From NCBI GenBank assembly GCA_938036875.1, contig CALHVX010000044.1, positions 124,001 to 188,000 of the forward strand: DNA of 64,000 nucleotides. Reading direction: 5' to 3'. Below are positions 1 to 64,000 of this stretch, in pieces. Within the stretch, counting starts at the first letter, position 1. Each line of letters starts with the position of its first letter. The position numbers were made by a program, and so were the translations under genes. The notes beneath the pieces were generated by a model. That model was not told the DNA's origin. It was given only the letters and a program-made list of their open reading frames with translations, and did no database searches. Source of the DNA: an uncultured Pseudomonadales bacterium (lineage in GTDB: Bacteria > Pseudomonadota > Gammaproteobacteria > Pseudomonadales > Azotimanducaceae).

Positions 1-2357
1 ATGGCCCGGTCAAGGATCTCAAGCGAGTCCTGTGCCTCACCAATCGATGCATGAGGCATCGTTGTCGGCATATAGAGGTAAGAGCCTTCATCCAGATTAG
101 GCATAAACTCCTTACCAAAGCCCGGCATTGTCCGGTCAACCGCCTGCCAAGCGTTCGTTTGACGCAGTGCATCGGGGGCGAACTTGAAGACATTGTCGAA
201 ACCCAGCCACGCCGTTAACCCAAGCGCCGTAATCAGCACTGGCACTGTGGTGAATAACGCCTTGTGCTCCAAACACCAACCCAGAAGCCTCGGGTATGCG
301 CGTTGATAGGCACGAAACGCAAGCAACAACCCACCAATCAACACCACGACAAACAGAAGATTGACGAACAGTCCCCTACCCGGTCCCAATGGTAGCCAAG
401 ATTGAGTCAATAGAATGGCAACCAGCCCAGCCACCAACAGGCTAGCTGCAGGCGTTAAGTTGTCGGTGATCCAAACCGGAATCGCAATTCGATCCTTGAG
501 TAGTTGCAGTGCACAGAACGCGATTAGCAACGAACCCGCTAATACGCTGTACCAGACCACGATGGCCAGCCCTGCCGCTAGAAGCCCAACGTAGAACAGG
601 CTCTTTAACCGCTCTGATCGTATCTTGGTGCCAAAAAGTAGTTGCGCAGCGGGCGGGATAATCGCCAACGCAACAATAACGGCGGCCATCAACGCGAACG
701 TCTTAGTAAACGCTAGCGGCGTGAATAGCTTTCCTTCTGCACCCGTCATGGTGAAGACAGGCAGAAAGCTGACCACTGTCGTGGCTACCGAGGTTAATAC
801 CGCGCCGGCCACTTCTCTGGTGGCCTCAAAGACGATCTCCAACGGAGAGTTGTCCGGCTCCGCTTCCTCCATGTGCCTGAGTACGTTTTCACAGATGATG
901 ACCCCCATATCGACCATGGTGCCGATGGCGATCGCAATCCCCGACAAAGCAACGATGTTAGCGGAGACGCCAAAGAGCTTCATCGCGATAAAACACATCA
1001 GCACCGCCACAGGCAGCAGTGCACTGATAAGAATCGAGCTACGAAGGTGCATCACCATGATCAGCACCACAATCATGGTGATGAAAATTTCTTCCGTCAG
1101 CGCATCGTTTAACGTCCCGAGCGTTTCATAAATCAGGTCGGTGCGGTCGTAGAACGGCACAATCGTTACCTGACTCAGGGTCAGTCCCTCGGGCCAGGTG
1201 TCCTGCGCATTGCCACGCAGCCAAGGAATCCAGGCCTCCTGGTTCAGCGTGTTATCAACAAAAGCATCGAAGTCGTTGTCTTGTGCAAATACTCGAAGGG
1301 CACTCTTTGAGGTTGTTCGGTAGTCAACGATTGCCTTTGAAGGCAGCCCTGGAGAAACTTCCGCAATCTTCTCCTTGGCATTGCCGATCGCTGCCAAGGG
1401 ATTGAAGCCATAGCGCGCAACCACCACGCCCCCGACGGCCTCGGTGCCGCCTTTATCAAGTGCCCCTCTTCGCAGCGCCGGTCCCTTAGCCACATTGGCT
1501 ACGTCGCTAATGCGAATCGGTACATTGTCGTTCACACCAACAACAATCTCTTCGATGTCTTCAATGTTTTCGATGAACCCGAGACCTCGAATCACATATT
1601 CCGCACCATTGACTTCAATCGTTCTGGCACCCACGTCGAGATTCGATTGACGAGTCGCTTTGAAGACCTGGTCCAGCGTTATTCCATGCGCCCTCATAGC
1701 GTCTGGGTCCACATCGATCTGGTATTCCTCTTGGTATCCACCAATGGAACCCACTTCGCTGACGCCTTCGGCAGCGAGGAGCGCGTAGCGGACGTACCAA
1801 TCTTGAACACCTCGAAGCTCTTCTAGACCCCAGCCACCGGTAGGATTTCCTTGCGGATCGTGACCTTCCAGCGTGTACCAATAGACTTGCCCCAGTGCGG
1901 TCGCATCCGGACCGAGTGCCGGCTGCACATCAGCCGGAAGCGTGCCTCGAGGCAAGCTGCTAAGCTTCTCCAGCACTCGACTTCTGGACCAGTAAAACTC
2001 GATTCCTTCTTCAAATATTATGTAAACTGTTGAAAATCCAAAGAATGAATAACTTCTGACTGTCTTCACCCCAGGCACGCCCAACAGCGCAACCGTTAGC
2101 GGGTAGGTGATTTGGTCCTCAACGTCTTGAGGCGAGCGGCCCATCCATTCGGTAAAGATGATTTGTTGGTTCTCGCCAATGTCCGGTATGGCATCAACCG
2201 ACACTGGAGAGCGCGGCAAACTGCCTAACTCCCAAGTAAACGGCGCAACCATTGCCCCCCAACCGATAACCCCTGCCAGCAGCAGGAACACGACGAGTTT
2301 TTTCTCAAGACAAAAGCGAATCAGCTTGTCGAGCAGAGAGTAGCTTTCAGTGTTCAT
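1..2357 (-). CDS. cusA: CusA-type copper/silver RND efflux permease (3' end outside window)
   Basis: Inner-membrane proton-driven pump of a CusCBA tripartite exporter for Cu(I)/Ag(I). The frame opens at an ATG at 2357 and stays open to base 1, giving about 785 residues; the C-terminal part lies outside the window. The N-terminus has a cytoplasmic stretch, then the first membrane helix (about residues 20-38). The membrane signature AIGTMVDMGVIICEN (about residues 470-485) is of the CusA class (AIGxMVD) rather than the CzcA class (DFGxxVDG). A PTTMP-type motif sits near the left edge. Its residue number (about 760) is higher than in E. coli CusA, so this is probably one of the longer family members. 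It starts 13 bases after the cusB stop, as last gene of a cus operon. Family assignment is sure; the metal is inferred from signature and context. Confidence 0.93.
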   Translation of the reverse strand, partial: MNTESYSLLDKLIRFCLEKKLVVFLLLAGVIGWGAMVAPFTWELGSLPRSPVSVDAIPDIGENQQIIFTEWMGRSPQDVEDQITYPLTVALLGVPGVKTVRSYSFFGFSTVYIIFEEGIEFYWSRSRVLEKLSSLPRGTLPADVQPALGPDATALGQVYWYTLEGHDPQGNPTGGWGLEELRGVQDWYVRYALLAAEGVSEVGSIGGYQEEYQIDVDPDAMRAHGITLDQVFKATRQSNLDVGARTIEVNGAEYVIRGLGFIENIEDIEEIVVGVNDNVPIRISDVANVAKGPALRRGALDKGGTEAVGGVVVARYGFNPLAAIGNAKEKIAEVSPGLPSKAIVDYRTTSKSALRVFAQDNDFDAFVDNTLNQEAWIPWLRGNAQDTWPEGLTLSQVTIVPFYDRTDLIYETLGTLNDALTEEIFITMIVVLIMVMHLRSSILISALLPVAVLMCFIAMKLFGVSANIVALSGIAIAIGTMVDMGVIICENVLRHMEEAEPDNSPLEIVFEATREVAGAVLTSVATTVVSFLPVFTMTGAEGKLFTPLAFTKTFALMAAVIVALAIIPPAAQLLFGTKIRSERLKSLFYVGLLAAGLAIVVWYSVLAGSLLIAFCALQLLKDRIAIPVWITDNLTPAASLLVAGLVAILLTQSWLPLGPGRGLFVNLLFVVVLIGGLLLAFRAYQRAYPRLLGWCLEHKALFTTVPVLITALGLTAWLGFDNVFKFAPDALRQTNAWQAVDRTMPGFGKEFMPNLDEGSYLYMPTTMPHASIGEAQDSLEILDRA

Positions 2358-2370
2358 ACGCCTACCCCCA

Positions 2371-3954
2371 CTAGTGGTCATGGCCGCCGGTTGAACCGCC
2401 GCCGTCTGGATTCATCATGCTGGGCTTCGCTTGAATCTGAAGCGCACTGTCGATTTTGAAGTTGCCAGAGACGACAACTAAGTCCCCTTCCGACAAACCG
2501 CTCTCAACGATGTAATCTGCCCCCGCTCTAGGACCAAGCACCACGACTCGCCCCGTGTAGGTGGGCCGATCGGCATCCGGTTCTTCCACATACACAACAG
2601 CTCGCTCACCCGTTAAGAGCGCGGCCGTTGCTGGTATCACAATCGGTGCTTCAACGTCCGCCGATGATTCTTCTGCAAAGCCTAAGGATTCGGTCCTCAC
2701 CAGGTCCATGCCGCACACCGGACAGGTGCCGGGCTCATCACTAATGATTTCGGGGTGCATGGGTGATACCCACTTACCCGCTAAGTCTTGATCAACCACC
2801 TTGCCGCCGGTGGCTAAGCGAGCTGAAACATTCGCTCTCACAAACATCTCTGGTTTTAGCCGCTCGTCACTGTTGTCCACGTTGACTCGAACCTTCACGG
2901 TTCGCGTCTTCGGATTCAGGACCGGGTCAATGAACGCAATACGACCATGAAAGGTTTCGCCTGGAAAAGCCTGAGTTGAGAAATCCACCTGTTGGCCGTA
3001 ACGAAGCCACTGCAGATCAGACTCGTATGCATCGAGTTGCACCCAAACAGAACTTAAATCGGCAATTGTGAAAATCCGGCTACCAGTTTCTACGTACATC
3101 CCTTGTTGTGCGTTCTTATGAATCACAACACCACTAGAGGGGGAGTAAATCGTGACGTGCTCTTCTGGTTTACCCGTTTTTTCGATTTGCTTAATCTGGC
3201 CGGCCGTTAATCCCCAAAGACGTAGCTTGTCTCTTGCCGAATCCACCGTGCCTTTGGCAGAGTCGCGCAGAGAGCTGAGCCCACTCTTTGACATTTCTTT
3301 CATGCCGCGAATCGCCTGAAGCAGCTCTTCTTGTGCTGAGTAGAGTTCCGGACTGTAGAGCTTCACCATGTGGTCGCCCTTCTTCACCGATAAACCGGTG
3401 TAGTCAACAAACAGCCCATCGATTCGTCCAGGTATCCAGGCCGTGATGTAGGCCAAATTGGTTTCGTCATAAGCGACTTTGCCAACCAATCGAAGGGAGG
3501 CTGTTGGGAAACGCCGTTCAACAGGCACGGTTTCGATTCGCATCAGCGCTTTCTGAGAAGGACTGACACTAATCTGCCGGGCCTCTTCCATACCGCTCAT
3601 GCCACTGGATTCCTGCTTGGGCACTTTGATGAGATCCATGCCGCAAATGGGGCACTTCCCTGGACCATCTCTTTGGATGTGCGGATGCATGGAACAACTC
3701 CAAACATCTGCCTTGGGTGTTAACGGATTCGACTGAACAATGGGCGACATTTTGGGCTCGCCTACCATCTGACTCATATCGTGGCCCGCTTGCTCATCTA
3801 CCGGCACACTTGCCATCGGCTCGTTCATCGGCATGTTGTGCTCACCGCTGCCGCCTGAGAACAACGACATCACAATCAAGGTTCCAACGATTGCGGCTGC
3901 AGCAATTACCCAGCGGGAGCGCGCGAGTGGCAGAATTTTTTTACTGATGTTCAT
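2371..3954 (-). CDS. cusB: CusB-type periplasmic adaptor with two heavy-metal-binding domains
   Basis: Membrane fusion protein linking the CusA pump to the CusC channel; 527 residues. An N-terminal membrane segment (about residues 12-30) is followed by a Met/His-rich linker (HNMPMNEPM, HDMSQM), typical of copper-handling proteins. Two HMBD-type domains are visible, each with an MHP motif followed by a CPxCGMDL motif: one near residues 85-110 before the barrel-sandwich core, one near 395-420 inserted in the C-terminal half. The C-terminus is His-rich (GGHDH). I chose the ATG at 3954 because AGGAG lies 7 bases upstream; the frame also opens earlier at 3978 without a good ribosome site. The start overlaps the end of cusC, suggesting translational coupling. 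Two HMBD copies are more than the usual zero or one. Confidence 0.93.
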   Translation of the reverse strand: MNISKKILPLARSRWVIAAAAIVGTLIVMSLFSGGSGEHNMPMNEPMASVPVDEQAGHDMSQMVGEPKMSPIVQSNPLTPKADVWSCSMHPHIQRDGPGKCPICGMDLIKVPKQESSGMSGMEEARQISVSPSQKALMRIETVPVERRFPTASLRLVGKVAYDETNLAYITAWIPGRIDGLFVDYTGLSVKKGDHMVKLYSPELYSAQEELLQAIRGMKEMSKSGLSSLRDSAKGTVDSARDKLRLWGLTAGQIKQIEKTGKPEEHVTIYSPSSGVVIHKNAQQGMYVETGSRIFTIADLSSVWVQLDAYESDLQWLRYGQQVDFSTQAFPGETFHGRIAFIDPVLNPKTRTVKVRVNVDNSDERLKPEMFVRANVSARLATGGKVVDQDLAGKWVSPMHPEIISDEPGTCPVCGMDLVRTESLGFAEESSADVEAPIVIPATAALLTGERAVVYVEEPDADRPTYTGRVVVLGPRAGADYIVESGLSEGDLVVVSGNFKIDSALQIQAKPSMMNPDGGGSTGGHDH

Positions 3955-5374
3955 ATGTGCTCTCCTGTTGTTCGCCATTCGTTATTAGCGGTTGGCCTGT
4001 TAATTTTTCGAGCACAGTGCGTGCCTGATTGTGATCCGTAATGGAGCGGGCATACGACAGCTCGAAGTTGAGCAACATGCGCTGTGAATCGATCAAGTCC
4101 GCAAAGGGTGCCGCCCCGGTGCTATAGGAGCGCTGAGTGGCCGCCAGAGACTCGTTTGCTTTGGGTAATAAGGTGTTTTTGTAAAGGTCGATTTGCCGCT
4201 CCGCGTCTCGAAGCTTGAAGAGTGCTGTCACTGTATCGGCATGAAAAGCGTTTAGCTGTTGGTCACGCTTGTATTGCTGCTGCCTTATCGCGGCATCAGC
4301 TTCTTTAACCCCAGCATCATATTTAGAGCGCCAGATTGGCAGCGTAATGCCAACCATCCCAGACAGTGCATTGTCACCACTGCCGTTAACACCCGCATTT
4401 CTCGCCTCACCCGTGGCGATGTAATCAACGCCAACGGTGAAATCAGGCAGGTAGTTTTTCTTAGCTCGTTCTCTAAGTGATCTCGCCGCCGCTATATCAA
4501 AGCCCGTGGCTCGAAGCGCTGGATTATTGAGGGCTACTTTCTCGAGCAGCTCGTCATCACTAAAGCCTACTGCTTCAGAATCGAGAGTCTTTGGCAGCGC
4601 CAAAGACTCTGTCGTTGGGCGATTGAGTGCGCTGTTTAACCGAGCAAAGAGCGGGGCTCTTCGGTCTTTCAGGCTCGCTAATCGATTTTCGATGTTGCCA
4701 AGCTCAACCTGTGCACGAATCACATCCGAATGCGTCGCCCCCCCAGTGCCGTAGCGAGCTCTTGCAACACGTTCCAGATGAAGCACCAGGTCTCGATTGC
4801 CCTGGACGATCTCTATCGACTGGCCTAGGTAGTAAAGCTCATACCAGGCACTAGCCACTTCAGCGATGACAGTGTTTCGAACCGAGGCGACTCGCTCAGC
4901 AGCGGCTCGAGCGGAATCAGTGGCAGCAACCCCTTGAAGACGTAACTTTCCGAACCATGGCAGCGTTTGGGAAATGCCAATCGCGTGCTCTTGCGGACCA
5001 ACACGTGTTTCTACTTCTTCAAAGAAGTAGCGGTAGGTTAACTTCGGATCCGGCAGCGAGGTGACTTGAGGCACACGCTCCAGAGCACCGAGATGTTGCT
5101 GACGGGCGGCTTGTATCTCAGGGTTATGCTCCAGCGCATAGTCAACGAGTGAACGGAGATTCTGAGCGTCTAGCGCATCCCTTGATTGCCTTCTTATCCA
5201 GGTGGTATCAATTCGTTCTTCAGTGACACCAGCTAAACGCTTTGCATTTTGCTGACCCTCGGCTGATCCAGTATCTGAAGCAGGCGCTCTGAAAAGCGAG
5301 TTGGCACAGCCACTGAGTAAAAGGACCGATATAAATGCCAGAAGCGTCTGGCTACGCTTTGTATTAATGATCAT
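3941..5374 (-). CDS. cusC: CusC-type outer membrane efflux channel (lipoprotein)
   Basis: TolC-family outer membrane factor that completes the tripartite CusCBA exporter; 477 residues from the ATG at 5374. It has a lipoprotein signal peptide with the lipobox LSGC, so the mature protein is probably acylated. The body has the two repeated halves of OEP domains, with NPEIQAARQQHLGALERVPQ near the first helix and NPALRATGFDIAAARS in the second. The frame also opens at a TTG at 5407, but the ATG gives the compact lipoprotein signal. The start overlaps the last codons of the cytochrome c gene, and the end overlaps the start of cusB, so the genes are tightly packed in one operon. Substrate follows from the neighbouring CusA. 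Confidence 0.9.
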   Translation of the reverse strand: MIINTKRSQTLLAFISVLLLSGCANSLFRAPASDTGSAEGQQNAKRLAGVTEERIDTTWIRRQSRDALDAQNLRSLVDYALEHNPEIQAARQQHLGALERVPQVTSLPDPKLTYRYFFEEVETRVGPQEHAIGISQTLPWFGKLRLQGVAATDSARAAAERVASVRNTVIAEVASAWYELYYLGQSIEIVQGNRDLVLHLERVARARYGTGGATHSDVIRAQVELGNIENRLASLKDRRAPLFARLNSALNRPTTESLALPKTLDSEAVGFSDDELLEKVALNNPALRATGFDIAAARSLRERAKKNYLPDFTVGVDYIATGEARNAGVNGSGDNALSGMVGITLPIWRSKYDAGVKEADAAIRQQQYKRDQQLNAFHADTVTALFKLRDAERQIDLYKNTLLPKANESLAATQRSYSTGAAPFADLIDSQRMLLNFELSYARSITDHNQARTVLEKLTGQPLITNGEQQESTYEHQ

Positions 5375-5984
5375 GAGATGAATGATCGTGTGCTGGTTTT
5401 TCTTCAACCGTCTCTTCGAGATGCTCGAGCGGTTCTTCTTGGTGACCGCTCACTTCTTGCGGCGCGTGATGGCCAGCACCTGAGGCACTTGCCAGACTCG
5501 CCCCATAGCTGGCCTTATCCAAATTGGGAAGCTCAGTCATGAAGGCAACGACAGGCCACAAGTCAGCATCACCGTGGGTTGCGCCCCAGGCCGGCATGCC
5601 GGTCATCTTGATGCCGTTTTTGGTTATCCAGTAAAGCTCTGCAGGTGTTAGGTGTGCTCCTGACTTCGCCAGGTCAGGCGCTCTTGGATTCAGCCCGAGG
5701 CCCATCGCGTCAGTCTTTTTGCCTGGTCGGTCGTGGCAACTTGCGCACATCGACTCAAAATCGTTGATGCCAGCTTGTTGCATTGCCGGTGTGAGCTCGG
5801 GCACAACAACCTCCCCTGCCCTTCTCTCAACCGAGGCGTGCATTGTGGTTTTCATTAACCACGTTGATGATTCATTGTGTGGGACCAGCGCACTAACGTT
5901 GTAAACGCCCGAATAAACAACCGAGAGTCCAATAGCCAGAGCAACAGCCCCACTAACAAGCAGGGTTCCAAATATCGTTTTCAT
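5364..5984 (-). CDS. Membrane-anchored c-type cytochrome in the cus operon
   Basis: Single-haem class I cytochrome c, 206 residues. A membrane helix at residues about 4-25 anchors or exports it. The haem site CASCH is present, and the downstream MTGMPAWG segment probably supplies the axial methionine. The last 45 residues are acidic and His-rich (HHAPQEV, ending HDHSSHDH) and could bind metal. The ATG at 5984 is preceded by AGGAAA; the longer open frame to 6011 has no such site. It is co-oriented with and overlaps cusC. Cytochromes of this sort recur in cus/cop loci, where a role in periplasmic Cu(I)/Cu(II) redox or electron transfer is possible; that is inference, not shown here. Confidence 0.85.
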   Translation of the reverse strand: MKTIFGTLLVSGAVALAIGLSVVYSGVYNVSALVPHNESSTWLMKTTMHASVERRAGEVVVPELTPAMQQAGINDFESMCASCHDRPGKKTDAMGLGLNPRAPDLAKSGAHLTPAELYWITKNGIKMTGMPAWGATHGDADLWPVVAFMTELPNLDKASYGASLASASGAGHHAPQEVSGHQEEPLEHLEETVEEKPAHDHSSHDH

Positions 5985-6089
5985 ACCGCCATTTCCTAGT
6001 TCGAATGACACAATCCAATAACTAGAAAGCGAACTGACTTCGCTCTCACAATTTTTAGACGCTAAGACGCGTCTGAATTGGATCTGTCT

Positions 6090-6482
6090 CTATTCGAGCT
6101 GGAGGTCGTGCCGGCGGACAGGCGATTCGGCCATAAACGCAATATCTGCGTATGGCGGGCCAGTGGATGTTAAAGCGGGAAGTTGGGTAGCCTGACTAAT
6201 TGCTACCAAATCGAGTTGAGTATCGTCCTCATCCAGATCGACTTTGGTCAGATGTGGAGATGGCGTAACCAGCCCACCCTGTTCACAACTAATCGCCAGT
6301 GCTGAATTACAGTCCGAGCATTGTTTGTGAGGGCAATCAGAGTCGGCCGGTGCTTCGTGGTGTTGATGTTGCTGCCCTTGAGCCTCTGAGCTTGCAGACG
6401 CTGACGCACACGGACACACCAAATTGACGAACACAAAGGCCGTCGCAAGTAAGATGTGTAGGACTTTTCTTTGCAGCATCAT
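6090..6482 (-). CDS. Small secreted Cys/His-rich protein, first gene of cus operon
   Basis: A 130-residue protein of unknown family. An N-terminal hydrophobic segment ends near VCPCASASA, so it is secreted or a lipoprotein. After it comes a His/Cys cluster (HQHHE, then CPHKQCSDC), suitable for binding soft metals. The C-terminal half is polar without a recognisable domain. It starts 13 bases from the CsoR-type operator, making it the first gene of the cus operon; two adjacent ATG codons (6482, 6479) can serve as start. Small His/Cys-rich periplasmic proteins are frequent in metal-efflux operons and are usually taken as metal carriers, but I cannot name this one. Confidence 0.7.
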   Translation of the reverse strand: MMLQRKVLHILLATAFVFVNLVCPCASASASSEAQGQQHQHHEAPADSDCPHKQCSDCNSALAISCEQGGLVTPSPHLTKVDLDEDDTQLDLVAISQATQLPALTSTGPPYADIAFMAESPVRRHDLQLE

Positions 6483-6494
6483 ACAGATACCCTA

Positions 6495-6509
6495 TACCCC
6501 CTAAGGGTA
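6495..6509. promoter_or_regulatory. CsoR-type operator between cus operon and csoR
   Basis: The sequence TACCC-CCTAA-GGGTA is a perfect 5-bp inverted repeat with a 5-base centre. It has the C-tract/G-tract layout of CsoR/RcnR-family operators and sits between the divergent cus operon and csoR gene. Binding is inferred from layout and neighbour. Confidence 0.6.
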
Positions 6510-6544
6510 CTGGTCAACGCACAATTTCGAGGTTTATCTAAGTC

Positions 6545-6829
6545 ATGGCAGAACAACCAAAAAAGCGGGAAGCAATCGTCAGACGTCTTAACAAGATTGA
6601 GGGACAGGTTCGCGGCATCAATCGAATGCTAGAAGAGAACCGCTACTGCATCGACATTCTTCATCAGGTCCAAGCCACCAAGGCCGCTCTAACCAAAGTA
6701 GAAACCGTACTCCTGAGGGACCACGCCAGTGCTTGCGTTGACGAGGCCCTGCAGAAAGGCACTCTTGAGGAGCAGCGAGAAAAGATCGTTGAGCTCGTTG
6801 GACTGTTTGAAGGCGTCAGGGCGAAGTGA
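6545..6829 (+). CDS. csoR: CsoR/RcnR-family copper-sensing repressor
   Basis: All-helical DUF156-family DNA-binding repressor, 94 residues, the usual family length. The copper triad is complete: Cys35 in RYCIDIL, His60 and Cys64 in RDHASAC, the x-C-H-C pattern of Cu(I)-responsive CsoR rather than the RcnR (Ni/Co) or FrmR pattern. Family knowledge: apo-protein binds G/C-tract operators and leaves DNA on binding Cu(I). It is divergent from the cus operon with a palindromic operator 36 bases upstream of its ATG, so it probably represses both itself and the operon. Function is well supported by the ligands. Confidence 0.9.
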   Translation: MAEQPKKREAIVRRLNKIEGQVRGINRMLEENRYCIDILHQVQATKAALTKVETVLLRDHASACVDEALQKGTLEEQREKIVELVGLFEGVRAK

Positions 6830-6834
6830 ATTCC

Positions 6835-7137
6835 TTACACTTGGCCGTAGGATACCAAGCGAAACTCCTTCGGCCTGAACTCACAAAGTAACGAGGGAAA
6901 CAGCACTGAGCTTTGGGCATCCTCAAAGCGCAACCGGCCCCGAAAAAACCTCACCTCCCCTTTCATCGCATACTCGTGAAACCACTTGGTATCTGTTCTC
7001 GCGGGAGCCAGCCCAACAACCTTGGCACCACTTTGAGCAGCAGAGTAAGCCTTGTGAAGCCATAGCCCAGTTTGCTATGAGCCATAGGGAGGGTTGCACC
7101 AATAAAAGCGAAGCCGACAAAACGCACTATGGCCGAG
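6835..7137 (-). pseudogene. Remnant of phage-type DNA N6-adenine methyltransferase
   Basis: On the minus strand one frame reads FYWCNPPYGS, then a TAG stop (7075-7077), then about 80 residues: AYSAAQSGAKVVGLAPARTD, then KWFHEYAM, RFFRGRLRF, PSLLCEFRP, ending at TAA (6835). The NPPY motif is the catalytic motif of adenine-N6 methyltransferases, and the segment after it resembles phage Dam-type proteins (PARTDTKWFHE, GRLxF, PSxLxxFRP). The N-terminal half is missing and the frame is broken, so this is a dead fragment. It lies between csoR and the mercury module and suggests a phage or plasmid segment was once here. Confidence 0.6.
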
Positions 7138-7239
7138 TCAGTGCTGCCTAGGAAAACACGGAAGGCATTGGCATCCGGGTAAAGGCTCCGCTGCTCTGTT
7201 GGTTAACTGTACTAGCTCAGATCGGCCGAGACCTGACTT

Positions 7240-7947
7240 TCACTCGTGTTGACCAATCTCCTGCAACACCTTGAGCAAGGGCTCAGCCTTCAACGGCCCC
7301 GTGTGACGGTAGACGATATCGCCCGAACCACTCAGAGCGACAACGGTTGGTAATCCAACAACGCTGAACTGTTTGCCAATCTCAGGATATTCATCGGTAT
7401 CCACTTTGATGAACACATAACCCTGGTCGAGCGCCTCAATAACAGCTGCGTCAGCAAAGGTGGTCTTGTCCATTGTCCGGCACGCGCCGCACCACTTGGC
7501 GTGAAAATCGACAAACACGCGCTTACCCGCCGACTGAGCTTGATCGAGCGCCGTCTGTATTAATGGCGGGAGTTCTCCCGAGAGTTCCCTCGTTGTGGTT
7601 GGTGCAATCCGGCTTTGAGCAAGCGACTCCTTAAAGCCTGTTTCACTGATGGCCTCAAGCATCTGATCCGTCCCGACTTTATCGGGATCATAAGACACAG
7701 TGAATTCATCAACAGAAAGATCAACGGTGACGTTGGTGATACCTGGCAACTCTAACAGAGCGGCTTCGACCGAATTCGGTCAGCTCATTCACGTCGCGCC
7801 GCTTTTACTCTTCATCATGCCGTCAACGGCAATGGTGACTTTCAGCAACGCATGTTCCGCTCGCTCGGCCTGCGCAAACGGTGCCAACATCAGCACGGCG
7901 AGGGTTGCAACGCCATGGATAACCACTTTTCTAATCAACACGACCAT
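7240..7947 (-). CDS. Candidate double-selenocysteine MerP-like/thioredoxin fusion (UxxU)
   Basis: Read through two in-frame TGA codons, this is one 235-residue secreted protein. Residues 1-27 are a signal peptide ending AQA. Residues about 35-105 are a MerP/HMA fold: KVTIAVDGM, eight extra residues, then U53-M-S-U56-PNSVEAALLELPGI, which aligns with the CAACPITVKKAL segment of MerP, with both metal-binding Cys replaced by TGA (7789-7791 and 7780-7782). Residues about 125-235 are a thioredoxin domain with WCGAC and the cis-Pro loop GLPTVV. The frame is intact on both sides. Its promoter matches the MerR type. I infer a periplasmic Hg(II)-binding and reducing protein with two selenocysteines. 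ATG 7947 (or GTG 7941) gives the signal peptide; no strong ribosome site is seen. Alternative: a pseudogene with two nonsense mutations, leaving only a thioredoxin domain. Confidence 0.72.
7750..7760 (-). promoter_or_regulatory. Candidate SECIS hairpin after the TGA codons
   Basis: On the minus strand CTCT-GTT-AGAG can form a 4-bp stem with a GTT loop, beginning 19 bases after the second TGA. Bacterial SECIS elements lie about 15-40 bases after the UGA, with a G and U in a small apical loop, so place and loop fit. The stem is short; only a folding calculation could support it. Confidence 0.3.
7768..7781. promoter_or_regulatory. 14-bp perfect palindrome overlapping the second TGA
   Basis: GACCGAATTCGGTC is a perfect palindrome. 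In the mRNA it can fold as GACCG-AATT-CGGUC directly at the second TGA codon. It could be part of a SECIS structure for the first TGA or chance; it may also compete with the downstream hairpin. Confidence 0.3.
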
Positions 7948-7971
7948 CCGGTTTGGATATAAGTAAATTGG

Positions 7972-8002
7972 AGCATAGAGCCTGTATCTGCTACAGGTGC
8001 AA
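7972..8002 (-). promoter_or_regulatory. MerR-type promoter of the MerP-thioredoxin gene
   Basis: On the minus strand: -35 TTGCAC (7997-8002), a 19-bp spacer, -10 TATGCT (7972-7977). The spacer holds the dyad CCTGTAG-CAG-ATACAGG. The 19-bp spacer with a central dyad is the hallmark of MerR-activated promoters. It begins just after the merR stop codon. Confidence 0.75.
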
Positions 8003-8003
8003 C

Positions 8004-8414
8004 CTATATTTCCAGTAAGGCTTCAATAATTGGGCACTCAGGCACATTTTCGCCAGAACATTGCTTGGCGAGGTCCCGCAGCGTGCCCTGCATCCGTTGC
8101 AGGTCTTTGATCTTCTGCCGGATGCTCAAGACGTGGTCCTGCGCAATCTGCTGGACGTGCTCACACGAAACTTGCTCACGGTCCACAAGCGACAGCAGCT
8201 CGCGGATCTCTTCGAGTGTGAAGCCCATCTCTCGGCAGCGCCGTATAAAGCACAGGCGTTGAAGATGCACCTCTTCATAAATCCGGTGTCCGCCCGAATT
8301 CCGGTCCGGTTCGGGCATCAGCTCGATCTTCTCGTAATACCGGATAGTTTCGGCATTAACGCCGCTGCGTTTGGCTAAAACGCCTCGCGTCACATCTTTT
8401 CGGTCTGCTTTCAT
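8004..8414 (-). CDS. merR: MerR-family metal-responsive activator, probably mercury
   Basis: Dimeric MerR-family regulator, 136 residues. Residues about 9-75 are the winged helix (VLAKRSGVNAETIRYYEKIE, GGHRIY); a long dimer helix follows. Three cysteines sit at the MerR metal-site positions: Cys84 (VSCEH), Cys119 and Cys127 (CSGENVPECPII). The CPII ending resembles mercury MerR (CPLI) more than CadR/PbrR, though the last two Cys are 8 rather than 9 apart, so the metal is likely but not proven to be Hg(II). It is divergent from the merT remnant with a MerR promoter between them, and a second MerR promoter lies just downstream for the MerP-thioredoxin gene. Confidence 0.87.
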   Translation of the reverse strand: MKADRKDVTRGVLAKRSGVNAETIRYYEKIELMPEPDRNSGGHRIYEEVHLQRLCFIRRCREMGFTLEEIRELLSLVDREQVSCEHVQQIAQDHVLSIRQKIKDLQRMQGTLRDLAKQCSGENVPECPIIEALLEI

Positions 8415-8421
8415 TTTTTCC

Positions 8422-8452
8422 TTGCACCTGTAGTGACTACAGGGTCTAAGGT
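8422..8452 (+). promoter_or_regulatory. MerR-type merT promoter/operator
   Basis: -35 TTGCAC (8422-8427), a 19-bp spacer, -10 TAAGGT (8447-8452). The spacer contains the perfect dyad CCTGTAG-TGA-CTACAGG (8427-8443). The -10 is the same as in the classic Tn501 merT promoter. It lies between merR and the merT remnant. Confidence 0.82.
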
Positions 8453-8500
8453 GGACTGAATAGCCAATTTAGGCAAGCCAAAAACTACAGGAGCATGAGG

Positions 8501-8671
8501 ATGAATGAAGACTTCCCCATCGCTGAACCAACAGAACAAGGTGATCAACGGGACCGCAGCGGTATCGCCACCACAGGCGGCGTGATCGGAGCGATCCTGG
8601 CCTCTTCCTGCTGCATTGTGCCGCTTGTCCTTGTAATGAATCGACGCGCAGATCGAGTCCAATACTGCTGA
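8501..8671 (+). pseudogene. merT: Truncated merT (mercuric ion transporter, N-terminal piece)
   Basis: A 56-codon frame whose residues about 25-45 match the start of MerT: GGVIGAILASSCCIVPLVLV, including the vicinal Cys pair of the first membrane helix that takes Hg(II) from MerP. MerT is normally about 116 residues with three helices; here similarity stops after PLVLV and the frame ends at TGA 8669. The break near 8635 looks like a deletion or rearrangement, since nothing MerT-like follows. GGAG and GAGG lie just before the ATG. The promoter is intact, so the locus keeps MerR control but has lost this transporter. Confidence 0.75.
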
Positions 8672-9122
8672 AACGCCCTATACCCTGATCCAATTTAACG
8701 CCAAAACCATGGAGTGAACGTAGCGAATATCGTAAGCCTGTCTTCACCCTTAGGCTGAGGTGGTACGGATAAGAATTACCGTAAGGCGAATATACCGATC
8801 CGCGAAGCCAAGCAATGTTTGAATAAACGAGAGCCTGTTCGATTCGGGTGTAACCGGCCAATGGCGCCAAGTGGGTGACCACGCAGTTGGGTAACGCGGT
8901 TCTTATAGGAGATTTACCGTACAGCCGTAGACATGTTAGCGGCGTGTCTGCTTACGCGTGCGTCAGTTTTCTATCCCTGCCCCGAAGTCAAACACCCTTC
9001 TTTAAGATAGGCTGAGTTTGAATAGTTCGCTAACCCTCGGGATTCCCGTATGCCCCAAGCACCGTGGTTGTGTAACCATTCCAACGTCTCTCTACTACGG
9101 CGGGTTAGCCACCAACTAGAAT
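8672..9122. other. 450 bp without a recognisable gene
   Basis: This stretch follows the merT break. Open frames here (for example on the minus strand 8469-8882) carry no recognisable domain, and no promoter or RNA structure stood out. It is probably filler left by rearrangement. Confidence 0.5.
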
Positions 9123-9227
9123 ATGGAAATCGAGTATTGGATATTTGGATTAATGACTCTACAGCTTGCAATATTTGCAGCAGCAATCCTGTTGACGACA
9201 CGGTCAACCGAAAAGAACAAGGATTGA
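9123..9227 (+). CDS. Possible 34-residue membrane protein
   Basis: ATG-initiated frame of 34 codons. It has a short acidic/aromatic start (MEIEYW), a hydrophobic stretch of about 20 residues (IFGLMTLQLAIFAAAILL) and a charged tail (TRSTEKNKD), the layout of a single-helix membrane microprotein. There is no clear ribosome site. It lies 135 bases upstream of a membrane-anchored hypothetical gene in the same direction. Function is unknown and it could be chance. Confidence 0.35.
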   Translation: MEIEYWIFGLMTLQLAIFAAAILLTTRSTEKNKD

Positions 9228-9362
9228 ATTAGCGACTCGTTATTTTTTCCTTGGGATATATTATGAAACGTAGCAATGAACAATCCGGTTGATCAAACGC
9301 AACAAAGAACTCGGTGCATGCCTCGACAACGTTTCCACAATCAAAGACTCTGAGACGACGCG

Positions 9363-10133
9363 ATGTCGGAACAATCCATCACCAAACCGTTGCTGGTCAC
9401 GATTGTTTCGGCTCTAATCTTAGCGCCCGTTACTAGCCATCTTGCCGTACTGGGGTTTCAAGTCTGGCGAGATTCAAAACAGAAACGAAACCAGTCTGAA
9501 CAGATATTTACTATCTTGCAGACGGAAATCGAGCAGAACCTCTATGTACTGAATCGAGAAATAGCGATGCGATATGCAAAGCTCAAAGCGGTTAGCCGTC
9601 TCTTTGAGTTACGCGTTGCGCCCGGTGATACGCCGTCGGAGGAATGGGATAGGCTTCTCTATGCAACCATGGAAGATGGCGCAGCGTACTTCTCGACAGC
9701 GATCGTTGACAGCTACATATTGGGCAATCGTTCCTTTCTAGTGGATAACCCAGCGTTATCGAAAGCGCTGGTGAGCTATGACACAAATATTCACCAAGCC
9801 GCGCATGTCGATACTTGGGATCGAAATCTGAAAACTAGCACGCTAGTGCCCTATTTTATAAAAAATGGTTCGCTCGCCCAAATATTGGCAACGGATCCCG
9901 GTCGCCCGGATGGCACGCGCCTGCATACGTTCGAGATAGAACACGACTTCCACTTGGACAGCTCAATGGAGCATTCGACTTTGGTCGACAACAGCGAATT
10001 TGTGGGGATTCTGGCAGAACTGTCGGAAATCCAGAGAGTGGTACTGGGCCAGTTCGAAGACTTGAGACAGGAGTTAACACAACTGCAGGCGACGTTGAAA
10101 ACAGAAATGCAAATCCAATCTAATGCACATTGA
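9363..10133 (+). CDS. Membrane-anchored hypothetical protein
   Basis: 256 residues, no family recognised. One membrane helix near the N-terminus (about residues 9-34, LLVTIVSALILAPVTSHLAV) is followed by a basic stop-transfer region (RDSKQKRNQ) and a long soluble domain, rich in helix. The C-terminus (QFEDLRQELTQLQATLKTEM) is a likely coiled coil. ATG start with no strong ribosome site. It stands alone between the mercury module and the CDF exporter, transcribed against its neighbours, and has no metal-binding motif that I can see. Confidence 0.65.
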   Translation: MSEQSITKPLLVTIVSALILAPVTSHLAVLGFQVWRDSKQKRNQSEQIFTILQTEIEQNLYVLNREIAMRYAKLKAVSRLFELRVAPGDTPSEEWDRLLYATMEDGAAYFSTAIVDSYILGNRSFLVDNPALSKALVSYDTNIHQAAHVDTWDRNLKTSTLVPYFIKNGSLAQILATDPGRPDGTRLHTFEIEHDFHLDSSMEHSTLVDNSEFVGILAELSEIQRVVLGQFEDLRQELTQLQATLKTEMQIQSNAH

Positions 10134-10224
10134 TGAGTGTAACCCCAGCGCACACGTGAAGCGTTGCAAGAACGCCGATGCCAGTTCACCTAGTGTCGCA
10201 CTCGCGAATCCGGGATCAACGCGA

Positions 10225-11172
10225 TTACACCATCTTTAGGGCATCATGACAGTCACCGTTGATACGTTCGAACTCTATCGTGCTGTGCTCGATACGAAAG
10301 GTTTCAGAGAGCAGTGCACGCACTTGCTGCTTGATGTGCTCGCTCTGTGACCAGAAGTCATCCGCGATGATCACATGCGCCTCAAACGATCGCTTGTGTT
10401 CGTCAATTTCCCAAATATGCACATGATGCACATCGTCAACGCCCGCGAGTTCAACGAGGGCGGTGCGAATCGCTTCTCGATCGACATCTGGCGGGCTGCC
10501 TAACATTAACATTCGAACAACGACCTTTCCTTCTCGAAAAGATTGCCACAAAATGTAACCAGCGATCATCAAGGTGATGATCGGGTCGATCAATGCCCAG
10601 CCAAATACAATAATCACACTGCCGGCTATGATCACAGCGATGGAACCCAGCGCATCAGCAACGTTGTGCAAGAACGCAGCGCGGATATTGATGCTCGTTT
10701 TCGATAGCCGATACGTCAGGAGTGCGGTTACCCAGTCGACAGCAAGCGCAACCACAGCAATAATAACGATTAGCCATCCATCCACACTCTGCGGCTCGAT
10801 AAACCGCCAGAACGCTTCATAGACGAGATACAGTCCGATCACAATGAGCGTCGTATAGTTGACCAACGCCGCCACTATCTCAGCGCGCCCATAGCCGAAC
10901 GTCATTTCCGCATCGCCTGGACGCCGGGCAATCTTTCGAGCAAAGAAAGCGATGCCCAGAGAGATAGCGTCACTGAGGTTGTGAATGGCATCGGCAATCA
11001 GCGCTAGGCTTCCTGCGAACACCCCGCCGATAATTTGCGCCACGGTCAAAGCTAAGTTAACCACGACAGCCCACACAACGCGTTTGTCATCGATGTCTTG
11101 TTGATGATGGTGGTGATGGCTGTTCATGGCGTTTGCTCGTTGGACGCTATCGATTGAGTTTACGAGGTTCAT
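10225..11172 (-). CDS. czcD: CDF-family Zn/Co/Cd exporter (CzcD-like)
   Basis: Cation diffusion facilitator, 315 residues, the normal length. The cytoplasmic N-terminus carries a His run (SHHHHHQQD). Six membrane helices follow; the metal sites are visible as HNLSDAISL (helix 2, HxxxD) and HNVADALGS (helix 5, HxxxD). The C-terminal cytoplasmic domain contains the DVHHVHIWEID segment that forms the dimer metal site. CDF proteins export divalent metals in exchange for protons. The ATG at 11172 has GAGG 7 bases upstream, favouring it over ATG 11127. Zn/Cd/Co is inferred from the HD-HD signature and context. Confidence 0.92.
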   Translation of the reverse strand: MNLVNSIDSVQRANAMNSHHHHHQQDIDDKRVVWAVVVNLALTVAQIIGGVFAGSLALIADAIHNLSDAISLGIAFFARKIARRPGDAEMTFGYGRAEIVAALVNYTTLIVIGLYLVYEAFWRFIEPQSVDGWLIVIIAVVALAVDWVTALLTYRLSKTSINIRAAFLHNVADALGSIAVIIAGSVIIVFGWALIDPIITLMIAGYILWQSFREGKVVVRMLMLGSPPDVDREAIRTALVELAGVDDVHHVHIWEIDEHKRSFEAHVIIADDFWSQSEHIKQQVRALLSETFRIEHSTIEFERINGDCHDALKMV

Positions 11173-11181
11173 TATGCCTCA

Positions 11182-11603
11182 CTATCGCGGATGAACGAGC
11201 TCGCAAAGTGAATATCGAGCCGTCGGGGTCAATTGATACCACTTGGGATTGGCCCCGACGAACCATTGCTCTTCAATCGGCATTTCAATTCCAATTTCTC
11301 CGACAATGCCCACCCTGTTGTCTAACTCAACCTTGGCGATAGGATTCCCAGGTGCGCTATGAAAACATTCAACGAGACCAATCCTCGCGACCAACACACA
11401 GTCAGTATTGCCTGGTCTCGTACTTGGTGCTCGCTGAAGACGTATTCCAACTGTTTCTCGACCGCTTCTTTCAGCAAAGACGCACGTTGGTCGTACAACG
11501 CTAATAACTCGTTGTCCTCACTCTCGTTAAATGTCATCCGACAACTCCTATAGCCAAAGACGGCACATCCGATCAGATAGATGGCACGGTCATGGGCGCT
11601 CAT
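11182..11603 (-). pseudogene. Frameshifted hypothetical gene
   Basis: Two overlapping minus-strand frames look like one gene: 11322-11603 (SRMTFNESEDNELLALYDQR, LLKEAVEKQLEYVFSEHQVR) and 11182-11397 (ECFHSAPGNPIAKVELDNRV, GEIGIEMPIEEQWF). The first reads sensibly to about 11395 and the second continues, so a single-base indel there would fuse them into about 140 residues. No family recognised. It sits between the CDF exporter and a DUF411 gene and overlaps the latter's end by 14 bases. It may be a sequencing error rather than real decay. Confidence 0.45.
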
Positions 11604-12165
11604 GGGTTAGTTCCCGCTCGTTTCCGTTCGCGTGCTGGTGATCAGGTGCGCTGGAAATAGGCTCTCCACTGGTATCGTAGGATACGACTTCCCAGGCTAC
11701 GCCTTCGCTGGTGTCCACGTTCGCTCGCAGGTGAGCGATTCCAGAGACTTCTTCAGGTGCCTCAGCCGTTAATGCGGCGATGGACGCAGCAGGCAGATGC
11801 CCCTCTAACCAGTAGCCGTTCGCGACAGCGGTATGACAGGCAGAAAATTCTCGCGGTACACCGAGTGATGCTTGCTTACGTACGATATCGTGAGTTTGCA
11901 GCGCGCTCACCGCGAGGCCATCACGGCGTAGTTGTTGAATCCATGGCTGGTAACACTTACACGAAGAAGCAACATAGACCACAACGTCTGCATCCGCGGG
12001 GGTAGTAACTGGCTCGTCTCGGACGATTATCCAACCGATCAGCAGAATCCCAATAATGACAAGCGATAGGATAGGACGTCCGGGCTTAGGAGATTTGCGT
12101 CGCATCGCCGCCAGCACGCCTCCACTTGGCTTGGTTGTCGTTGGTCGTTTACGTTTTCGACGCAT
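11590..12165 (-). CDS. DUF411 metal-binding protein, membrane anchored
   Basis: 191 residues. A basic N-terminus (KRKRPTTTKP) precedes one membrane helix (about residues 33-50), placing the DUF411 domain in the periplasm. The domain has VVYVASSCKCYQPW, LGVPREFSACHTAV and YWLEGHLPAASI. These match DUF411, whose members occur in copper-resistance loci. The usual CGCC motif is here CKCY, so one of the paired Cys is lost, while the later Cys-His (ACH) and Glu-Gly-His are kept. ATG at 12165 chosen; a GTG lies just before it. Metal binding is likely, specificity open. Confidence 0.82.
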   Translation of the reverse strand: MRRKRKRPTTTKPSGGVLAAMRRKSPKPGRPILSLVIIGILLIGWIIVRDEPVTTPADADVVVYVASSCKCYQPWIQQLRRDGLAVSALQTHDIVRKQASLGVPREFSACHTAVANGYWLEGHLPAASIAALTAEAPEEVSGIAHLRANVDTSEGVAWEVVSYDTSGEPISSAPDHQHANGNERELTHERP

Positions 12166-12168
12166 CAC

Positions 12169-12558
12169 AGCCGATCATCTAATTCCGGTGACGTGCGTCA
12201 CTGGCGGGCGTCTAAACGACCATGCGACAATTCGCAGCATGGGTTTGTGCATAAACATTGTTCTTTACCCCCAAGAAGCTTTGATATTCATATCGACCTC
12301 ACCTGCACACAACAACCCCTCTCGGTTAGCAGTATCCCTTTGGCGAGAAAGTCGAAGTCCGGTGACCGCACACCGACCAACGCCTCCGCCCACTCAGTCA
12401 ACACCTGCCTTACACCCTCAAACACACGCAGAGTCTTGGGAGAGCGGGACACCACTGGTGTCGCGTGCACAACGGCTGCCTCCGGAATATCCGCTGCTGC
12501 TACCTGTTACCGTTCTGTTTGAATTGACGGCCATTGGGTTAACTCCTGCCTTCATCGA
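12169..12558. other. 390 bp without a secure gene
   Basis: Between the P1B-4 ATPase and DUF411 genes. A minus-strand frame at 12288-12470 (60 codons, GTG start, SRSPKTLRVFEGVRQVLTEW, later CC) and a short one starting at 12528 behind GCAGGAG are possible small genes or remnants; neither is recognisable. No clear terminator or operator was seen. Confidence 0.4.
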
Positions 12559-15042
12559 TTATCTCGCCTGGGACGAGTGCTCGTGTGTCTCGTGATCGGC
12601 TTGCGAGAGATCAACGCCCCCCGGGATTGCTGCCGACTGATAGGCCAGCAGGCGCAACGCGTTAAAGACCACCAGTACCGTAGAACCCTCGTGCATCAGC
12701 ACCGCAGCCCCGATGCTCAAGCCAAAAAGCGTTGAGGGCACAAGAATGCCGACCATGCCGAGGCTAAACCATAGGTTTTGCCGGATGATGCGACTGCTCG
12801 CTCGACTTAAGCCCACCGCAAAGGGTAAGTGGCGCAGATCATCTGACATTAAGGCGACATCGGCAGTTTCAAGGGCTACATCCGAACCCGCAGCGCCCAT
12901 CGCTATGCCTACGGTGGCATTGGCCATCGCGGGCGCATCGTTGACCCCGTCACCCACCATGGCCACCGCTGCTTCTTGACGAAGTTGTTTGATCGTTGCC
13001 ACTTTGTCATCGGGCATCAGATCGCCACGCGCTTCGTCCAAGCCAACCTCGCGAGCCACGGCGTCAGCCACTTGCTGATTGTCCCCGGATATCATGAGCA
13101 TCCGGCGGATACCCACCGTTCGAAGTTGCGCGATCACACCAGCGGCTGCAGGACGCGGTGTATCCATGAGTCCGATGACACCGAGATAGCGGTCTCCATG
13201 GCGTACGATCATCGTCGTTCGCCCGTTGGATTCCAATTCGTCAATGCGTTTACGTAAGTCATCGGGCAAAGCCGGACCGTCAATTTCTTCGAATAGATCG
13301 TCTTTACCAATGTAGGTATCCAAGCCCTCAACCAGCGCTTGCACACCTCGGCCAGTCAAGCTTCGTAGATCGGAGGCTTGCGGTATCGGTGAGGTGGGCA
13401 TTAACTCCTCGCGAGCTCGCACCACGGCGGCCGCCAATGGATGATCGCTCAAGGACTCGACGGCAATGGCGATGCGCAACAGCTCGAACTCGTCTGCACC
13501 AGCGTAAGGGACAACGTCGACAAGCCGGGGCTTGCCTTCGGTTAGGGTTCCAGTCTTATCGAATGCAATGGCGCGCAGCCGACCTAAATTCTCAAGCGGA
13601 CCCCCACCCTTAATCAGCACGCCACCTCGCGCCGCGCGCGCAATACCACTGAGCACCGCGCTAGGGGTGGCGATGGCAAGCGCGCACGGGCTCGCCGCCA
13701 CCAAGAACGCGAACATACGATAGAAGCTCGCGCTCATTTCAGCATCGAGGACGAAGCCAACCAAGAGCACCAGCACGGCACCAATCAGCACCGCAGGCGT
13801 AAAGATGCGCTGAAAGCGATCCGTAAACTGTTGGGTCGGCGATTGATTCGTTTCCGCCTCACGGACCATAGTGACCACGCGTGCCAGCGTCGACTCGCTA
13901 CTCAATCGTGTGACGTAGATTTCCAACGCCCCATTGCCGTTAACCGATCCCGCGAACACGCGACTGGAGGCATCCGTTGCCTCTGAGTTGATTGCGGCTT
14001 CATCGACATCACCGACAGGATGTTTATCAACTGGTACGCTTTCACCGGTAATAGGCGCTTGATTGATGCTGCTTTCACCCTTGATCACAAAACCGTCGGC
14101 TGACAAACGCTCATTGGGTCGCACTAAAACAATGTCCCCGATCGACAGCGCATCAACCGCTACCTCACTGACCTCGCCGTCCCGAATGACATTTGCTGTG
14201 GCAGGCGTCAGATCCGCTAAAGCCTCGATCGCACGTTTAGCGCGTCCCATGGCATAAGCCTCCAGCGCATGCCCGAGACTGAACAGAAACAGCAACAACG
14301 CACCTTCGGCCCATTCGCCTAGGATCGCGGCACCGATCGCCGCCGCCAACATCAATGTGTCAATTTCAAACTGGCCGGCGCGCAAATGTTCGATCGCCTC
14401 ACGAAACGTGAACCAGCCACCGAAAAAGTAGGCGGCAACGAGCAACGACTGCCCAACCCAGCTCGGTGCATCCGAAAAGGACTGCATCAACCAGCCGATT
14501 AACAGGGCAATGCCACACAAGCCCACAAACACCAGTTCGGTTTTTTCGCCAAACACGACGCCATGTGCGTGGCCTGCTTTCTCGGGCTGCGTCACCACAC
14601 CGACAAGTTCATCGAGGATTGAGCGAAGCGCCGACTCGTCGGTCTGATCTCGATCAAACTCGATACGGACAGCACCCGCCGGCGACACGGCTGACTCCAA
14701 GACTCCGTGGGCTTCGGATAACTGGTTGTTGATCCGTTGCGCGCGACCGGCAGGCATCGAGGCGATATCACTCACTAGATGGCCGTATTTTGCTTGTAGT
14801 TCGGTACCCGCTAGAAGCGCAAAACGGCGGAGTTCTTGTATCGTATATAGAGTCGGATCCAGATGAACGCACAACCGAGGCGGACCGCCGGCGGGTCGTT
14901 CGACCAGGTGCGTGGCGTCTACGCCGGTTTTTGCCTCGATCTGTTTGCGAAGCCGTTGAACGCAGGTATCACCCTCTTCTGCCACGTCCGGTAATAGGAG
15001 GTTAAGTTCGAGCGTTACTTTTTCGATCATCTCTGCATCCAT
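12559..15042 (-). CDS. P1B-4-type heavy-metal ATPase (Co/Zn/Cd class)
   Basis: Metal-exporting P-type ATPase, about 827 residues. Counted from the longer open frame (843 residues, GTG at 15090): TGES at about 349, the metal-site motif SPCALA at about 467, phosphorylation site DKTGTLT at about 511, SDHP at about 548, GDGVNDAPA later, and HEGST in the last membrane helices. SPC plus HEGS/GT is the P1B-4 signature (Co(II), also Zn/Cd/Fe in some members), not the CPC signature of ZntA or CopA. The N-terminal 180 residues hold two degenerate HMA-like folds without CxxC and a short His stretch (HAHG). The start is uncertain (15090, 15042, 15030); none has a good ribosome site. Its start overlaps the end of the DUF4124 gene. 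Confidence 0.9.
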   Translation of the reverse strand: MDAEMIEKVTLELNLLLPDVAEEGDTCVQRLRKQIEAKTGVDATHLVERPAGGPPRLCVHLDPTLYTIQELRRFALLAGTELQAKYGHLVSDIASMPAGRAQRINNQLSEAHGVLESAVSPAGAVRIEFDRDQTDESALRSILDELVGVVTQPEKAGHAHGVVFGEKTELVFVGLCGIALLIGWLMQSFSDAPSWVGQSLLVAAYFFGGWFTFREAIEHLRAGQFEIDTLMLAAAIGAAILGEWAEGALLLFLFSLGHALEAYAMGRAKRAIEALADLTPATANVIRDGEVSEVAVDALSIGDIVLVRPNERLSADGFVIKGESSINQAPITGESVPVDKHPVGDVDEAAINSEATDASSRVFAGSVNGNGALEIYVTRLSSESTLARVVTMVREAETNQSPTQQFTDRFQRIFTPAVLIGAVLVLLVGFVLDAEMSASFYRMFAFLVAASPCALAIATPSAVLSGIARAARGGVLIKGGGPLENLGRLRAIAFDKTGTLTEGKPRLVDVVPYAGADEFELLRIAIAVESLSDHPLAAAVVRAREELMPTSPIPQASDLRSLTGRGVQALVEGLDTYIGKDDLFEEIDGPALPDDLRKRIDELESNGRTTMIVRHGDRYLGVIGLMDTPRPAAAGVIAQLRTVGIRRMLMISGDNQQVADAVAREVGLDEARGDLMPDDKVATIKQLRQEAAVAMVGDGVNDAPAMANATVGIAMGAAGSDVALETADVALMSDDLRHLPFAVGLSRASSRIIRQNLWFSLGMVGILVPSTLFGLSIGAAVLMHEGSTVLVVFNALRLLAYQSAAIPGGVDLSQADHETHEHSSQAR

Positions 15043-15359
15043 TGTCGGTTTTGGTGGCGCCTCATCACTGGCGGCTTTCGTTGTTTGCACAGTGTTCGGC
15101 GAGCTGCTGACGTCCGTTGCTTGCGCTCGTCAATGCGTTGGTCGATCTTCTCGTCTACCGCTGCGAGGTGACGTTGTAAATCGTGGTCCGTTGGCGGCGC
15201 GTGTTTGATCGCAATCGTCTCGAACGACTTCGTCGCCGGAGCAGCAGCTGAGTAGTGCACATCACCATCCACCGGATCTAGCCAGCGATACACAAACAGG
15301 TGTTCGGCAAGGACGGTGATCGGTATCGCTAGTAGTAAAGTGAAACTAATAATCTTCAT
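15027..15359 (-). CDS. DUF4124-type small periplasmic protein
   Basis: 110 residues from the ATG at 15359, which opens directly into a signal peptide (KIISFTLLLAIPITVLA). After it, YRWLDPVDGDVHYSAAAP is the DUF4124 core (Y-W-D-x-G-x-x-x-Y/F-S). The tail is very basic (RKQRTSAARRTLCKQRKPP) with likely helix. DUF4124 function is unknown. The gene lies between the PII-like gene and the ATPase and overlaps the ATPase start by 16 bases. Confidence 0.65.
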   Translation of the reverse strand: MKIISFTLLLAIPITVLAEHLFVYRWLDPVDGDVHYSAAAPATKSFETIAIKHAPPTDHDLQRHLAAVDEKIDQRIDERKQRTSAARRTLCKQRKPPVMRRHQNRQWMQR

Positions 15360-15543
15360 GGAAGTAGCCACAAGAGTGTTCATGGCGAATCCACTACAGG
15401 ACATGCTCAATGTATGGCGGCGCCGGATCAATATTGACGCTTGGCTTACGTAGAAAGCTCGGTACACACAAAGCCGTCAATCGTGGTTTCCAGATTGCGC
15501 TCGTTAGGCGAACGGTGCATCGGCATTTCATCAGTTTCTCCCA

Positions 15544-15867
15544 TCACTCAGTTATCTCAATTGCCGATTGAATCTCGGTGAGATAAATCCAGCCGGCCGA
15601 AGGTTGGCCGGTCTTGGCGTGTTCACGAATCAGCGCAACCGCCTCGGCGGTAAGGCTTTCCGTTTCGCACACCAGTTCCAACTTCACTTCCGTCACAACC
15701 TTTTGGCCGATTTCTACCGAGTAGCGTTGCTCGGAACCGTTGAGCGCCTTGAGCATTCCCTCGACATCAATCACGCTCAGATTTTTGAACCCGGCGCTAT
15801 AGAGCGCATTGACCACATCGGCGATCCGATTGTGGTGGACGTAGGCTTTAATTTCGTGAGTATTCAT
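15544..15867 (-). CDS. PII-like protein of the metal-efflux-linked (PII-NG) type
   Basis: 107 residues with the ferredoxin-like PII fold: IKAYVHHNRIADVVNALYSA, then a T-loop region lacking the uridylylated Tyr of GlnB (EGMLKALNGSEQRYSVEI), then VKLELVC and the C-terminal AVALIREHAKTGQPSAGWIY in the place of GDGKIFV. PII-like proteins of this class are known beside heavy-metal RND pumps (PII-NG). It follows czcA in the same direction, with GGAG 8 bases before the ATG. It probably senses a ligand or metal to tune the pump, but the ligand is unknown. Confidence 0.8.
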   Translation of the reverse strand: MNTHEIKAYVHHNRIADVVNALYSAGFKNLSVIDVEGMLKALNGSEQRYSVEIGQKVVTEVKLELVCETESLTAEAVALIREHAKTGQPSAGWIYLTEIQSAIEITE

Positions 15868-16105
15868 TGTGTTTCTCCGTTGAACTGGGTGCTATCTGGC
15901 ATCGATCCCGTTGTCTGGTCCGCAACATGATTCAAGCGATCTCATCCCAGTCGGCTTCTTGAGCGTAGGTTGGTGTGATTTGCGCCACACCCAGATAAAG
16001 CGCTCACAGCGCACGAGTGCACATTTTCGATTGTGCCTTTCGCCCACTCGGAGACGCGACACAGCGACAATCTTTGCACTTAGCGCTGCAAGCAAATAAA
16101 CACAT

Positions 16106-19100
16106 TTACTCTGCCCCTCGCTGCGAGGCACGAGAAAAAGTGCTGTACAGCACAGGCACAACAAACAGCGTCAGTAGCGTCGACGAAAACAAACCGCCAA
16201 CCACGACAGTGGCCAAGGGCCGCTGAACTTCAGAACCAACACCGCTTGCCAGCAACATCGGAATAAGCCCCAGGGCCGCAATCGACGCGGTCATTAACAC
16301 GGGCCGCAGTCGTGACAGCGCACCTTCGAACACCGCCACTTTGGTATCATTGCCATCCTCCATGCGTCGGTTGATCGCATTCACCATCACCACGCCGTTG
16401 AGCACCGCCACACCAAACAAGGCGATGAATCCGATTGAACCGGGTACCGATAGGTATTGGCCGGAGAAAAATAGCGCCGCGATTCCGCCAATCAACGCTA
16501 GCGGTACGTTGAGCATGATGAGCAACGCCTGTCCCACCGAGCTGAACGCAAAGTAGAGCAGCAGAAAAATCAGACCCAACGACAGCGGCACGACAACCAT
16601 AAGCCGCGCCTGTGCACGCTGCTGATTTTCGAACTGACCACCGAAAACGACCGTATAGCCTGTCGGCAGGTCGATCTCGTCGTTGATGCGCTGTCGGAGT
16701 TCGGCCACCAGGCCGCCCATGTCTCGTCCTTCGACATTGGACTGGATGACCACACGGCGCTGAACGTCGTCGCGTCGAATCTGCGGTGGACCTGATTCAA
16801 TACCCACTTTGGCGACATCACCCAGTCGCACCCAGGACCCGTTCGGTGCCTGCAAGATTAGCGCCCGAATCGCATCCACGCTGTCGCGGTGCTCTTTCGC
16901 CAATCGAACATAGATGTCGTAGCGTTCGTTGCCACGAATGACCTGGCCAGCGCTGACGCCGCCCACGGCATCCGAGACCAGCGCCATGACCTGGTCGACC
17001 GGAATGCCGTATCGGGCCAGCGCGTCGCGGTCCGGGCGGATGGCTAACTGCGCTTCACCGGCGATCTGCTCCATGGCGACGCCGCGCGTGCCTTCCACAC
17101 CTTTCACCAGGGTTTCGATCTCACGCCCTATATCAGCCAGTCCGTCGAGTTCCGGACCAAATAGCTTGATCGCTAACTGTGCTTTGACTCCGGAGAGTAG
17201 TTCGTCGACACGCGTTGCGATTGGCTGCGAAAAAGAGAACAGCAAACCGGGATGGATCGACATCTTCTCTTCGAGCAGAACTTGCAAGGCCTTACGATTC
17301 GACGCGCTGGTCCACTCCGAGACAGGCTTTAACCCAACGTAGAGTTCGACATTGGAGACAGGCTCCGGATCGCCCCCTAACTCAGGTCGGCCGACGCGGC
17401 TGGAGACATACAACGCTTCGGGGAATGTCATCACCTGCTGCTCGAGCTTCTGAGCGACAGTGAGGGCCGTATCTAAACTGGAAGAAGGGGCCAACGTGAC
17501 GCGGACGTTAATAGTCCCCTCCTCCAGCTCCGGTACGAATTCGGTGCCGAGAAATGGCACCAGAGCCAACGAGGCAGCGAATAGAGCGATTGCTGTACCC
17601 ACCACCAATCGGCGGCGCTCAAGCGCGCCGCCAAGCGAACGTCGGTAAATCGCCGCCAAGGGCCGCATGACCGGACTGACTTTCTCCTTTACGCCCGTTT
17701 TGAAAGCGTAAGTGGCCAGCGCTGGGACCACAACGAGGGCGACCAGCAGCGACGCCAACATGGCGAGCACGATGGAGATCGCCATGGGTTGAAACAGTTT
17801 CCCCTCGACGCCCTCGAGACTAAACAGCGGCGCAAAGACGATGATGATGATCAGCACCGCAAAGAACACCGGACGCCCCACTTCGCGAGCCGCTTCCTGA
17901 ATACGCAATGCCATACCACCACTGTCGTGTTCTGCATCATAAGGTGTCGCTGAACCGGACTCCTCTTTCGCCTGTTCTCTGTTGCGGGCATCGGGCGACG
18001 TGAGGTGACTGAAGATGTGCTCCATCATGACCACCGAACCATCCACCATCATCCCAATGGCGATGGCGAGACCACCTAACGACATTAGATTGGCGGACAC
18101 CCCCCAATACGCCATGGCCATCAACGCCAAACCGATGGAGACCGGTACTGAAATCAGCACCAATAAGGTGGCGCGGACATTCATCAGAAACAGCATCAGA
18201 ACAATCACGATCAGCACGAACGCTTCCAGAAGCGCCTTGCTCACGGTAGTGACCGCTTTATCAACGAGATCCGCCTGATCGTAGAACGGCTCAAGGGTTA
18301 CGCCTTTGGGCAACGCCGTCTGAATCGCCGGCAACCGGTCCTTAACACCGTCGATTGTCGCCTTGGTATTGGCCTGCATGCGCTTAAGCACAATACCCGC
18401 CACTACTTCACCGAGTGGTTCTGGCTTGCCGTTTGCGTCGCGGCGCGTAATGGTAACCGCCCCTTGGCGAATTTCTGGACCAAAGGTGACGTTGGCGGTG
18501 TCCTTGACACGCACCACCACGCCATCCGCATCTTTGATTGGAATGTTGCCAATGTCGCGCAAGCCATCTTCACCGCTGCGCACCCAGCCTACACCTCGGA
18601 TAACCAGTTGTTCGGCGCCGCGGTCGAGATACCAACCGCCCGCATTGCGATTGTTGGCCTCAATCGCCTCTGAAATTTCATCCACTCGCAGACCGTAGGC
18701 GAGCAAGCGCTCGGGATCGAGTTGCACCTGATACTGGCGCACTTCGCCGCCGTAGGAGAGCACGTCGGTGACACCATCGACCGGCATGAGCAGTAGCTTT
18801 ACTACCCAGTCATTGAGGCTCCGCAAGGTCAAGATGTCGTAGCGCTCTGGATCGTCGGTGCGCAGAATGTACTGATAGACTTGCCCCAGCCCCGACGTAT
18901 TCGGCCCCATTTCGGGCACACCCACACCTTCGGGAATCTGTTCACGCGCCGCCTGTAAACGCTCAAACACCAGCGCCCGGGCGAAATAGATATCGGTGCC
19001 TTCGTTGAACACCACCGTGATGACCGACAAGCCGGTTTTAGAAATGGAACGCACTTCTTGCACGTCAGGCAGCGCGTACATCACCGCCTCGATTGGGAAC

Positions 19101-19297
19101 GTGATGAGCTGCTCGACTTCTTCGGCAGCAAGCCCCCGCGCTTCAGTATTTACCTGCACCTGAACGTTAGTGACGTCAGGAAACGCATCTAAATTCAACC
19201 GCGGCAGAATCAACACCGCGCCGACGATGGTGGCCAATAGCGCCAGCACTACGAGCAAACGGTTTTCGACACCCAGGTCGATGAGTTTATTCAACAC
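16106..19297 (-). CDS. czcA: CzcA-type heavy-metal RND efflux permease (copy 1)
   Basis: Proton-driven inner-membrane pump, 1063 residues, full length. N-terminal helix MLNKLIDLGVENRLLVVLAL, periplasmic porter domains, and the helix-4 signature AIGMMVDGSVVMMEH (about residue 410), intermediate between CzcA (DFGxxVDG) and CusA (AIGAMVDA) types. A second half repeats the fold and ends with the conserved [20 protein letters not shown]. It differs from the other czcA in this window, which has [10 protein letters not shown]. It starts 12 bases after czcB and is the last pump gene of the first Czc module. Divalent metals (Zn/Cd/Co/Ni) are inferred; the atypical signature leaves the metal open. Confidence 0.92.
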   Translation of the reverse strand: MLNKLIDLGVENRLLVVLALLATIVGAVLILPRLNLDAFPDVTNVQVQVNTEARGLAAEEVEQLITFPIEAVMYALPDVQEVRSISKTGLSVITVVFNEGTDIYFARALVFERLQAAREQIPEGVGVPEMGPNTSGLGQVYQYILRTDDPERYDILTLRSLNDWVVKLLLMPVDGVTDVLSYGGEVRQYQVQLDPERLLAYGLRVDEISEAIEANNRNAGGWYLDRGAEQLVIRGVGWVRSGEDGLRDIGNIPIKDADGVVVRVKDTANVTFGPEIRQGAVTITRRDANGKPEPLGEVVAGIVLKRMQANTKATIDGVKDRLPAIQTALPKGVTLEPFYDQADLVDKAVTTVSKALLEAFVLIVIVLMLFLMNVRATLLVLISVPVSIGLALMAMAYWGVSANLMSLGGLAIAIGMMVDGSVVMMEHIFSHLTSPDARNREQAKEESGSATPYDAEHDSGGMALRIQEAAREVGRPVFFAVLIIIIVFAPLFSLEGVEGKLFQPMAISIVLAMLASLLVALVVVPALATYAFKTGVKEKVSPVMRPLAAIYRRSLGGALERRRLVVGTAIALFAASLALVPFLGTEFVPELEEGTINVRVTLAPSSSLDTALTVAQKLEQQVMTFPEALYVSSRVGRPELGGDPEPVSNVELYVGLKPVSEWTSASNRKALQVLLEEKMSIHPGLLFSFSQPIATRVDELLSGVKAQLAIKLFGPELDGLADIGREIETLVKGVEGTRGVAMEQIAGEAQLAIRPDRDALARYGIPVDQVMALVSDAVGGVSAGQVIRGNERYDIYVRLAKEHRDSVDAIRALILQAPNGSWVRLGDVAKVGIESGPPQIRRDDVQRRVVIQSNVEGRDMGGLVAELRQRINDEIDLPTGYTVVFGGQFENQQRAQARLMVVVPLSLGLIFLLLYFAFSSVGQALLIMLNVPLALIGGIAALFFSGQYLSVPGSIGFIALFGVAVLNGVVMVNAINRRMEDGNDTKVAVFEGALSRLRPVLMTASIAALGLIPMLLASGVGSEVQRPLATVVVGGLFSSTLLTLFVVPVLYSTFSRASQRGAE

Positions 19298-19309
19298 AAG
19301 TCATCTCCC

Positions 19310-20530
19310 TTAGTGGTTGTGGATTTCGAAACCGCTTTTGGCGATTTCCGACTGCACAAAAAAGGCGCCTTTGGTCACGACGCGTGCACCGGTTGGCACA
19401 CCTTCAATGACTGCGAGTCCGTTGATCGTGCGAATGACCTCGACTTCTAGTGATTCGAATTTTCCGGGCGCTTCTTCGATAAATACGGCCCAGTCACCAT
19501 CAGGACTGCGCAACACGGCATCCTCCGGCACCGCGATGACATTAGCCAATTCACTGACACCGATACGCGTGTCAACAAACAAGCCTGGATGCAGTTGTTC
19601 GTCCGGGTTGTCGACTTCGATCCGTACGGCCAACGTGCGGGTGATTTCATTGAGCACGTGGTGCGCTTGAATGACCCGTCCTTCGAACCAGGTATCGCCA
19701 ACCCGCACACGCGCGGGACTATCGGTCTTGACACCCCGGGCTTCGACCGGGGTCAGATTCGCTTCGACCCAGATTTTCGATTCGTCACTGATCTCAAATA
19801 ATTCACGGCCAGGCTCAACCAACTCACCTTCAACAAATTCATCCCGAATTACCGTACCGGCTTGTGGGGCCAATAATTGGAACGTGCCATCAGCACTGCC
19901 TTTGTTTCCCGCCAACAGTGCATCGATCTGACCGTCTGTCATCCCGTAGGCACGGACCCGCGAACGCGCTTGTTGTTGTGCCACTTGCGCTTCGGTATAG
20001 CGTCGTCCGGATACCGTGGATTTGCCCAATGATTCGACCCGTCGCCATTCGCGCTCAGCCACTTGCAGCGATCCTTGCGCTTCGGCCATTTCGACACTCG
20101 ATAAGGTGACCAGCAGCGCTCCGCTGGTGACGTGATCACCGAGCCGGACGTGGCGCTGCACAATTTGGGCCGTGATGCGTGGCGTAACCTTGCGGGTCAG
20201 GTAAGCGTTCAGTTTGACCTCTCCGGGAGCGCTAATCTCCGCAGCCAGACTGCGCACTTGCAGCAGTTCAACGACAATACCCGCGACTCGCTGCTGCTCT
20301 GTGCTGATCTCAACAGCGCCGCCTTCTTCCTCTTCTTCGTGATCATCGTGACCCGCTTCTTCGCCGTCATCATGGCCGTCTTCATCGCCGTCCTCGTGGC
20401 CTTCGGCTTCGTGTTTCTGTTCGGTGGTGTCGGCGTGATCATCATGGTCGTCATGATTATCTTGCTGTGCATAGATCGGGGTCGTGAGCATCAAACACAG
20501 ACACAGGGCCCAGAGTTTTAAGGTGTTCAT
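19310..20530 (-). CDS. czcB: CzcB-type periplasmic adaptor with acidic His-rich N-terminus (copy 1)
   Basis: Membrane fusion protein of the first Czc pump, about 406 residues. After a signal peptide (LKLWALCLCLMLTTPIYAQ) comes an extremely His/Asp/Glu-rich stretch of about 55 residues (NHDDHDDHADTTEQKHEAEG and more), a probable zinc/cobalt buffer. The core has the biotinyl-lipoyl hairpin (ISAPGEVKLNAYLTRKVTPR, RLGDHVTSGALLVTLSS) and beta-barrel. I chose ATG 20530, which opens into the signal peptide with GGAG 9 bases upstream; ATG 20581, overlapping the czcC stop as ATGA, is an alternative with an 18-residue longer N-terminus. Confidence 0.88.
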   Translation of the reverse strand: MNTLKLWALCLCLMLTTPIYAQQDNHDDHDDHADTTEQKHEAEGHEDGDEDGHDDGEEAGHDDHEEEEEGGAVEISTEQQRVAGIVVELLQVRSLAAEISAPGEVKLNAYLTRKVTPRITAQIVQRHVRLGDHVTSGALLVTLSSVEMAEAQGSLQVAEREWRRVESLGKSTVSGRRYTEAQVAQQQARSRVRAYGMTDGQIDALLAGNKGSADGTFQLLAPQAGTVIRDEFVEGELVEPGRELFEISDESKIWVEANLTPVEARGVKTDSPARVRVGDTWFEGRVIQAHHVLNEITRTLAVRIEVDNPDEQLHPGLFVDTRIGVSELANVIAVPEDAVLRSPDGDWAVFIEEAPGKFESLEVEVIRTINGLAVIEGVPTGARVVTKGAFFVQSEIAKSGFEIHNH

Positions 20531-20577
20531 CGAGGATTTCTCCGTAAGGTGGACGTGTCTGTTCGCGTTATGTGTGT

Positions 20578-21840
20578 TCATCGATAGGATCCTTTGCCGA
20601 GCCACGCATCCACCTGACCGGAAGCCCAGAGCCACTCAAACCACGCACGCCACAATGCTTTGCGTAGATCGAGCGCGCTTTCTTGTACGTCAATGGTTTG
20701 GCGCAGCTGCACCAGGTAATCGGTGGTACTGAATTCACCGGATTGCCAGAGTTTTTGCAGCTGTTCGGTTTGATTGGTCAGACTAGTCTGACCCGTGAGT
20801 TCCCAGTCGCCCCAGGCGCCGCGGGATAGCTCGTACCGTTCAGCGGCGCTGATGAGCCGTGCGTGGGCCCGTTGCATCACATCGTCGGCAACTTGCTGTG
20901 CTTGAGCGCTCTCTGCCAGTGCGGCGTTCACCTCATATTTGAACCGGTTGCGGATGAACAGCGGCACCGACACATTCAGTCCAACCAAATTTTCGCCATC
21001 CGCTCGACCTCCCGCTAGACTGATGGTCGGGTCAGGTCGGCGTTCGCGGCGGCGAAGCTCAACCAAGGCATCAGCCGATTCGACTTGACGCCGCACGGCC
21101 AATACTTCAGGTAGCGCGAGCACTAAGGCTTGAGGATCCGACGCCGTTTGCGGTAACACCGGCATGGTCGCCGGTAATGTCGGCCATTGAGTTACTGGTA
21201 AGCGGGGGGTGAGATTGCGAACGGCCTGCCGCGCCTCAGCTAGTCCGGCGCCGGCCGTTGCTTTTTTAATGCGCGCATCGGTGGACGCCAATTTGGCTAG
21301 CGCAAACTCCACCTGATTCAAATCACCCGCATCGAAGCGACGTTGGGCCAAGTCGGCAAAGTCTTGCATTAGTTTTCGGCGTGATTCGGCGAGTGCATCT
21401 CGCTCAGCGCCGGTTTGGTGTTGGGCCAAACCGTCTAAGAGTTCGACGATGACTGCCCAGCGGGCGGCCACGTACTCGGCCTCCACGACTAAGCGATCCG
21501 ATTCGGCCACCGCCGTACGGGCTTTGCGTTTACCACCCCAATCAAGCGTTTGGCTAATGCCGAGTGTGCGCGTATCGATATCCGCGTTCTCCGCATCGAG
21601 ACTGAGTTGGGGGTTGTACAAGGGGCGCGATGCGGCATCTCTAAAGGAGCCACTGGCATCCAGCGCAGCGCGCGCCGCTTGCACGCGAGGATTGGTTTCG
21701 ACCACGGTTTGAACGAAACGAATCAGTTCAGGATCGGCACGTGTCGCGACAATCGCGCTTGGGTCAGCGGCTTGCACCGCCCATGGAATAAGTATTAGGC
21801 CGCCTAAGAATAGGACGAACCCACAATGTGGTTTTTGCAT
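20578..21840 (-). CDS. czcC: CzcC-type outer membrane efflux channel (copy 1)
   Basis: TolC-family outer membrane factor of the first Czc pump, 420 residues. Signal peptide to about residue 24 (ending AVQAAD). Helical repeats with NPRVQAARAALDASGSFRDA in the first half. No lipobox Cys, unlike CusC here. The stop overlaps a possible czcB start in ATGA fashion, so translation is likely coupled. Shares fold but little close identity with the second czcC at 28381..29676. Confidence 0.88.
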   Translation of the reverse strand: MQKPHCGFVLFLGGLILIPWAVQAADPSAIVATRADPELIRFVQTVVETNPRVQAARAALDASGSFRDAASRPLYNPQLSLDAENADIDTRTLGISQTLDWGGKRKARTAVAESDRLVVEAEYVAARWAVIVELLDGLAQHQTGAERDALAESRRKLMQDFADLAQRRFDAGDLNQVEFALAKLASTDARIKKATAGAGLAEARQAVRNLTPRLPVTQWPTLPATMPVLPQTASDPQALVLALPEVLAVRRQVESADALVELRRRERRPDPTISLAGGRADGENLVGLNVSVPLFIRNRFKYEVNAALAESAQAQQVADDVMQRAHARLISAAERYELSRGAWGDWELTGQTSLTNQTEQLQKLWQSGEFSTTDYLVQLRQTIDVQESALDLRKALWRAWFEWLWASGQVDAWLGKGSYR

Positions 21841-21918
21841 AAATCATCTTCCGGATGCAGGACATCGGCGTGCGTACCAAACAACATTCGGCGCACGGTT
21901 TTAGGAAAGGAAAACGAT

Positions 21919-22242
21919 TTAGGCGGTAGGGGGAGGCGTTGGGGGTGCTTGTGCGAAATTGCGTACGTGCGGTGATCGCGCGATGCGACTATCGCTATTC
22001 ATTGGTGCCGTGTTCATCGATACGATCTGTGTCGTCATGCTGGCTGTGTGGCCATGGCAGCAACGCTCACAATGATCGCCTTCGGAATCCGCGGTCTGCG
22101 CTTTTTCCGTTGCATCGAGATTACTGACTTGATGCACAGCACTATCACCGTGCGGATGACCTTGATTAACAAGGTCAGCAGCGCCGTCCACACTCATGAA
22201 GAGCATGGAAATCATGATAGCTATGCACCAATAATTTTTCAT
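21919..22242 (-). CDS. Small periplasmic HCxxCCHG/PPTPPP protein (copy 1)
   Basis: 107 residues, secreted (signal peptide to about residue 21, SMLFMSVDGA). The middle has a dense metal-type cluster HCERCCHGH; the end is proline-rich (APPTPPPTA). The same plan (HCNHCCHG, then TPPTPPP) is in the 29737..30084 gene, at the same place between CDF and czcC in the second module. This conserved position and motif argue that both are real and part of the Czc systems, perhaps as periplasmic metal carriers. I know no name for the family. Confidence 0.75.
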   Translation of the reverse strand: MKNYWCIAIMISMLFMSVDGAADLVNQGHPHGDSAVHQVSNLDATEKAQTADSEGDHCERCCHGHTASMTTQIVSMNTAPMNSDSRIARSPHVRNFAQAPPTPPPTA

Positions 22243-22249
22243 CGTGCGA

Positions 22250-22921
22250 CTATCCTACCTCGGTTGTCGCGTTGAGGGGTGGATTTAGTTCACATTCATC
22301 GTCTGTTGCGCGCAGCTCCGCTCTAGCTAGACGCACGACGCGCAGTGCGGCGTCGATGTTCAGTGCTGCGATAATCGCGGCTACCGCGAGATCGGGCCAA
22401 CGCGATCCGCTGGCGAAGACACCCGCTGCGGCGAACATGACAGCCACATTGCCAATCGCATCGTTGCGACTGCACAACCAGATGGATTGGCGATTGCTGT
22501 CACCGTCCCGAAAGCGATACAAGATTCCAGCAACGGCAACGTTCACGAGTAGTGCCAATAATGCGATGACACTCATAGTCGCCGGGTCGGGCGCGCTGTC
22601 GGTAAACACCCGATGCACAGCGCTGCCAACTACCCACACGCCGAACAATGCCATGCTGGCCCCTTTGAACAGCGAAGCCTTCGCACGAACACTCAGCGCC
22701 ATGCCGACGACAAACAAACTGATGGCGTAGTTTGCCGAGTCGCCGAAAAAGTCGAGCGCATCGGCCTGCAACGAAAGGGAATCCCCCAATTGGCTGGCCA
22801 CGATTTCGACAAGAAACATCGTAAAATTTGCGATCAACGCAATCCACAGTACGCGCCGGAACACTGGATCCGACCCTCTTACACCGACGTTCTCGACAGA
22901 GCAATCACTGCATCCTGGCAT
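22250..22921 (-). CDS. Short CDF-type cation transporter (copy 1)
   Basis: 223 residues with six membrane helices and no C-terminal cytoplasmic domain. It starts MPGCSDCS, adding a CxxC to the cytoplasmic tail. The helix 2 site is DALDFFGDSANY (DxxxD) and helix 5 has SRNDAIGNVAVM (NDxxxN), so the first His of CzcD is replaced. Short CDF proteins of this kind accompany czc operons and probably export Zn/Cd/Co. The start overlaps the arsR stop. A close paralogue of identical length lies at 30090..30761. Confidence 0.85.
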   Translation of the reverse strand: MPGCSDCSVENVGVRGSDPVFRRVLWIALIANFTMFLVEIVASQLGDSLSLQADALDFFGDSANYAISLFVVGMALSVRAKASLFKGASMALFGVWVVGSAVHRVFTDSAPDPATMSVIALLALLVNVAVAGILYRFRDGDSNRQSIWLCSRNDAIGNVAVMFAAAGVFASGSRWPDLAVAAIIAALNIDAALRVVRLARAELRATDDECELNPPLNATTEVG

Positions 22922-23259
22922 CAGTCGCCCTCCTCAATGTCGAGCGGCTCACCGATGTGAACTACCATGTCATCAATCACACAGCGAATATGGTCATCCA
23001 ACGCTGAATAGAAAATCTGTTTGCCACGTCGCTCACTGCGCAATACTCGCGCCGCTTTTAACAAGCGTAGATGGTGGCTTACTAAAGACGAGGATAGGCC
23101 CAGGTGTTCGGCGATGTCCCCAACCTTAATAGGGTTTCCCAGGCAAGTAAGAATAATACGCAATCGAGTGGGATCACCCATGAGTCGGAAGAGGTCGGCT
23201 AACTGAACAATGGTGTCTTCAGATCCGATGCTGACCACACTGCTTGGTTTGGCTTTCAT
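22921..23259 (-). CDS. ArsR/SmtB-family metal-sensing repressor (copy 1)
   Basis: 112-residue winged-helix repressor. The recognition helix is SLVSHHLRLLKAARVLRSER. The zinc-type alpha-5 site is complete: D-x-H in DDHIRC, then 11 residues on His, then GE (VHIGE), the D-x-H-x10-H-x2-E pattern of SmtB. No alpha-3 CxC site. So it probably senses Zn/Co/Cd and leaves DNA on binding. AGGAGG stands 7 bases before the ATG, and the start overlaps the stop of the methyltransferase gene (ATGA). Confidence 0.9.
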   Translation of the reverse strand: MKAKPSSVVSIGSEDTIVQLADLFRLMGDPTRLRIILTCLGNPIKVGDIAEHLGLSSSLVSHHLRLLKAARVLRSERRGKQIFYSALDDHIRCVIDDMVVHIGEPLDIEEGD

Positions 23260-23891
23260 TCAACCCTCCTACAATTTGGTGTTTGATTCCGGCTTCTACC
23301 CAGGGCAGGCAAAAATCGACCTACGCTAGCAGTGTAGCGTTCGTATTGCTCACCATGCATCGCCAATAGATAGGGCTCCTCCACAAAGCGAACCTGCAGT
23401 TGTACTCCTATCAACACCAGCACCATAGCCAACACCGTCCAAACGTTTGGAATGACTAGCAAATAACCGAATGTAGACATGCCCATGAAGCTAAAGATCG
23501 GGTTGCGTACCCACTGATAGATTCCCTGGGTAACTAACGAGGTACGCTCATTTTTATCGACGCCAATGCGCCAAGAATCGCCCATGGCCATTTGTGCGGC
23601 GAGCGAGCCAACAATACCAACAACGACAAACAGTGCGCCAACTTGATGGATCGGCGCTTTATCAAAGAGCAGTTCTCCAGAACGCCACTGCAGTATTGAG
23701 ATCATTGGTGCTATGAGGATGAGACCCAGCCCGCTGCCTACGCTGACACCTGCAAACCATTCGAGGGAGCCGACGCGACCCCGTATTCCGTTGAACCCTG
23801 TCGAACCTGTTCGTTTCCACTGCACGATGGAGCGAGCAACGAAAAGTAGCAGCGCCCATAGAGCAATAAGTAATAGTGCCAGTTCAGGCAT
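23256..23891 (-). CDS. ICMT-family membrane methyltransferase, first gene of Czc module 1
   Basis: 211 residues with five to six membrane helices. Motifs of the isoprenylcysteine carboxyl methyltransferase/PEMT superfamily: GIYQWVRNPIFSFM and VRFVEEPYL, then EQYERYTASVGRFLP, which bind S-adenosylmethionine. Bacterial members are often found in metal-resistance loci, substrate unknown. It leads the operon methyltransferase-arsR-CDF-small protein-czcC-czcB-czcA, with an ArsR operator about 80 bases upstream. A two-domain relative is at 31259..32338. Confidence 0.83.
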   Translation of the reverse strand: MPELALLLIALWALLLFVARSIVQWKRTGSTGFNGIRGRVGSLEWFAGVSVGSGLGLILIAPMISILQWRSGELLFDKAPIHQVGALFVVVGIVGSLAAQMAMGDSWRIGVDKNERTSLVTQGIYQWVRNPIFSFMGMSTFGYLLVIPNVWTVLAMVLVLIGVQLQVRFVEEPYLLAMHGEQYERYTASVGRFLPALGRSRNQTPNCRRVE

Positions 23892-23970
23892 GGACTAGCT
23901 CGCTGGGTTGCATGTTCTGCCCTTCCTCTACTGACACAGGTTTTTGGATAGACGTGTTATTCATGATTCT

Positions 23971-23994
23971 ACATTTGAACAGGTATTCATATGT
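23971..23994. promoter_or_regulatory. ArsR/SmtB-type operator upstream of Czc module 1
   Basis: Left arm ACATTTGAACA, 2-base centre, right arm TATTCATATGT: an 11-2-11 imperfect repeat (9 of 11 positions pair) with the TGAAnnnnnnTTCA core of SmtB-type operators. It matches the perfect copy at 31207-31230. Confidence 0.65.
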
Positions 23995-24060
23995 TGGTAG
24001 ATTGCAGCACTTAAGTCAAGCGGAGGTTGTAAGTGATGAGTACATTAAGTTTCGCTGCTT

Positions 24061-24345
24061 TTGACGTTAAGCAAGGAAGGAGAGCCGTCTGACGAGCTAA
24101 AGAACATATTGAGAGTGAATCGAGAAAGAGAACTCTCGGAACAGGCTGCAAAGCTCACGGAGCTCCTAGGCATTGAGACCAAGGATGCGACAATGCTCGC
24201 ATTGCGTATCAACTCTACCGCCGACTATGCCGCGTTGATCTTCTCAATGGGCGCAGACAAAAAGAAAATTGATCAACTGTCTTCTAACCAGATTCGATTT
24301 CGCATTGCGCAAGGACTAAGTGACGGCTCGACCGCTTTCTCGACA
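24061..24345 (+). other. Possible truncated gene converging on czcA
   Basis: A plus-strand frame of about 95 codons reads like a real helical protein (LKNILRVNRERELSEQAAKL, TKDATMLALRINSTADYAAL) before running into sequence antisense to the czcA 3' end. It lacks a good start (TTG only; an ATG frame at 24036 ends early). It may be the remnant of a gene cut when the Czc module inserted. No family recognised. Confidence 0.3.
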
Positions 24346-24351
24346 AAACTC

Positions 24352-28380
<4,029 letters not shown>

Positions 28381-28384
<4 letters not shown>

Positions 28385-29676
28385 TTGAGAGTTTCCTGCA
28401 ATACTTGACGAACATCGCTACCAGGTTGCAGCGATATACCAGTCAGTTGTTCGATGATCACCGCAGCCTGCAAAGCGTTGGTCGCAGTGGCGATGTGTGT
28501 TTGTTTCGCGTCAATTAGTGCGCGTTGCGCAGCGATCAGCTCGAGATAGCTGTAACGACCAGCCTCGAAGGCTAATTGCGTCTCTCCCAATGCCTTGTTT
28601 AAGTCTGGGATGGCATCGTTAGCCAGTGCGTTCACCGCTCGGATACTCTGGGCACGCGTTGCATAGGCGTCGTAAAGCTGAGCGTAGAGCTGGTTTAATG
28701 CTTGCTCGCGCCGAACCCCAACCACTGCTCGTTCCGCGTGAACGGCCGCTATCTCGCCACGGTTCCTGCGCGCTGCATTCAGGGGAAATTCAAGAGATCC
28801 GACCAAGGCATTGTCGTTCAGGCCTTCCAAGCGCCGGAAACCTAAGGACCATCTGATGTCCAGTTGATTCTTACTCTCAGCGAGGTGAATTTGGGCATCT
28901 CTGAGACGCTCTTGGCTTGCAAAGGTTCGAACGACGGGACTTGCCGCGACGAGTTCCCAGAGCGATTTAAACTTTCTTTCTTCGCCAAAATTGAACAGAT
29001 CGCCCTGTACGTCGTACACCGTTTGTTCTCGGCTACCCCAATACGTACTGAGTCCAACGATCGCAATATCAAGCTGGGCCGCAATCTTCTCGGCAGATAT
29101 CTTAGTTTGGGATTCGAGCGCTTTTGCACGGAGTAGCTCAGCGTCTGGCGCTACACCAGCATCGACGCGTTCTTGAACCGTAGCGGTCGTACGATTCGCC
29201 AGCACCAAGGCTTGTTGCGCCAGTGAGAGTTGCGCCTTTAATGCCAGTGCACTTATATACTGCGACGTCATTGCACCGAGGACATCCAGTGCCTTTGCTT
29301 GTAGCTCTATCCTCAACATCCCAGATCTGGAGTCCATCACTGCAGTACGCGCGGAGCGCTTTGAACCCAGTTCTATGACGGATGAGAGCGACACGGTAAT
29401 TTCGGCCTCGTCAATCCCCTGTGCTTCGTCAGCACCGGCGAAATTTTCGACCTCAATGCCAAGGGCGAGCGCGGGCCGTAAAGCCGCTGTCTTGCGACGT
29501 GCCTGAATCGCATCATCTTGTAACTTGTAGACGTTAAGGAACGGATTCTGAGCCAACGTCCTTTTAGTCGCGTCTGCGAGTGTTAGTTCCTGCGCTGCGG
29601 CTACATTGCCACTCAACAGCGACGCACATAAGCACACGCTTAGCCAAAGCGTGGCCAACTTTCTATTGGATCGCAC
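28381..29676 (-). CDS. czcC: CzcC-type outer membrane efflux channel (copy 2)
   Basis: 431 residues, signal peptide ending AAAQE at about residue 29. TolC-type helical repeats: ADATKRTLAQNPFLNVYKLQ in the first half, SPVVRTFASQERLRDAQIHL in the second. Outer membrane duct of the second Czc pump. ATGA overlap with czcB downstream. A gap of 60 bases separates it from the small HCNHCCHG gene upstream. Confidence 0.88.
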
Positions 29677-29736
29677 AACCTTTCTCCATTTGCTGGGAGC
29701 AAATTACGCACGAGGGTTACTCGCGCAATATCGGTC

Positions 29737-30084
29737 TTAGGAGTTGCGTTGTGCGTCGGGTGGGGGCGTTGGGGGTGTGAGCACCAGAACTTGCAGCTGA
29801 TCAGCGTACGGGGTCGGTTCTCCTTTATAAGGGTGTGCAGACAACGTCGTCAGATTTGAATCTGCGGTACTGAAACATTGCCCATGGCAACAGTGGTTGC
29901 AGTGCTCGCCGTCGAGTGCGGCATCGGACACCTTTCCATCGTGTGCATCCAGTGCATGCCCAAATTCTTGTTGATGACTTGTTGCATCGCTGTGAGGTGT
30001 GCCATCCATCACAACATCCGCCACTCCCTCTATGCCCACAAAGAGGAAGGATAGTATGGCGAGTTTGCAGATGAATGAACGCAT
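29737..30084 (-). CDS. Small periplasmic HCxxCCHG/PPTPPP protein (copy 2)
   Basis: 115 residues, signal peptide to about residue 21 (LFVGIEGVA). It has HCNHCCHGQC in the middle and LTPPTPPPD near the end, the same order as the 107-residue protein at 21919..22242; the segments between have diverged. The conserved cluster could bind Zn, Cd or Cu in the periplasm, and a Pro-rich tail could contact the pump. These roles are inference. Confidence 0.75.
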   Translation of the reverse strand: MRSFICKLAILSFLFVGIEGVADVVMDGTPHSDATSHQQEFGHALDAHDGKVSDAALDGEHCNHCCHGQCFSTADSNLTTLSAHPYKGEPTPYADQLQVLVLTPPTPPPDAQRNS

Positions 30085-30089
30085 ACTAG

Positions 30090-30761
30090 TTAGCTTAGCC
30101 CAGTTTGGGTGGGGACACCTGGGCGCAGTTCACACTCGTCTTTTGCCAGCCGCAGTTCACCTCGTGCCAATCGCATCACGCGAAGTGCAGCGTGAAGATT
30201 GAGTCCGGCGATCAAGGCGGCAACGATCAGGTCTGGCCAGCGCGAACTACTCGCAAAGACACCGGCTGCCGCCAACATGACGGCTACGTTGCCTATCGCA
30301 TCATTGCGACTACACAACCAAATGGATTGTCGGTTGCTGTCGCCATTCCGATAGGTATACAACAGGGCCGCCACACCGACGTTTACCACCAACGCAACCA
30401 ATGCCACACTGCCCATCGTGATCGGTTCGGGCGAGCTGCCAACCATCGCTCGGTAGATAGCGCTGCCAATGACCCAGATACCAAAAAGCGCCATCGTTGC
30501 GCTCTTAAATAGCGATGCCCGGGCTCTAACGGTTAGCGCCATCCCCACCACAAAAAGACTGATGGCGTAATTCGCCGAATCGCCGAAGAAATCGAGCGCG
30601 TCCGCTTGCAGAGACATGGAATCACTGAGTTGGCTGGCGATGACTTCAACAATGAACATCGCGAAATTTGCCACCAGCGCAATCCACAGCACCATGCGGA
30701 AGCGAGGGTTCTCTAGGTCCTCACCCGCCTGGTCGGAAGCGCAATCAGTGCAGCCAGGCAT
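30090..30761 (-). CDS. Short CDF-type cation transporter (copy 2)
   Basis: 223 residues starting MPGCTDCA, six helices, with DALDFFGDSANYAISLFVVG and SRNDAIGNVAVMLAAAGVFA shared almost letter for letter with copy 1 at 22250..22921. I chose ATG 30761 because it gives the same length as copy 1 and overlaps the arsR stop (TAATG); the frame opens further to 30824 but that part is antisense-like extension within arsR. Probably exports Zn/Cd/Co to the periplasm for removal by CzcCBA. Confidence 0.87.
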   Translation of the reverse strand: MPGCTDCASDQAGEDLENPRFRMVLWIALVANFAMFIVEVIASQLSDSMSLQADALDFFGDSANYAISLFVVGMALTVRARASLFKSATMALFGIWVIGSAIYRAMVGSSPEPITMGSVALVALVVNVGVAALLYTYRNGDSNRQSIWLCSRNDAIGNVAVMLAAAGVFASSSRWPDLIVAALIAGLNLHAALRVMRLARGELRLAKDECELRPGVPTQTGLS

Positions 30762-31093
30762 TAGTCGGATTCCTCGATATCTAAGGGCTCTCCAACGTGC
30801 GCCATCATGTCGGTGATCACGCAATCAATGTGCGCATCGCACGCTGAATAGAACATCTGTTTGCCTCGGCGTTCAGCCTTCAAGACGCGAGCGGCTCGCA
30901 GTAATCGCAAGTGGTGGCTTACCAATGACTGAGAAAGATCGAGTTGAGCTGCGATGTCACCGACGCTAATAGGGTCTCCCAAACAGCTCACGATGATTCG
31001 CAACCGACTCGCATCTCCCATCAACCGGAACAAGTCAGCGAGTTGAACTACATCTTCTTCTGAGCCAAATTTTTCGACCTTTGGTGTTTTCAT
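30761..31093 (-). CDS. ArsR/SmtB-family metal-sensing repressor (copy 2)
   Basis: 110 residues from the ATG at 31093. Recognition helix SLVSHHLRLLRAARVLKAER; alpha-5 metal site D-x-H (CDAHID) followed 11 residues later by His and then GE (AHVGE), as in copy 1. Very similar to the repressor at 22921..23259 along the whole length. No ribosome site before the ATG, and an operator starts 7 bases upstream, so the gene may be autoregulated at its own translation start region. Confidence 0.9.
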   Translation of the reverse strand: MKTPKVEKFGSEEDVVQLADLFRLMGDASRLRIIVSCLGDPISVGDIAAQLDLSQSLVSHHLRLLRAARVLKAERRGKQMFYSACDAHIDCVITDMMAHVGEPLDIEESD

Positions 31094-31099
31094 TCGGCT

Positions 31100-31123
31100 A
31101 CATCTGAACATATATTCACATGT
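31100..31123. promoter_or_regulatory. ArsR/SmtB-type operator before arsR copy 2
   Basis: ACATCTGAACA, 2-base centre, TATTCACATGT: 11-2-11 repeat pairing at 9 of 11 positions, TGAAnnnnnnTTCA core. Placed immediately upstream of arsR copy 2, consistent with autorepression of the second Czc module. Confidence 0.65.
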
Positions 31124-31206
31124 TGGCCTAAAGGGAAGCCGCGGTCAACAAGACCGACCACATTAGAGAACTGAGTCACACGTGCTGGAAGAAGGCATAC
31201 AAACAA

Positions 31207-31230
31207 ATATATGAATACCTATTCATATAT
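31207..31230. promoter_or_regulatory. Perfect ArsR/SmtB-type operator and promoter of the tandem methyltransferase
   Basis: ATATATGAATA, centre CC, TATTCATATAT: all 11 positions of the arms pair. A TATACT -10-like box (31228-31233) overlaps its right end, about 25 bases before the ATG at 31259, so repressor binding would block transcription of that gene. Confidence 0.75.
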
Positions 31231-31258
31231 ACTATAGTCCGATCTATTCAGATTATAG

Positions 31259-32338
31259 ATGACTAAAATGTACCAACTGCTCTTCGGAGCCGCCCTACTG
31301 GCGGCAATTACAGTATTCGTTTTATCGATCCTCCAAGTAGTTCGTAAGGGGTTCGAGTTTTGGCCACCACCGCGAGCTTCGTCGTGGCAAAGCCGTACGT
31401 TTCGTACGCTGTTTCGAGTTTTTTTTGTTTCGTTAATAGGCGTTTCGATTCTCGATTTCAATACCAACCAGCCGACTTGGCGATACCTCATCGGCACGCC
31501 AATCGTTCTCCTAGGATTTGGCCTCGCTTTGCGTTGGACAAATTTTCTTGGTTGGGGGAACGCGTTCGGTAGTAGCGACGGACTGAAAATCGATGGAATA
31601 TATCGATTCAGCAGAAACCCAATTTACGTCATTACGATCGTCGGGATGATTGGCTGGGCAATGCTGGTTGGTTCATGGATGGTCACCACACTACTCGTTC
31701 TATGGGCTTGCTTGTACGTCGCGGCACCCTTTCTGGAAGAGCCCTGGATGAGGAAGCACTACGGTGCAGTTTTTGACACTTATGCGTTAGAAGTTCCGAG
31801 ATACGGTTCGATACGGTCGATCGCGACGTATGTAATGACGAAGCTCGAACTCAAGGTCCCACCTCTAGCCATCGTCTTGATCTGCGCAGGTGTGATGTAT
31901 TTATGCGCAATTATCGTCGCACACGAATTTGCTATACCAACGGGAATCCGAGTAGCACTCGCGGTCGTCGCGGCCACCATTGCAGCTGTAATACTCACTG
32001 CTGCTCTCATGACTTTTCGAAGACACCAGACAACGATGAACCCTTTAAATCCGAACAACACTTCAAATCTGGTCACGAGCGGCATCTACGCATACAGTCG
32101 AAATCCGATGTATCTATCGATGTTTATCATTTTGTTGGGTTGGGGGTTCTTCCTGGGACAATTAAGCGCGGCTTTCGGTCTTGCTCTATACGTTGTGGCC
32201 ATCACGCGCCTCCAGATCCAGCCGGAAGAACGAATACTGAAACGGAAATTCGGGAGCGCTTACACCAACTTTCTAAACTCGAGTTACCGCTGGCTTGGGT
32301 TCCGCCAATCGACTCCTAGTGACGCTGGGTCGTCCTAG
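31259..32338 (+). CDS. Tandem two-domain ICMT-like membrane methyltransferase
   Basis: 359 residues formed by two ICMT/PEMT-like units. Unit 1 (about 1-195) has YRFSRNPIYVITI and LEEPWMRKHYGAVFDTY; unit 2 (about 200-345) has YAYSRNPMYLSMF and PEERILKRKFGSAYTNF. Each has the RNPxY and E-E(R) motifs for S-adenosylmethionine, so both may be active. About eight or more membrane helices. The usual single-unit proteins are about 150-220 residues, as at 23256..23891. It is divergent from arsR copy 2 with a perfect operator in front, so metal-induced expression is likely. Substrate unknown. Confidence 0.8.
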   Translation: MTKMYQLLFGAALLAAITVFVLSILQVVRKGFEFWPPPRASSWQSRTFRTLFRVFFVSLIGVSILDFNTNQPTWRYLIGTPIVLLGFGLALRWTNFLGWGNAFGSSDGLKIDGIYRFSRNPIYVITIVGMIGWAMLVGSWMVTTLLVLWACLYVAAPFLEEPWMRKHYGAVFDTYALEVPRYGSIRSIATYVMTKLELKVPPLAIVLICAGVMYLCAIIVAHEFAIPTGIRVALAVVAATIAAVILTAALMTFRRHQTTMNPLNPNNTSNLVTSGIYAYSRNPMYLSMFIILLGWGFFLGQLSAAFGLALYVVAITRLQIQPEERILKRKFGSAYTNFLNSSYRWLGFRQSTPSDAGSS

Positions 32339-32659
32339 AACGCAAATTGTCCATACTCGCCATTGGTAATGTGTAGACATCTTATCGACATCGCAGCAAT
32401 CAAAACCGGACGCAACCCCTTGATTTGATGGGTCTCTAAAAGGGCAAAAAAAGCAAACGTCACCAAACTTGGGTAAGAAACGTTTGCTCTCTGGTTACGA
32501 GCCAACGAAATACGTGCTCCAACAAAACGGCTACCAATAGGGGCGAAACGCAAATTGGGCAGATTGGGTCGAAATTTGCCATTCGCGACCAGTCCGGAAA
32601 GGCAGAAAGTGGTACCCAGTTTGTGCCTTTCGATTGAGATTTTTAGATCAATTGTCGCT
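32339..32659. other. 320 bp without a gene; inverted repeat inside
   Basis: No believable coding frame. It contains an inverted repeat, AGCAAACG (32452-32459) and CGTTTGCT (32481-32488), with a 21-base loop, which could be a terminator stem or a mobile-element relic. The minus-strand open frame 32335-32706 has no recognisable features. Confidence 0.4.
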
Positions 32660-33259
32660 TCAAAGATAACGAATGGCGCTGATGACCGCATCGACATCAT
32701 TGCCATTGATCAACCACTCTCTCGGAGATAGAAGAACATCATCATCCAGCTCTGGCTCAAATTCTGAATTTGGGTGACGCCACCAACCATCTAAAACGTA
32801 AGGGAGGCAAGTCGTGGGTATGACCGGGCCAACACGTTCAAACCCAGGCAGCAAGGCATCTCCCTGAATTTGAAAAAGCGGAAACAACCTAGGTCCGTAT
32901 TGATCCACGCTATAGACCTTTTTCTCACTCACTAGCCTTTCGACGTCGTTCAGCGACAAATTCAATCGCGAGCAAAATTCGTCATCCGACAAACTCTCGA
33001 TCAGCATTACCGCCAGGCCTTCCTGGTAAGAACGGTAAGGATCCCAACCATCCTCCCGGTCACTCAGATCCGCCCCTCCTTGTTTTAATGCTTCAATTTC
33101 CTCAGGAGTCAGTGGCTCCGATCGCACCGCATCGCGCAAAAACTCTTCTCGCCGCTCACGCAAGAATTCATCGACGAGACTGTGGCCAACGGGAACACCG
33201 GCGCGTAGCCGTTTCCTTGCGTCAACCAACAATCGATTTGCCTTTTCAGAGAGAGGCAT
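32660..33259 (-). CDS. Xre/MbcA/ParS-type antitoxin-like protein
   Basis: 199 residues. The middle (DDEFCSRLNLSLNDVERLVSEK) is a helix-turn-helix-like part; LFPLFQIQGDALLPGFERVG and the ending SPREWLINGNDVDAVISAIR match the toxin-binding domain of Xre/MbcA/ParS (DUF2384-type) antitoxins, which usually pair with a RES-domain NAD-degrading toxin. No RES toxin is present on either side, so it is an orphan or solitary regulator. ATG at 33259 fits the N-terminal helix. The family call is from motif memory, moderately sure. Confidence 0.55.
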   Translation of the reverse strand: MPLSEKANRLLVDARKRLRAGVPVGHSLVDEFLRERREEFLRDAVRSEPLTPEEIEALKQGGADLSDREDGWDPYRSYQEGLAVMLIESLSDDEFCSRLNLSLNDVERLVSEKKVYSVDQYGPRLFPLFQIQGDALLPGFERVGPVIPTTCLPYVLDGWWRHPNSEFEPELDDDVLLSPREWLINGNDVDAVISAIRYL

Positions 33260-34313
33260 GGTGTGTTTACCTTGTATATCCTCCCCGACTATACAAAATA
33301 CTCAGGCGCTTCTGCCACGCCAGTGAGCATTGGATACCAAGCATGCCCTACCCGGGATTTGTACCAAATCGAATTAGTCTGGTCGGTAACCTGCGCTGAC
33401 GCATTTCCAATGCGAATGCAATATTGGGAAATAGACCGTGACGTGTTTGGTCTGCAACCAAGGCTTCATCGACGAACTTGGAAAATAGCTTCTTACATGC
33501 CATCAACTACTAGCAGGATCACACTGGTCACGAGCAAAGTTAGAGAGGTAAGCTGCGATGGGGGCGGCGTGTCTTAAAATTTACCTCCTTTATGTGGAGT
33601 GTCTGGCACTTTACCTGATTAGAATGTAGCTAAAAGTTCTGACAAACTTTTCTTAAAACTAAAAAAAACAATGGGTTACAATGAACAGATGTCAGCCAAT
33701 TTACCTCACCGACCAGTTGATCCTTAGCCTTGCGACCTAGTATCCATGCCAAAACCGCGGCGAGCACAGTGCCCTAGAATCCAAATTCGGGCGTAATCCC
33801 TGCCAGATTTCAAAGTCCTTTCTTAGCCATTCGCTGACCTATTGTATCCAGCCACTACCTACCGCGTTCTAGCTGCGTTAAGCGACGACAATAGCGCTGA
33901 TGCACGGGCCGTGCAGCTCTGGCGCGGTCTGTCCCAAGCTACAGCAGCTGAGGTCCTACGCGTTCTAACTCAACAGCCTAAAGCCTTCAGCAAGTCATGG
34001 ACAAAACAAAGGGTCCCATTGCAACCCCAATCCGACATCTGACCAAGCTGCTGGCAATTTGGGCTTGATCAGCACTTGAAGCGCGTCAGATAAACAGCCT
34101 TGGCAACAGGCAGTCCGGGCTGGGTGCTAGCAAACCTGGGCGGTTACAAGAATTGCCCAAGTCATGGCGCTAGCGAATCAGGCGCGGCAGCAGGTCTGGA
34201 AAAACTTAACCTCGTATTCTAATTTCGATATAGGTTATGATAATAAATATTATCACAATCTATAGATTCGAGAATTTTTATGAATCAGCAAACTGGCATT
34301 CTGGTTATCGCTA
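33260..34313. other. 1 kb gene-poor stretch before the integrase
   Basis: No gene I can support. Short frames at 33263-33577 and 33842-34042 have no recognisable domain. Around 33570-33710 ATTTACCTC occurs twice, and GTGTCTGGCACTTTACC resembles the GTGCCTGGCAC type of REP-like repeats. The 34201-34313 part is AT-rich and carries a palindrome. It looks like an island-edge zone of decayed elements. Confidence 0.45.
34238..34255. promoter_or_regulatory. AT-rich palindrome upstream of the integrase
   Basis: TGATAATA-AA-TATTATCA, perfect 8-bp arms. The half sites resemble those of Fur boxes (TGATAAT/ATTATCA) but with a 4-base rather than 1-base gap. It lies about 60-100 bases before the possible integrase starts, so it may be an operator of that gene. 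Confidence 0.4.
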
Positions 34314-35441
34314 GTGTCCCAATCCTTGAAAGCTGCCATGACGGATAGTTTGGTTGGTGAGCTGTTGCCGGCTGCACCCAACAGTTCTAGCCAACCCTCA
34401 GGCGTACTTCAGGAAAGCAGCAAAGCCATTAAACACTTGCGTACCCAAGCGCCACTGCCTCATACCAATCCTGTGCATGGCGCCCTGCTTGGACGCCTTG
34501 CTAGTGGTCGTCGTACCTATCTAAGCCGGCTTAACCAAGTGACCGACATCTGGGGCTTCGAGCAACCCATGCCAGACAACCTCAGTCATAGAGAGCAACA
34601 GGCTATCCGCCGCAAGCGCTATCAATTGGTTCCGTGGCATGCGATGCGGGTGGAACACGTCAGGTATGTGAAACAAGTATTGCTGGATGAGCAGGCGTCC
34701 TTTCGAACCATTAACGTCACCTTGTCGGCGCTTCGTGCAGTGGCCAAAGAAGTCTTTCAGCTGGGCATCATAAATGGTGATGAATACACCCGTATCAATA
34801 TGGAGAAAGGCATGACGGGAGAGCGGTTACCTGTTGGTCGTCATGTACCTGAAGGCGAAATCCTTGCGTTGTGCCGAACCTGCGAAGCAGACGACTCCCC
34901 TGCCGGTGCCCGGGATGCTGGGATCATTGGCATGCTTTACGTTTGCGGTTTACGACGGATCGAAGTCGCGCGATTGCAATACGAGAACCTAGATATGCAA
35001 GAGGCGGCTATACAGTTTATCGGCAAGCGCAACAAAGAACGTAAGTCCTGGCCCGATGCCGGCACCATGACCGCGCTTAAGGATTGGCTGAGTGTTCGTG
35101 GTACCTGGGAAGGCCCCCTATTCTGCCCCGTTAACAAAGGGGGTAAAGTCACTAGAGGTCGCGGGCTTTCGGATCAATCTATATACAACGCGTTAGTAAA
35201 ACGCATTGCCGAGGCAGGATTGTCTCGTAGCGCAACACCACACGATTTACGACGTTCCTTTGTGACTACCTTGTTGGATGCTGGAAAGGATCTTAAGTTG
35301 GTTGCGGATCTTGCTGGTCATCGTAGTGTGGACACCACGGCGATTTACGACCGGCGCGATGAAGGGCGGCGTAAAGATGCGCAAGCTACGATGCACCTAC
35401 CCTACGGACGCTTTCAACGCCCGAGCCTGAATACTGAGTGA
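34314..35441 (+). CDS. Tyrosine recombinase (phage/island integrase)
   Basis: 375 residues, site-specific recombinase. The N-terminal SAM-like core-binding part (HMRVEHVRYVKQVL-type region, about residues 100-160) precedes the catalytic domain. Catalytic residues: Arg in YVCGLRRIEVARL, the HxxR motif in TPHDLRRSF, His in LAGHRSVDTT, and the Tyr in AIYDRR. Start uncertain: GTG 34314 or ATG 34338, neither with a good ribosome site. It lies at the border between the metal island and the conserved metabolic genes and ends 10 bases from the aminotransferase gene, as expected for an island integrase; no att repeat was identified. Confidence 0.88.
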   Translation: MSQSLKAAMTDSLVGELLPAAPNSSSQPSGVLQESSKAIKHLRTQAPLPHTNPVHGALLGRLASGRRTYLSRLNQVTDIWGFEQPMPDNLSHREQQAIRRKRYQLVPWHAMRVEHVRYVKQVLLDEQASFRTINVTLSALRAVAKEVFQLGIINGDEYTRINMEKGMTGERLPVGRHVPEGEILALCRTCEADDSPAGARDAGIIGMLYVCGLRRIEVARLQYENLDMQEAAIQFIGKRNKERKSWPDAGTMTALKDWLSVRGTWEGPLFCPVNKGGKVTRGRGLSDQSIYNALVKRIAEAGLSRSATPHDLRRSFVTTLLDAGKDLKLVADLAGHRSVDTTAIYDRRDEGRRKDAQATMHLPYGRFQRPSLNTE

Positions 35442-35451
35442 TCAAGCTACA

Positions 35452-36687
35452 CTATGCTGCGGTTCCGAACTGCTTCTTGACTGCTTCAAATGCGAGCTCT
35501 GTGCGCTGCAACGCTTCTGCAATGTCCTTATCGTGTGCAGCGCAAATGAACATATTGTGCACAGGGTGAAGGTAGACGCCCGCTTTCATTGCTTCGTTGC
35601 AAAAAGCCTGCCCTAACCTAAACTCGGGATCGCCATCGAACAGAAACAATGGCATCTGCACAGGACCTGACTGATGTAACGTGAAGCCGTAAGAGTTCGC
35701 TTGTTGCGCGAGCCCTTCCCGCAATTTCGTTCCGGCGGCATGCATCCGACTGATCGCGTCCTCGGCTTCGATGGCCTCAATCGTTGCGAGAGCTGCAGCA
35801 AAGGCGACCGAGGAGAACCAATACGAACCTGTGGTGAATGATTTTGCCGCACCATCCCGGAACGCATCCCCACCGGTTACTGCCGACAAAGCATAGCCAT
35901 TCGCAAGGGTCTTACCCATCGCGCAAAGATCGGGGAGCACGCCAAGCGTTTCCCAAGTGCTACCCAGCGAGAAGCGATAAGAACAACGCACATCATCCAG
36001 TATCAGAGCAGCCCCTTTCTTATCGCACAGGCTCCTCACTTTCTTGGCGAATTCCGCTGTGGCCAACTCCTGTGTTACGAACACCTCATGAAGGTTAGGC
36101 GTAACTATGATCCCAGCCAAATCATCGCCAGCGAGCGTGGCTGCCTCTTCAAGACTCGCGCTGTCGTTGTACTTGAAGGTAATCAGGTTGGCTTTGGCTT
36201 CGTCTGGGATACCTACCCGTGACCAGTTGCACCACGGATCTACCCCGTGATAGGTGCCCTGTGCCATCAGAATTTTGTTTCGTCCGGTCTGCGCTCTAGC
36301 GATCATTAAGCATATGGTGGTGGCATCTGAGCCGTTCTTACAGAACAGGCTCCAATCCGCATGTTGGCCGTTATCAATCATTTTTTCGGCCAGCTCCACC
36401 ATGATCGCAGATGGCCCTGTCGTGCAATCACCCAACGCCATTTGGCGCCTGACCGCTTCCTCAACTTTTGGGTGTTTGTAGCCAAGGATGTTCGGGCCAT
36501 AAGCACAGAGGAGGTCAATGTACTCGAAACCATCGTAGCCCCAAATGCGACCACCATCCGCTTTCTCAATGAATTGAGGGTAGTTCTGAGGCAAAGGGGT
36601 TGTCGACATGTGTCCGTAGATTCCTGCCGGAAAAGCGGTGGCAGCTCGCTCTCGGAGCGCTAGATCTTTATCCAATTGATATTGCAC
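35452..36687 (-). CDS. Class III aminotransferase (glutamate-1-semialdehyde aminotransferase-like)
   Basis: PLP-dependent fold-type I enzyme, 411 residues. Visible parts: FCKNGSDATTICLMIARAQT (phosphate cup), GTYHG, the PLP-binding Asp in ALILDDVRCSYR, and the Schiff-base Lys in AMGKTLANGYAL. It resembles GSA aminotransferase/omega-aminotransferases, but heme-type HemL is usually elsewhere and this has a divergent AraC regulator, so a catabolic role on some amino compound is more likely. The GTG at 36687 is behind GAGGAG with 7 bases spacing, deciding it over the TTG at 36702. Confidence 0.87.
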   Translation of the reverse strand: MQYQLDKDLALRERAATAFPAGIYGHMSTTPLPQNYPQFIEKADGGRIWGYDGFEYIDLLCAYGPNILGYKHPKVEEAVRRQMALGDCTTGPSAIMVELAEKMIDNGQHADWSLFCKNGSDATTICLMIARAQTGRNKILMAQGTYHGVDPWCNWSRVGIPDEAKANLITFKYNDSASLEEAATLAGDDLAGIIVTPNLHEVFVTQELATAEFAKKVRSLCDKKGAALILDDVRCSYRFSLGSTWETLGVLPDLCAMGKTLANGYALSAVTGGDAFRDGAAKSFTTGSYWFSSVAFAAALATIEAIEAEDAISRMHAAGTKLREGLAQQANSYGFTLHQSGPVQMPLFLFDGDPEFRLGQAFCNEAMKAGVYLHPVHNMFICAAHDKDIAEALQRTELAFEAVKKQFGTAA

Positions 36688-36802
36688 GGCATATCTCCTC
36701 AACGTTGTGGATTAAGGCTAAGCTCTACACCACTCGATAGATTGACTCCTTCTGCCCAAAAGTTGACACTTTCGGCCATGTGCATTGGCGTCGCTCACGG
36801 CT

Positions 36803-37807
36803 ATGGAAACCACGAATCAGACCAAACCAACGGTTCCCGCAGGCTGGTTGCTTGGTTACCTCATGCAACAGGGCATTTCGCTGAAAGAAGCCTGGGCGGA
36901 TCTCAAGCTGAGAGAGCAGACGGGTGCAACAACGCTGACCCTCGAGTCTTATCTGCAACTGTTCGAATGGGCTGCGGTCAGGCTAGACGACCCTGTTGTG
37001 GGGATTCATGTTGCTGACAATTCAACCCCTGGTGATTACGGACTGCTTGCCTACCTGGTTACGAATAGCCCCACCCTAAGAGAAGGGTTTGATCTTCTCG
37101 AGAGGTACCACGGGACCTTTTCTACGGAGTTCGCATTCCACTTCACTTATGCGCAAGACAAGTCAGCCTGCACCTATAACGAAGCGTTTCTTCCTGGCGC
37201 AAACTCACAGCAAGACATCTTGTTTTCCTTAGCCACCCAGGTCAATCGTGTTCGGGAGTACGCGGGCTCCGAGTGGCAACCCATTGGGAGCCGGTTTGTT
37301 TTCCAGGAACCGGCGGATATTTATCCGATTCAAGAAAGGTTTGGTCAAAACTTGCGCTTTAACCAAGCAACAAACGCCATCGAAATAGAAACACGGCTGC
37401 TGGATTTACCAAATCAAAGCGCAGATGCTAGCCTACTCCCTATCCTGCTGCAGCAGGCTAACCAACTACTCGACACTCTATCCGGCCAAAAAAGCCTTGT
37501 GGAAAAACTCCGTCTAATGATTTTGTCATCACTTGGGGCAGAAACGCTAACCACTGACAACGCAGCAGGCCAACTCAATATGTCCGTGCGAAGTCTTCAC
37601 AGGCAGCTAGGTGAGCTCAATACATCTTTTCGACACGTTCGCGAAGAAGTTGTTATTAAAGTCGCTAAAGAGGCCCTGCTAACAACGGATTTGAGCATTA
37701 CGGAAATCGCCACGAGACTCAACTACTCAGAAACGAGCTCGCTGGATCGTATGTTTAAGCGGGTGACTGGAAGCAGCCCGAGAAGTTTTAGAACGAAATC
37801 TCTATAG
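36803..37807 (+). CDS. AraC-family transcriptional regulator
   Basis: 334 residues from the ATG at 36803. The N-terminal 240 residues fit the arabinose-binding-like (Arabinose_bd, OruR/ArgR-type) sensor (SYLQLFEWAAVRLDDPVVGI, DYGLLAYLVTNSPTLREGFD). The last 90 are the AraC HTH: TTDNAAGQLNMSVRSLHRQL and the second helix pair TDLSITEIATRLNYSETSSL, ending VTGSSPRSFR. It is divergent from the aminotransferase across 115 bases and is probably its activator. Ligand unknown. Confidence 0.9.
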   Translation: METTNQTKPTVPAGWLLGYLMQQGISLKEAWADLKLREQTGATTLTLESYLQLFEWAAVRLDDPVVGIHVADNSTPGDYGLLAYLVTNSPTLREGFDLLERYHGTFSTEFAFHFTYAQDKSACTYNEAFLPGANSQQDILFSLATQVNRVREYAGSEWQPIGSRFVFQEPADIYPIQERFGQNLRFNQATNAIEIETRLLDLPNQSADASLLPILLQQANQLLDTLSGQKSLVEKLRLMILSSLGAETLTTDNAAGQLNMSVRSLHRQLGELNTSFRHVREEVVIKVAKEALLTTDLSITEIATRLNYSETSSLDRMFKRVTGSSPRSFRTKSL

Positions 37808-37913
37808 GGCGATGCAGCGCTGTGTCTAACTTAGGCATTCCGGCTTGCGCGAATCAGACTATTCTATCCCAAGCTAGAAGTGACGGGCTTGGGTTCTGTG
37901 TCAACGGGCGTCG

Positions 37914-39632
37914 CTAAGGTTCCGCTTGATATTGAATCTGGCCACCCACAATGGTGTAAAGCGCCTTCAGGCTGGCAATATCTGCTGCTGGCACCGCTAA
38001 GTAATCACCGTCAAGCACCACCAGATCCGCCAGCTTACCCGGCGAAATTGAACCTTTGACGTCCTCCTCAAAGGCAGCGTAGGCATTACCCAGGGTGTAG
38101 CTCTGCAGCGCCTCTTCTCTTGTCATCGCTTGCGCCGGATGAAACTGCTCACCGTTGTTCATGGTGCGGGTGTGTGAAGCTGCGAGGGATACAAACGGAT
38201 TGATGGGTTCAACCGGCACATCTGTGCCGTTGCTTACGCGAGCACCGGAATCCAACAAGTCACGCCAGCGGTAGGAGGTTTGCTCTGTTCGCACCTCACC
38301 TAACCGACTAGCAATCCAAGGACCATCCGAAGTGCAATGCACACCCTGTATCGACGCAATGACACCAAGCTTAGAAAATCTTGGGATATCATCTGCATGA
38401 ATATGTTGCGCATGCTCAATTCGCCAACGTAGATTCGAACCCGAAGCATGCTGCTCTGCCCAGGTTCGCTCGTAGAGATCTAACACTTCACGATTCGCTC
38501 TCGTGCCAATGGCGTGAGTATTCACTTGATAACCCAGCTCCAGTGCTAGGCGAGCGTTTGCTTGGATGTCTGCAATCGCCTCTAGCACCAGCCCGCTAGA
38601 TTCAGGCATGTCGACATAGGGTTCCAACAGCCAAGCGCCATGAGCGCCTAAAGCCCCATCAATTTGCTGTTTGATAGAGCGCACCGTCAGAAAACTGTTG
38701 TCCGCAAAGGGTTGATAGTAATCTTTGAGGTTTGCCGCAATGTTTTCAGGGGTGTCTTTTGCCATCACATACAGCCGTATAGGCAATTGATTGTCAGCTG
38801 CAAGCTCGCGGAACAGATCGATCGTTGCGAAGGGAACACCGGCATCGTGAAAGGAGGTAATGCCGTGGCTTAAGGCTGCTCGTGCTGCTAGGTCTACTTG
38901 ATCCAGAATCTTTGCCTTATTCTCTGCTGGACTTATTAAAGCCTCCTCTGCAAGTACCGCACCCATGACCAAACCCTGCGCTTTTTCTCTTAACAATCCG
39001 GTTAACTGACCATCAGCATCGCGCACCAAAGTGCCACCGGCAGGATCTGTTGTGGCCTTTGTTATGCCCGCCGCCTTCAGCGCAGCGCTATTCGCAAATG
39101 CTGCATGACCGCTAGCATGGTTAAGCAATACAGGATTATTTGGCGACAAGGCGTTAAGACTAGCGTTAGTAGGCACCCCATCAACGCTTGGCTGAGGTGC
39201 GTCCTGCCACTTATCTTGATGCCAGCCCATGCCGAATATCCAGGCACCAGGCTTAGCTCGATCAACCGCAGCGCCAACCCGAGCAAGAACTTGTGCATAG
39301 CTATTGGCAGTAGAGAGATCTAGAACTTGTTGCGCTCGCCCTAAGCCGAGAAAGTGCCCGTGGCCTTCGATAAGGCCAGGTATAACGGTTTTACCTTGCA
39401 GGTCCAAGACCTGGGTCTGATCGCCGATGTAACCACGAATGTCTTGGGTACTGCCCACAGCCACAATGCTGTACCCTGAGACAGCAACGGCCTGTTGCAG
39501 GCCGAGTGTTGCGTCTACCGTGATTACCTTGCCATCAAGCAAGACTAGGTCAGCTGACGGCAATACGGGCTCTTCTGCACAGGCAATAAGCACCAATGCC
39601 GCAACAGCCAGTGCTACAACCTGCCCTAGCAT
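37914..39632 (-). CDS. YtcJ-type amidohydrolase, predicted lipoprotein
   Basis: Metal-dependent hydrolase of the amidohydrolase superfamily (YtcJ/AepA type), 572 residues from ATG 39632. Signal peptide with lipobox LIAC directly after the start. Metal-site motif GHGHFLG; the C-terminal end of the composite domain has SISPGKLADLVVLDGD, the family hallmark. It starts 11 bases after the D-aminoacylase stop, so the two form a unit. Substrates of this class are amides or related N-acyl compounds; the true substrate is unknown. Confidence 0.85.
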   Translation of the reverse strand: MLGQVVALAVAALVLIACAEEPVLPSADLVLLDGKVITVDATLGLQQAVAVSGYSIVAVGSTQDIRGYIGDQTQVLDLQGKTVIPGLIEGHGHFLGLGRAQQVLDLSTANSYAQVLARVGAAVDRAKPGAWIFGMGWHQDKWQDAPQPSVDGVPTNASLNALSPNNPVLLNHASGHAAFANSAALKAAGITKATTDPAGGTLVRDADGQLTGLLREKAQGLVMGAVLAEEALISPAENKAKILDQVDLAARAALSHGITSFHDAGVPFATIDLFRELAADNQLPIRLYVMAKDTPENIAANLKDYYQPFADNSFLTVRSIKQQIDGALGAHGAWLLEPYVDMPESSGLVLEAIADIQANARLALELGYQVNTHAIGTRANREVLDLYERTWAEQHASGSNLRWRIEHAQHIHADDIPRFSKLGVIASIQGVHCTSDGPWIASRLGEVRTEQTSYRWRDLLDSGARVSNGTDVPVEPINPFVSLAASHTRTMNNGEQFHPAQAMTREEALQSYTLGNAYAAFEEDVKGSISPGKLADLVVLDGDYLAVPAADIASLKALYTIVGGQIQYQAEP

Positions 39633-39642
39633 CTTCAAATGC

Positions 39643-41367
39643 CTAACCCACGCTAGCGCGCTCGCTAGCTTCAGACCGACGGACCAGTTTGCCGGGCAAG
39701 GCACCCGTGTGCTCACCTTTAGCAAAGATCACTTCACCCGCCTTGATGGTCATCTCATATCCGTCTGCGCGTTGCACCAAACGCCTTCCGCCAGCAGGCA
39801 GATCAAAGATCGCTTCAGGACGGTGTAAGCGCATGCTGTCGAAATCAATGACGTTGATATCCGCGATCATGCCAGGCACCAGCTGGCCACGGTCATACAT
39901 CCCGTAAGCCTCAGCGGTGTCTGAGGTCAATGACTTCACGATGAACTCTAACTCCATCTTGTCACCCTTGGTTCGATCCCGACCCCAGTGCGTCATGATG
40001 AAAGTGGGCATGCCCGCATCGGCAATAACACCGCAGTGCGCGCCACCGTCGCTCAAACCAAAGAGTACGTTGGGATGCTCAAGAAAGGTTTTCTGCCAGT
40101 CTAGCGAGTAGCCTTGATAACCACCAAGCGGCTGGTAGAACAGCTCTTTGCCATCGTTGTCGACCAACAGGTCATACATCACTTCCATGGGATCTTTGCC
40201 GAGTTTCTGCGCAATACCAGCAACACTGTCTTCCATGTCCGGCTCGTAATTAGGGTTCTCACCCAATGGAAAGACCAAACCCATGAGTTTCGGCAGATCT
40301 TGCATGGGGCCAGATTTAATGACCGACTCTTCAGATAGCAATTTGGCTTTGACAATGGGATCACGCAGTCGCGCCACCAACGCGTCATGCTCAAGCTCCG
40401 CTAACTCTTCGCGCCAAGTGGGGTGACCAACAAAGGCATGGAAGCTAGATTGCAGACCGTGCAACACACCAGTCGGACGCCCCGCTGCTTGTGGTCGAAT
40501 TTCTCGGCCTTCTAAACGCGCTTGCTCGGCCAAGTTATACATGTGGTTGTTTTCGTAAGCGGGCGCTGTGGTTGCAATCAGCGTGATGGTAAGGCCCGTT
40601 TGCTTCTGAAACTCAGTCACCCACTGCCATTCTTCTGTGTCACCCAAGTGGTCAGAAACCAACTCAAACACAGCGTTGTTGCAACCCTTCATGCCCATAC
40701 CTAGAGCCAGCATCTCTTCGTTGCCAGAAAAAGTGCCCGGCATGTACTCGCCTTTAATGTCTTTGTGCAGCAGCGTCTTGGAGCTAGTGAAGCCAAGCGC
40801 GCCCGCTTCTACGCCCTCTTTCACCAACGCGGCCATTGCATCCACTTCCGCTTGAGTTGGCGCGTAGTCTGAATTGCACCGTTCACCCATGACATAAGCG
40901 CGAACCGCGCCATGAGGTACTTGCGCAGCAACGTCAATAGCACGCGGTGTTTTCTCTAAGGCATCTAAATATTCTGGGAAGCTCTCCCACTGCCAATCGA
41001 TACCCTCAGATAGGGCCGCACCTGGGATATCTTCCACCCCTTCCATGAGCTCAATCAAAAACTCACGATCTTGCGGTTTGACCGGAGCAAAACCAACGCC
41101 ACAGTTGCCCATGACAACCGTCGTCACTCCGTGCCAACTGGAAGGGGCTAACAAAGGGTCCCAAGTGGCTTGACCGTCGTAGTGGGTATGAATGTCTACC
41201 CAGCCCGGTGTGACCAGTTTTCCCGCCACATCGATCTCTTTCTTCGCAGACTCAGCAATGCGGCCAACCTTGGCTACCTTGCCATCTTGAACAGCAACGT
41301 CGGCGATGAATCTATCCCGGCCGGTGCCATCGATAACGGTGCCATTGCGAATGATTAGGTCATACAT
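39643..41367 (-). CDS. N-acyl-D-amino-acid deacylase-family amidohydrolase
   Basis: 574 residues, DAAase/urease superfamily. N-terminal small domain IRNGTVIDGTGRDRFIADVA, metal ligands H-x-H in DIHTHYDGQ, the NCGVGFAPV segment typical of D-aminoacylase-type proteins, and C-terminal YGMYDRGQLVPGMIADINVI. It removes acyl groups from N-acyl-D-amino acids or close relatives by family. GAGGGG lies before the ATG. Next to an YtcJ-type hydrolase, it may serve scavenging of modified amino acids. Confidence 0.87.
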   Translation of the reverse strand: MYDLIIRNGTVIDGTGRDRFIADVAVQDGKVAKVGRIAESAKKEIDVAGKLVTPGWVDIHTHYDGQATWDPLLAPSSWHGVTTVVMGNCGVGFAPVKPQDREFLIELMEGVEDIPGAALSEGIDWQWESFPEYLDALEKTPRAIDVAAQVPHGAVRAYVMGERCNSDYAPTQAEVDAMAALVKEGVEAGALGFTSSKTLLHKDIKGEYMPGTFSGNEEMLALGMGMKGCNNAVFELVSDHLGDTEEWQWVTEFQKQTGLTITLIATTAPAYENNHMYNLAEQARLEGREIRPQAAGRPTGVLHGLQSSFHAFVGHPTWREELAELEHDALVARLRDPIVKAKLLSEESVIKSGPMQDLPKLMGLVFPLGENPNYEPDMEDSVAGIAQKLGKDPMEVMYDLLVDNDGKELFYQPLGGYQGYSLDWQKTFLEHPNVLFGLSDGGAHCGVIADAGMPTFIMTHWGRDRTKGDKMELEFIVKSLTSDTAEAYGMYDRGQLVPGMIADINVIDFDSMRLHRPEAIFDLPAGGRRLVQRADGYEMTIKAGEVIFAKGEHTGALPGKLVRRSEASERASVG

Positions 41368-41557
41368 GGTTGGGTCCCCTCTTGTCGGTCTGTTGCGCCC
41401 CGTATCCTGTATCAGCGGATTAACAGGTGCGCGTTCTAATATTCAGATTTATCCACCCGATAGTATCATTTGACCGGTTGCGGTGCTCGTTTGCGCTCAT
41501 CAGATCACTTTCCGGCGTAAACTGGGGTTTTGCCGACGTCACAGGGAGAACAAACAG

Positions 41558-42124
41558 TTGATTCGCCTAGCCCTTATCCTGCTGGCCATCGCCGCCATTT
41601 TGTACTCTGTGGCGCTAACTACCTCGGCAGCGCTGAAACCAACGCCCGCCGGACCGCCGATCGCACCGGACCCAGAAGTTCACCCCCAAGCCATTATTCA
41701 AGTGTATGGCGCCGATGTATGGGGTGTCCGGGGACGTTTTGCGATCCACACTTGGGTTGCCACCAAGGGTGTCAATGAACCTACCTACACCATCTACCAA
41801 GTCATCGGCTGGCGTTTACGTCGCGAAGGCTCCTCAGTTAGCATTGCTCAAGACCGCCCAGATAAACCTTGGTTTCGTTCACCGCCAGTACTCCTTCACG
41901 AGGTACGCGGACAACAAGCCTCAAAACTTGTACCTAAAATTGCGCAAGCGGCCCTCTCCTACCCTTATGAAAAGGAATATGTGATGTGGCCTGGACCTAA
42001 CAGCAACTCTTTTACCCAATGGATTGCTTTAGAGGTGCCAGAGCTTGGTCTCACCCTACCGGCCAAAGCGATTGGTAAAAACTGGATGCAAGAAAATCAC
42101 CCTATGCTGAGTCCAAGCTCATGA
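41558..42124 (+). CDS. DUF3750 family protein
   Basis: 188 residues from a TTG at 41558 (GGGAG 11 bases before). One N-terminal membrane helix (IRLALILLAIAAILYSVALT) then a periplasmic DUF3750 domain (VYGADVWGVRGRFAIHTWVA, RFxxHxW signature; WPGPNSNSFTQWIA near the end with Asn-Ser-Asn). The SNSF segment is conserved in this family and looks like an NlpC-like permutation, but function is unknown. The gene overlaps the next by ATGA. Confidence 0.75.
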   Translation: MIRLALILLAIAAILYSVALTTSAALKPTPAGPPIAPDPEVHPQAIIQVYGADVWGVRGRFAIHTWVATKGVNEPTYTIYQVIGWRLRREGSSVSIAQDRPDKPWFRSPPVLLHEVRGQQASKLVPKIAQAALSYPYEKEYVMWPGPNSNSFTQWIALEVPELGLTLPAKAIGKNWMQENHPMLSPSS

Positions 42125-43287
42125 CTTCGATCGTTCAAGACAAGCGACTAGTTCTTGTCCTTACCTTACTTCTCTTAGCAAGTTGCGGTGGCGGAGGCGG
42201 CAGTAGCTCTCAAGCTATGCCAACGGCCGCTACCCCAACAACACCACAACAACTCAACCCAACCTGGTCGCTAGAACGCGCCGCGCCTGATGAGCTTGGT
42301 ATAACGGAAACTGAAGTGGACGCAATACTCGACCACATCTTTAGCGACCCTGCTACTCAATCAGCAACACTGGTGAAACGTGGCTACATCATCGGCGAAC
42401 GGTTCTCGCCGGGGACAACAGCGGAAACCTTAGGGACCAGTTGGTCTGTTGCCAAAAGTTTTTATGGCGCAGCAATTGGCATTGCCATCGATGAAGGTTG
42501 GTTCCAATCGCTAGACCAACCCGCCAGCGATTTCCTGACCGAATGGGTTGGCACCAACAAAGAAGCGATTACGCTCAGGCAAATTCTTGAGATGCGTACG
42601 GGCTTTCCAGAAAACATCAGCATTTACTATGAAACCGACCAAACTCAGTTTGCATTGGGCTTCGAAAAGACAGCACCCGAAGGCAGTCGCTTTACCTATT
42701 CCAATCCGACTTCACAGCTTTACGACCCCCTCTTGCTGAGAGCTACTGGGCTTGATGCACATGCCTATCTACGCGAAAAAATCCTTATCCCCATAGGTGT
42801 TGATACCAACAGCATCGGTATGTGGTTCGACCGTACCGGCAGCAATCCCATTACCTACTTTGGGCTAGATATGCGGCCGGTCGACTTTGCGAAATTTGGG
42901 TTAATGTTTGCTCGTGGCGGGGAATGGAATGGTGAGCAAGTGGTGCCTAGAGACTACGTCACCAACAGCCTTGCAGCGCAAAGTCCTTGGTACGGTTTTC
43001 AATGGTGGGTCCTAAACGATGCCTTTTTTGGTGCAGCCACACCCATAACTGTTTCTGCCGCCTTTGGCTTACATGGACAAAGAATCTATGTCTGGCCATC
43101 CGAGGACATCGTTCTAGTGGTCCTGACCATCTACGACCACGCCGCCAACCAAGGGTACACGCTGACGGATACAAACTTCCCAGATACCTGCACCGCAAGG
43201 AATGCCTGCCCTGAATCTGTTGGTAGCGAAGTAACAAGATACGATGAGCTTAGGCTAATGGGGTTGTTGGAACCGCTTGCGGACTAA
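42121..43287 (+). CDS. Beta-lactamase-fold serine hydrolase, lipoprotein
   Basis: 388 residues, class C beta-lactamase/penicillin-binding fold (Pfam beta-lactamase type). Lipobox LASC with a Gly/Ser-rich linker after it. The catalytic SxxK is SVAK in GTSWSVAKSFYG; the YxN is YSN in FTYSNPTSQ. Third motif near GLHGQRIY. The family includes esterases and 6-aminohexanoate-type hydrolases, more likely here than antibiotic resistance. Coupled with the DUF3750 gene upstream. Confidence 0.85.
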   Translation: MTSIVQDKRLVLVLTLLLLASCGGGGGSSSQAMPTAATPTTPQQLNPTWSLERAAPDELGITETEVDAILDHIFSDPATQSATLVKRGYIIGERFSPGTTAETLGTSWSVAKSFYGAAIGIAIDEGWFQSLDQPASDFLTEWVGTNKEAITLRQILEMRTGFPENISIYYETDQTQFALGFEKTAPEGSRFTYSNPTSQLYDPLLLRATGLDAHAYLREKILIPIGVDTNSIGMWFDRTGSNPITYFGLDMRPVDFAKFGLMFARGGEWNGEQVVPRDYVTNSLAAQSPWYGFQWWVLNDAFFGAATPITVSAAFGLHGQRIYVWPSEDIVLVVLTIYDHAANQGYTLTDTNFPDTCTARNACPESVGSEVTRYDELRLMGLLEPLAD

Positions 43288-43344
43288 CCTTCGACATCAT
43301 GCAACCTGCTACAATCGCGCCTTGTTTAACTGCCAAAACCACTG

Positions 43345-44553
43345 ATGAGCTCAACTAACCGTCCAAGGCCGCTAGACGGCATCAAGGTCATCGAAGTGGG
43401 TCAACTGCTGGCCGGCCCTTGGGCTGGCACTATGTTGGCCTACTTTGGTGCAGAAGTGATCAAAGTAGAACCACCGGGAGACGGCGACCCTATCCGAGGT
43501 TGGCGAATATTGGATGAGACCGGTACCGCGTACTGGTGGCGCTCATTGGCACGCAACAAAAAATCCGTTACGGCAAACCTACGCACCGAAGAGGGTCGTG
43601 ATCTGGTGCGCCGGCTCATGAATAATGCTGACGTGGTGATCGAAAATTTCAAGCCGGGCAGTATGGAGAAGTGGGGTCTAGGACCCGAGGACCTAGCCAC
43701 AACTAACTCAGATTTAATCTTTGCCCGCATCAGCGGTTACGGCCAAACCGGTCCCAATTCCACCAAGCCAGGCTATGCCTCTGTCACAGAAGCCTATTCT
43801 GGCTTTCGCCACGTGAACGGATTTCCTGGGGATGTGCCAGTGCGCCCCAACCTAAGCATTGGGGATACCATTTCAGGTATCCATGCGTTTATGGGCATTC
43901 TCCTCGCATTGTTAGAGCGCAATCAAGATCGCGGAACCGGTGGTCAGGTTGTTGATGTTGCGCTTTACGAGTCCATGTTCAATCTTATGGAAGGCGTAGT
44001 ACCCGAATTCTCCGGTGGAGGCGTCATACGAGAACCATCCGGCTCAACCCTCACCGGCATTGTTCCCACCAATACCTATCTGTGTGGTGATGGTAAGCAT
44101 GTGGTTATCGGCGCCAATGGGGATTCCATTTTTATTCGCCTGATGGAGGCGATGCAAAAATCGGAGATTGCTGAAGACCCCCGTTACGCAACCAATGCTG
44201 GGCGAGTCGAACATCAAGAGTTCATCGATGGCACCATTGCGATCTGGACCAAGGCGCATCCTGCGCATGAAGTGATTCGTTTGCTCGAAGCGGCACAGGT
44301 GCCTGTTGGCCCCCTCTACAACGTGGCTGACATGATGGGTGACCCGCACTATCAAGCTCGTGGATTATTCGAAGAAGTACAAGTCAACGGTGCGCCTTTG
44401 GCTATACCAGCCATATCTCCGAAGCTATCGGCAACACCGGGCAAGACGGATTGGGCCGGCGGTCCTGTGGGTACGCATACCGATGAGGTGCTGCTAAGCC
44501 ACGGTTATACGGAAGCAGAGATCGTTGCGCTACGTGATAAAGGTGCGGTTTGA
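43345..44553 (+). CDS. CaiB/BaiF family III CoA-transferase
   Basis: 402 residues. It begins with LDGIKVIEVGQLLAGPWAGT and GAEVIKVEPPGDGDPIRGWR, the family signature, and has the catalytic Asp in SIGDTISGIHAF. Such enzymes move CoA between carboxylic acids (carnitine, formyl/oxalate, succinyl-benzylsuccinate). Substrate not visible. It follows the serine hydrolase by 57 bases in the same direction. Could be part of a small catabolic cluster with the amidohydrolases nearby. Confidence 0.9.
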   Translation: MSSTNRPRPLDGIKVIEVGQLLAGPWAGTMLAYFGAEVIKVEPPGDGDPIRGWRILDETGTAYWWRSLARNKKSVTANLRTEEGRDLVRRLMNNADVVIENFKPGSMEKWGLGPEDLATTNSDLIFARISGYGQTGPNSTKPGYASVTEAYSGFRHVNGFPGDVPVRPNLSIGDTISGIHAFMGILLALLERNQDRGTGGQVVDVALYESMFNLMEGVVPEFSGGGVIREPSGSTLTGIVPTNTYLCGDGKHVVIGANGDSIFIRLMEAMQKSEIAEDPRYATNAGRVEHQEFIDGTIAIWTKAHPAHEVIRLLEAAQVPVGPLYNVADMMGDPHYQARGLFEEVQVNGAPLAIPAISPKLSATPGKTDWAGGPVGTHTDEVLLSHGYTEAEIVALRDKGAV

Positions 44554-44562
44554 GTGCCTATC

Positions 44563-46071
44563 CTAATGGCGCTGCTCGTCTTTGTATTGAATACCATAGC
44601 GAACAAGAGCAACCGTACGCATAACCGCCAACAAAACGGACAGCATGCCAGCCGCTAGTAAAGCCAAGCCAATGTCTGGTGCAAACGCCTGCAAACCCAC
44701 CAAGGGAATGCTGCTTAGCTTGGGTATGTACCAGAGTATAGTTACCGCCAAGATTAGCAGCAACAAACCAGGAAGAATGATTCCTACCCCAAGCCTCTGA
44801 GCGCCAAATTGACGATACGCTTTATCAGAAGACCCCAAGGTCAAACGCTTCAACCAGCGAATACAGCAGCCAAATAGGCTGAAAGCAAGTAGTACAAAGA
44901 CAGCCAACAGCAATCGGTTGATCCAAGGAGACGACCTATCAATAACCGTATCTTCGAGCAACAATTGTTTGATCGAAAGAATAACCGCGCCAACGTTACC
45001 GCCGGCAAAGCCAGAGTTCGCATTGATCAACACTACATATCCAGATCCTAATCCTGGTAGAAACCCTGCTTCCACTTCGTATCCGGGGTTTGTCCCGCCA
45101 TGAAAAATCAATTGCCCAGAAGCATGTGGTTCGATAAACCAACCCAGACCGTAACCCTTTGTTGCACCCTCCTCATCCAGATTAAAGAGTTGATCTCGTG
45201 CGTTTGAACTTAGCAGAAGGGGTTGGTCTGACATTAAGTCAAGTAGATAGGTAGCCACATCTGAGGCGCTGGCGTAAACGCCCCCTTGAGCAACAGCGGT
45301 TCTAGGTAGAGGCTTTGTGAAAGCGATAGGCCTGTGCAACCAATAGCGGTGTCCAACTGCACCTATTTGGTCAGGACGTCTCGGCGTTCGTACGTAGCTA
45401 TTGTGCAGGTTTAAAGGATCCAAAATTCGGGATTGCACGCTATGCTCGAACGGCTTTTGGTCTAGCCGTTCCAACAACAAACCCAAAAGCTGGTAGTTAG
45501 CGTTAGAATACTCATACCCCGTGCCAGGATCTCTTTCTAACGATACCTGCGCCAGCCTCTTAGCCGCAACATCCAATGCATCCCCTTGAGCAGCGTAACT
45601 CGCCTGACCAAAGTTTCCGACATAAGTAGAATATCCACTGGTGTGGTTGAGTAGTTGACGAACACTGATCTTTAGAATGCGCTGATCTGCGGGTGTACCT
45701 AGCTCATGCAAGTGCTGGGATATAAAGTCACCTAGATTCACTGCCCCCTCCTCCACTAACTGCATGACGGCAACCGCGGTGAAGGATTTAGAAAGAGAGC
45801 CAAGAGCTGTTGGCGTTTCCACAAGCATTGCAACCGCATCGCCCGGAGCAGAGCTAGAGGCCTGCCCAAAGGCATTCTGATAAACCACCTGACCTGACTC
45901 TATTAGCGCCAAACTAAGCCCCGGCACATTTTGAGCAGCCATTTGGTTTTTTACTAACCTGACTAAGTGCTCCTGTTTATCAGGATTGAGCAAGACGGTT
46001 TGCGCATCGGAGTGGGTGCACATTAGTAACAATGAGATGACTGATAAGTAACGACCTAGCATCTTGATCAT
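44563..46071 (-). CDS. Beta-lactamase-fold serine hydrolase with C-terminal membrane helices
   Basis: 502 residues. Signal peptide to about residue 23 (LLLMCTHSDAQ). SxxK is SLSK in TALGSLSKSFTA; YxN is YSN in EYSNANYQLLGL; third motif HGG (LIFHGGTNPGYE). After about residue 370 there are three or more membrane helices, a topology seen in serine hydrolases of the FmtA/AmpH-like (Pbp-related) group. Convergent with the CoA-transferase. Peptide or ester hydrolysis at the cell envelope is likely, exact substrate unknown. Confidence 0.83.
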   Translation of the reverse strand: MIKMLGRYLSVISLLLMCTHSDAQTVLLNPDKQEHLVRLVKNQMAAQNVPGLSLALIESGQVVYQNAFGQASSSAPGDAVAMLVETPTALGSLSKSFTAVAVMQLVEEGAVNLGDFISQHLHELGTPADQRILKISVRQLLNHTSGYSTYVGNFGQASYAAQGDALDVAAKRLAQVSLERDPGTGYEYSNANYQLLGLLLERLDQKPFEHSVQSRILDPLNLHNSYVRTPRRPDQIGAVGHRYWLHRPIAFTKPLPRTAVAQGGVYASASDVATYLLDLMSDQPLLLSSNARDQLFNLDEEGATKGYGLGWFIEPHASGQLIFHGGTNPGYEVEAGFLPGLGSGYVVLINANSGFAGGNVGAVILSIKQLLLEDTVIDRSSPWINRLLLAVFVLLAFSLFGCCIRWLKRLTLGSSDKAYRQFGAQRLGVGIILPGLLLLILAVTILWYIPKLSSIPLVGLQAFAPDIGLALLAAGMLSVLLAVMRTVALVRYGIQYKDEQRH

Positions 46072-46159
46072 CCGGTCTCAACGAGGCCTAACTCTAGCTA
46101 AGCTCTATCGTTCAAGCTAGGTATAAAAATGAACTGGCAGATTTGAAGATAGGACGGTT

Positions 46160-47395
46160 TTAAACGGAAGTGAGCTCAGCACCTGGGGGAACAAGCGGCA
46201 AGGTGAACTCAAACAGCGACCCTTCGTTTAATGCTGATGTAGCCCAAAGTTCCCCACCATGGGTTGAAACGATATTTCGACACAAGTGTAAGCCTATTCC
46301 GAGGCCAGTGTGATTAATCACATCTCCATCACCTGCTTGATACAACTTGTCAAAAACCAGCAGTAGATCTTCTTCGGATATCCCTCGCCCGTTATCTCTA
46401 ACGCTAGCGGTAACTAGGCTTCTCTGACGATCGACGCCCAAACTTACTTCTATAAAACCGCCAGGATCGGTAAACTTTAATGCATTGCTCAACAGGTTAA
46501 CAAAGACTTGCAGTATCCGATCAAAATCCAGCTCAACAATTGGTATGTCGTTAGATACTTTTAGTTGAATCTCGATTTTAGCCTGTTGGCGCAACTCCTC
46601 TAAAAGTCCAACGGCGCGTTCGGCAATTTCAGGAAGGTAGCAATGTTGGCGATCCAAAGTCAGCATACCGCCTTCTATAGTTGCAGCATCAAGCAGGTTA
46701 TCAACCAATTTCGCCAATCGATCTGTGCATTCTAAGGACACGTTTAGAAAATCTTCTACCTTAGGTGGAATGACTCCTGCTATGCCATCGATAACCAACG
46801 AGGTGTATTCCCGAATAGCCGTAAGCGGTGTTTTTAGCTCATGCGATACGCTTTGGTAAAAGGCTTCGATTTCTCGGTTTTTTTGCAGAAGCTCTCGGTT
46901 CATCGTTTCAATGGTAACCTGGCGCATGCCGTCGATACGACGAAGGCTAGCCTTTGCTACAGCATTAGCAATGGCTAGATATAGCGAATGTGAGTTCACA
47001 TGTCTTTTGTAGAGAAAATCCGAGACGTTGGAGTGCAAGGCTTGTGGTGCAAAGCCTTCATCGCTAGCGTTCGCTAGCAAAATAATCGGCAAATCTAGAT
47101 CGTTCGCCGCCTGACGATACTTGCCGACCTGCGCCAGGCCAAGCCCATCAGGCAACAAATAGTTCAACAACACGCAGTCATAGCGCTCAACCGTTAGTTG
47201 AAACAAACCTAGCTTGCCAGTGCCCACAAAATCCGTTGAGAAACACGCTTGCTCACAGGCGTCTAACTCTACCCGATAGAAGTGCTGGTCCTTTGCATCA
47301 CCATCAACGATGAGAACACGATAGTTTTGTTGCTGCAATGCATATTGCGGTCCTACCTGCTGCTCAGCCAACAGAATGTACCTGCGCCATACCAT
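46160..47395 (-). CDS. Histidine kinase with degenerate N-terminal receiver
   Basis: 411 residues. Residues about 25-150 are a response-receiver fold (VLIVDGDAKDQHF), but the phospho-acceptor place reads CVLLNYLLPDG, with Asn instead of Asp, so it is probably a pseudo-receiver. Then the dimerisation/His box SVSHELKTPLTAIREYTS and an HATPase_c domain (NLLSNALKFTDPGGF N box, VRDNGRGIS G1, HTGLGIGLHLCR G2). No sensor membrane helix, so cytosolic. The start overlaps the end of the response regulator upstream. Confidence 0.88.
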   Translation of the reverse strand: MVWRRYILLAEQQVGPQYALQQQNYRVLIVDGDAKDQHFYRVELDACEQACFSTDFVGTGKLGLFQLTVERYDCVLLNYLLPDGLGLAQVGKYRQAANDLDLPIILLANASDEGFAPQALHSNVSDFLYKRHVNSHSLYLAIANAVAKASLRRIDGMRQVTIETMNRELLQKNREIEAFYQSVSHELKTPLTAIREYTSLVIDGIAGVIPPKVEDFLNVSLECTDRLAKLVDNLLDAATIEGGMLTLDRQHCYLPEIAERAVGLLEELRQQAKIEIQLKVSNDIPIVELDFDRILQVFVNLLSNALKFTDPGGFIEVSLGVDRQRSLVTASVRDNGRGISEEDLLLVFDKLYQAGDGDVINHTGLGIGLHLCRNIVSTHGGELWATSALNEGSLFEFTLPLVPPGAELTSV

Positions 47396-47756
47396 CCAGA
47401 ATTGAAGTTACATCTAAAACCAACTCTTTGGCATTAAACGGCTTCTCGTAGAATGCCAGTGCATCCCGAAGGTTCGGGTGATCCAATACGCTATCCGACT
47501 TGCTTGCCGACATATACAGAACCGGTAGAACCCGATTGGACATTTCTTTAATCTTTTCCCCCAGGGAAAACCCATCGATTCCGGGTAGATTTATGTCCAA
47601 AATCGCAATTGCTGGCTGTTCAGTTGCGATTAGATTTAGAGCGCTGATGCCATCTTTTGCGCACAGCACACCAAAACCTGAGTGTTGAAAACGAAACGAT
47701 AACGCTTTTAGGATTGGACCGTCGTCATCAACAATTAAAACATTAAGTTTAGACAT
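47364..47756 (-). CDS. Single-domain response regulator (CheY-like)
   Basis: 130 residues, receiver only. Acidic pair in LIVDDDGPILKA, phospho-acceptor Asp in IAILDINLPGIDG, Lys in FYEKPFNAKE. No output domain. It lies between a second response regulator and the kinase and overlaps the kinase start by about 30 bases, so the three form one operon and probably one phospho-chain. Confidence 0.88.
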   Translation of the reverse strand: MSKLNVLIVDDDGPILKALSFRFQHSGFGVLCAKDGISALNLIATEQPAIAILDINLPGIDGFSLGEKIKEMSNRVLPVLYMSASKSDSVLDHPNLRDALAFYEKPFNAKELVLDVTSILDGMAQVHSVG

Positions 47757-47825
47757 TACTACTCGCCAACTTTTTCAATTATACATTCATACACGCGTGC
47801 ATTCGTTTCGTTAGGTCGCTTGCCC

Positions 47826-48182
47826 TTAAATAGCAGCAGCTACCGTAGCAACAAATTCTTGGCCAGAAAACGGCTTCTGCAAGAAACAAGCAGCGTCTAG
47901 GGTCTCTGCTCGCTCTACGAGACCCGGTTTTTGACTTGCGGTCACAAATATTATGGGGATCGCATCACCCTTCCATTGGCGTAATCGTTCGGCCACAACA
48001 AAGCCATCACCGCCCGGCATAGAGATATCGAGGACCACCAGATCTGGCTCCGTGTTTTTAGCAACCATCAACGCTGTGATGGCGTCGTAAGCATGTGTTA
48101 CCCGATACCCATGAGCGCCGAGACGGACCCCCATCGCTCGAGCTATGTTTTTGTCATCTTCGACAATGAGTACTATTTTCAT
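47826..48182 (-). CDS. Single-domain response regulator
   Basis: 118 residues from ATG 48182 (AAGGA 9 bases upstream). LIVEDDKNIARAM, Asp in LVVLDISMPGGDG, and Lys in CFLQKPFSGQE. No output domain. First gene of the three-gene signalling operon; the frame extends upstream to 48233 but the ribosome site and the fold favour this start. Confidence 0.88.
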   Translation of the reverse strand: MKIVLIVEDDKNIARAMGVRLGAHGYRVTHAYDAITALMVAKNTEPDLVVLDISMPGGDGFVVAERLRQWKGDAIPIIFVTASQKPGLVERAETLDAACFLQKPFSGQEFVATVAAAI

Positions 48183-48695
48183 GTTACGTCCTTGTCTTGA
48201 AACTCTAAATGGGCGTACCGAGCCCGCCTGCATAACTCTGTCGGCGGTTCTTAACTGCTCTAGACCCTTTCAGTGTAGTTTTTCGATCGCTGATGCGACG
48301 TCGTATCTGGGAGACCTAGGCCACAAACTAAAAAGATATTACGTCCCTGCTACATCACAGCCTTTCGTACACCTGAGCAAATATTGGTGCACAACTTATC
48401 GGTAGCAGAGGTCGCTAAGGTCAAAGATCTTGGTAGTCAATTTTCTGACACGATAGTCGATCTTTTGCTACTGGCTATAAGCCTTCCGACGACCAAGAGT
48501 CTGCAAAATTTTGTGTAGGCACATTGTTTTTCGGCGACTCTGTGATTCTGGTGTTAACCGCCTTTCTTTCGACCTAGACGAAAACAACCCCGTAAAAAAT
48601 GGCGACACAATTGAGTTGATATGCCTACTCAAACCAAGCTTCTGATATATTACGCCACAATTTCCCTTCCGAACTAAAAGAGAAGCCCTGGCACC
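48183..48695. other. 510-bp divergent intergenic region before btuB-like gene
   Basis: Holds the promoter regions of the response-regulator operon (minus) and the TonB receptor (plus). I looked for a cobalamin riboswitch (B12 box GCCACTG) and found none. AGAGAAG is the likely ribosome site of the receptor gene. No confident promoter pair was found. Confidence 0.4.
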
Positions 48696-50663
48696 ATGCA
48701 GTTTAAAGATATCCTCAAGCACACCCTGCCATCTGGGCTCCCAAAACAGCACAAACATGTCTCTATTCTCTGGAGTCTAGTGATACTCCTAGGAGTGCTC
48801 TTGGGCAATGTACAGGCGGTTGCAAATCAACAGGACGCAACTGCCCCCATGGAAACCCTAGTTGTAACCGGCACTCGCCTCACCAATACAGCCGAGTCAT
48901 CCCCCCGGCATACCACCGTAGTTACGAGAGAAACAATTGAAAGCCGCCGCGATGCTAGCGTCATTGACCTGCTGCGTAGCATTGCCGGTGTCCAGGTTAC
49001 TCAATACGGCGGACGTGGCGGCGTGTCATCCATCTTTGTACGAGGCGCTGAACCCAATTTCACCGTGGTGTTGCTTAACGGCGTCAAAGTCAATGATCCC
49101 AACAACACACGCGGGGGATCTTTCGACTTCTCCACGCTGAACTTGGCAGAAATTGAACGGGTAGAACTGGTGCGCGGGCCACAATCTGCGATCTACGGCT
49201 CAGACAGCCTAGCGGGAGTTATCAGCATCACAACCAGCCGCGGCACTTCAGAACCTCGAGCATCCGTTGATGCTGAGTTTGGCCAGCAAGGGTTATATCG
49301 AACCTCGCTGCGCGGCTCTGGCGCAATTGGCGAAAGCACCATTGCCAGTGGCAGCATCAGCAGAAGTGACGATGGCGATGCGGTCAGCGGCAATCGCTTC
49401 CACAATACGGCAGCATCTCTGCACCTAGCCTCGGAGTTTAGCGACAGCCTTAAACTAGACGTTTCCGCTCGTCACGCCTCCAGCGACGCCAACAGCTTTC
49501 CTGAAGACAGTGGCGGGTCACGATTGGCAGCGCTTAGAACCTTAGATACCCAAAAGCAAGAACAAACCAGCTTTGCTGCACAGCTAGGTTGGCAAGCGAC
49601 CCCCTGGCTTAGCGGTCACTTGCTGGCCTCATACGCGCAACACCGAGACGACAAACGCTCGCCGGGGATTGCGCCCGGTGCGCGCGATGGCATCCCGGCG
49701 ACCCAAGGTGACTCAGACCTCAAACGATTAAACCTGTCGAGCTACGCCCGCCTGGATTTGAGCAATAGGGTAAGCGTTACCAGCGGCTTCGACTACCAAC
49801 GCGAAGATGGCGAGTTGACCGGTAGTGTGGAGCTAGCCCCCGGCTTCAGCCTACCCACAGATTTCAATCTAGACAGACACATCAAAGGCGTGTTTGCTGA
49901 AGCACGCTATCAAAGTGATTCCGGGGCGACCCTCAGCGCCGCAATTCGCAATGACAATCCGTCAAACGACTCCAGCGAAACCACCTTGTTGGTTGGCGCT
50001 CAATATCAATTAGGAGCAACACGCCTCTTCGCTAATTGGGGTGAAGGCTTCAAGCTGCCCAGTTTTTTCGCGTTGGGTCATGCGTTAGTCGGTAACCCCA
50101 ACTTAGCTCCAGAAACCAGCCAGAACTGGGAGCTGGGCATTGACCAGCAGTGGCGCAAGGGTGCACTGCAAACCACCTTGGTGCTGTTTCAAAACACCTT
50201 CGACAACCTGATCGACTTTGACTTTGATCTTTTTACTAACGTCAATCGCAACGAAGTGAGAACCCAAGGTGTTGAGCTTGCCTCAAATTGGCAGGTCAGC
50301 CAGGCCGTAGATTTAACCGCGCACCTCACCTATCTAGATATAGATGTCAAAAACAATGTGACCAAGCTACGGCAGCGGCCCAACCTACGCGGCGGGCTAA
50401 GCATCGATGCTAGCTTGAACGAGCAATGGAGCTTGCACGCTAACTGGCTATACAAGGCCGAGGCTGATGATTCATCGGTACCCACTGGACCTCAAGCATT
50501 GGACGCCTACAACTTGCTCAATGCACGCTTGGCTTGGTCACCTAACGATCGGATTCAGATCTGGCTGGCAGTGGATAATTTGCTTGACGATGACTACGAA
50601 GAAACCGTCGGATTCGAAAACCCGGGCTTTCGCTCTAGAGTTGGCTTGCGTTACCAGTTGTAG
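48696..50663 (+). CDS. btuB: BtuB-like TonB-dependent outer membrane receptor
   Basis: 655 residues, usual for BtuB. A long N-terminus precedes the signal helix (LVILLGVLLGNVQAVAN); the TonB box is METLVVTGTR. The plug has DLLRSIAGVQVTQYGGRGGV, FVRGAEPNFTVVLLNGVKVN, RVELVRGPQSAIYGSDSLAG; the barrel ends with the C-terminal GFRSRVGLRYQL (aromatic/Leu end). BtuB imports cobalamin. The plug motifs suit BtuB but related catecholate or other receptors exist, and no B12 riboswitch is in front, so the ligand stays inferred. Confidence 0.83.
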   Translation: MQFKDILKHTLPSGLPKQHKHVSILWSLVILLGVLLGNVQAVANQQDATAPMETLVVTGTRLTNTAESSPRHTTVVTRETIESRRDASVIDLLRSIAGVQVTQYGGRGGVSSIFVRGAEPNFTVVLLNGVKVNDPNNTRGGSFDFSTLNLAEIERVELVRGPQSAIYGSDSLAGVISITTSRGTSEPRASVDAEFGQQGLYRTSLRGSGAIGESTIASGSISRSDDGDAVSGNRFHNTAASLHLASEFSDSLKLDVSARHASSDANSFPEDSGGSRLAALRTLDTQKQEQTSFAAQLGWQATPWLSGHLLASYAQHRDDKRSPGIAPGARDGIPATQGDSDLKRLNLSSYARLDLSNRVSVTSGFDYQREDGELTGSVELAPGFSLPTDFNLDRHIKGVFAEARYQSDSGATLSAAIRNDNPSNDSSETTLLVGAQYQLGATRLFANWGEGFKLPSFFALGHALVGNPNLAPETSQNWELGIDQQWRKGALQTTLVLFQNTFDNLIDFDFDLFTNVNRNEVRTQGVELASNWQVSQAVDLTAHLTYLDIDVKNNVTKLRQRPNLRGGLSIDASLNEQWSLHANWLYKAEADDSSVPTGPQALDAYNLLNARLAWSPNDRIQIWLAVDNLLDDDYEETVGFENPGFRSRVGLRYQL

Positions 50664-50673
50664 GTAATCGTAG

Positions 50674-50721
50674 TATTGGTTCAGGTATTGGTTCAGGTAT
50701 TGGCTTAGGTATTGGCTTAGG
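50674..50721. repeat. 12-bp tandem repeat, four copies
   Basis: TATTGGTTCAGG twice, then TATTGGCTTAGG twice, with no gaps. It lies between the convergent btuB-like and DUF2970 genes; the last copy contains the stop codon of the DUF2970 gene (50717-50719). The two halves differ at two positions. Confidence 0.9.
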
Positions 50722-51037
50722 TCTCGCCGCTCAGCACAAGGCTAACCAGGGCATACATACCGAGCACAAAGAAAACCGTAAAACCAATACCAAAATAGAT
50801 GAAGTGTGTTGCCCTTCCGCGGGTAAAATCTCGTTCACGGTTCTTCTTGTTTTGCACTCCAAGCGCCGCCCATAAGGTACTGGTGAGCATCTGGCCAAAG
50901 CTTAAGCTGTCCTGCTCTTGGTGGGCCATGCTATCTAGGCCGTCGTTTTGGTCTACGCCGCTACTGTCACCAACTTCGCTATCACTAACCGGGGCGTTTT
51001 TGACTAGCGGGGCCCCTGGTGTATTGCTTTCTTGCAT
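50717..51037 (-). CDS. DUF2970 family small membrane protein
   Basis: 106 residues. An acidic, disordered N-terminus (about 45 residues) is followed by the DUF2970 core: MLTSTLWAALGVQNKKNRER, DFTRG, then one membrane helix (HFIYFGIGFTVFFVLGMYAL). Family knowledge: DUF2970 proteins are short gammaproteobacterial membrane proteins of unknown role; the core matches well. Its stop codon lies in the 12-bp tandem repeat. Confidence 0.82.
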   Translation of the reverse strand: MQESNTPGAPLVKNAPVSDSEVGDSSGVDQNDGLDSMAHQEQDSLSFGQMLTSTLWAALGVQNKKNRERDFTRGRATHFIYFGIGFTVFFVLGMYALVSLVLSGET

Positions 51038-51205
51038 CTGTACTGCTCGCTTGAAGTTAACCGACGGGACATCCAGATATTAGCATATCGATCATTCACC
51101 AAAATCTATTTTTGGTAAACCTAACTGCCAACGAGCACATCAACCTTACAACTTGAGACATCTTCAACCTACCCCTCGTCTGACACAGGACCCAAACTAC
51201 GGCAC

Positions 51206-51478
51206 ATGGAAATAGTGATTGCGGCGCTTGCACTGCTGATTGGCATACCAGCAGGCGTTTACCTAGGTTGGCGCATAGCGCAAACGCCAAAAAGAACAAG
51301 ACACGTAAGTTGCCACATGTGCAGCCGACCTTCTGACGAGGCCTTGTTTCGGTGGCAAATCCGCGGCCGCTCTATGCGCGTCTGTTCGCGTTGTCATCCC
51401 TTCTATAAACTGCGCTTTGAAAAGGAAGTGCGTGAAGATACCCATAGCTTTGTGCCGGAATCCAACCGCAATGTGTAA
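51206..51478 (+). CDS. Small membrane protein with zinc-ribbon-like CxxC pairs
   Basis: 90 residues. N-terminal membrane helix (VIAALALLIGIPAGVYLGWR) followed by a basic segment and two CxxC pairs, CHMC and CSRC, 21 residues apart, consistent with a cytosolic zinc ribbon tethered to the membrane. No family recognised. ATG start, weak ribosome site. It stands between DUF2970 and the sugar transferase. Confidence 0.6.
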   Translation: MEIVIAALALLIGIPAGVYLGWRIAQTPKRTRHVSCHMCSRPSDEALFRWQIRGRSMRVCSRCHPFYKLRFEKEVREDTHSFVPESNRNV

Positions 51479-51609
51479 CAATATGAACTAGCCCCACCTC
51501 ACACACGGCATGAGACCACTTACGCAGTATCTCTCCCGAGTTTTCCAGTAGAATGGTCCTCAGTTTAGTAACCGCTTTTCGAAGCTTCTGACCGCAAGGA
51601 TTCGGCGCA

Positions 51610-53025
51610 GTGCCCCACATCCGTATTCTACGGCACTATATACATACCCCCTACTTAGTCATGTCACTGATTGAGGGTTTGTTGATTCTGCTGTCCGCCT
51701 ATTTAGGCCACTTTACACGTTTCGGTGAATTCCCAAACGTTGCCGAGCAATTTGGACCAGCTTCCAGTTTCGCCCTGATCTTGATCATCGCCATGTCGGC
51801 TATGGGCGTTTACGCTGCCCGTGTCCGTGAGGGCTATATCGGCATGATGTTGCGCACAGCCGTTGCCATTTTCCTCCTTGGTACAGCCGCCGTGGCTATT
51901 TTGTCTTATGTGTTTCCCCAGCTAGGCATGGCCCGAGGTGTATTGCTGTTCAGCACCTTCGAAGCCTTCTTGTTATTGGCATTTTGGCGGTGGGCAACAG
52001 GCAAACTACTGAGCGAAGACGCGCTCAAACGCCGAGTACTGATCTTAGGTAGCGGCCCTCGAGCGCGTAATATTGCTCGCCGCATGCGCCGCCGCTCTGA
52101 CAGGCGCGCTTTTGTCTTGGCCGGCTTCGTGAATCATGGCGGAGAAGACTTAGTATCTGACCACGGTGCTCGTGTGTTTAGCATCGAAGGCTCTTTGCTT
52201 GACTATTGTATCGAAAATAAGATTGACGAAATTGTGGTTGCAAGCGATGAACGGCGCGTTGATCGTGACCCGCAACACGGCCTGCCTCTAGAAGACTTAC
52301 TCAAATGTCGAATCGCCGGCGTCGAAATCTGTGATGTTCAGAATTTCATCGAACGCGAGGCATGCAAGATTGATGTAGACCTGCTCCAGCCTGCCTGGAT
52401 GGTTTTTTCAGACGGTTTTGTGAGCAGCACTTGGCGCGAATTCAACAAACGCAGCTTTGACCTATTCGCAAGCCTACTGCTGTTGATCGTGATTTGGCCC
52501 GTCATGTTATTTACTGCTCTGGCGATCTGGGTTTCCGGACGCATGAAGGAGCCAGTGCTTTACAAGCAAGAACGGGTTGGACTCAATGGCGAGTCTTTTA
52601 ACGTGCTCAAATTCCGATCCATGCGTACCGACGCAGAGATCGATGGCAAAGCACGCTGGGCAGTTCAGAACGATCCACGGGTTACGCGCATCGGCGCCAT
52701 CATCCGCAAAACTCGAATCGATGAGTTACCCCAGCTGTTTAACGTGTTTAAAGGAGATATGAGCTTCGTTGGACCGCGTCCAGAACGGCCAACCTTTGTT
52801 ACCGAACTCGCTGAAAAGATCCCCTACTACGATCAGCGCCATCGCGTTAAGCCTGGCATTACGGGATGGGCGCAACTTTGCTACCCCTATGGCGCATCAG
52901 AAGATGACGCCAAAGAAAAGTTGCAGTACGACCTGTACTACCTCAAAAACCAAAGTATCTTGCTAGACATGATCATTCTTTTGCAAACGATTGAAGTTGT
53001 TCTAGTTGGCGACGGAGCCCGCTAA
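51610..53025 (+). CDS. Polyprenyl glycosylphosphotransferase (EpsB_2-type sugar transferase)
   Basis: 471 residues. Initiates exopolysaccharide synthesis by transferring a sugar phosphate to undecaprenyl phosphate. Four N-terminal membrane helices, a nucleotide-binding-like middle ([20 protein letters not shown]), one helix ([20 protein letters not shown]), and the catalytic C-terminus ([53 protein letters not shown]). Overall it fits the TIGR03013 (exosortase/PEP-CTERM-associated) subfamily. GTG 51610 follows AAGGA. No other EPS genes are visible beside it. Confidence 0.9.
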
Positions 53026-53110
53026 ACCCGCCACAGAATATTTGATCCGCTAGCTCGACAAGCGCGGCGCCTCAACTAAGCTAAGGATACCTAAGCTGAC
53101 TTGTCGCTCC

Positions 53111-53371
53111 ATGCGCCACGCTAAATATCTTGCCTCCATCAATGCTAACCGACGACCTGCTGCCTTTGTGCTCCGGTTGTTACCCTTGAGCATCGCGTTG
53201 ACCCTGGGCGGCTGCGATTCACGCATGAATACCATGAAGGATACGGATCTCCAAGATCGTATGTATGAGTGCCATGCAGCCTTATCTCAAAATCCAGGAT
53301 TTGCCATCAGCTGTGATAACGTTCGTCGAGAGTGCTTGCGGCGGCGTAAGGAAGGGAAGTTTTTGTGCTGA
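53111..53371 (+). CDS. Small predicted lipoprotein
   Basis: 86 residues. Basic start, hydrophobic helix and lipobox LGGC, then a short Cys-containing domain (YECHAALSQNPGFAISCDNV, RRECLRRRKEGKFLC) with four Cys that could form disulfides. No family recognised. Its stop overlaps the start of the next gene by 7 bases. Confidence 0.6.
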   Translation: MRHAKYLASINANRRPAAFVLRLLPLSIALTLGGCDSRMNTMKDTDLQDRMYECHAALSQNPGFAISCDNVRRECLRRRKEGKFLC

Positions 53372-54507
53372 GCACCGCACGCCGACTCCTACCCCAACCC
53401 GACCACCACAACACACCGCATCTCTTGGCTGCGCTGCTCATTCTAGCTTGGGTTGCGTCAGCACCTAAAGCATTTGCCGTAGAGGGAGCATTCGGACTAC
53501 GGTTCGACACCCAACTTAGCACCGACCAGCTAGGGGCTTCCATGGAGCCGTCATTGCTGCCTTCACTGTTTGCCGATCAATCTGAAATTGAGCCACAACA
53601 GAGTATCCCCAGTTGGCGTGTCTTTGCTCCGAAGGCGCTACCCGTTAGATTGCGTGACGTTCACTCGCTTATGTATGTCCAACTATCAACGTCCAACACG
53701 CCAGCATGGATCGCAGCAAGCTTCAGCAGCAAAGACTGTAGTGCAGATCTAAACTGGCTACTGGATGTCCTCAAGAAGAAGTACGCGCAACCGGATTTGT
53801 CCGTAAAACCAACAAACTCCCAGGCATTGTTAAGAGATAGCTTTAGCGGTCGCCTTCTGTTCGAGTTTAAAAACGTTGTTGTGGCCGCGGGATGTACGGC
53901 AACCGGTGCAAGCAAGCTGCAAATTGAATATTGGAATCGAACCACTGCCGCCAACTTGCAACAAGCACAACTCGAGCGCAACGACGCACAAAAAAGACTA
54001 GCAAACGAGCGCGCGCAAGCAGCAAAGATATTGGGTAAAACCCGGGGCCGAGCCGTCGCCTCAACCGTCGCCTCCGGTACCCGATACAGCATAGAGCAGG
54101 TGTTTGGCATACCCGTAAAGAACGTCGTAAAAACGCCGGGTAACTTTGTTGTAGATGAGTTTATCGAGTACCCACTGCAAGGTGTAGCGGCGCCCTATCG
54201 AGGAAAGGTGGCGCGCGTTCAGCTCGGCCCGACCGGGCATTTGATTCGGTTTGAACTCAACATCGAAGATGCGCAATCGGTAGAATTTGATCGGCTGCAA
54301 ATCGCTTTAGAGCAACAGTTTTCGCAACCCACCAAAGCTACGCGCAAACACGTCATTTTTAGCGTAGGAGCCGATTACCTAATTCTGCGTCGACGCTTGG
54401 ACCAACTGGAGTTTACGTTGATCTCTGGTGCTGGAGAGAAAGGTTTGAAGAGCCGCAAGTTGGCGGCTCAAGAGGCACAGTGGCAGGCAGAAAATGCCGG
54501 GATCTAA
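53365..54507 (+). CDS. Secreted hypothetical protein with a central coiled coil
   Basis: 380 residues; signal peptide ends near KAFAVE (residue about 33). The first 180 residues form a possible beta-rich domain (VEGAFGLRFDTQL, FGIPVKNVV repeats a similar idea later). A charged helix (LQQAQLERNDAQKRLANERA) links to a second domain (FIEYPLQGVAAPYRGKVARV). No family recognised. Translationally coupled to the small lipoprotein. Confidence 0.6.
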   Translation: MLSTARRLLPQPDHHNTPHLLAALLILAWVASAPKAFAVEGAFGLRFDTQLSTDQLGASMEPSLLPSLFADQSEIEPQQSIPSWRVFAPKALPVRLRDVHSLMYVQLSTSNTPAWIAASFSSKDCSADLNWLLDVLKKKYAQPDLSVKPTNSQALLRDSFSGRLLFEFKNVVVAAGCTATGASKLQIEYWNRTTAANLQQAQLERNDAQKRLANERAQAAKILGKTRGRAVASTVASGTRYSIEQVFGIPVKNVVKTPGNFVVDEFIEYPLQGVAAPYRGKVARVQLGPTGHLIRFELNIEDAQSVEFDRLQIALEQQFSQPTKATRKHVIFSVGADYLILRRRLDQLEFTLISGAGEKGLKSRKLAAQEAQWQAENAGI

Positions 54508-54532
54508 TCTGGACTATACCCGGGCATTCTAG

Positions 54533-55141
54533 CTAGCCAGCAGAAACTTCTCGCAGTTCGGCTTCAGTGTAAAAGCCAGCAGCCTCTAGCGTGCGATTGC
54601 AATCGCCGTAGATTCCACCCATACGATCCAAAACGAATCGTGCAAACAAGTTCTGCACAATCAATATTGCATGCTTGTCAAAGTCTAAGCTCTGACACGA
54701 AGCAACAAACTGATACGACACTTGGTACGGGCTAATAGGTAGCTCAAAGGATTTCACTTCTTGATCGCTGCCGTACGCTGCTCGTTCGCGAATGCTGCGC
54801 AGCAATGGGCCAAAGTGTGAATGACACTTTTCGGCCATTTCTTTCGCTTGCGCTGATAAGTCAGGGTTTTGCACCGGCAAATCACGCTCGCCGGTCCAAA
54901 CTTCACCGATGCGTTGGAGACGCTTGGCAAAAGTTTGCATCAGGCTGCCCCGGCGATAACGCATCTCGCGCATCAAGTCGAAGCAACGCTTTCGTTGTGA
55001 GTGGTCATTGTTACGAAATGCAAGTTCGAACAGTCCATCTTCAATGTTCGAATAAAATCCATCCATGAGATGCAACAAATCACCGGTCACCTTGTGGTGC
55101 ATAGCGGTAAACGTGTTGCGGGGATCGTTGAGTTGACCCAT
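54533..55141 (-). CDS. Hypothetical protein distantly like the DUF1631 N-terminus
   Basis: 202 residues from ATG 55141 (GAGGG 8 bases upstream). Mostly alpha-helical and cytosolic (no membrane segment). LNDPRNTF, QTFAKRLQRIGEVWTGER and ILIVQNLFARFVLDRMGGIY resemble helices in DUF1631 proteins, but it is much shorter. I would not give a function. It lies between the secreted hypothetical gene and the type II secretion cluster. Confidence 0.5.
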   Translation of the reverse strand: MGQLNDPRNTFTAMHHKVTGDLLHLMDGFYSNIEDGLFELAFRNNDHSQRKRCFDLMREMRYRRGSLMQTFAKRLQRIGEVWTGERDLPVQNPDLSAQAKEMAEKCHSHFGPLLRSIRERAAYGSDQEVKSFELPISPYQVSYQFVASCQSLDFDKHAILIVQNLFARFVLDRMGGIYGDCNRTLEAAGFYTEAELREVSAG

Positions 55142-55298
55142 TTTGCCCTCGAAGTTGTGCCCTCTATGCGCCAATTTTACGAAACATTGGTTTTTGCTTC
55201 GTTGAATCGTTGGGCATATACGGTGTGCGCTACTTCACTATCTGCTTACAAAGCGATTACTTTTTATACAAAGTGCTAAAGATTTCGAAACGCTATGC

Positions 55299-55322
55299 AA
55301 ACCCACCAAAAGCGGGGTTTTT
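55299..55322. terminator. Weak hairpin 3' of the gsp cluster
   Basis: AAACCC (55299-55304) pairs with GGGTTT (55315-55320) and is followed by TT on the plus strand; on the minus strand the T run is only three bases long. It lies just after gspM and could end the gsp operon, but the stem is short. Confidence 0.35.
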
Positions 55323-55335
55323 AGCTCGGTGGAAC

Positions 55336-55848
55336 CTAGTTTAGATCGATTTGAGCGTCCACCAGCCCGGGCACATCTTTATGGTTGATCGAAACTTTGG
55401 AGACAGTCACGGCATTGTTTTCCTGCAACCCAGCAAGCCAAGCAAGCACGTTGTCAAACGTCTGCCCTTCAATCGCTACGGTGACACCGCCATCGCTGCG
55501 CGGCTGCAAACGATTGAGCTTGAGATCCAAACTCTGCGCGGCCCGAGTCAGCAGCGGCACTAACGATCGGTCAGCGCCTGTGGGCGACGCAACATCCGCA
55601 GAGGCTCGAGCACGCTGCTCGTTGGCCTGCATCCAAGATAAATTGGTTTGCGCGGTTCGAAAGCGGTTATCTGCAATGTCCCGCCAGTCGGTAATGGGCT
55701 TCCACAGCAATAACCAAAGCAGGCTGAACAGGACAATGGCAGCAACAACCGCCACTATCTTTTGCTCGCCGGGCTCTTTGGCTTTATACCAGCGCCCAGC
55801 TGAACTTTCTTGCCAGCCCCGCATTAACCTTGCGCTCAATTGGCTCAT
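55336..55848 (-). CDS. gspM: Type II secretion protein GspM
   Basis: 170 residues. One membrane helix near residue 30-50 (IVAVVAAIVLFSLLWLLLWK) and a periplasmic ferredoxin-like domain (LVPLLTRAAQSLDLKLNRLQ, VAIEGQTFDNVLAWLAGLQE). GspM pairs with GspL in the inner-membrane platform. The ATG overlaps the gspL stop (ATGA), the usual L-M order. Confidence 0.87.
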   Translation of the reverse strand: MSQLSARLMRGWQESSAGRWYKAKEPGEQKIVAVVAAIVLFSLLWLLLWKPITDWRDIADNRFRTAQTNLSWMQANEQRARASADVASPTGADRSLVPLLTRAAQSLDLKLNRLQPRSDGGVTVAIEGQTFDNVLAWLAGLQENNAVTVSKVSINHKDVPGLVDAQIDLN

Positions 55849-57107
55849 GGCGAACCCTCTCCTGCGGTTAGGCGCAACGTAGTACGTACTTTGTTGTCCT
55901 GCTGTTGTTCAGCGCCGCCCATCTCAACATTCAGACCTTGGGCTGATAGCGATTCTTTTACTCGGTCTAGCTCGTCGTAGCTTCGCACGACAAGATCGAT
56001 ACCTAGCTCGTTGCGGTTGCCGTTATAAGTGATTCTTTGCAAAAAGGCATTGGGATCTAAAGTACTGGCAACAACGCCCAGCAAGCTGAGGAACGGCGCT
56101 GCACTGGCCACACTACCGCCTTCACCTAAGTGCGTTGCCATACGCCTTCTCACATTGGCTGTGCTCACACGCTTGTCGCCAGGATAAATGTCTTTGTAAA
56201 GCGCCAAGGTTTGGCTTTCAAGCTTGTCCGCCTGGTGATTTGCCCACCAGCCTTGAGCTAAGGCCGCGATCAACGCTAGACCCACACAGCCTGCTGCCAG
56301 CAAACCAACAGATCGCCAGCGAGCGTTATCTACCCGGGAAGTTGAAGGCGGACTAAATTCACCTTGCAACAGATTGATGGCATCTGGGTTATCCCGCCAG
56401 CGCTGTGCTAGATAGCCTAAGGTCGTATCTGCCTTGGCATGGGCTGTGTCCGAGAAGACTTCAAGCCGGTCGTGGAATTGTTCGTACTCAGCATCCGTCA
56501 AGGTACCGTTAACCACTCGCAGCCGACTTTCTTCTACACCACCAAGCGCAAAAGGCAGGTTACCTCGGTCTAAGGTGGCTGCCTGGCCACCGGTCTTGAT
56601 AAGAACATGACTGCCGTCAAACAGAGCGAATGCGGTATCCGGTTCGTCTGGGAGTAACTCCGCCTCGGATACAATAAAACCAGGCGGAATACCTAACGAA
56701 GCAAAACAGTCCTGCCAACCGGCCAGCAATACACGATCAATTAAATTGCAATGTACTGGATGGTTGCGTTGTATACCGCCATGCGCAAGATGCATGCCTT
56801 CTATGTCGGTCGCAACAAACTCTTCCACCACAAAGGGCAGCGCTTTGCGAATCTGGTTGACGTTACGGCCTGGCACCTCACAGTTAACCCCCAATACGTG
56901 CTCGCTTGGCACGATCAGCACCACATTGCTGGGGTTGCTAAGCCATTCTGCTGAGGGATCCACCAACTCAGCGAATCCACGATAGTCGGTGACTCCACGA
57001 CCGCGCTCGGCGCCATCAGACTCCAGAATTAGCCACTCGCCACCAATTTGGTAGCCTTCGCTTTGCGGCTGCGCTACAGAGAGCACACGTATGAATAAAG
57101 TCGGCAC
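55845..57107 (-). CDS. gspL: Type II secretion protein GspL
   Basis: 420 residues. The cytoplasmic actin-like part contacts the ATPase GspE (VLIVPSEHVLGVNCEVPGRN, KALPFVVEEFVATDIEGMHL); a membrane helix lies near residue 270 (RSVGLLAAGCVGLALIAALA) and a periplasmic ferredoxin-like domain follows. GTG 57107 overlaps the gspK stop. Typical length for GspL. Confidence 0.88.
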   Translation of the reverse strand: MPTLFIRVLSVAQPQSEGYQIGGEWLILESDGAERGRGVTDYRGFAELVDPSAEWLSNPSNVVLIVPSEHVLGVNCEVPGRNVNQIRKALPFVVEEFVATDIEGMHLAHGGIQRNHPVHCNLIDRVLLAGWQDCFASLGIPPGFIVSEAELLPDEPDTAFALFDGSHVLIKTGGQAATLDRGNLPFALGGVEESRLRVVNGTLTDAEYEQFHDRLEVFSDTAHAKADTTLGYLAQRWRDNPDAINLLQGEFSPPSTSRVDNARWRSVGLLAAGCVGLALIAALAQGWWANHQADKLESQTLALYKDIYPGDKRVSTANVRRRMATHLGEGGSVASAAPFLSLLGVVASTLDPNAFLQRITYNGNRNELGIDLVVRSYDELDRVKESLSAQGLNVEMGGAEQQQDNKVRTTLRLTAGEGSP

Positions 57108-58087
57108 TAGGGTTCGTCTTCTTCTTGGAGTCGCGTACGGAACATCTTACCAAGATCACGGGAAATCACCCGCATCTCGCCGGTACCTAGTTCACGATGT
57201 AGAACACTGGTTAGCTCGGTAATGTGCCCATCGATTTGAACTCGGGTTTGGAGCTCAAAATACTCGCTAGTGACCTTCATTGATGTTCTACCGGGTTCCA
57301 GGTTCGGATAGGCGGATGTGAACTCAGCCACATTTTTGTAGCTGACAGGTTCACCTATAGGCTCTGCCTCTTCATTGATCGGCACCGGTGTTGTACCCAA
57401 CAGATTCAGCACGTCCATTGGCGCCGTGTTCACGTTCAACTGTAGCTCGGTGCTCGGTAACGCGCACATGTAAGGCATCAGCTTCTCTAGCTGTTCAGGC
57501 TCAAGCTCCGCCATCAAGGCAAACTCAGTCACATGGGCAGCAGGCCGATTAGCCGCGCGGTAGGCTGGTTCTTGCAACAGATACGACCCGCCTTCAGCGC
57601 CGTAGCCTTTTACTTCGTCGTTGGCATCTACCCAGTCAAACCAAGCATCAGCAAACACCTCTGGCAACCCTAAATTGAGCAACAGCATTTTTAGCCTGGC
57701 GTGGTTTGCTTCGGCTATTGCAAGCTCCTCATGTCCCAGGCTATTAATATTGAAGCAACTGTGTAGGTCGCGAAGCTGAATTTCCATAAAGGCGTTGTTG
57801 TATTCATCTAATGGGAACGGCGCCAATGGCTGTGCCCAGGTTTCGGTGAGGTCATCAACATCTTTGCCAGTCAGCGTTGCATCAACATAGAGCAACTGCT
57901 TAGCAAAGGTTTCTGCCCCGAGTGCATAACCCAACGTTAAGTCAGACCCAATGCTGTGGCTGGACTGGGCTACGTTTAGACTGTGCCTTGAAACTAGACG
58001 GATAGTGATCGCTGACAACAATGCCACCACCAGCAAAATGCTCAACAGCACAACACCCGCCTGCTTAGTCTTGATGGGATGGGTCAT
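57107..58087 (-). CDS. gspK: Type II secretion minor pseudopilin GspK
   Basis: 326 residues from ATG 58087. Leader KTKQAG followed by the hydrophobic pseudopilin helix (VVLLSILLVVALLSAITIRL); GspK lacks the Glu5 of other pilins, as here. The large globular domain includes CFNINSLG and LNVNTAPMDVLNLLG, typical of GspK, which caps the pseudopilus. I prefer this ATG because the longer frame (58126) lies inside gspJ. Confidence 0.9.
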   Translation of the reverse strand: MTHPIKTKQAGVVLLSILLVVALLSAITIRLVSRHSLNVAQSSHSIGSDLTLGYALGAETFAKQLLYVDATLTGKDVDDLTETWAQPLAPFPLDEYNNAFMEIQLRDLHSCFNINSLGHEELAIAEANHARLKMLLLNLGLPEVFADAWFDWVDANDEVKGYGAEGGSYLLQEPAYRAANRPAAHVTEFALMAELEPEQLEKLMPYMCALPSTELQLNVNTAPMDVLNLLGTTPVPINEEAEPIGEPVSYKNVAEFTSAYPNLEPGRTSMKVTSEYFELQTRVQIDGHITELTSVLHRELGTGEMRVISRDLGKMFRTRLQEEDEP

Positions 58088-58101
58088 GGCACTTGAGGGT
58101 T

Positions 58102-58758
58102 TCACTGCCACGGTGGAACCGCCCATATACGCTCTAGCTGGCCAAATGGCTCAAGCTCGAAGCGAACCAGCACCGCCACCAAGGTGTTTGCTGGATTAGC
58201 CAGCGCAGGTCCGGCCGGACCGCCAGCAACAGGGGCAGGCAAACTGGTGGTTGGCGCACCGGTGGTTGGCGGCCAAAACGATCGCTCATTGCCAGCACCA
58301 TCAATTGCAAAAAATTCAACCGAAGTAACATTTTTTAGCAGGGTCTGCGAGATTGGCTCCGAATCAGGTGCTTGATCTAAGGGCACCCAGTAGGCTCTGA
58401 ACAAGGTGTCATCGCCAACGCTATAGGCCACACGCTGCAAATTCGAACGAGGCCTCTGCAATGGATTCTGCCAACCTTGACGCGTAAAGGTTATAGAGCC
58501 TGTAGCGCTCAATTCAAAGGGCTCTTTCCGATCCCCAAGTTGATCCAAGATGGGCCGTTCTACAAGCTGCAGAATATCTCGTTGCATCACACCCATAGCA
58601 CGGTGTATCTCGGCTAGCCGCGCACCGCGCTCGTTGAGCACCGCAAAGTTGTTCACTACTCGCGAGGTGATCTGGCTGCTAACCAAACCCAAGATGGCAA
58701 AAATAGCCAACACTACAATCATTTCCAGCAACGTAAATCCGGACTGCAACTTAAGCAT
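58102..58758 (-). CDS. gspJ: Type II secretion minor pseudopilin GspJ
   Basis: 218 residues from ATG 58758 with a short prepilin leader MLKLQSG before FTLLEMIVVLAIFAILG (cleavage after Gly, Glu5 present). An earlier ATG at 58794, right after the gspI stop, gives a 19-residue leader and is possible; neither has a clear ribosome site. The globular part (MQRDILQLVERPILDQLGDR) fits GspJ. Confidence 0.87.
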   Translation of the reverse strand: MLKLQSGFTLLEMIVVLAIFAILGLVSSQITSRVVNNFAVLNERGARLAEIHRAMGVMQRDILQLVERPILDQLGDRKEPFELSATGSITFTRQGWQNPLQRPRSNLQRVAYSVGDDTLFRAYWVPLDQAPDSEPISQTLLKNVTSVEFFAIDGAGNERSFWPPTTGAPTTSLPAPVAGGPAGPALANPANTLVAVLVRFELEPFGQLERIWAVPPWQ

Positions 58759-58795
58759 CTGTCGTGAGGTTTTATTCGTTGGCGGCCAAGGCATC

Positions 58796-59194
58796 TTAGT
58801 GCTGACCTATAAAGCTAATCGCTTGATCTATGGGGCCCACTTCATCGCCATTGCTATCAAGCTCATAAACCGACAATTCCACACGATTTACCAGTGGTTG
58901 ATCAGTGCGTTTAGATTCTATGTGCACAACCCAGTCCCGTTGCCCCATAAACACACGTTCAGTGCGGGTACCCACAGTTAATGGCGTACCGGCACTGTTT
59001 AACCGACTAAGCTGCAAACGCTGCAATTGATTTTGCCCAACCCAGTGCGCTAAGGCTCGACGCTCGAGCTGAAACCCTTGTTGGGCAACGTCGCCAATTC
59101 TGGCACTCACCGCAAAGCCCAAGGCGGCAAAGACTAACAGTGCAACCAACACCTCTATCAAGGTAAAACCCGAATGGCGGGAGCGCTGCTTCAC
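58796..59194 (-). CDS. gspI: Type II secretion minor pseudopilin GspI
   Basis: 132 residues from GTG 59194, leader VKQRSRHSG then FTLIEVLVALLVFAALG. GGGAG lies 11 bases upstream and the GTG overlaps the gspH stop (GTGA), deciding this start. GspI nucleates the pseudopilus tip with J and K. Confidence 0.88.
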   Translation of the reverse strand: MKQRSRHSGFTLIEVLVALLVFAALGFAVSARIGDVAQQGFQLERRALAHWVGQNQLQRLQLSRLNSAGTPLTVGTRTERVFMGQRDWVVHIESKRTDQPLVNRVELSVYELDSNGDEVGPIDQAISFIGQH

Positions 59195-59727
59195 CGCTCT
59201 AACTCCCCCGGGGTCATCTCGATCGCTGACAAACCATCGCTGTGAATGGACCAAGCCACCTCTCGGTCAGGGGTTTCCAGGGTTAGGGTAAAAGGCGTGA
59301 TCTCACCGCTAGCAAAAAACAGCACTTCCGGCTGGCGTTCGTCTTCGCTGGTATCACCGGCCACCAACGTTTCGCCCTCAACTTGCACCGCCAGCTCAAC
59401 TTCGCCCGTGATGCTATAAGGGCCAAATGGGCGCTCGGTTTGCGGAATCCACACTTGATTAACCGGGTCGTACTCAGCGAAGCTGTACTCGGTTAGATCA
59501 ACCACTAACCCCCAGGTTTTATTGCGTTGGAGTGAGCGCTGGCGCACTAAGGACAAACGCTGGCTCAATTGTTCAGCGATACCTTCTTGTTGCTGGCGCA
59601 GGTCATTGCCAGTAAACCCAAGCACAACCACCCCGGTTAACACCCCCATGATGGTGATGACAACCAAGATCTCCAGCAGGCTAAAGCCAGTAGAACGCTT
59701 AGAGGTCCTCGAAGCGAATGTCCGCAT
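59191..59727 (-). CDS. gspH: Type II secretion minor pseudopilin GspH
   Basis: 178 residues with leader ending RSTG before FSLLEILVVITIMGVLTG. The C-terminal globular part (LSQRLSLVRQRSLQRNKTWG, LFFASGEITPFTL) is of the GspH (FimT-like) type. The start overlaps the end of gspG. Confidence 0.88.
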   Translation of the reverse strand: MRTFASRTSKRSTGFSLLEILVVITIMGVLTGVVVLGFTGNDLRQQQEGIAEQLSQRLSLVRQRSLQRNKTWGLVVDLTEYSFAEYDPVNQVWIPQTERPFGPYSITGEVELAVQVEGETLVAGDTSEDERQPEVLFFASGEITPFTLTLETPDREVAWSIHSDGLSAIEMTPGELER

Positions 59728-60136
59728 TTAGCCCCTCGCCACCTTCAGCGCCGTCTGCGCCCAAAGAAAACAGCAAAAAGCTGCCATTCCCTTGTTCGTA
59801 GACATATTCAGAACCCCAAGGATCCGTCGGCATTTTCTTCACGTAACCATCGGGGTTGTAGTTTTTGGGCTCAGGAAAACCGGAAGGTTTTTCCACCAGT
59901 GCCTGCAAGCCTTGATCCGTTGAAGGATACTGAAAATTGTCTAGCCGATAGATATCCAAGGCATTAGCAATAGAACGCAAATCACTTTGGGCAGCGGAAT
60001 AGCGCGCTTGATCGGGCCGACTTAGCAAGTTGGGCACAATAACAGCACCAAGAATGCCAAGGATCACAACCACAACTAAGATCTCGATTAGCGAGAAACC
60101 TGCCTGGCCTGATTTGAGGATATTTTTTCGTTTCAT
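59699..60136 (-). CDS. gspG: Type II secretion major pseudopilin GspG
   Basis: 145 residues from ATG 60136 (AGG about 10 bases upstream). Prepilin leader ends SGQAG before FSLIEILVVVVILGILGAVI. The core is strongly conserved (DNFQYPSTDQGLQALVEKP, GYVKKMPTDPWG, FSLGADG), including the calcium-site loop. Main subunit of the pseudopilus. Confidence 0.94.
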   Translation of the reverse strand: MKRKNILKSGQAGFSLIEILVVVVILGILGAVIVPNLLSRPDQARYSAAQSDLRSIANALDIYRLDNFQYPSTDQGLQALVEKPSGFPEPKNYNPDGYVKKMPTDPWGSEYVYEQGNGSFLLFSLGADGAEGGEGLNADIRFEDL

Positions 60137-60181
60137 GTTGTTACCTGTATTTGAGGTAGCGCACGCCAAGCACACCACCGG

Positions 60182-61402
60182 CTAAACTAACTGGTTCATA
60201 TTCAAAATGGGCAGCAAGATAGCCATAACAATAAACATAACCAAACCGCCCATGGCGACCAACATCAAGGGCTCAAACAAACGCACCATGGTGTTAACAA
60301 TACGTTCTACTTCCGCCTGTTGGTAACGCGCAACCCGGTCAAGCATGGTATCCAATTGGCCACTGGACTCGCCGCTACCCACCATGTGCAATAACATGGA
60401 TGGAAAGTAGCCAACGCTCTCAAGCCCAGAGCGTAGGGTGCCGCCCTCCTTAACCATTTGCGTTGCTTGATGCAAGCCTTTCTGCAGCCATTGGTTTGAT
60501 ACCACTTCAGCGGCAATGGCCATGGCGTCTACCAAGGGCACACCGCTAGAGGTCAAAATGCTTAGCGTGTTGGCATAACGAGCAGCGCTTGCGCTACGGG
60601 CAATTCGCCCCACTAACGGTAGCGTCAACTTTTGCCGATCCCAAGCCAGGCGCACGTGCCGCTGCGACAGCAACCAACGAACACCAAACACAACCCCAAC
60701 GATGCCAATGAGCAACGCCCACCAATAGTCGCGCAAGGTTTCTGACACCATGATCAAAAAGCGTGTAGAAGGTGGAAGCTCCTGCCCCATGGTCTCTAAG
60801 ACACCAACCATGTCGGGAACCACGTAGACCATCAAGCTGCCGACAATGGCCAACGCAAAGAAAAACAATATGACCGGATAAAACAGCGCCATCTGCACTT
60901 CACGGCCACTTTCAAATTGTCGCTCCGTGTAATCTGCAAGGTTATCTAAAACTTTGTCTAAGAAGCCGGATTGTTCGCCAGCCGCTATGGTTGATCGAAA
61001 CAACACCGAGAAGCTACCGGGGTATTCACTCAAGGCTGATTGCAACGAGTGCCCTTCTAGCACCTTAGAGCGGATGCCCATCACTATGGCATTAACATGC
61101 TGTTTTTCTGACTGCTGAGCGGTGGCTTGCAAGGCTTCTTCGATAGGTAAGCTCGCACCAACCAAGGTAGCCAACTGCCGAGTGAACAATACGCGGTCTA
61201 GCGCGCCAAGGCGCCGAGCAAAGCCGGAACCGCGTTTCTTGTCTGCCTTATTGGTAGAGACGCCACTGGTGGCATCTACACTAAGCGGAACCAAACCTTT
61301 GTCACGCAACGCCTGACGAATTTGACGAACGCTATCCGCCTCCAACACGCCTTTACGTTGCTTGCCACGCTCATCAAGCGCTATGTACTGGAATGCTGCC
61401 AT
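60182..61402 (-). CDS. gspF: Type II secretion inner-membrane protein GspF
   Basis: 406 residues, two repeated cytoplasmic helical domains and three membrane helices. N-terminal QYIALDERGKQRKGVLEADS, then LATLVGASLPIEEALQATAQ and LSILTSSGVPLVDAMAIAAE, the repeat signature. Ends with helix VMAILLPILNMNQLV. Its ATG overlaps the gspE stop at 61402. Confidence 0.94.
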   Translation of the reverse strand: MAAFQYIALDERGKQRKGVLEADSVRQIRQALRDKGLVPLSVDATSGVSTNKADKKRGSGFARRLGALDRVLFTRQLATLVGASLPIEEALQATAQQSEKQHVNAIVMGIRSKVLEGHSLQSALSEYPGSFSVLFRSTIAAGEQSGFLDKVLDNLADYTERQFESGREVQMALFYPVILFFFALAIVGSLMVYVVPDMVGVLETMGQELPPSTRFLIMVSETLRDYWWALLIGIVGVVFGVRWLLSQRHVRLAWDRQKLTLPLVGRIARSASAARYANTLSILTSSGVPLVDAMAIAAEVVSNQWLQKGLHQATQMVKEGGTLRSGLESVGYFPSMLLHMVGSGESSGQLDTMLDRVARYQQAEVERIVNTMVRLFEPLMLVAMGGLVMFIVMAILLPILNMNQLV

Positions 61403-62964
61403 TAGTCTTCGAGGGTGACACGCATCACTTCAGCCACACTGGTGTCCCCTTGTAACACTTTCGCTTTACCGTCATCACGAATGCCAGGGGTACAAGTACG
61501 GGCATGTGCGGCCAGCACTTGCTCAGACACACGGTCATGGATAAGTTGGCGCATGGTGTCATCTATCAGCACCATTTCGTATATACCCATACGCCCGCGG
61601 AAGCCGCTGTGACTGCAATGATCACAACCCGGTGCTTCAAATACCGTGGCATTGTCCTTGCCTAAAAATTTTAGCTCGGCAACGTTCGCCGGACGCGGGG
61701 CTTTGCAGTCTGGGCACAGGACTCGTACCAGCCGTTGGGCCAGCACGCCAACCAAGCTCGACGATAGCAAAAAAGGTTCTACACCCATGTCAATCAAGCG
61801 GTTAACCGCGCCAACCGCCGTATTGGTGTGCAAAGTAGACATCACCATATGGCCGGTTAATGATGCTTGAACCGCGATATCTGCCGTTTCTAGATCGCGA
61901 ATCTCACCCACCATCACAACGTCGGGGTCTTGCCGCAAAATCGCTCGCAGCCCTCGAGCAAAAGTCATATCGGCTTTGGTGTTGACTTGAGTTTGCCCAA
62001 TGCCGGGCAAGTTATATTCGATGGGATCTTCGACGGTCAAAATGTTGATGGTGTTGGCGCTGAGCTCAGCCAACGACGAATAGAGCGTGGTGGTTTTACC
62101 CGACCCCGTTGGGCCGGTTACCAAGAAGATACCGTGCGGCCGATTCACTACCGACCGAATCAACTCCAAGCCTTCAGGCATCATGCCCAAGGAATCCAGC
62201 TTAAGCCGACCCGCTTGCTTGTCTAGCAAACGCATCACCACGCGTTCGCCGTTGCTGGCTGGCATAGTGGAGACCCGCACATCGACCTCACGACCACCTA
62301 TGCGTAAGGATATCCGTCCATCTTGAGGAACACGCTTTTCCGCAATATCCAAACGCGCCATAACCTTGATACGCGATACCAGCAGCGGTGCTAACTGGCG
62401 CTTGGGTTTCACCACTTCGCGCATGATGCCATCAACACGGAATCGGACCACTAGGTCGCGCTCAAAGGTTTCAACGTGTATGTCGGAAGCATTCTCGCGA
62501 ATCGCTTCAGCCAGCAACGCATTGATCAAGCGAATGATCGGTGCGTCATCTTCTTGCTCAAGCAGGTCTTCTGTTTCTGGAACCGATTGCGCGAGGCTAG
62601 CAAGATCCATCTCCTCACCCATGTCTTCCACCATTTGCTTGGCAGCGGAAGAATCCCGTGAGTAAGTACTGGTTAGCAAGCTTTCAAATTCTTCCTCGGC
62701 AACCATGCGCAAGCTGACCTGGCTACGAGCAAACCGCTTTACTTCAGCCAAGGTTGTTAACGAGGGCTGGGTGCGACAGACCACCATGGCCGGTTCTAAC
62801 GGGCTAGCATCTACCGGCCCATCTAAGATCAAGACGCCAAAGCGCTTAGCAAAGGCAAAAGGCAATAGCCGCGATGAAATCGCTTCCGGCTCAATCCCAG
62901 CCGGGGTATCGGCTCCTTCATCGAAGGCCGATTCTAAATTATCATCCTCAAACAGCTCACTCAT
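61402..62964 (-). CDS. gspE: Type II secretion ATPase GspE
   Basis: 520 residues, the secretion motor on the cytoplasmic face. Walker A GPTGSGKTTTLYSSL, Asp box NILTVEDPIEYNLPG, Walker B DPDVVMVGEIRDLETADIAV, His box TLHTNTA. The C-terminal zinc site has four Cys (CPDC, CDHC). First gene of the gspE-M cluster; gspC, gspD and gspN are not in the window. Confidence 0.95.
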   Translation of the reverse strand: MSELFEDDNLESAFDEGADTPAGIEPEAISSRLLPFAFAKRFGVLILDGPVDASPLEPAMVVCRTQPSLTTLAEVKRFARSQVSLRMVAEEEFESLLTSTYSRDSSAAKQMVEDMGEEMDLASLAQSVPETEDLLEQEDDAPIIRLINALLAEAIRENASDIHVETFERDLVVRFRVDGIMREVVKPKRQLAPLLVSRIKVMARLDIAEKRVPQDGRISLRIGGREVDVRVSTMPASNGERVVMRLLDKQAGRLKLDSLGMMPEGLELIRSVVNRPHGIFLVTGPTGSGKTTTLYSSLAELSANTINILTVEDPIEYNLPGIGQTQVNTKADMTFARGLRAILRQDPDVVMVGEIRDLETADIAVQASLTGHMVMSTLHTNTAVGAVNRLIDMGVEPFLLSSSLVGVLAQRLVRVLCPDCKAPRPANVAELKFLGKDNATVFEAPGCDHCSHSGFRGRMGIYEMVLIDDTMRQLIHDRVSEQVLAAHARTCTPGIRDDGKAKVLQGDTSVAEVMRVTLED

Positions 62965-63368
62965 TGACTTAGGTTCCTGCCACCGTCGTTTGTATCAGTG
63001 TCGTACTAATCCGCCACAAGGCCATTTGCTTGCCTGTAGCGTCATCCTTGTTTTGGACCACAAAATGGATCTTAGGTGCCCACAGCGGAGCATCCTATGC
63101 TTGCATGGTAACAAGCGGTAGTGCCTGGGTGAAAACTCGTTGGCACTCGGGTGACTCAAACCCTGTTGAGCTTGTTGAACTGTGCTGTGGCTCACACCTT
63201 GAGCGCACAAAGACACCTCCGAAACCGACCCAGGCCACCCCAAAGGCCAAACTTAGTATATGGCCTATATAGTTAGCCCACCCTAACTCCGGGCCCTTTG
63301 CTCCCAGGCTGTACCGCCCTTGGCAGTTGCTGTATTGTGCGCTGCATCATAAGCCACCAAGTTCTAGT
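62965..63368. other. 400-bp divergent intergenic region
   Basis: Between gspE (minus) and the sigma-factor gene (plus). It should contain both promoters; no terminator, RNA gene or operator was recognised. Confidence 0.4.
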
Positions 63369-64000
63369 TTGAGCGATAGCCTTCGGAGTCCATCCCGCGA
63401 GCCTGTACTGAGCCTTCTACCTGAGAAGACCCAGGCATCGCCCGACCCTGCGATTCGCGCACAACCACTACCGGCCGACGCGGTCATTGAGCCTATCCCA
63501 GAGGTTCACTGCCAGGCTACGCAGGAGAGCGAGAAGCAGGCGTTTGTCGCCCAACTCTTTGAAGAGCAGGCGGTGCCTTTAGTTAAATACCTAACCGCTC
63601 GCTTTCGCAATCCCGCTGAAGCACAAGATATTGCGCAAGAAGCTTGGCTACGCGTCTTTCGGTTGGCAAACCCTGAAGCGCTAAGCAATGCCAAAGCCTT
63701 TCTGTTTCAAACTGCATCTAACCTGGCGATCGACCGGGCACGTCGAGGTAAGCTCGAGCAAAAATACCTGGATCAAGAGCTCGGTCTTGCGGAGCCTGCC
63801 CTGGCTCCCTCCATGGAGCGAACGATCGCCGGCACACAACAATTAGAGCAAGTCGAGCAGGTCTTGTTAGGGCTACCGCTGAAATGCCGGCAAGCGTTTG
63901 TCGCTCATCGCAGTCAGGGCCTCCCTTATGCCGAAATTGCCCGCCAGTTGGGTGTCTCCACCAGTATGGTAGAGAAGTACATCATTCAAGCCTTGCGCCA
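63369..64000 (+). CDS. ECF sigma factor, FecI-like (3' end outside window)
   Basis: The open frame reads through the right edge (about 210 residues shown). Sigma-70 region 2: VPLVKYLTARFRNPAEAQDI, EAWLRVFRLANP, AKAFLFQTASNLAIDRARRG; region 4: LPLKCRQAFVAHRSQGLPYA and EIARQLGVSTSMVEKYI. The region-4 form resembles FecI-type factors, which pair with a FecR antisigma and TonB receptors. No ATG precedes region 2; TTG 63369 is the best visible start, but the first 60 residues are uncertain. Confidence 0.85.
   Translation, partial: MSDSLRSPSREPVLSLLPEKTQASPDPAIRAQPLPADAVIEPIPEVHCQATQESEKQAFVAQLFEEQAVPLVKYLTARFRNPAEAQDIAQEAWLRVFRLANPEALSNAKAFLFQTASNLAIDRARRGKLEQKYLDQELGLAEPALAPSMERTIAGTQQLEQVEQVLLGLPLKCRQAFVAHRSQGLPYAEIARQLGVSTSMVEKYIIQALR

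Follow-up and report, generated by a model that had tools for sequence, protein, structure and literature searches.

In the well-studied mercury-resistance (mer) systems, a dimer of the regulator MerR holds a misaligned promoter and, once bound by Hg(II), untwists the promoter DNA. Promoters of this kind can be recognized by a 19- or 20-bp spacer, a palindrome within that spacer, and, in the classical proteobacterial form known from Tn501 and Tn21, the operator TCCGTAC-N4-GTACGGA (PMC1526738). A further described system is the mer cluster of plasmid pMR68 from Pseudomonas sp. K-62, which confers Hg(II) resistance in E. coli when cloned and for which the authors report a TTGCAC box and the dyad GCACCTGTAGCCGCTACAGGTTG (PMC3737084). 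The locus considered here lies in a 64,000-nt window, which is the whole stretch of DNA that was analyzed, and reading it as a mer cluster split between two MerR promoters appears to be largely right, the special feature being that the second promoter would serve a gene for a double-selenocysteine MerP-thioredoxin protein.

The two putative promoters, P1 and P2, lie on either side of a gene for a MerR-family regulator of 136 aa (merR, 8004-8414, minus strand). P1 (8422-8452, plus strand; -35 TTGCAC at 8422-8427 and -10 TAAGGT at 8447-8452) is located just upstream of the merR start codon and faces a merT remnant, and P2 (7972-8002, minus strand; -35 TTGCAC at 8002-7997 and -10 TATGCT at 7977-7972) begins 1 nt past the merR stop codon and faces the MerP-thioredoxin gene. 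The spacers, CTGTAGTGACTACAGGGTC at P1 and CTGTAGCAGATACAGGCTC at P2, are both 19 bp long and both hold a palindrome: CCTGTAG-TGA-CTACAGG at P1, with 7-bp arms and a 3-bp center, and CCTGTA-GCAGA-TACAGG (7981-7997) at P2, with 6-bp arms and a 5-bp center. The earlier note had described twin promoters with TTGCAC, 19-bp spacing, and a CCTGTAG/CTACAGG-type dyad, and both sites are as it gave them, although the dyad label is slightly generous for the shorter arms of P2. The weak -35 box and over-long spacer of both sites fit dependence on an activator. A promoter scan requiring 4/6 of TTGACA misses both, and the TTG-19-TA frame recovers both. The wider surroundings (3941-15090) form a metal-resistance neighborhood with an outer-membrane efflux protein, a c-type cytochrome, a cation-efflux protein, a P-type ATPase, and a metal-sensitive repressor (6545-6829); a similar cytochrome gene is found near the MerP-thioredoxin gene of a related locus, L018.

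The merR product has the three metal-site cysteines expected of a mercury MerR, the first within VSCEH and the others as a CX7C pair. Its score against the mercury MerR model TIGR02051 (134.4 bits) is the best among the metal models and falls under the curated cut-off of 150.85, with the copper, zinc, and cadmium/lead models of the MerR family only 11-15 bits away; judged on profile score alone, the metal of the regulator would therefore be ambiguous. Among solved structures, the regulator is nearest to the mercury MerR of Bacillus, and PbrR and CadR are also close sequence matches. Together with the P-type ATPase and cation-efflux genes nearby, the narrow score range and these latter matches would suit a double switch that is real but has a soft metal other than mercury as its inducer (Cd, Pb, or Zn, or more than one of them), with a mer remnant lying next to a sensor of the CadR/PbrR type. 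We regard this as unlikely, given the top structure match and, above all, the gene context. Six plasmid-borne merR homologues (~50-58% identity) were inspected, and all six are divergent from mer genes with merT, a merP/HMA protein gene, and merA, which they would regulate through the same operator, CTGTA-N5-TACAG in a 19-bp spacer beside merR. The same operator type stands before merT-merA in one related locus (L108) and on the MerC side of another (L017), and at the present locus the context is the merT remnant. By context, the divergence of the six homologues from mer genes with a shared operator points to mercury as the metal, so that Hg(II) is, by homology, the likely inducer of P1 and P2, and MerR would be expected on the same grounds to bind both sites.

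The earlier note had simply called the sites MerR promoters. This stands in the sense that P1 and P2, on the evidence of the six plasmid homologues, have the kind of operator used by one subfamily of mercury MerR proteins, but that operator does not have the classical sequence TCCGTAC-N4-GTACGGA. The regulators with the CTGTA-N5-TACAG operator share CX7C, whereas a GTAC-type MerR encoded in L018 has CX8C, which suggests that the former make up a mercury MerR subfamily apart from that of Tn501, with a CTGTAG operator of its own. L018 has, directly after a UxxU MerP-thioredoxin gene, a second, classical-looking merR with a CCGTAC...GTACGG operator in a 20-bp spacer, followed by genes for HMA and membrane proteins (the whole at L018:1986-3781).

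The arrangement of P1, merR, and P2 recurs in three further loci (L017, L020, and L108), distributed over two more genera of the family. L017 and L020 are two loci of one genome (G643; same family, other genus) and share an order in which P1 precedes the gene for a GDCCVxC protein and merR is followed, 3-4 bases past its stop codon, by P2 and a UxxU MerP-thioredoxin gene; in L017, a MerC above its curated cut-off comes after the GDCCVxC protein on the P1 side. In L108 (G758; again the same family, but a third genus), P1 precedes merT-merA, with MerA above its curated cut-off, and P2, one base past the merR stop codon, precedes a Cys-type merP. Across the twin-layout loci, P2 thus starts 1-4 bp past the stop codon. 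Because the layout is kept in related bacteria, we take it, on this comparison, to be a genuine regulatory design and not the product of chance. The -35 boxes are often identical within a locus and differ among loci (TTGCAC/TTGCAC or TTGAAT/TTGAAT; seen in L017, L020, and the window), and such matching pairs may reflect either recognition of part of the -35 box by MerR or joint evolution of both sites.

Alternatively, P2 could be no more than a relic to which MerR binds, or could serve autoregulation from its place at the end of merR, with the selenoprotein gene read through from merR. The gene does lie downstream of merR on the same strand, and P2 abuts the merR stop codon and leaves no gap for another terminator. 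However, P2 retains both a -35 and a -10 box, 19 bp apart, in four loci, and the same promoter type stands directly before the selenoprotein gene in three loci with no adjacent merR (L014, L016, and L018; dyad eroded in the first two), so that we give this explanation little credence. In L015, the same promoter type heads a stretch of merT, a gene for a UxxC protein, and the MerP-thioredoxin gene; L019 has a weaker promoter match, and some MerP-thioredoxin relatives have no merR alongside. From its recurrence before the MerP-thioredoxin gene in relatives, P2 is, by comparison of these loci, a conserved promoter of that gene.

The site itself is rare. CTGTA-N5-TACAG occurs at P1 and P2 and nowhere else in the 4.74-Mb assembly, and a general scan of the window for TTG-19-TANNNT with a perfect 6-bp dyad returned exactly two sites, P1 and P2, against a mean of 0.07 in 60 dinucleotide-preserving shuffles of the window, none of which reached two. 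The only exact copies of TTGCACCTGTAG in the window are those in P1 and P2; their 31-bp cores agree at 24/31 bases and their 30-bp flanks at only 11/30 and 6/30, so that the resemblance does not extend beyond the site and a simple duplication of P1 into P2 is rejected. That P2 resembles P1 by chance or was recently copied from it locally, as the exact sharing of TTGCACCTGTAG might suggest, is thus scarcely credible in view of the unlike flanks, the uniqueness of the dyad to this locus, the shuffles, and the retention of the layout in other genera.

The gene that P2 faces (7240-7947, minus strand) encodes a MerP-like HMA domain fused to a thioredoxin domain, in which UMSU replaces the CxxC of the HMA domain and the thioredoxin domain carries CGAC. 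The two in-frame UGA codons (UGA-N6-UGA; 7780-7791, minus strand) correspond to Sec53 and Sec56 at the positions of the metal-binding cysteines, and a SECIS-like hairpin (7749-7761, minus strand) with a 5-bp stem and a GUU loop follows, the loop starting 23 nt past the second UGA. In one scan of a species-level genome collection, UxxU was retained in the window and eight relatives, and a nearby GMMKSK(S/G)G motif was likewise retained in the eight further loci. Across these nine loci, pairing of the hairpin holds in 45/45 cells, with compensatory changes at 3/5 pairs, which none of the shuffles matched, and genes for tRNA-Sec and SelB are adjacent on contig C15 of the same genome. The suggestion in the earlier note of a selenoprotein candidate is credible on this evidence, and retained UxxU, tRNA-Sec, SelB, and a covarying hairpin together make a solid sequence-based case that the gene encodes a selenoprotein. 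Among plasmid-borne sequences, its relatives are weak or partial matches at most. A Planctomycetota locus (L021:1384-1434) also has an HMA-thioredoxin fusion of the UxxU type and a hairpin like the one here, which extends the fusion beyond the Gammaproteobacteria. Separately, four mer-like clusters have a gene downstream of merT whose frame ends in LVFIVGP(T/S)-TGA (L015:5382-5957, L112:2817-3455, L114:2597-3193, and L115:3195-3794). In at least L015 the frame continues past this TGA (GPTUGVC), which suggests that the post-merT gene encodes a further selenoprotein, of UxxC type; the L015 protein, read with Cys, matches no NCBIfam model.

On the P1 side, the earlier note was correct that merT is damaged: in the remnant (8495-8671, plus strand), a stretch of ~25 residues (codons near 8564-8638) corresponds to the N terminus of MerT, and the remainder of the gene is gone. 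The sequence in place of the 3' part of merT (8639-9115) looks intron-like by eye, but from ~8639 onward no Rfam family matches it, even permissively, and it has no second copy elsewhere in the genome. A search for MerT elsewhere in the genome gave no match, and the controls were equally silent. Neither this genome nor G643 yielded a MerA above cut-off; all MerA-like matches in this genome are below the cut-off, and the best of them (L048) is without a C-terminal Cys pair.

We consider it highly probable that the locus is a split, mercury-responsive mer cluster in which one MerR acts through two operators. At each of them, a MerR dimer would occupy the CTGTA-N5-TACAG dyad within the over-long 19-bp spacer and keep RNA polymerase inactive while Hg(II) is absent; Hg(II) at the three-cysteine site would then cause MerR to untwist the spacer and bring the -35 and -10 boxes into alignment. 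P1 would formerly have driven merT, now truncated, and P2, right after the merR stop codon, would drive the HMA-thioredoxin fusion, giving a single regulator with two separate transcripts. The fusion product is probably exported, its UxxU metal site comprising two selenocysteines, and as far as its biochemical role can be predicted, the selenol pair would capture Hg(II) in the periplasm and might be maintained in the reduced state by the thioredoxin domain. With P1 and P2 separate, the selenoprotein could be unaffected by the loss of merT. The earlier proposal that the gene is induced on its own and independently of merT therefore stands as far as merT is concerned, the gene having its own promoter, but one and the same MerR would be needed at both promoters, and some transcripts may also read through from merR into the gene.

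Selenium has a higher affinity for mercury than sulfur has, and the locus offers a testable case of a selenoprotein under a mercury switch. Since the searches of this genome and G643 gave no MerA above cut-off, the selenoprotein may act as a mercury trap and not as a feeder for a mercuric reductase. A fuller version, in which a mercury-induced double-Sec MerP-thioredoxin with its own MerR promoter, and with neither mercuric reductase nor intact MerT, serves as a stand-alone periplasmic selenol trap regulated apart from the classical mer genes, is put forward tentatively, as a possibility somewhat short of probable. A literature search found nothing direct on a mercury-induced or mercury-linked bacterial MerP selenoprotein, or on a second MerR promoter before merP. 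The P1-merR-P2 arrangement would represent a conserved way of splitting merP from the other mer genes, and the CTGTAG operator would be tied to a mercury MerR subfamily distinct from that of Tn501.

Compared with the MerR-PmerT system of Tn501/Tn21, the locus has in common the 19-bp spacer, the dyad between the -35 and -10 boxes, the -10 TAAGGT at P1, and the divergent arrangement of merR and merT, here at P1; it differs in the operator, CTGTA-N5-TACAG in place of TCCGTAC-N4-GTACGGA (PMC1526738), and in having a second promoter past merR. With the pMR68 cluster, the locus shares a homologous MerR (50% identity), the CCTGTAG-N3-CTACAGG dyad, and the 19-bp spacer; pMR68 differs in that its merR is divergent from mer genes with a Cys-type MerP and MerA/MerB, it has no selenoprotein, and a P2-type promoter was not found directly past its merR. 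The twin locus L108 shares the P1-merR-P2 layout, the operator type, and a P2 one base past the merR stop codon that faces a MerP gene, but its MerP has CxxC and no thioredoxin domain, and its P1 would drive an intact merT-merA. Finally, the selenoprotein resembles the NF041115 family of UxxU metal-binding proteins (listed in PMC13188914) in having an HMA domain with a double-Sec metal site, whereas here that domain is fused to a thioredoxin domain and scores 51.5 bits over residues 49-109, under the curated cut-off of 95.

Follow-up and report, generated by a model that had tools for sequence, protein, structure and literature searches.

Small exported leaders before czcC: candidate nascent-chain metal sensors for zinc/cobalt/cadmium-type efflux pumps

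We consider it probable that two small genes in the window (the whole stretch of 64,000 nt analyzed here), each preceding czcC, encode cis-acting nascent-chain metal sensors in which a pause at a C-terminal proline motif frees the czcC start for translation; taken whole, this is the best explanation of the data. The leaders have a fixed spacing between a conserved Cys/His motif and a conserved tail, their ends form RNA arms that covary with the start region of czcC, and they stand before czcC. Metal binding, pausing, the direction of control, and the identity of the metal are inferred. The new elements are a variant with HCxxCCHG and PPTPPP, its occurrence ahead of Zn/Co/Cd-type pumps, and an anti-Shine-Dalgarno arm that covaries with its partner; a literature search that left subscription journals mostly uncovered returned no title or abstract on such control of czc pumps.

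Two small exported proteins in paralogous czc blocks

Two small open reading frames (ORFs) were found at the coordinates given in the preliminary description, each between a CDF gene and czcC; both are on the minus strand. Leader 1 (21919..22242, −; 107 aa) consists of a signal peptide, HCERCCHG (residues 57–64; 22051..22074, −), a free linker, and PPTPPP (residues 100–105; 21928..21945, −), followed by TA and the stop codon. Leader 2 (29737..30084, −; 115 aa) likewise has a signal peptide, HCNHCCHG (residues 61–68; 29881..29904, −), a free linker, and PPTPPP (residues 104–109; 29758..29775, −), here followed by DAQRNS and the stop codon. The Cys/His motifs are putative metal-ligand motifs, and PPTPPP is a putative pause motif; in leader 1, the last Pro-Pro starts 42 residues past the last Cys. 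The signal peptide, HCxxCCHG, and PPTPPP are indeed common to the two proteins, but the claim that nothing else is shared did not hold, as the likeness runs along the whole length (34% identity, E 7e-15; local score 166, the best of 2000 shuffles reaching 62) and includes a GxADxVxxGxPHxDxxxHQ stretch after the signal peptide. Among the 239 window ORFs of at least 60 aa, 12 are no longer than 150 aa and have PP among their last 15 residues; of those 12, only leaders 1 and 2 also carry a hydrophobic N-terminus and Cx2-3C. Export was judged from the hydrophobic N-terminus and a confident N-terminal helix, that is, a predicted signal peptide. This helix was the one confident element in the AlphaFold2 model of the leader (mean pLDDT 60.6, pTM 0.25), and no confident fold was obtained for the mature part, where 10-residue blocks averaged pLDDT 44–66 and the last seven residues 77.

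Both blocks read arsR-CDF-leader-czcC-czcB-czcA on the minus strand and are paralogous along their whole length, and leaders 1 and 2 are therefore not independent cases. Block 1 is headed by an ArsR-type regulator (22921..23259, −) and a short CDF gene upstream of the leader (22250..22921, −), and continues after the leader with czcC1 (TolC/OEP; 20578..21840, −), the first gene controlled in our model, the periplasmic adaptor gene czcB1 (19310..20635, −, given from the first in-frame start listed, the real start being probably further in), and the HME-RND pump gene czcA1 (TIGR00914; 16106..19297, −). In block 2, the ArsR-type regulator at the head (30761..31111, −) is 70% identical to that of block 1, and the short CDF gene that precedes leader 2 (30090..30824, −) has an uncertain start and overlaps arsR2; downstream lie czcC2 (OEP, nearest NCBIfam model IhpA, below cut-off; 28381..29676, −), the adaptor gene czcB2 (27476..28384, −), and the HME-RND pump gene czcA2 (TIGR00914; 24352..27495, −). 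The gap from leader to czcC is 78 nt in block 1 and 60 nt in block 2.

Several neighboring features were recorded alongside. Both CDF proteins of the window are short, at 223 aa (22250-22921) and 244 aa (30090-30824), and score under the TIGR01297 cut-off (75.9 and 63.3 vs 82.35 bits); similar short CDFs were found again beside the leaders of other loci. Next to arsR in both blocks are ORFs (23256-23891 and 31259-32338) which we take to be integral-membrane methyltransferase-like, and relatives of ORF 23256-23891 again lie beside arsR in L041 and L049. A third, divergent RND block (CusCBA/CzcCBA-like; window 3-5407) is without such a leader, and the ORF before its OEP gene has a His-rich, cytochrome-c-like end, named by eye.

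Leaders before czcC at other loci

Searching with leader 2 gave matches in 17/369 genomes of the class (E up to 0.01, false ones included), and a species-genome scan gave 15 loci out of 143 candidate stretches, with titles of Gammaproteobacteria or other Proteobacteria; tblastn of plasmids with leader 2 gave no match. The working set comprised 25 members, leaders 1 and 2 of the window among them. Leader 2 query matches L010, L013, L016, L018, L019, and L021 were dropped as false from their peptides (L027, L030, and L035 being wider contexts of three of them), L043 and L052 were left out because they duplicate L022 and L025, and L055 was left out for a frameshift; five more profile matches (L056–L060) stand outside the 25. 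All 25 members are followed by a czcC-like OEP gene 60–102 nt downstream, and the upstream gene is variable (CDF with or without arsR, or other). With a profile built on the 25 members, matches were obtained in 57/369 genomes of the class, bearing out the earlier proposal of an exported Cys/His protein, with putative metal ligands, that is linked to czc genes and present at other czc loci. When 27 of the 63 profile matches were examined, czcC was identified by BLAST at 25, L174 had an OEP-like ORF by eye, and L175 leaves the contig.

The opposite outcome, that no other czc loci carry such a protein, did not occur. In a survey that started from czcC itself, 60 loci were examined, including both window loci and five more from the 25. 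An exported (predicted) leader ending in Pro-Pro was found at 49 of these czcC loci and none, by the same rules, at 11; with the Cys motif required, 34 loci have a leader with the Cys/His motif and 26 fail. The tails form a gradient with PPTPPP at one end, RPP at the other, and PPxPPP and PPDRPP between them. We also observed a second type of leader before czcC, which is His-rich and mostly without the Cys motif, and has a hydrophobic stretch close to the C-terminus and an end like PPLRAPP (L104, L106, L108, L109, L111, L114, L115, L117, L120, L122–L125, and L127). Leaders of this type may be sensors of like design that are anchored in the membrane.

A fixed ruler from Cys/His motif to proline tail

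The preliminary description had noted strong keeping of the named parts against loose surroundings, and the 25 members (103–117 aa) show the same pattern, with motif and tail nearly fixed and other parts loose. In 25/25 members, the final Pro-Pro comes 41–44 residues (sd 0.79) after the last motif Cys, across a linker whose sequence is free, whereas the N-terminal part up to the motif spans 56–72 residues (sd 3.8). In 22/25 members, the last PP is followed by exactly two residues. Six close pairs of members had 0 non-synonymous changes in the last eight codons (about 17 sites each), with synonymous sites changed at up to 5 of 7.3; in the same pairs the Cys motif showed one amino-acid change (L024/L048) and the linker changed freely. 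The Cys/His motif and the Pro tail are thus held at the protein level. By the same measure, the motif-to-tail distance is 43–50 residues in 12 DUF2946 proteins, and 45 aa have been reported between the two motifs of both CutF (PMC9973294) and CruR (PMC9426467).

Covarying RNA pairing at the leader-czcC junction

In the minimum-energy fold of block 1, a 13-bp helix (z −2.39) joins the 5′ (anti-Shine-Dalgarno) arm UAAAUCGUUUUCC (21909..21921, −), which begins with the stop codon of leader 1, to the 3′ arm GGAAGAUGAUUUA (21840..21852, −), covering the Shine-Dalgarno region and the first base of the czcC1 start codon. The block 2 fold (z −3.47) has a corresponding helix between the 5′ arm GCACAACGCAACUCC (29740..29754, −), within the last codons of leader 2, and the 3′ arm GGAGAAAGGUUGUGC (29673..29687, −), which includes the Shine-Dalgarno region and the GUG start of czcC2. 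No Rfam families were found in 21700-30900.

Pairing between the stop region and czcC was stronger for cognate than for non-cognate partners, at −13.3 vs −7.7 kcal/mol in 12 representatives (0/20,000 permutations as good) and −13.3 (own) vs −8.9 (foreign) kcal/mol in all 25 members (0/20,000 permutations); these permutations compare own with foreign partners among members that are related, and the counts are therefore not independent. Repeating the comparison on 42 other czcC loci gave −11.7 (own) vs −9.1 (foreign) kcal/mol (0/20,000 permutations), whereas 63 control junctions between ordinary genes with gaps of 40–110 nt gave no cognate pairing signal (−9.16 vs −9.05, p 0.37). When the 5′ window was slid along the RNA, a strong signal appeared only around the stop codon, with peak z −6.6 for 12 loci and −7.5 for 27 loci. 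The czcC start was chosen by hand, over the automatic pick, for L028, L045, L050, and CzcI.

The position of the arm differs in leader 2 and L042, where the tail is four residues longer. In these two, the arm begins at −18 from the stop codon vs the usual −5 or so, which is about 12 nt further upstream and keeps the 6-nt distance from the last Pro codon seen in most others. This arrangement hints that the reference point of the arm is the pause site and not the stop codon, and is a hint only because the two represent one lineage.

Across the 25 loci, the folding model predicted a mean unpaired probability of 0.29 for the czcC ribosome-binding site (RBS) in the free RNA vs 0.46 with the spacer shuffled. 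This value rose to 0.50 when a ribosome was placed over the Pro motif, and a footprint 30 nt upstream left it at 0.29. Occlusion is weak in members L023, L026, L024/L048, L046, and L042, as well as in Shewanella and Alteromonas relatives and in CzcI.

Relation to known leaders and arrest peptides

The nearest counterpart by design is CutF of Rhodobacter capsulatus, whose Cys motif, Pro tail, signal peptide, and downstream stem-loop have all been reported as needed for copper-dependent CutO production (PMC9973294). The exported CutF protein was reported to be degraded at once and undetectable, and CutF-like proteins were sorted into 29 sequence clusters, with OEP genes as the commonest downstream neighbour (PMC9973294). 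Both window leaders agree with the published CutF-like rules in having a length <150 aa, an N-terminal signal peptide (predicted from the hydrophobic N-terminus and helix), a same-strand gene within 1000 nt downstream, and a hairpin masking the Shine-Dalgarno of that gene in predicted folds, and Pro-Pro falls within the last 15 residues in 25/25 members. The Cys metal motif and a motif-to-tail distance of about 45 aa are further points in common with CutF-like proteins (PMC9973294). As the leaders agree with all the rules that are visible in sequence, they belong to a known kind by design. They differ from CutF in carrying HCxxCCHG and PPTPPP and in their target, which is a Zn/Co/Cd-type efflux operon and not a copper oxidase (PMC9973294).

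CruR of Bordetella pertussis (DUF2946/PF11162) is similarly a small exported upstream ORF with CxxC, a C-terminal Pro motif, and fixed spacing, but it has an RAPP tail and acts through Rho termination over a 162-nt gap, with copper turning its target off (PMC9426467). Compared with DUF2946 motifs, the leaders have CxxC, a spacing of 42 vs 43–50, and PPTPPP where RAPP would be. Leader 1 scored below the PF11162 cut-off (13 vs 23.7 bits) and leader 2 had no match among those listed; 12/25 members matched at E up to 1 (best 0.0028), and hhalign gave a probability of 27%. Profile comparisons with DUF2946, CzcI, SilD, and a Methylophaga leader gave probabilities of 16–36%, mostly over the signal peptide only. 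The CopL family (NF033807), of exported metal-binding regulatory proteins, resembles the leaders in their proposed role and matched 2/25 members (best E 5.3e-7), with no match to leader 1 or 2 at E up to 1. SecM, VemP, and MifM have in common with the proposed leaders a C-terminal pause and a hairpin masking the next Shine-Dalgarno, but, as described in PMC9973294, what they sense is protein export; their arrest sequences are different and they lack a metal motif. For leaders 1 and 2, no Pfam or NCBIfam family scored above cut-off; weak matches to NODP, DUF4605, and BKRF4 were taken as chance.

A role in trans, in which a CzcI-like periplasmic protein senses metal through the Cys/His motif and dampens CzcCBA when metal is scarce, is unlikely. 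CzcI of Cupriavidus metallidurans pMOL30 is also a small exported protein with a signal peptide and Cys/His motif, its gene lies immediately before czcC and matches the leaders in position and size, and its product has been reported to quench CzcCBA (PMC10127602). However, only the signal peptide aligned with the leaders in a test of sequence similarity, CzcI has no C-terminal PP, and its RBS occlusion is not below that of shuffles. The absence of a confident fold in the mature leader likewise counts against such a role, which leaves the 41–44 spacing and the RNA pairing unexplained. A CzcI-like role in trans and a leader role could nonetheless coexist.

Proposed mechanism and alternatives

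As a nascent-chain sensor, the small gene would act in cis as a leader (upstream ORF) that governs how czcC and the pump genes after it are translated. Its signal peptide would direct export of the nascent leader, and, with the ribosome at PPTPPP, the Cys/His motif would lie about 42 residues ahead, past the tunnel and near the Sec channel. Metal bound to the motif, probably Zn, Co, or Cd, would lengthen the pause at the proline motif, and the paused ribosome would mask the RNA arm at the leader end, keeping it from pairing with the czcC Shine-Dalgarno. In the presence of metal, the Shine-Dalgarno would thus be free and czcC translated.

We propose this direction, in which metal prolongs the pause and turns the pump on, because CutF does so; the direction of CruR is disfavoured, as an efflux pump would then shut off as metal rises. 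Zn, Co, or Cd is suggested by the pump type and by the CDF and ArsR neighbors, though Cu(I) might also fit the Cys-rich site. Two published results speak against the model: in the prototype CutF, translation was not arrested by the Pro tail on its own (PMC9973294), and CruR control was unaltered by loss of EF-P (PMC9426467).

Plain translational coupling, in which ribosomes on the leader open the czcC RBS and the leader has no metal role, would fit the modeled RNA, where a ribosome terminating at the leader stop codon opens the helix much as a paused one does (0.52 vs 0.50). The RNA data therefore show coupling to leader translation and not the pause. A signal peptide, a conserved Cys/His motif, a Pro tail held at the protein level, and a fixed distance would not be needed for coupling of this kind, and we give it a slim chance.

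The preliminary description had suggested a metal carrier with a pump-docking tail; that a periplasmic protein passes metal to the pump and docks via PPTPPP is highly improbable, since, for all that the signal peptide, the Cys/His motif, and the adjoining pump genes throughout are in keeping with it, no folded carrier domain is predicted, a profile search found no similar solved protein at E up to 1, and a docking tail explains neither the lack of a confident mature fold, nor the fixed ruler with its free linker, nor the RNA pairing that hides the czcC RBS, whereas a CutF-type sensor explains all three.

Implications for czc-type pumps

How nascent chains sense metal was worked out in the case of copper (PMC9973294 and PMC9426467). 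The covariation found here is direct sequence evidence that such sensing may govern the main zinc/cobalt/cadmium efflux pumps, for which credit usually goes to transcriptional regulators. A possible role also emerges for the many “hypothetical proteins” encoded ahead of czcC, and the ruler combined with the arm at the stop codon gives a rule for finding more leaders. We see an even chance that nascent-chain translational gating is general for czc-type (Zn/Co/Cd) RND pumps in the class. Under such general gating, many unrelated-looking leaders would share a ruler of ~42 residues from the metal ligands to the Pro pause site, along with an anti-Shine-Dalgarno arm ~6 nt past the last Pro codon that would have been repeatedly rewritten by compensatory change; CzcI-type proteins, now seen as pump quenchers, may be derived members.

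Three further loci yielded minor observations. In the Dasania sp. locus set aside above (L055:5929-6222), the start of the leader is nearly identical to that of L048, a frameshift precedes the Cys motif, and the downstream pump genes are intact; the frameshift is either a sequencing error or a real loss. On a Rhodopseudomonas plasmid (L096:4667-5032), a P-II family regulator gene lies between the adaptor and the pump of a metal RND operon. SilD of pMOL30 (L099:12024-12419) is named as CutF-like in PMC9973294, and pairing between the silD stop region and the Shine-Dalgarno of the next gene reached −27.5 kcal/mol, the strongest seen.
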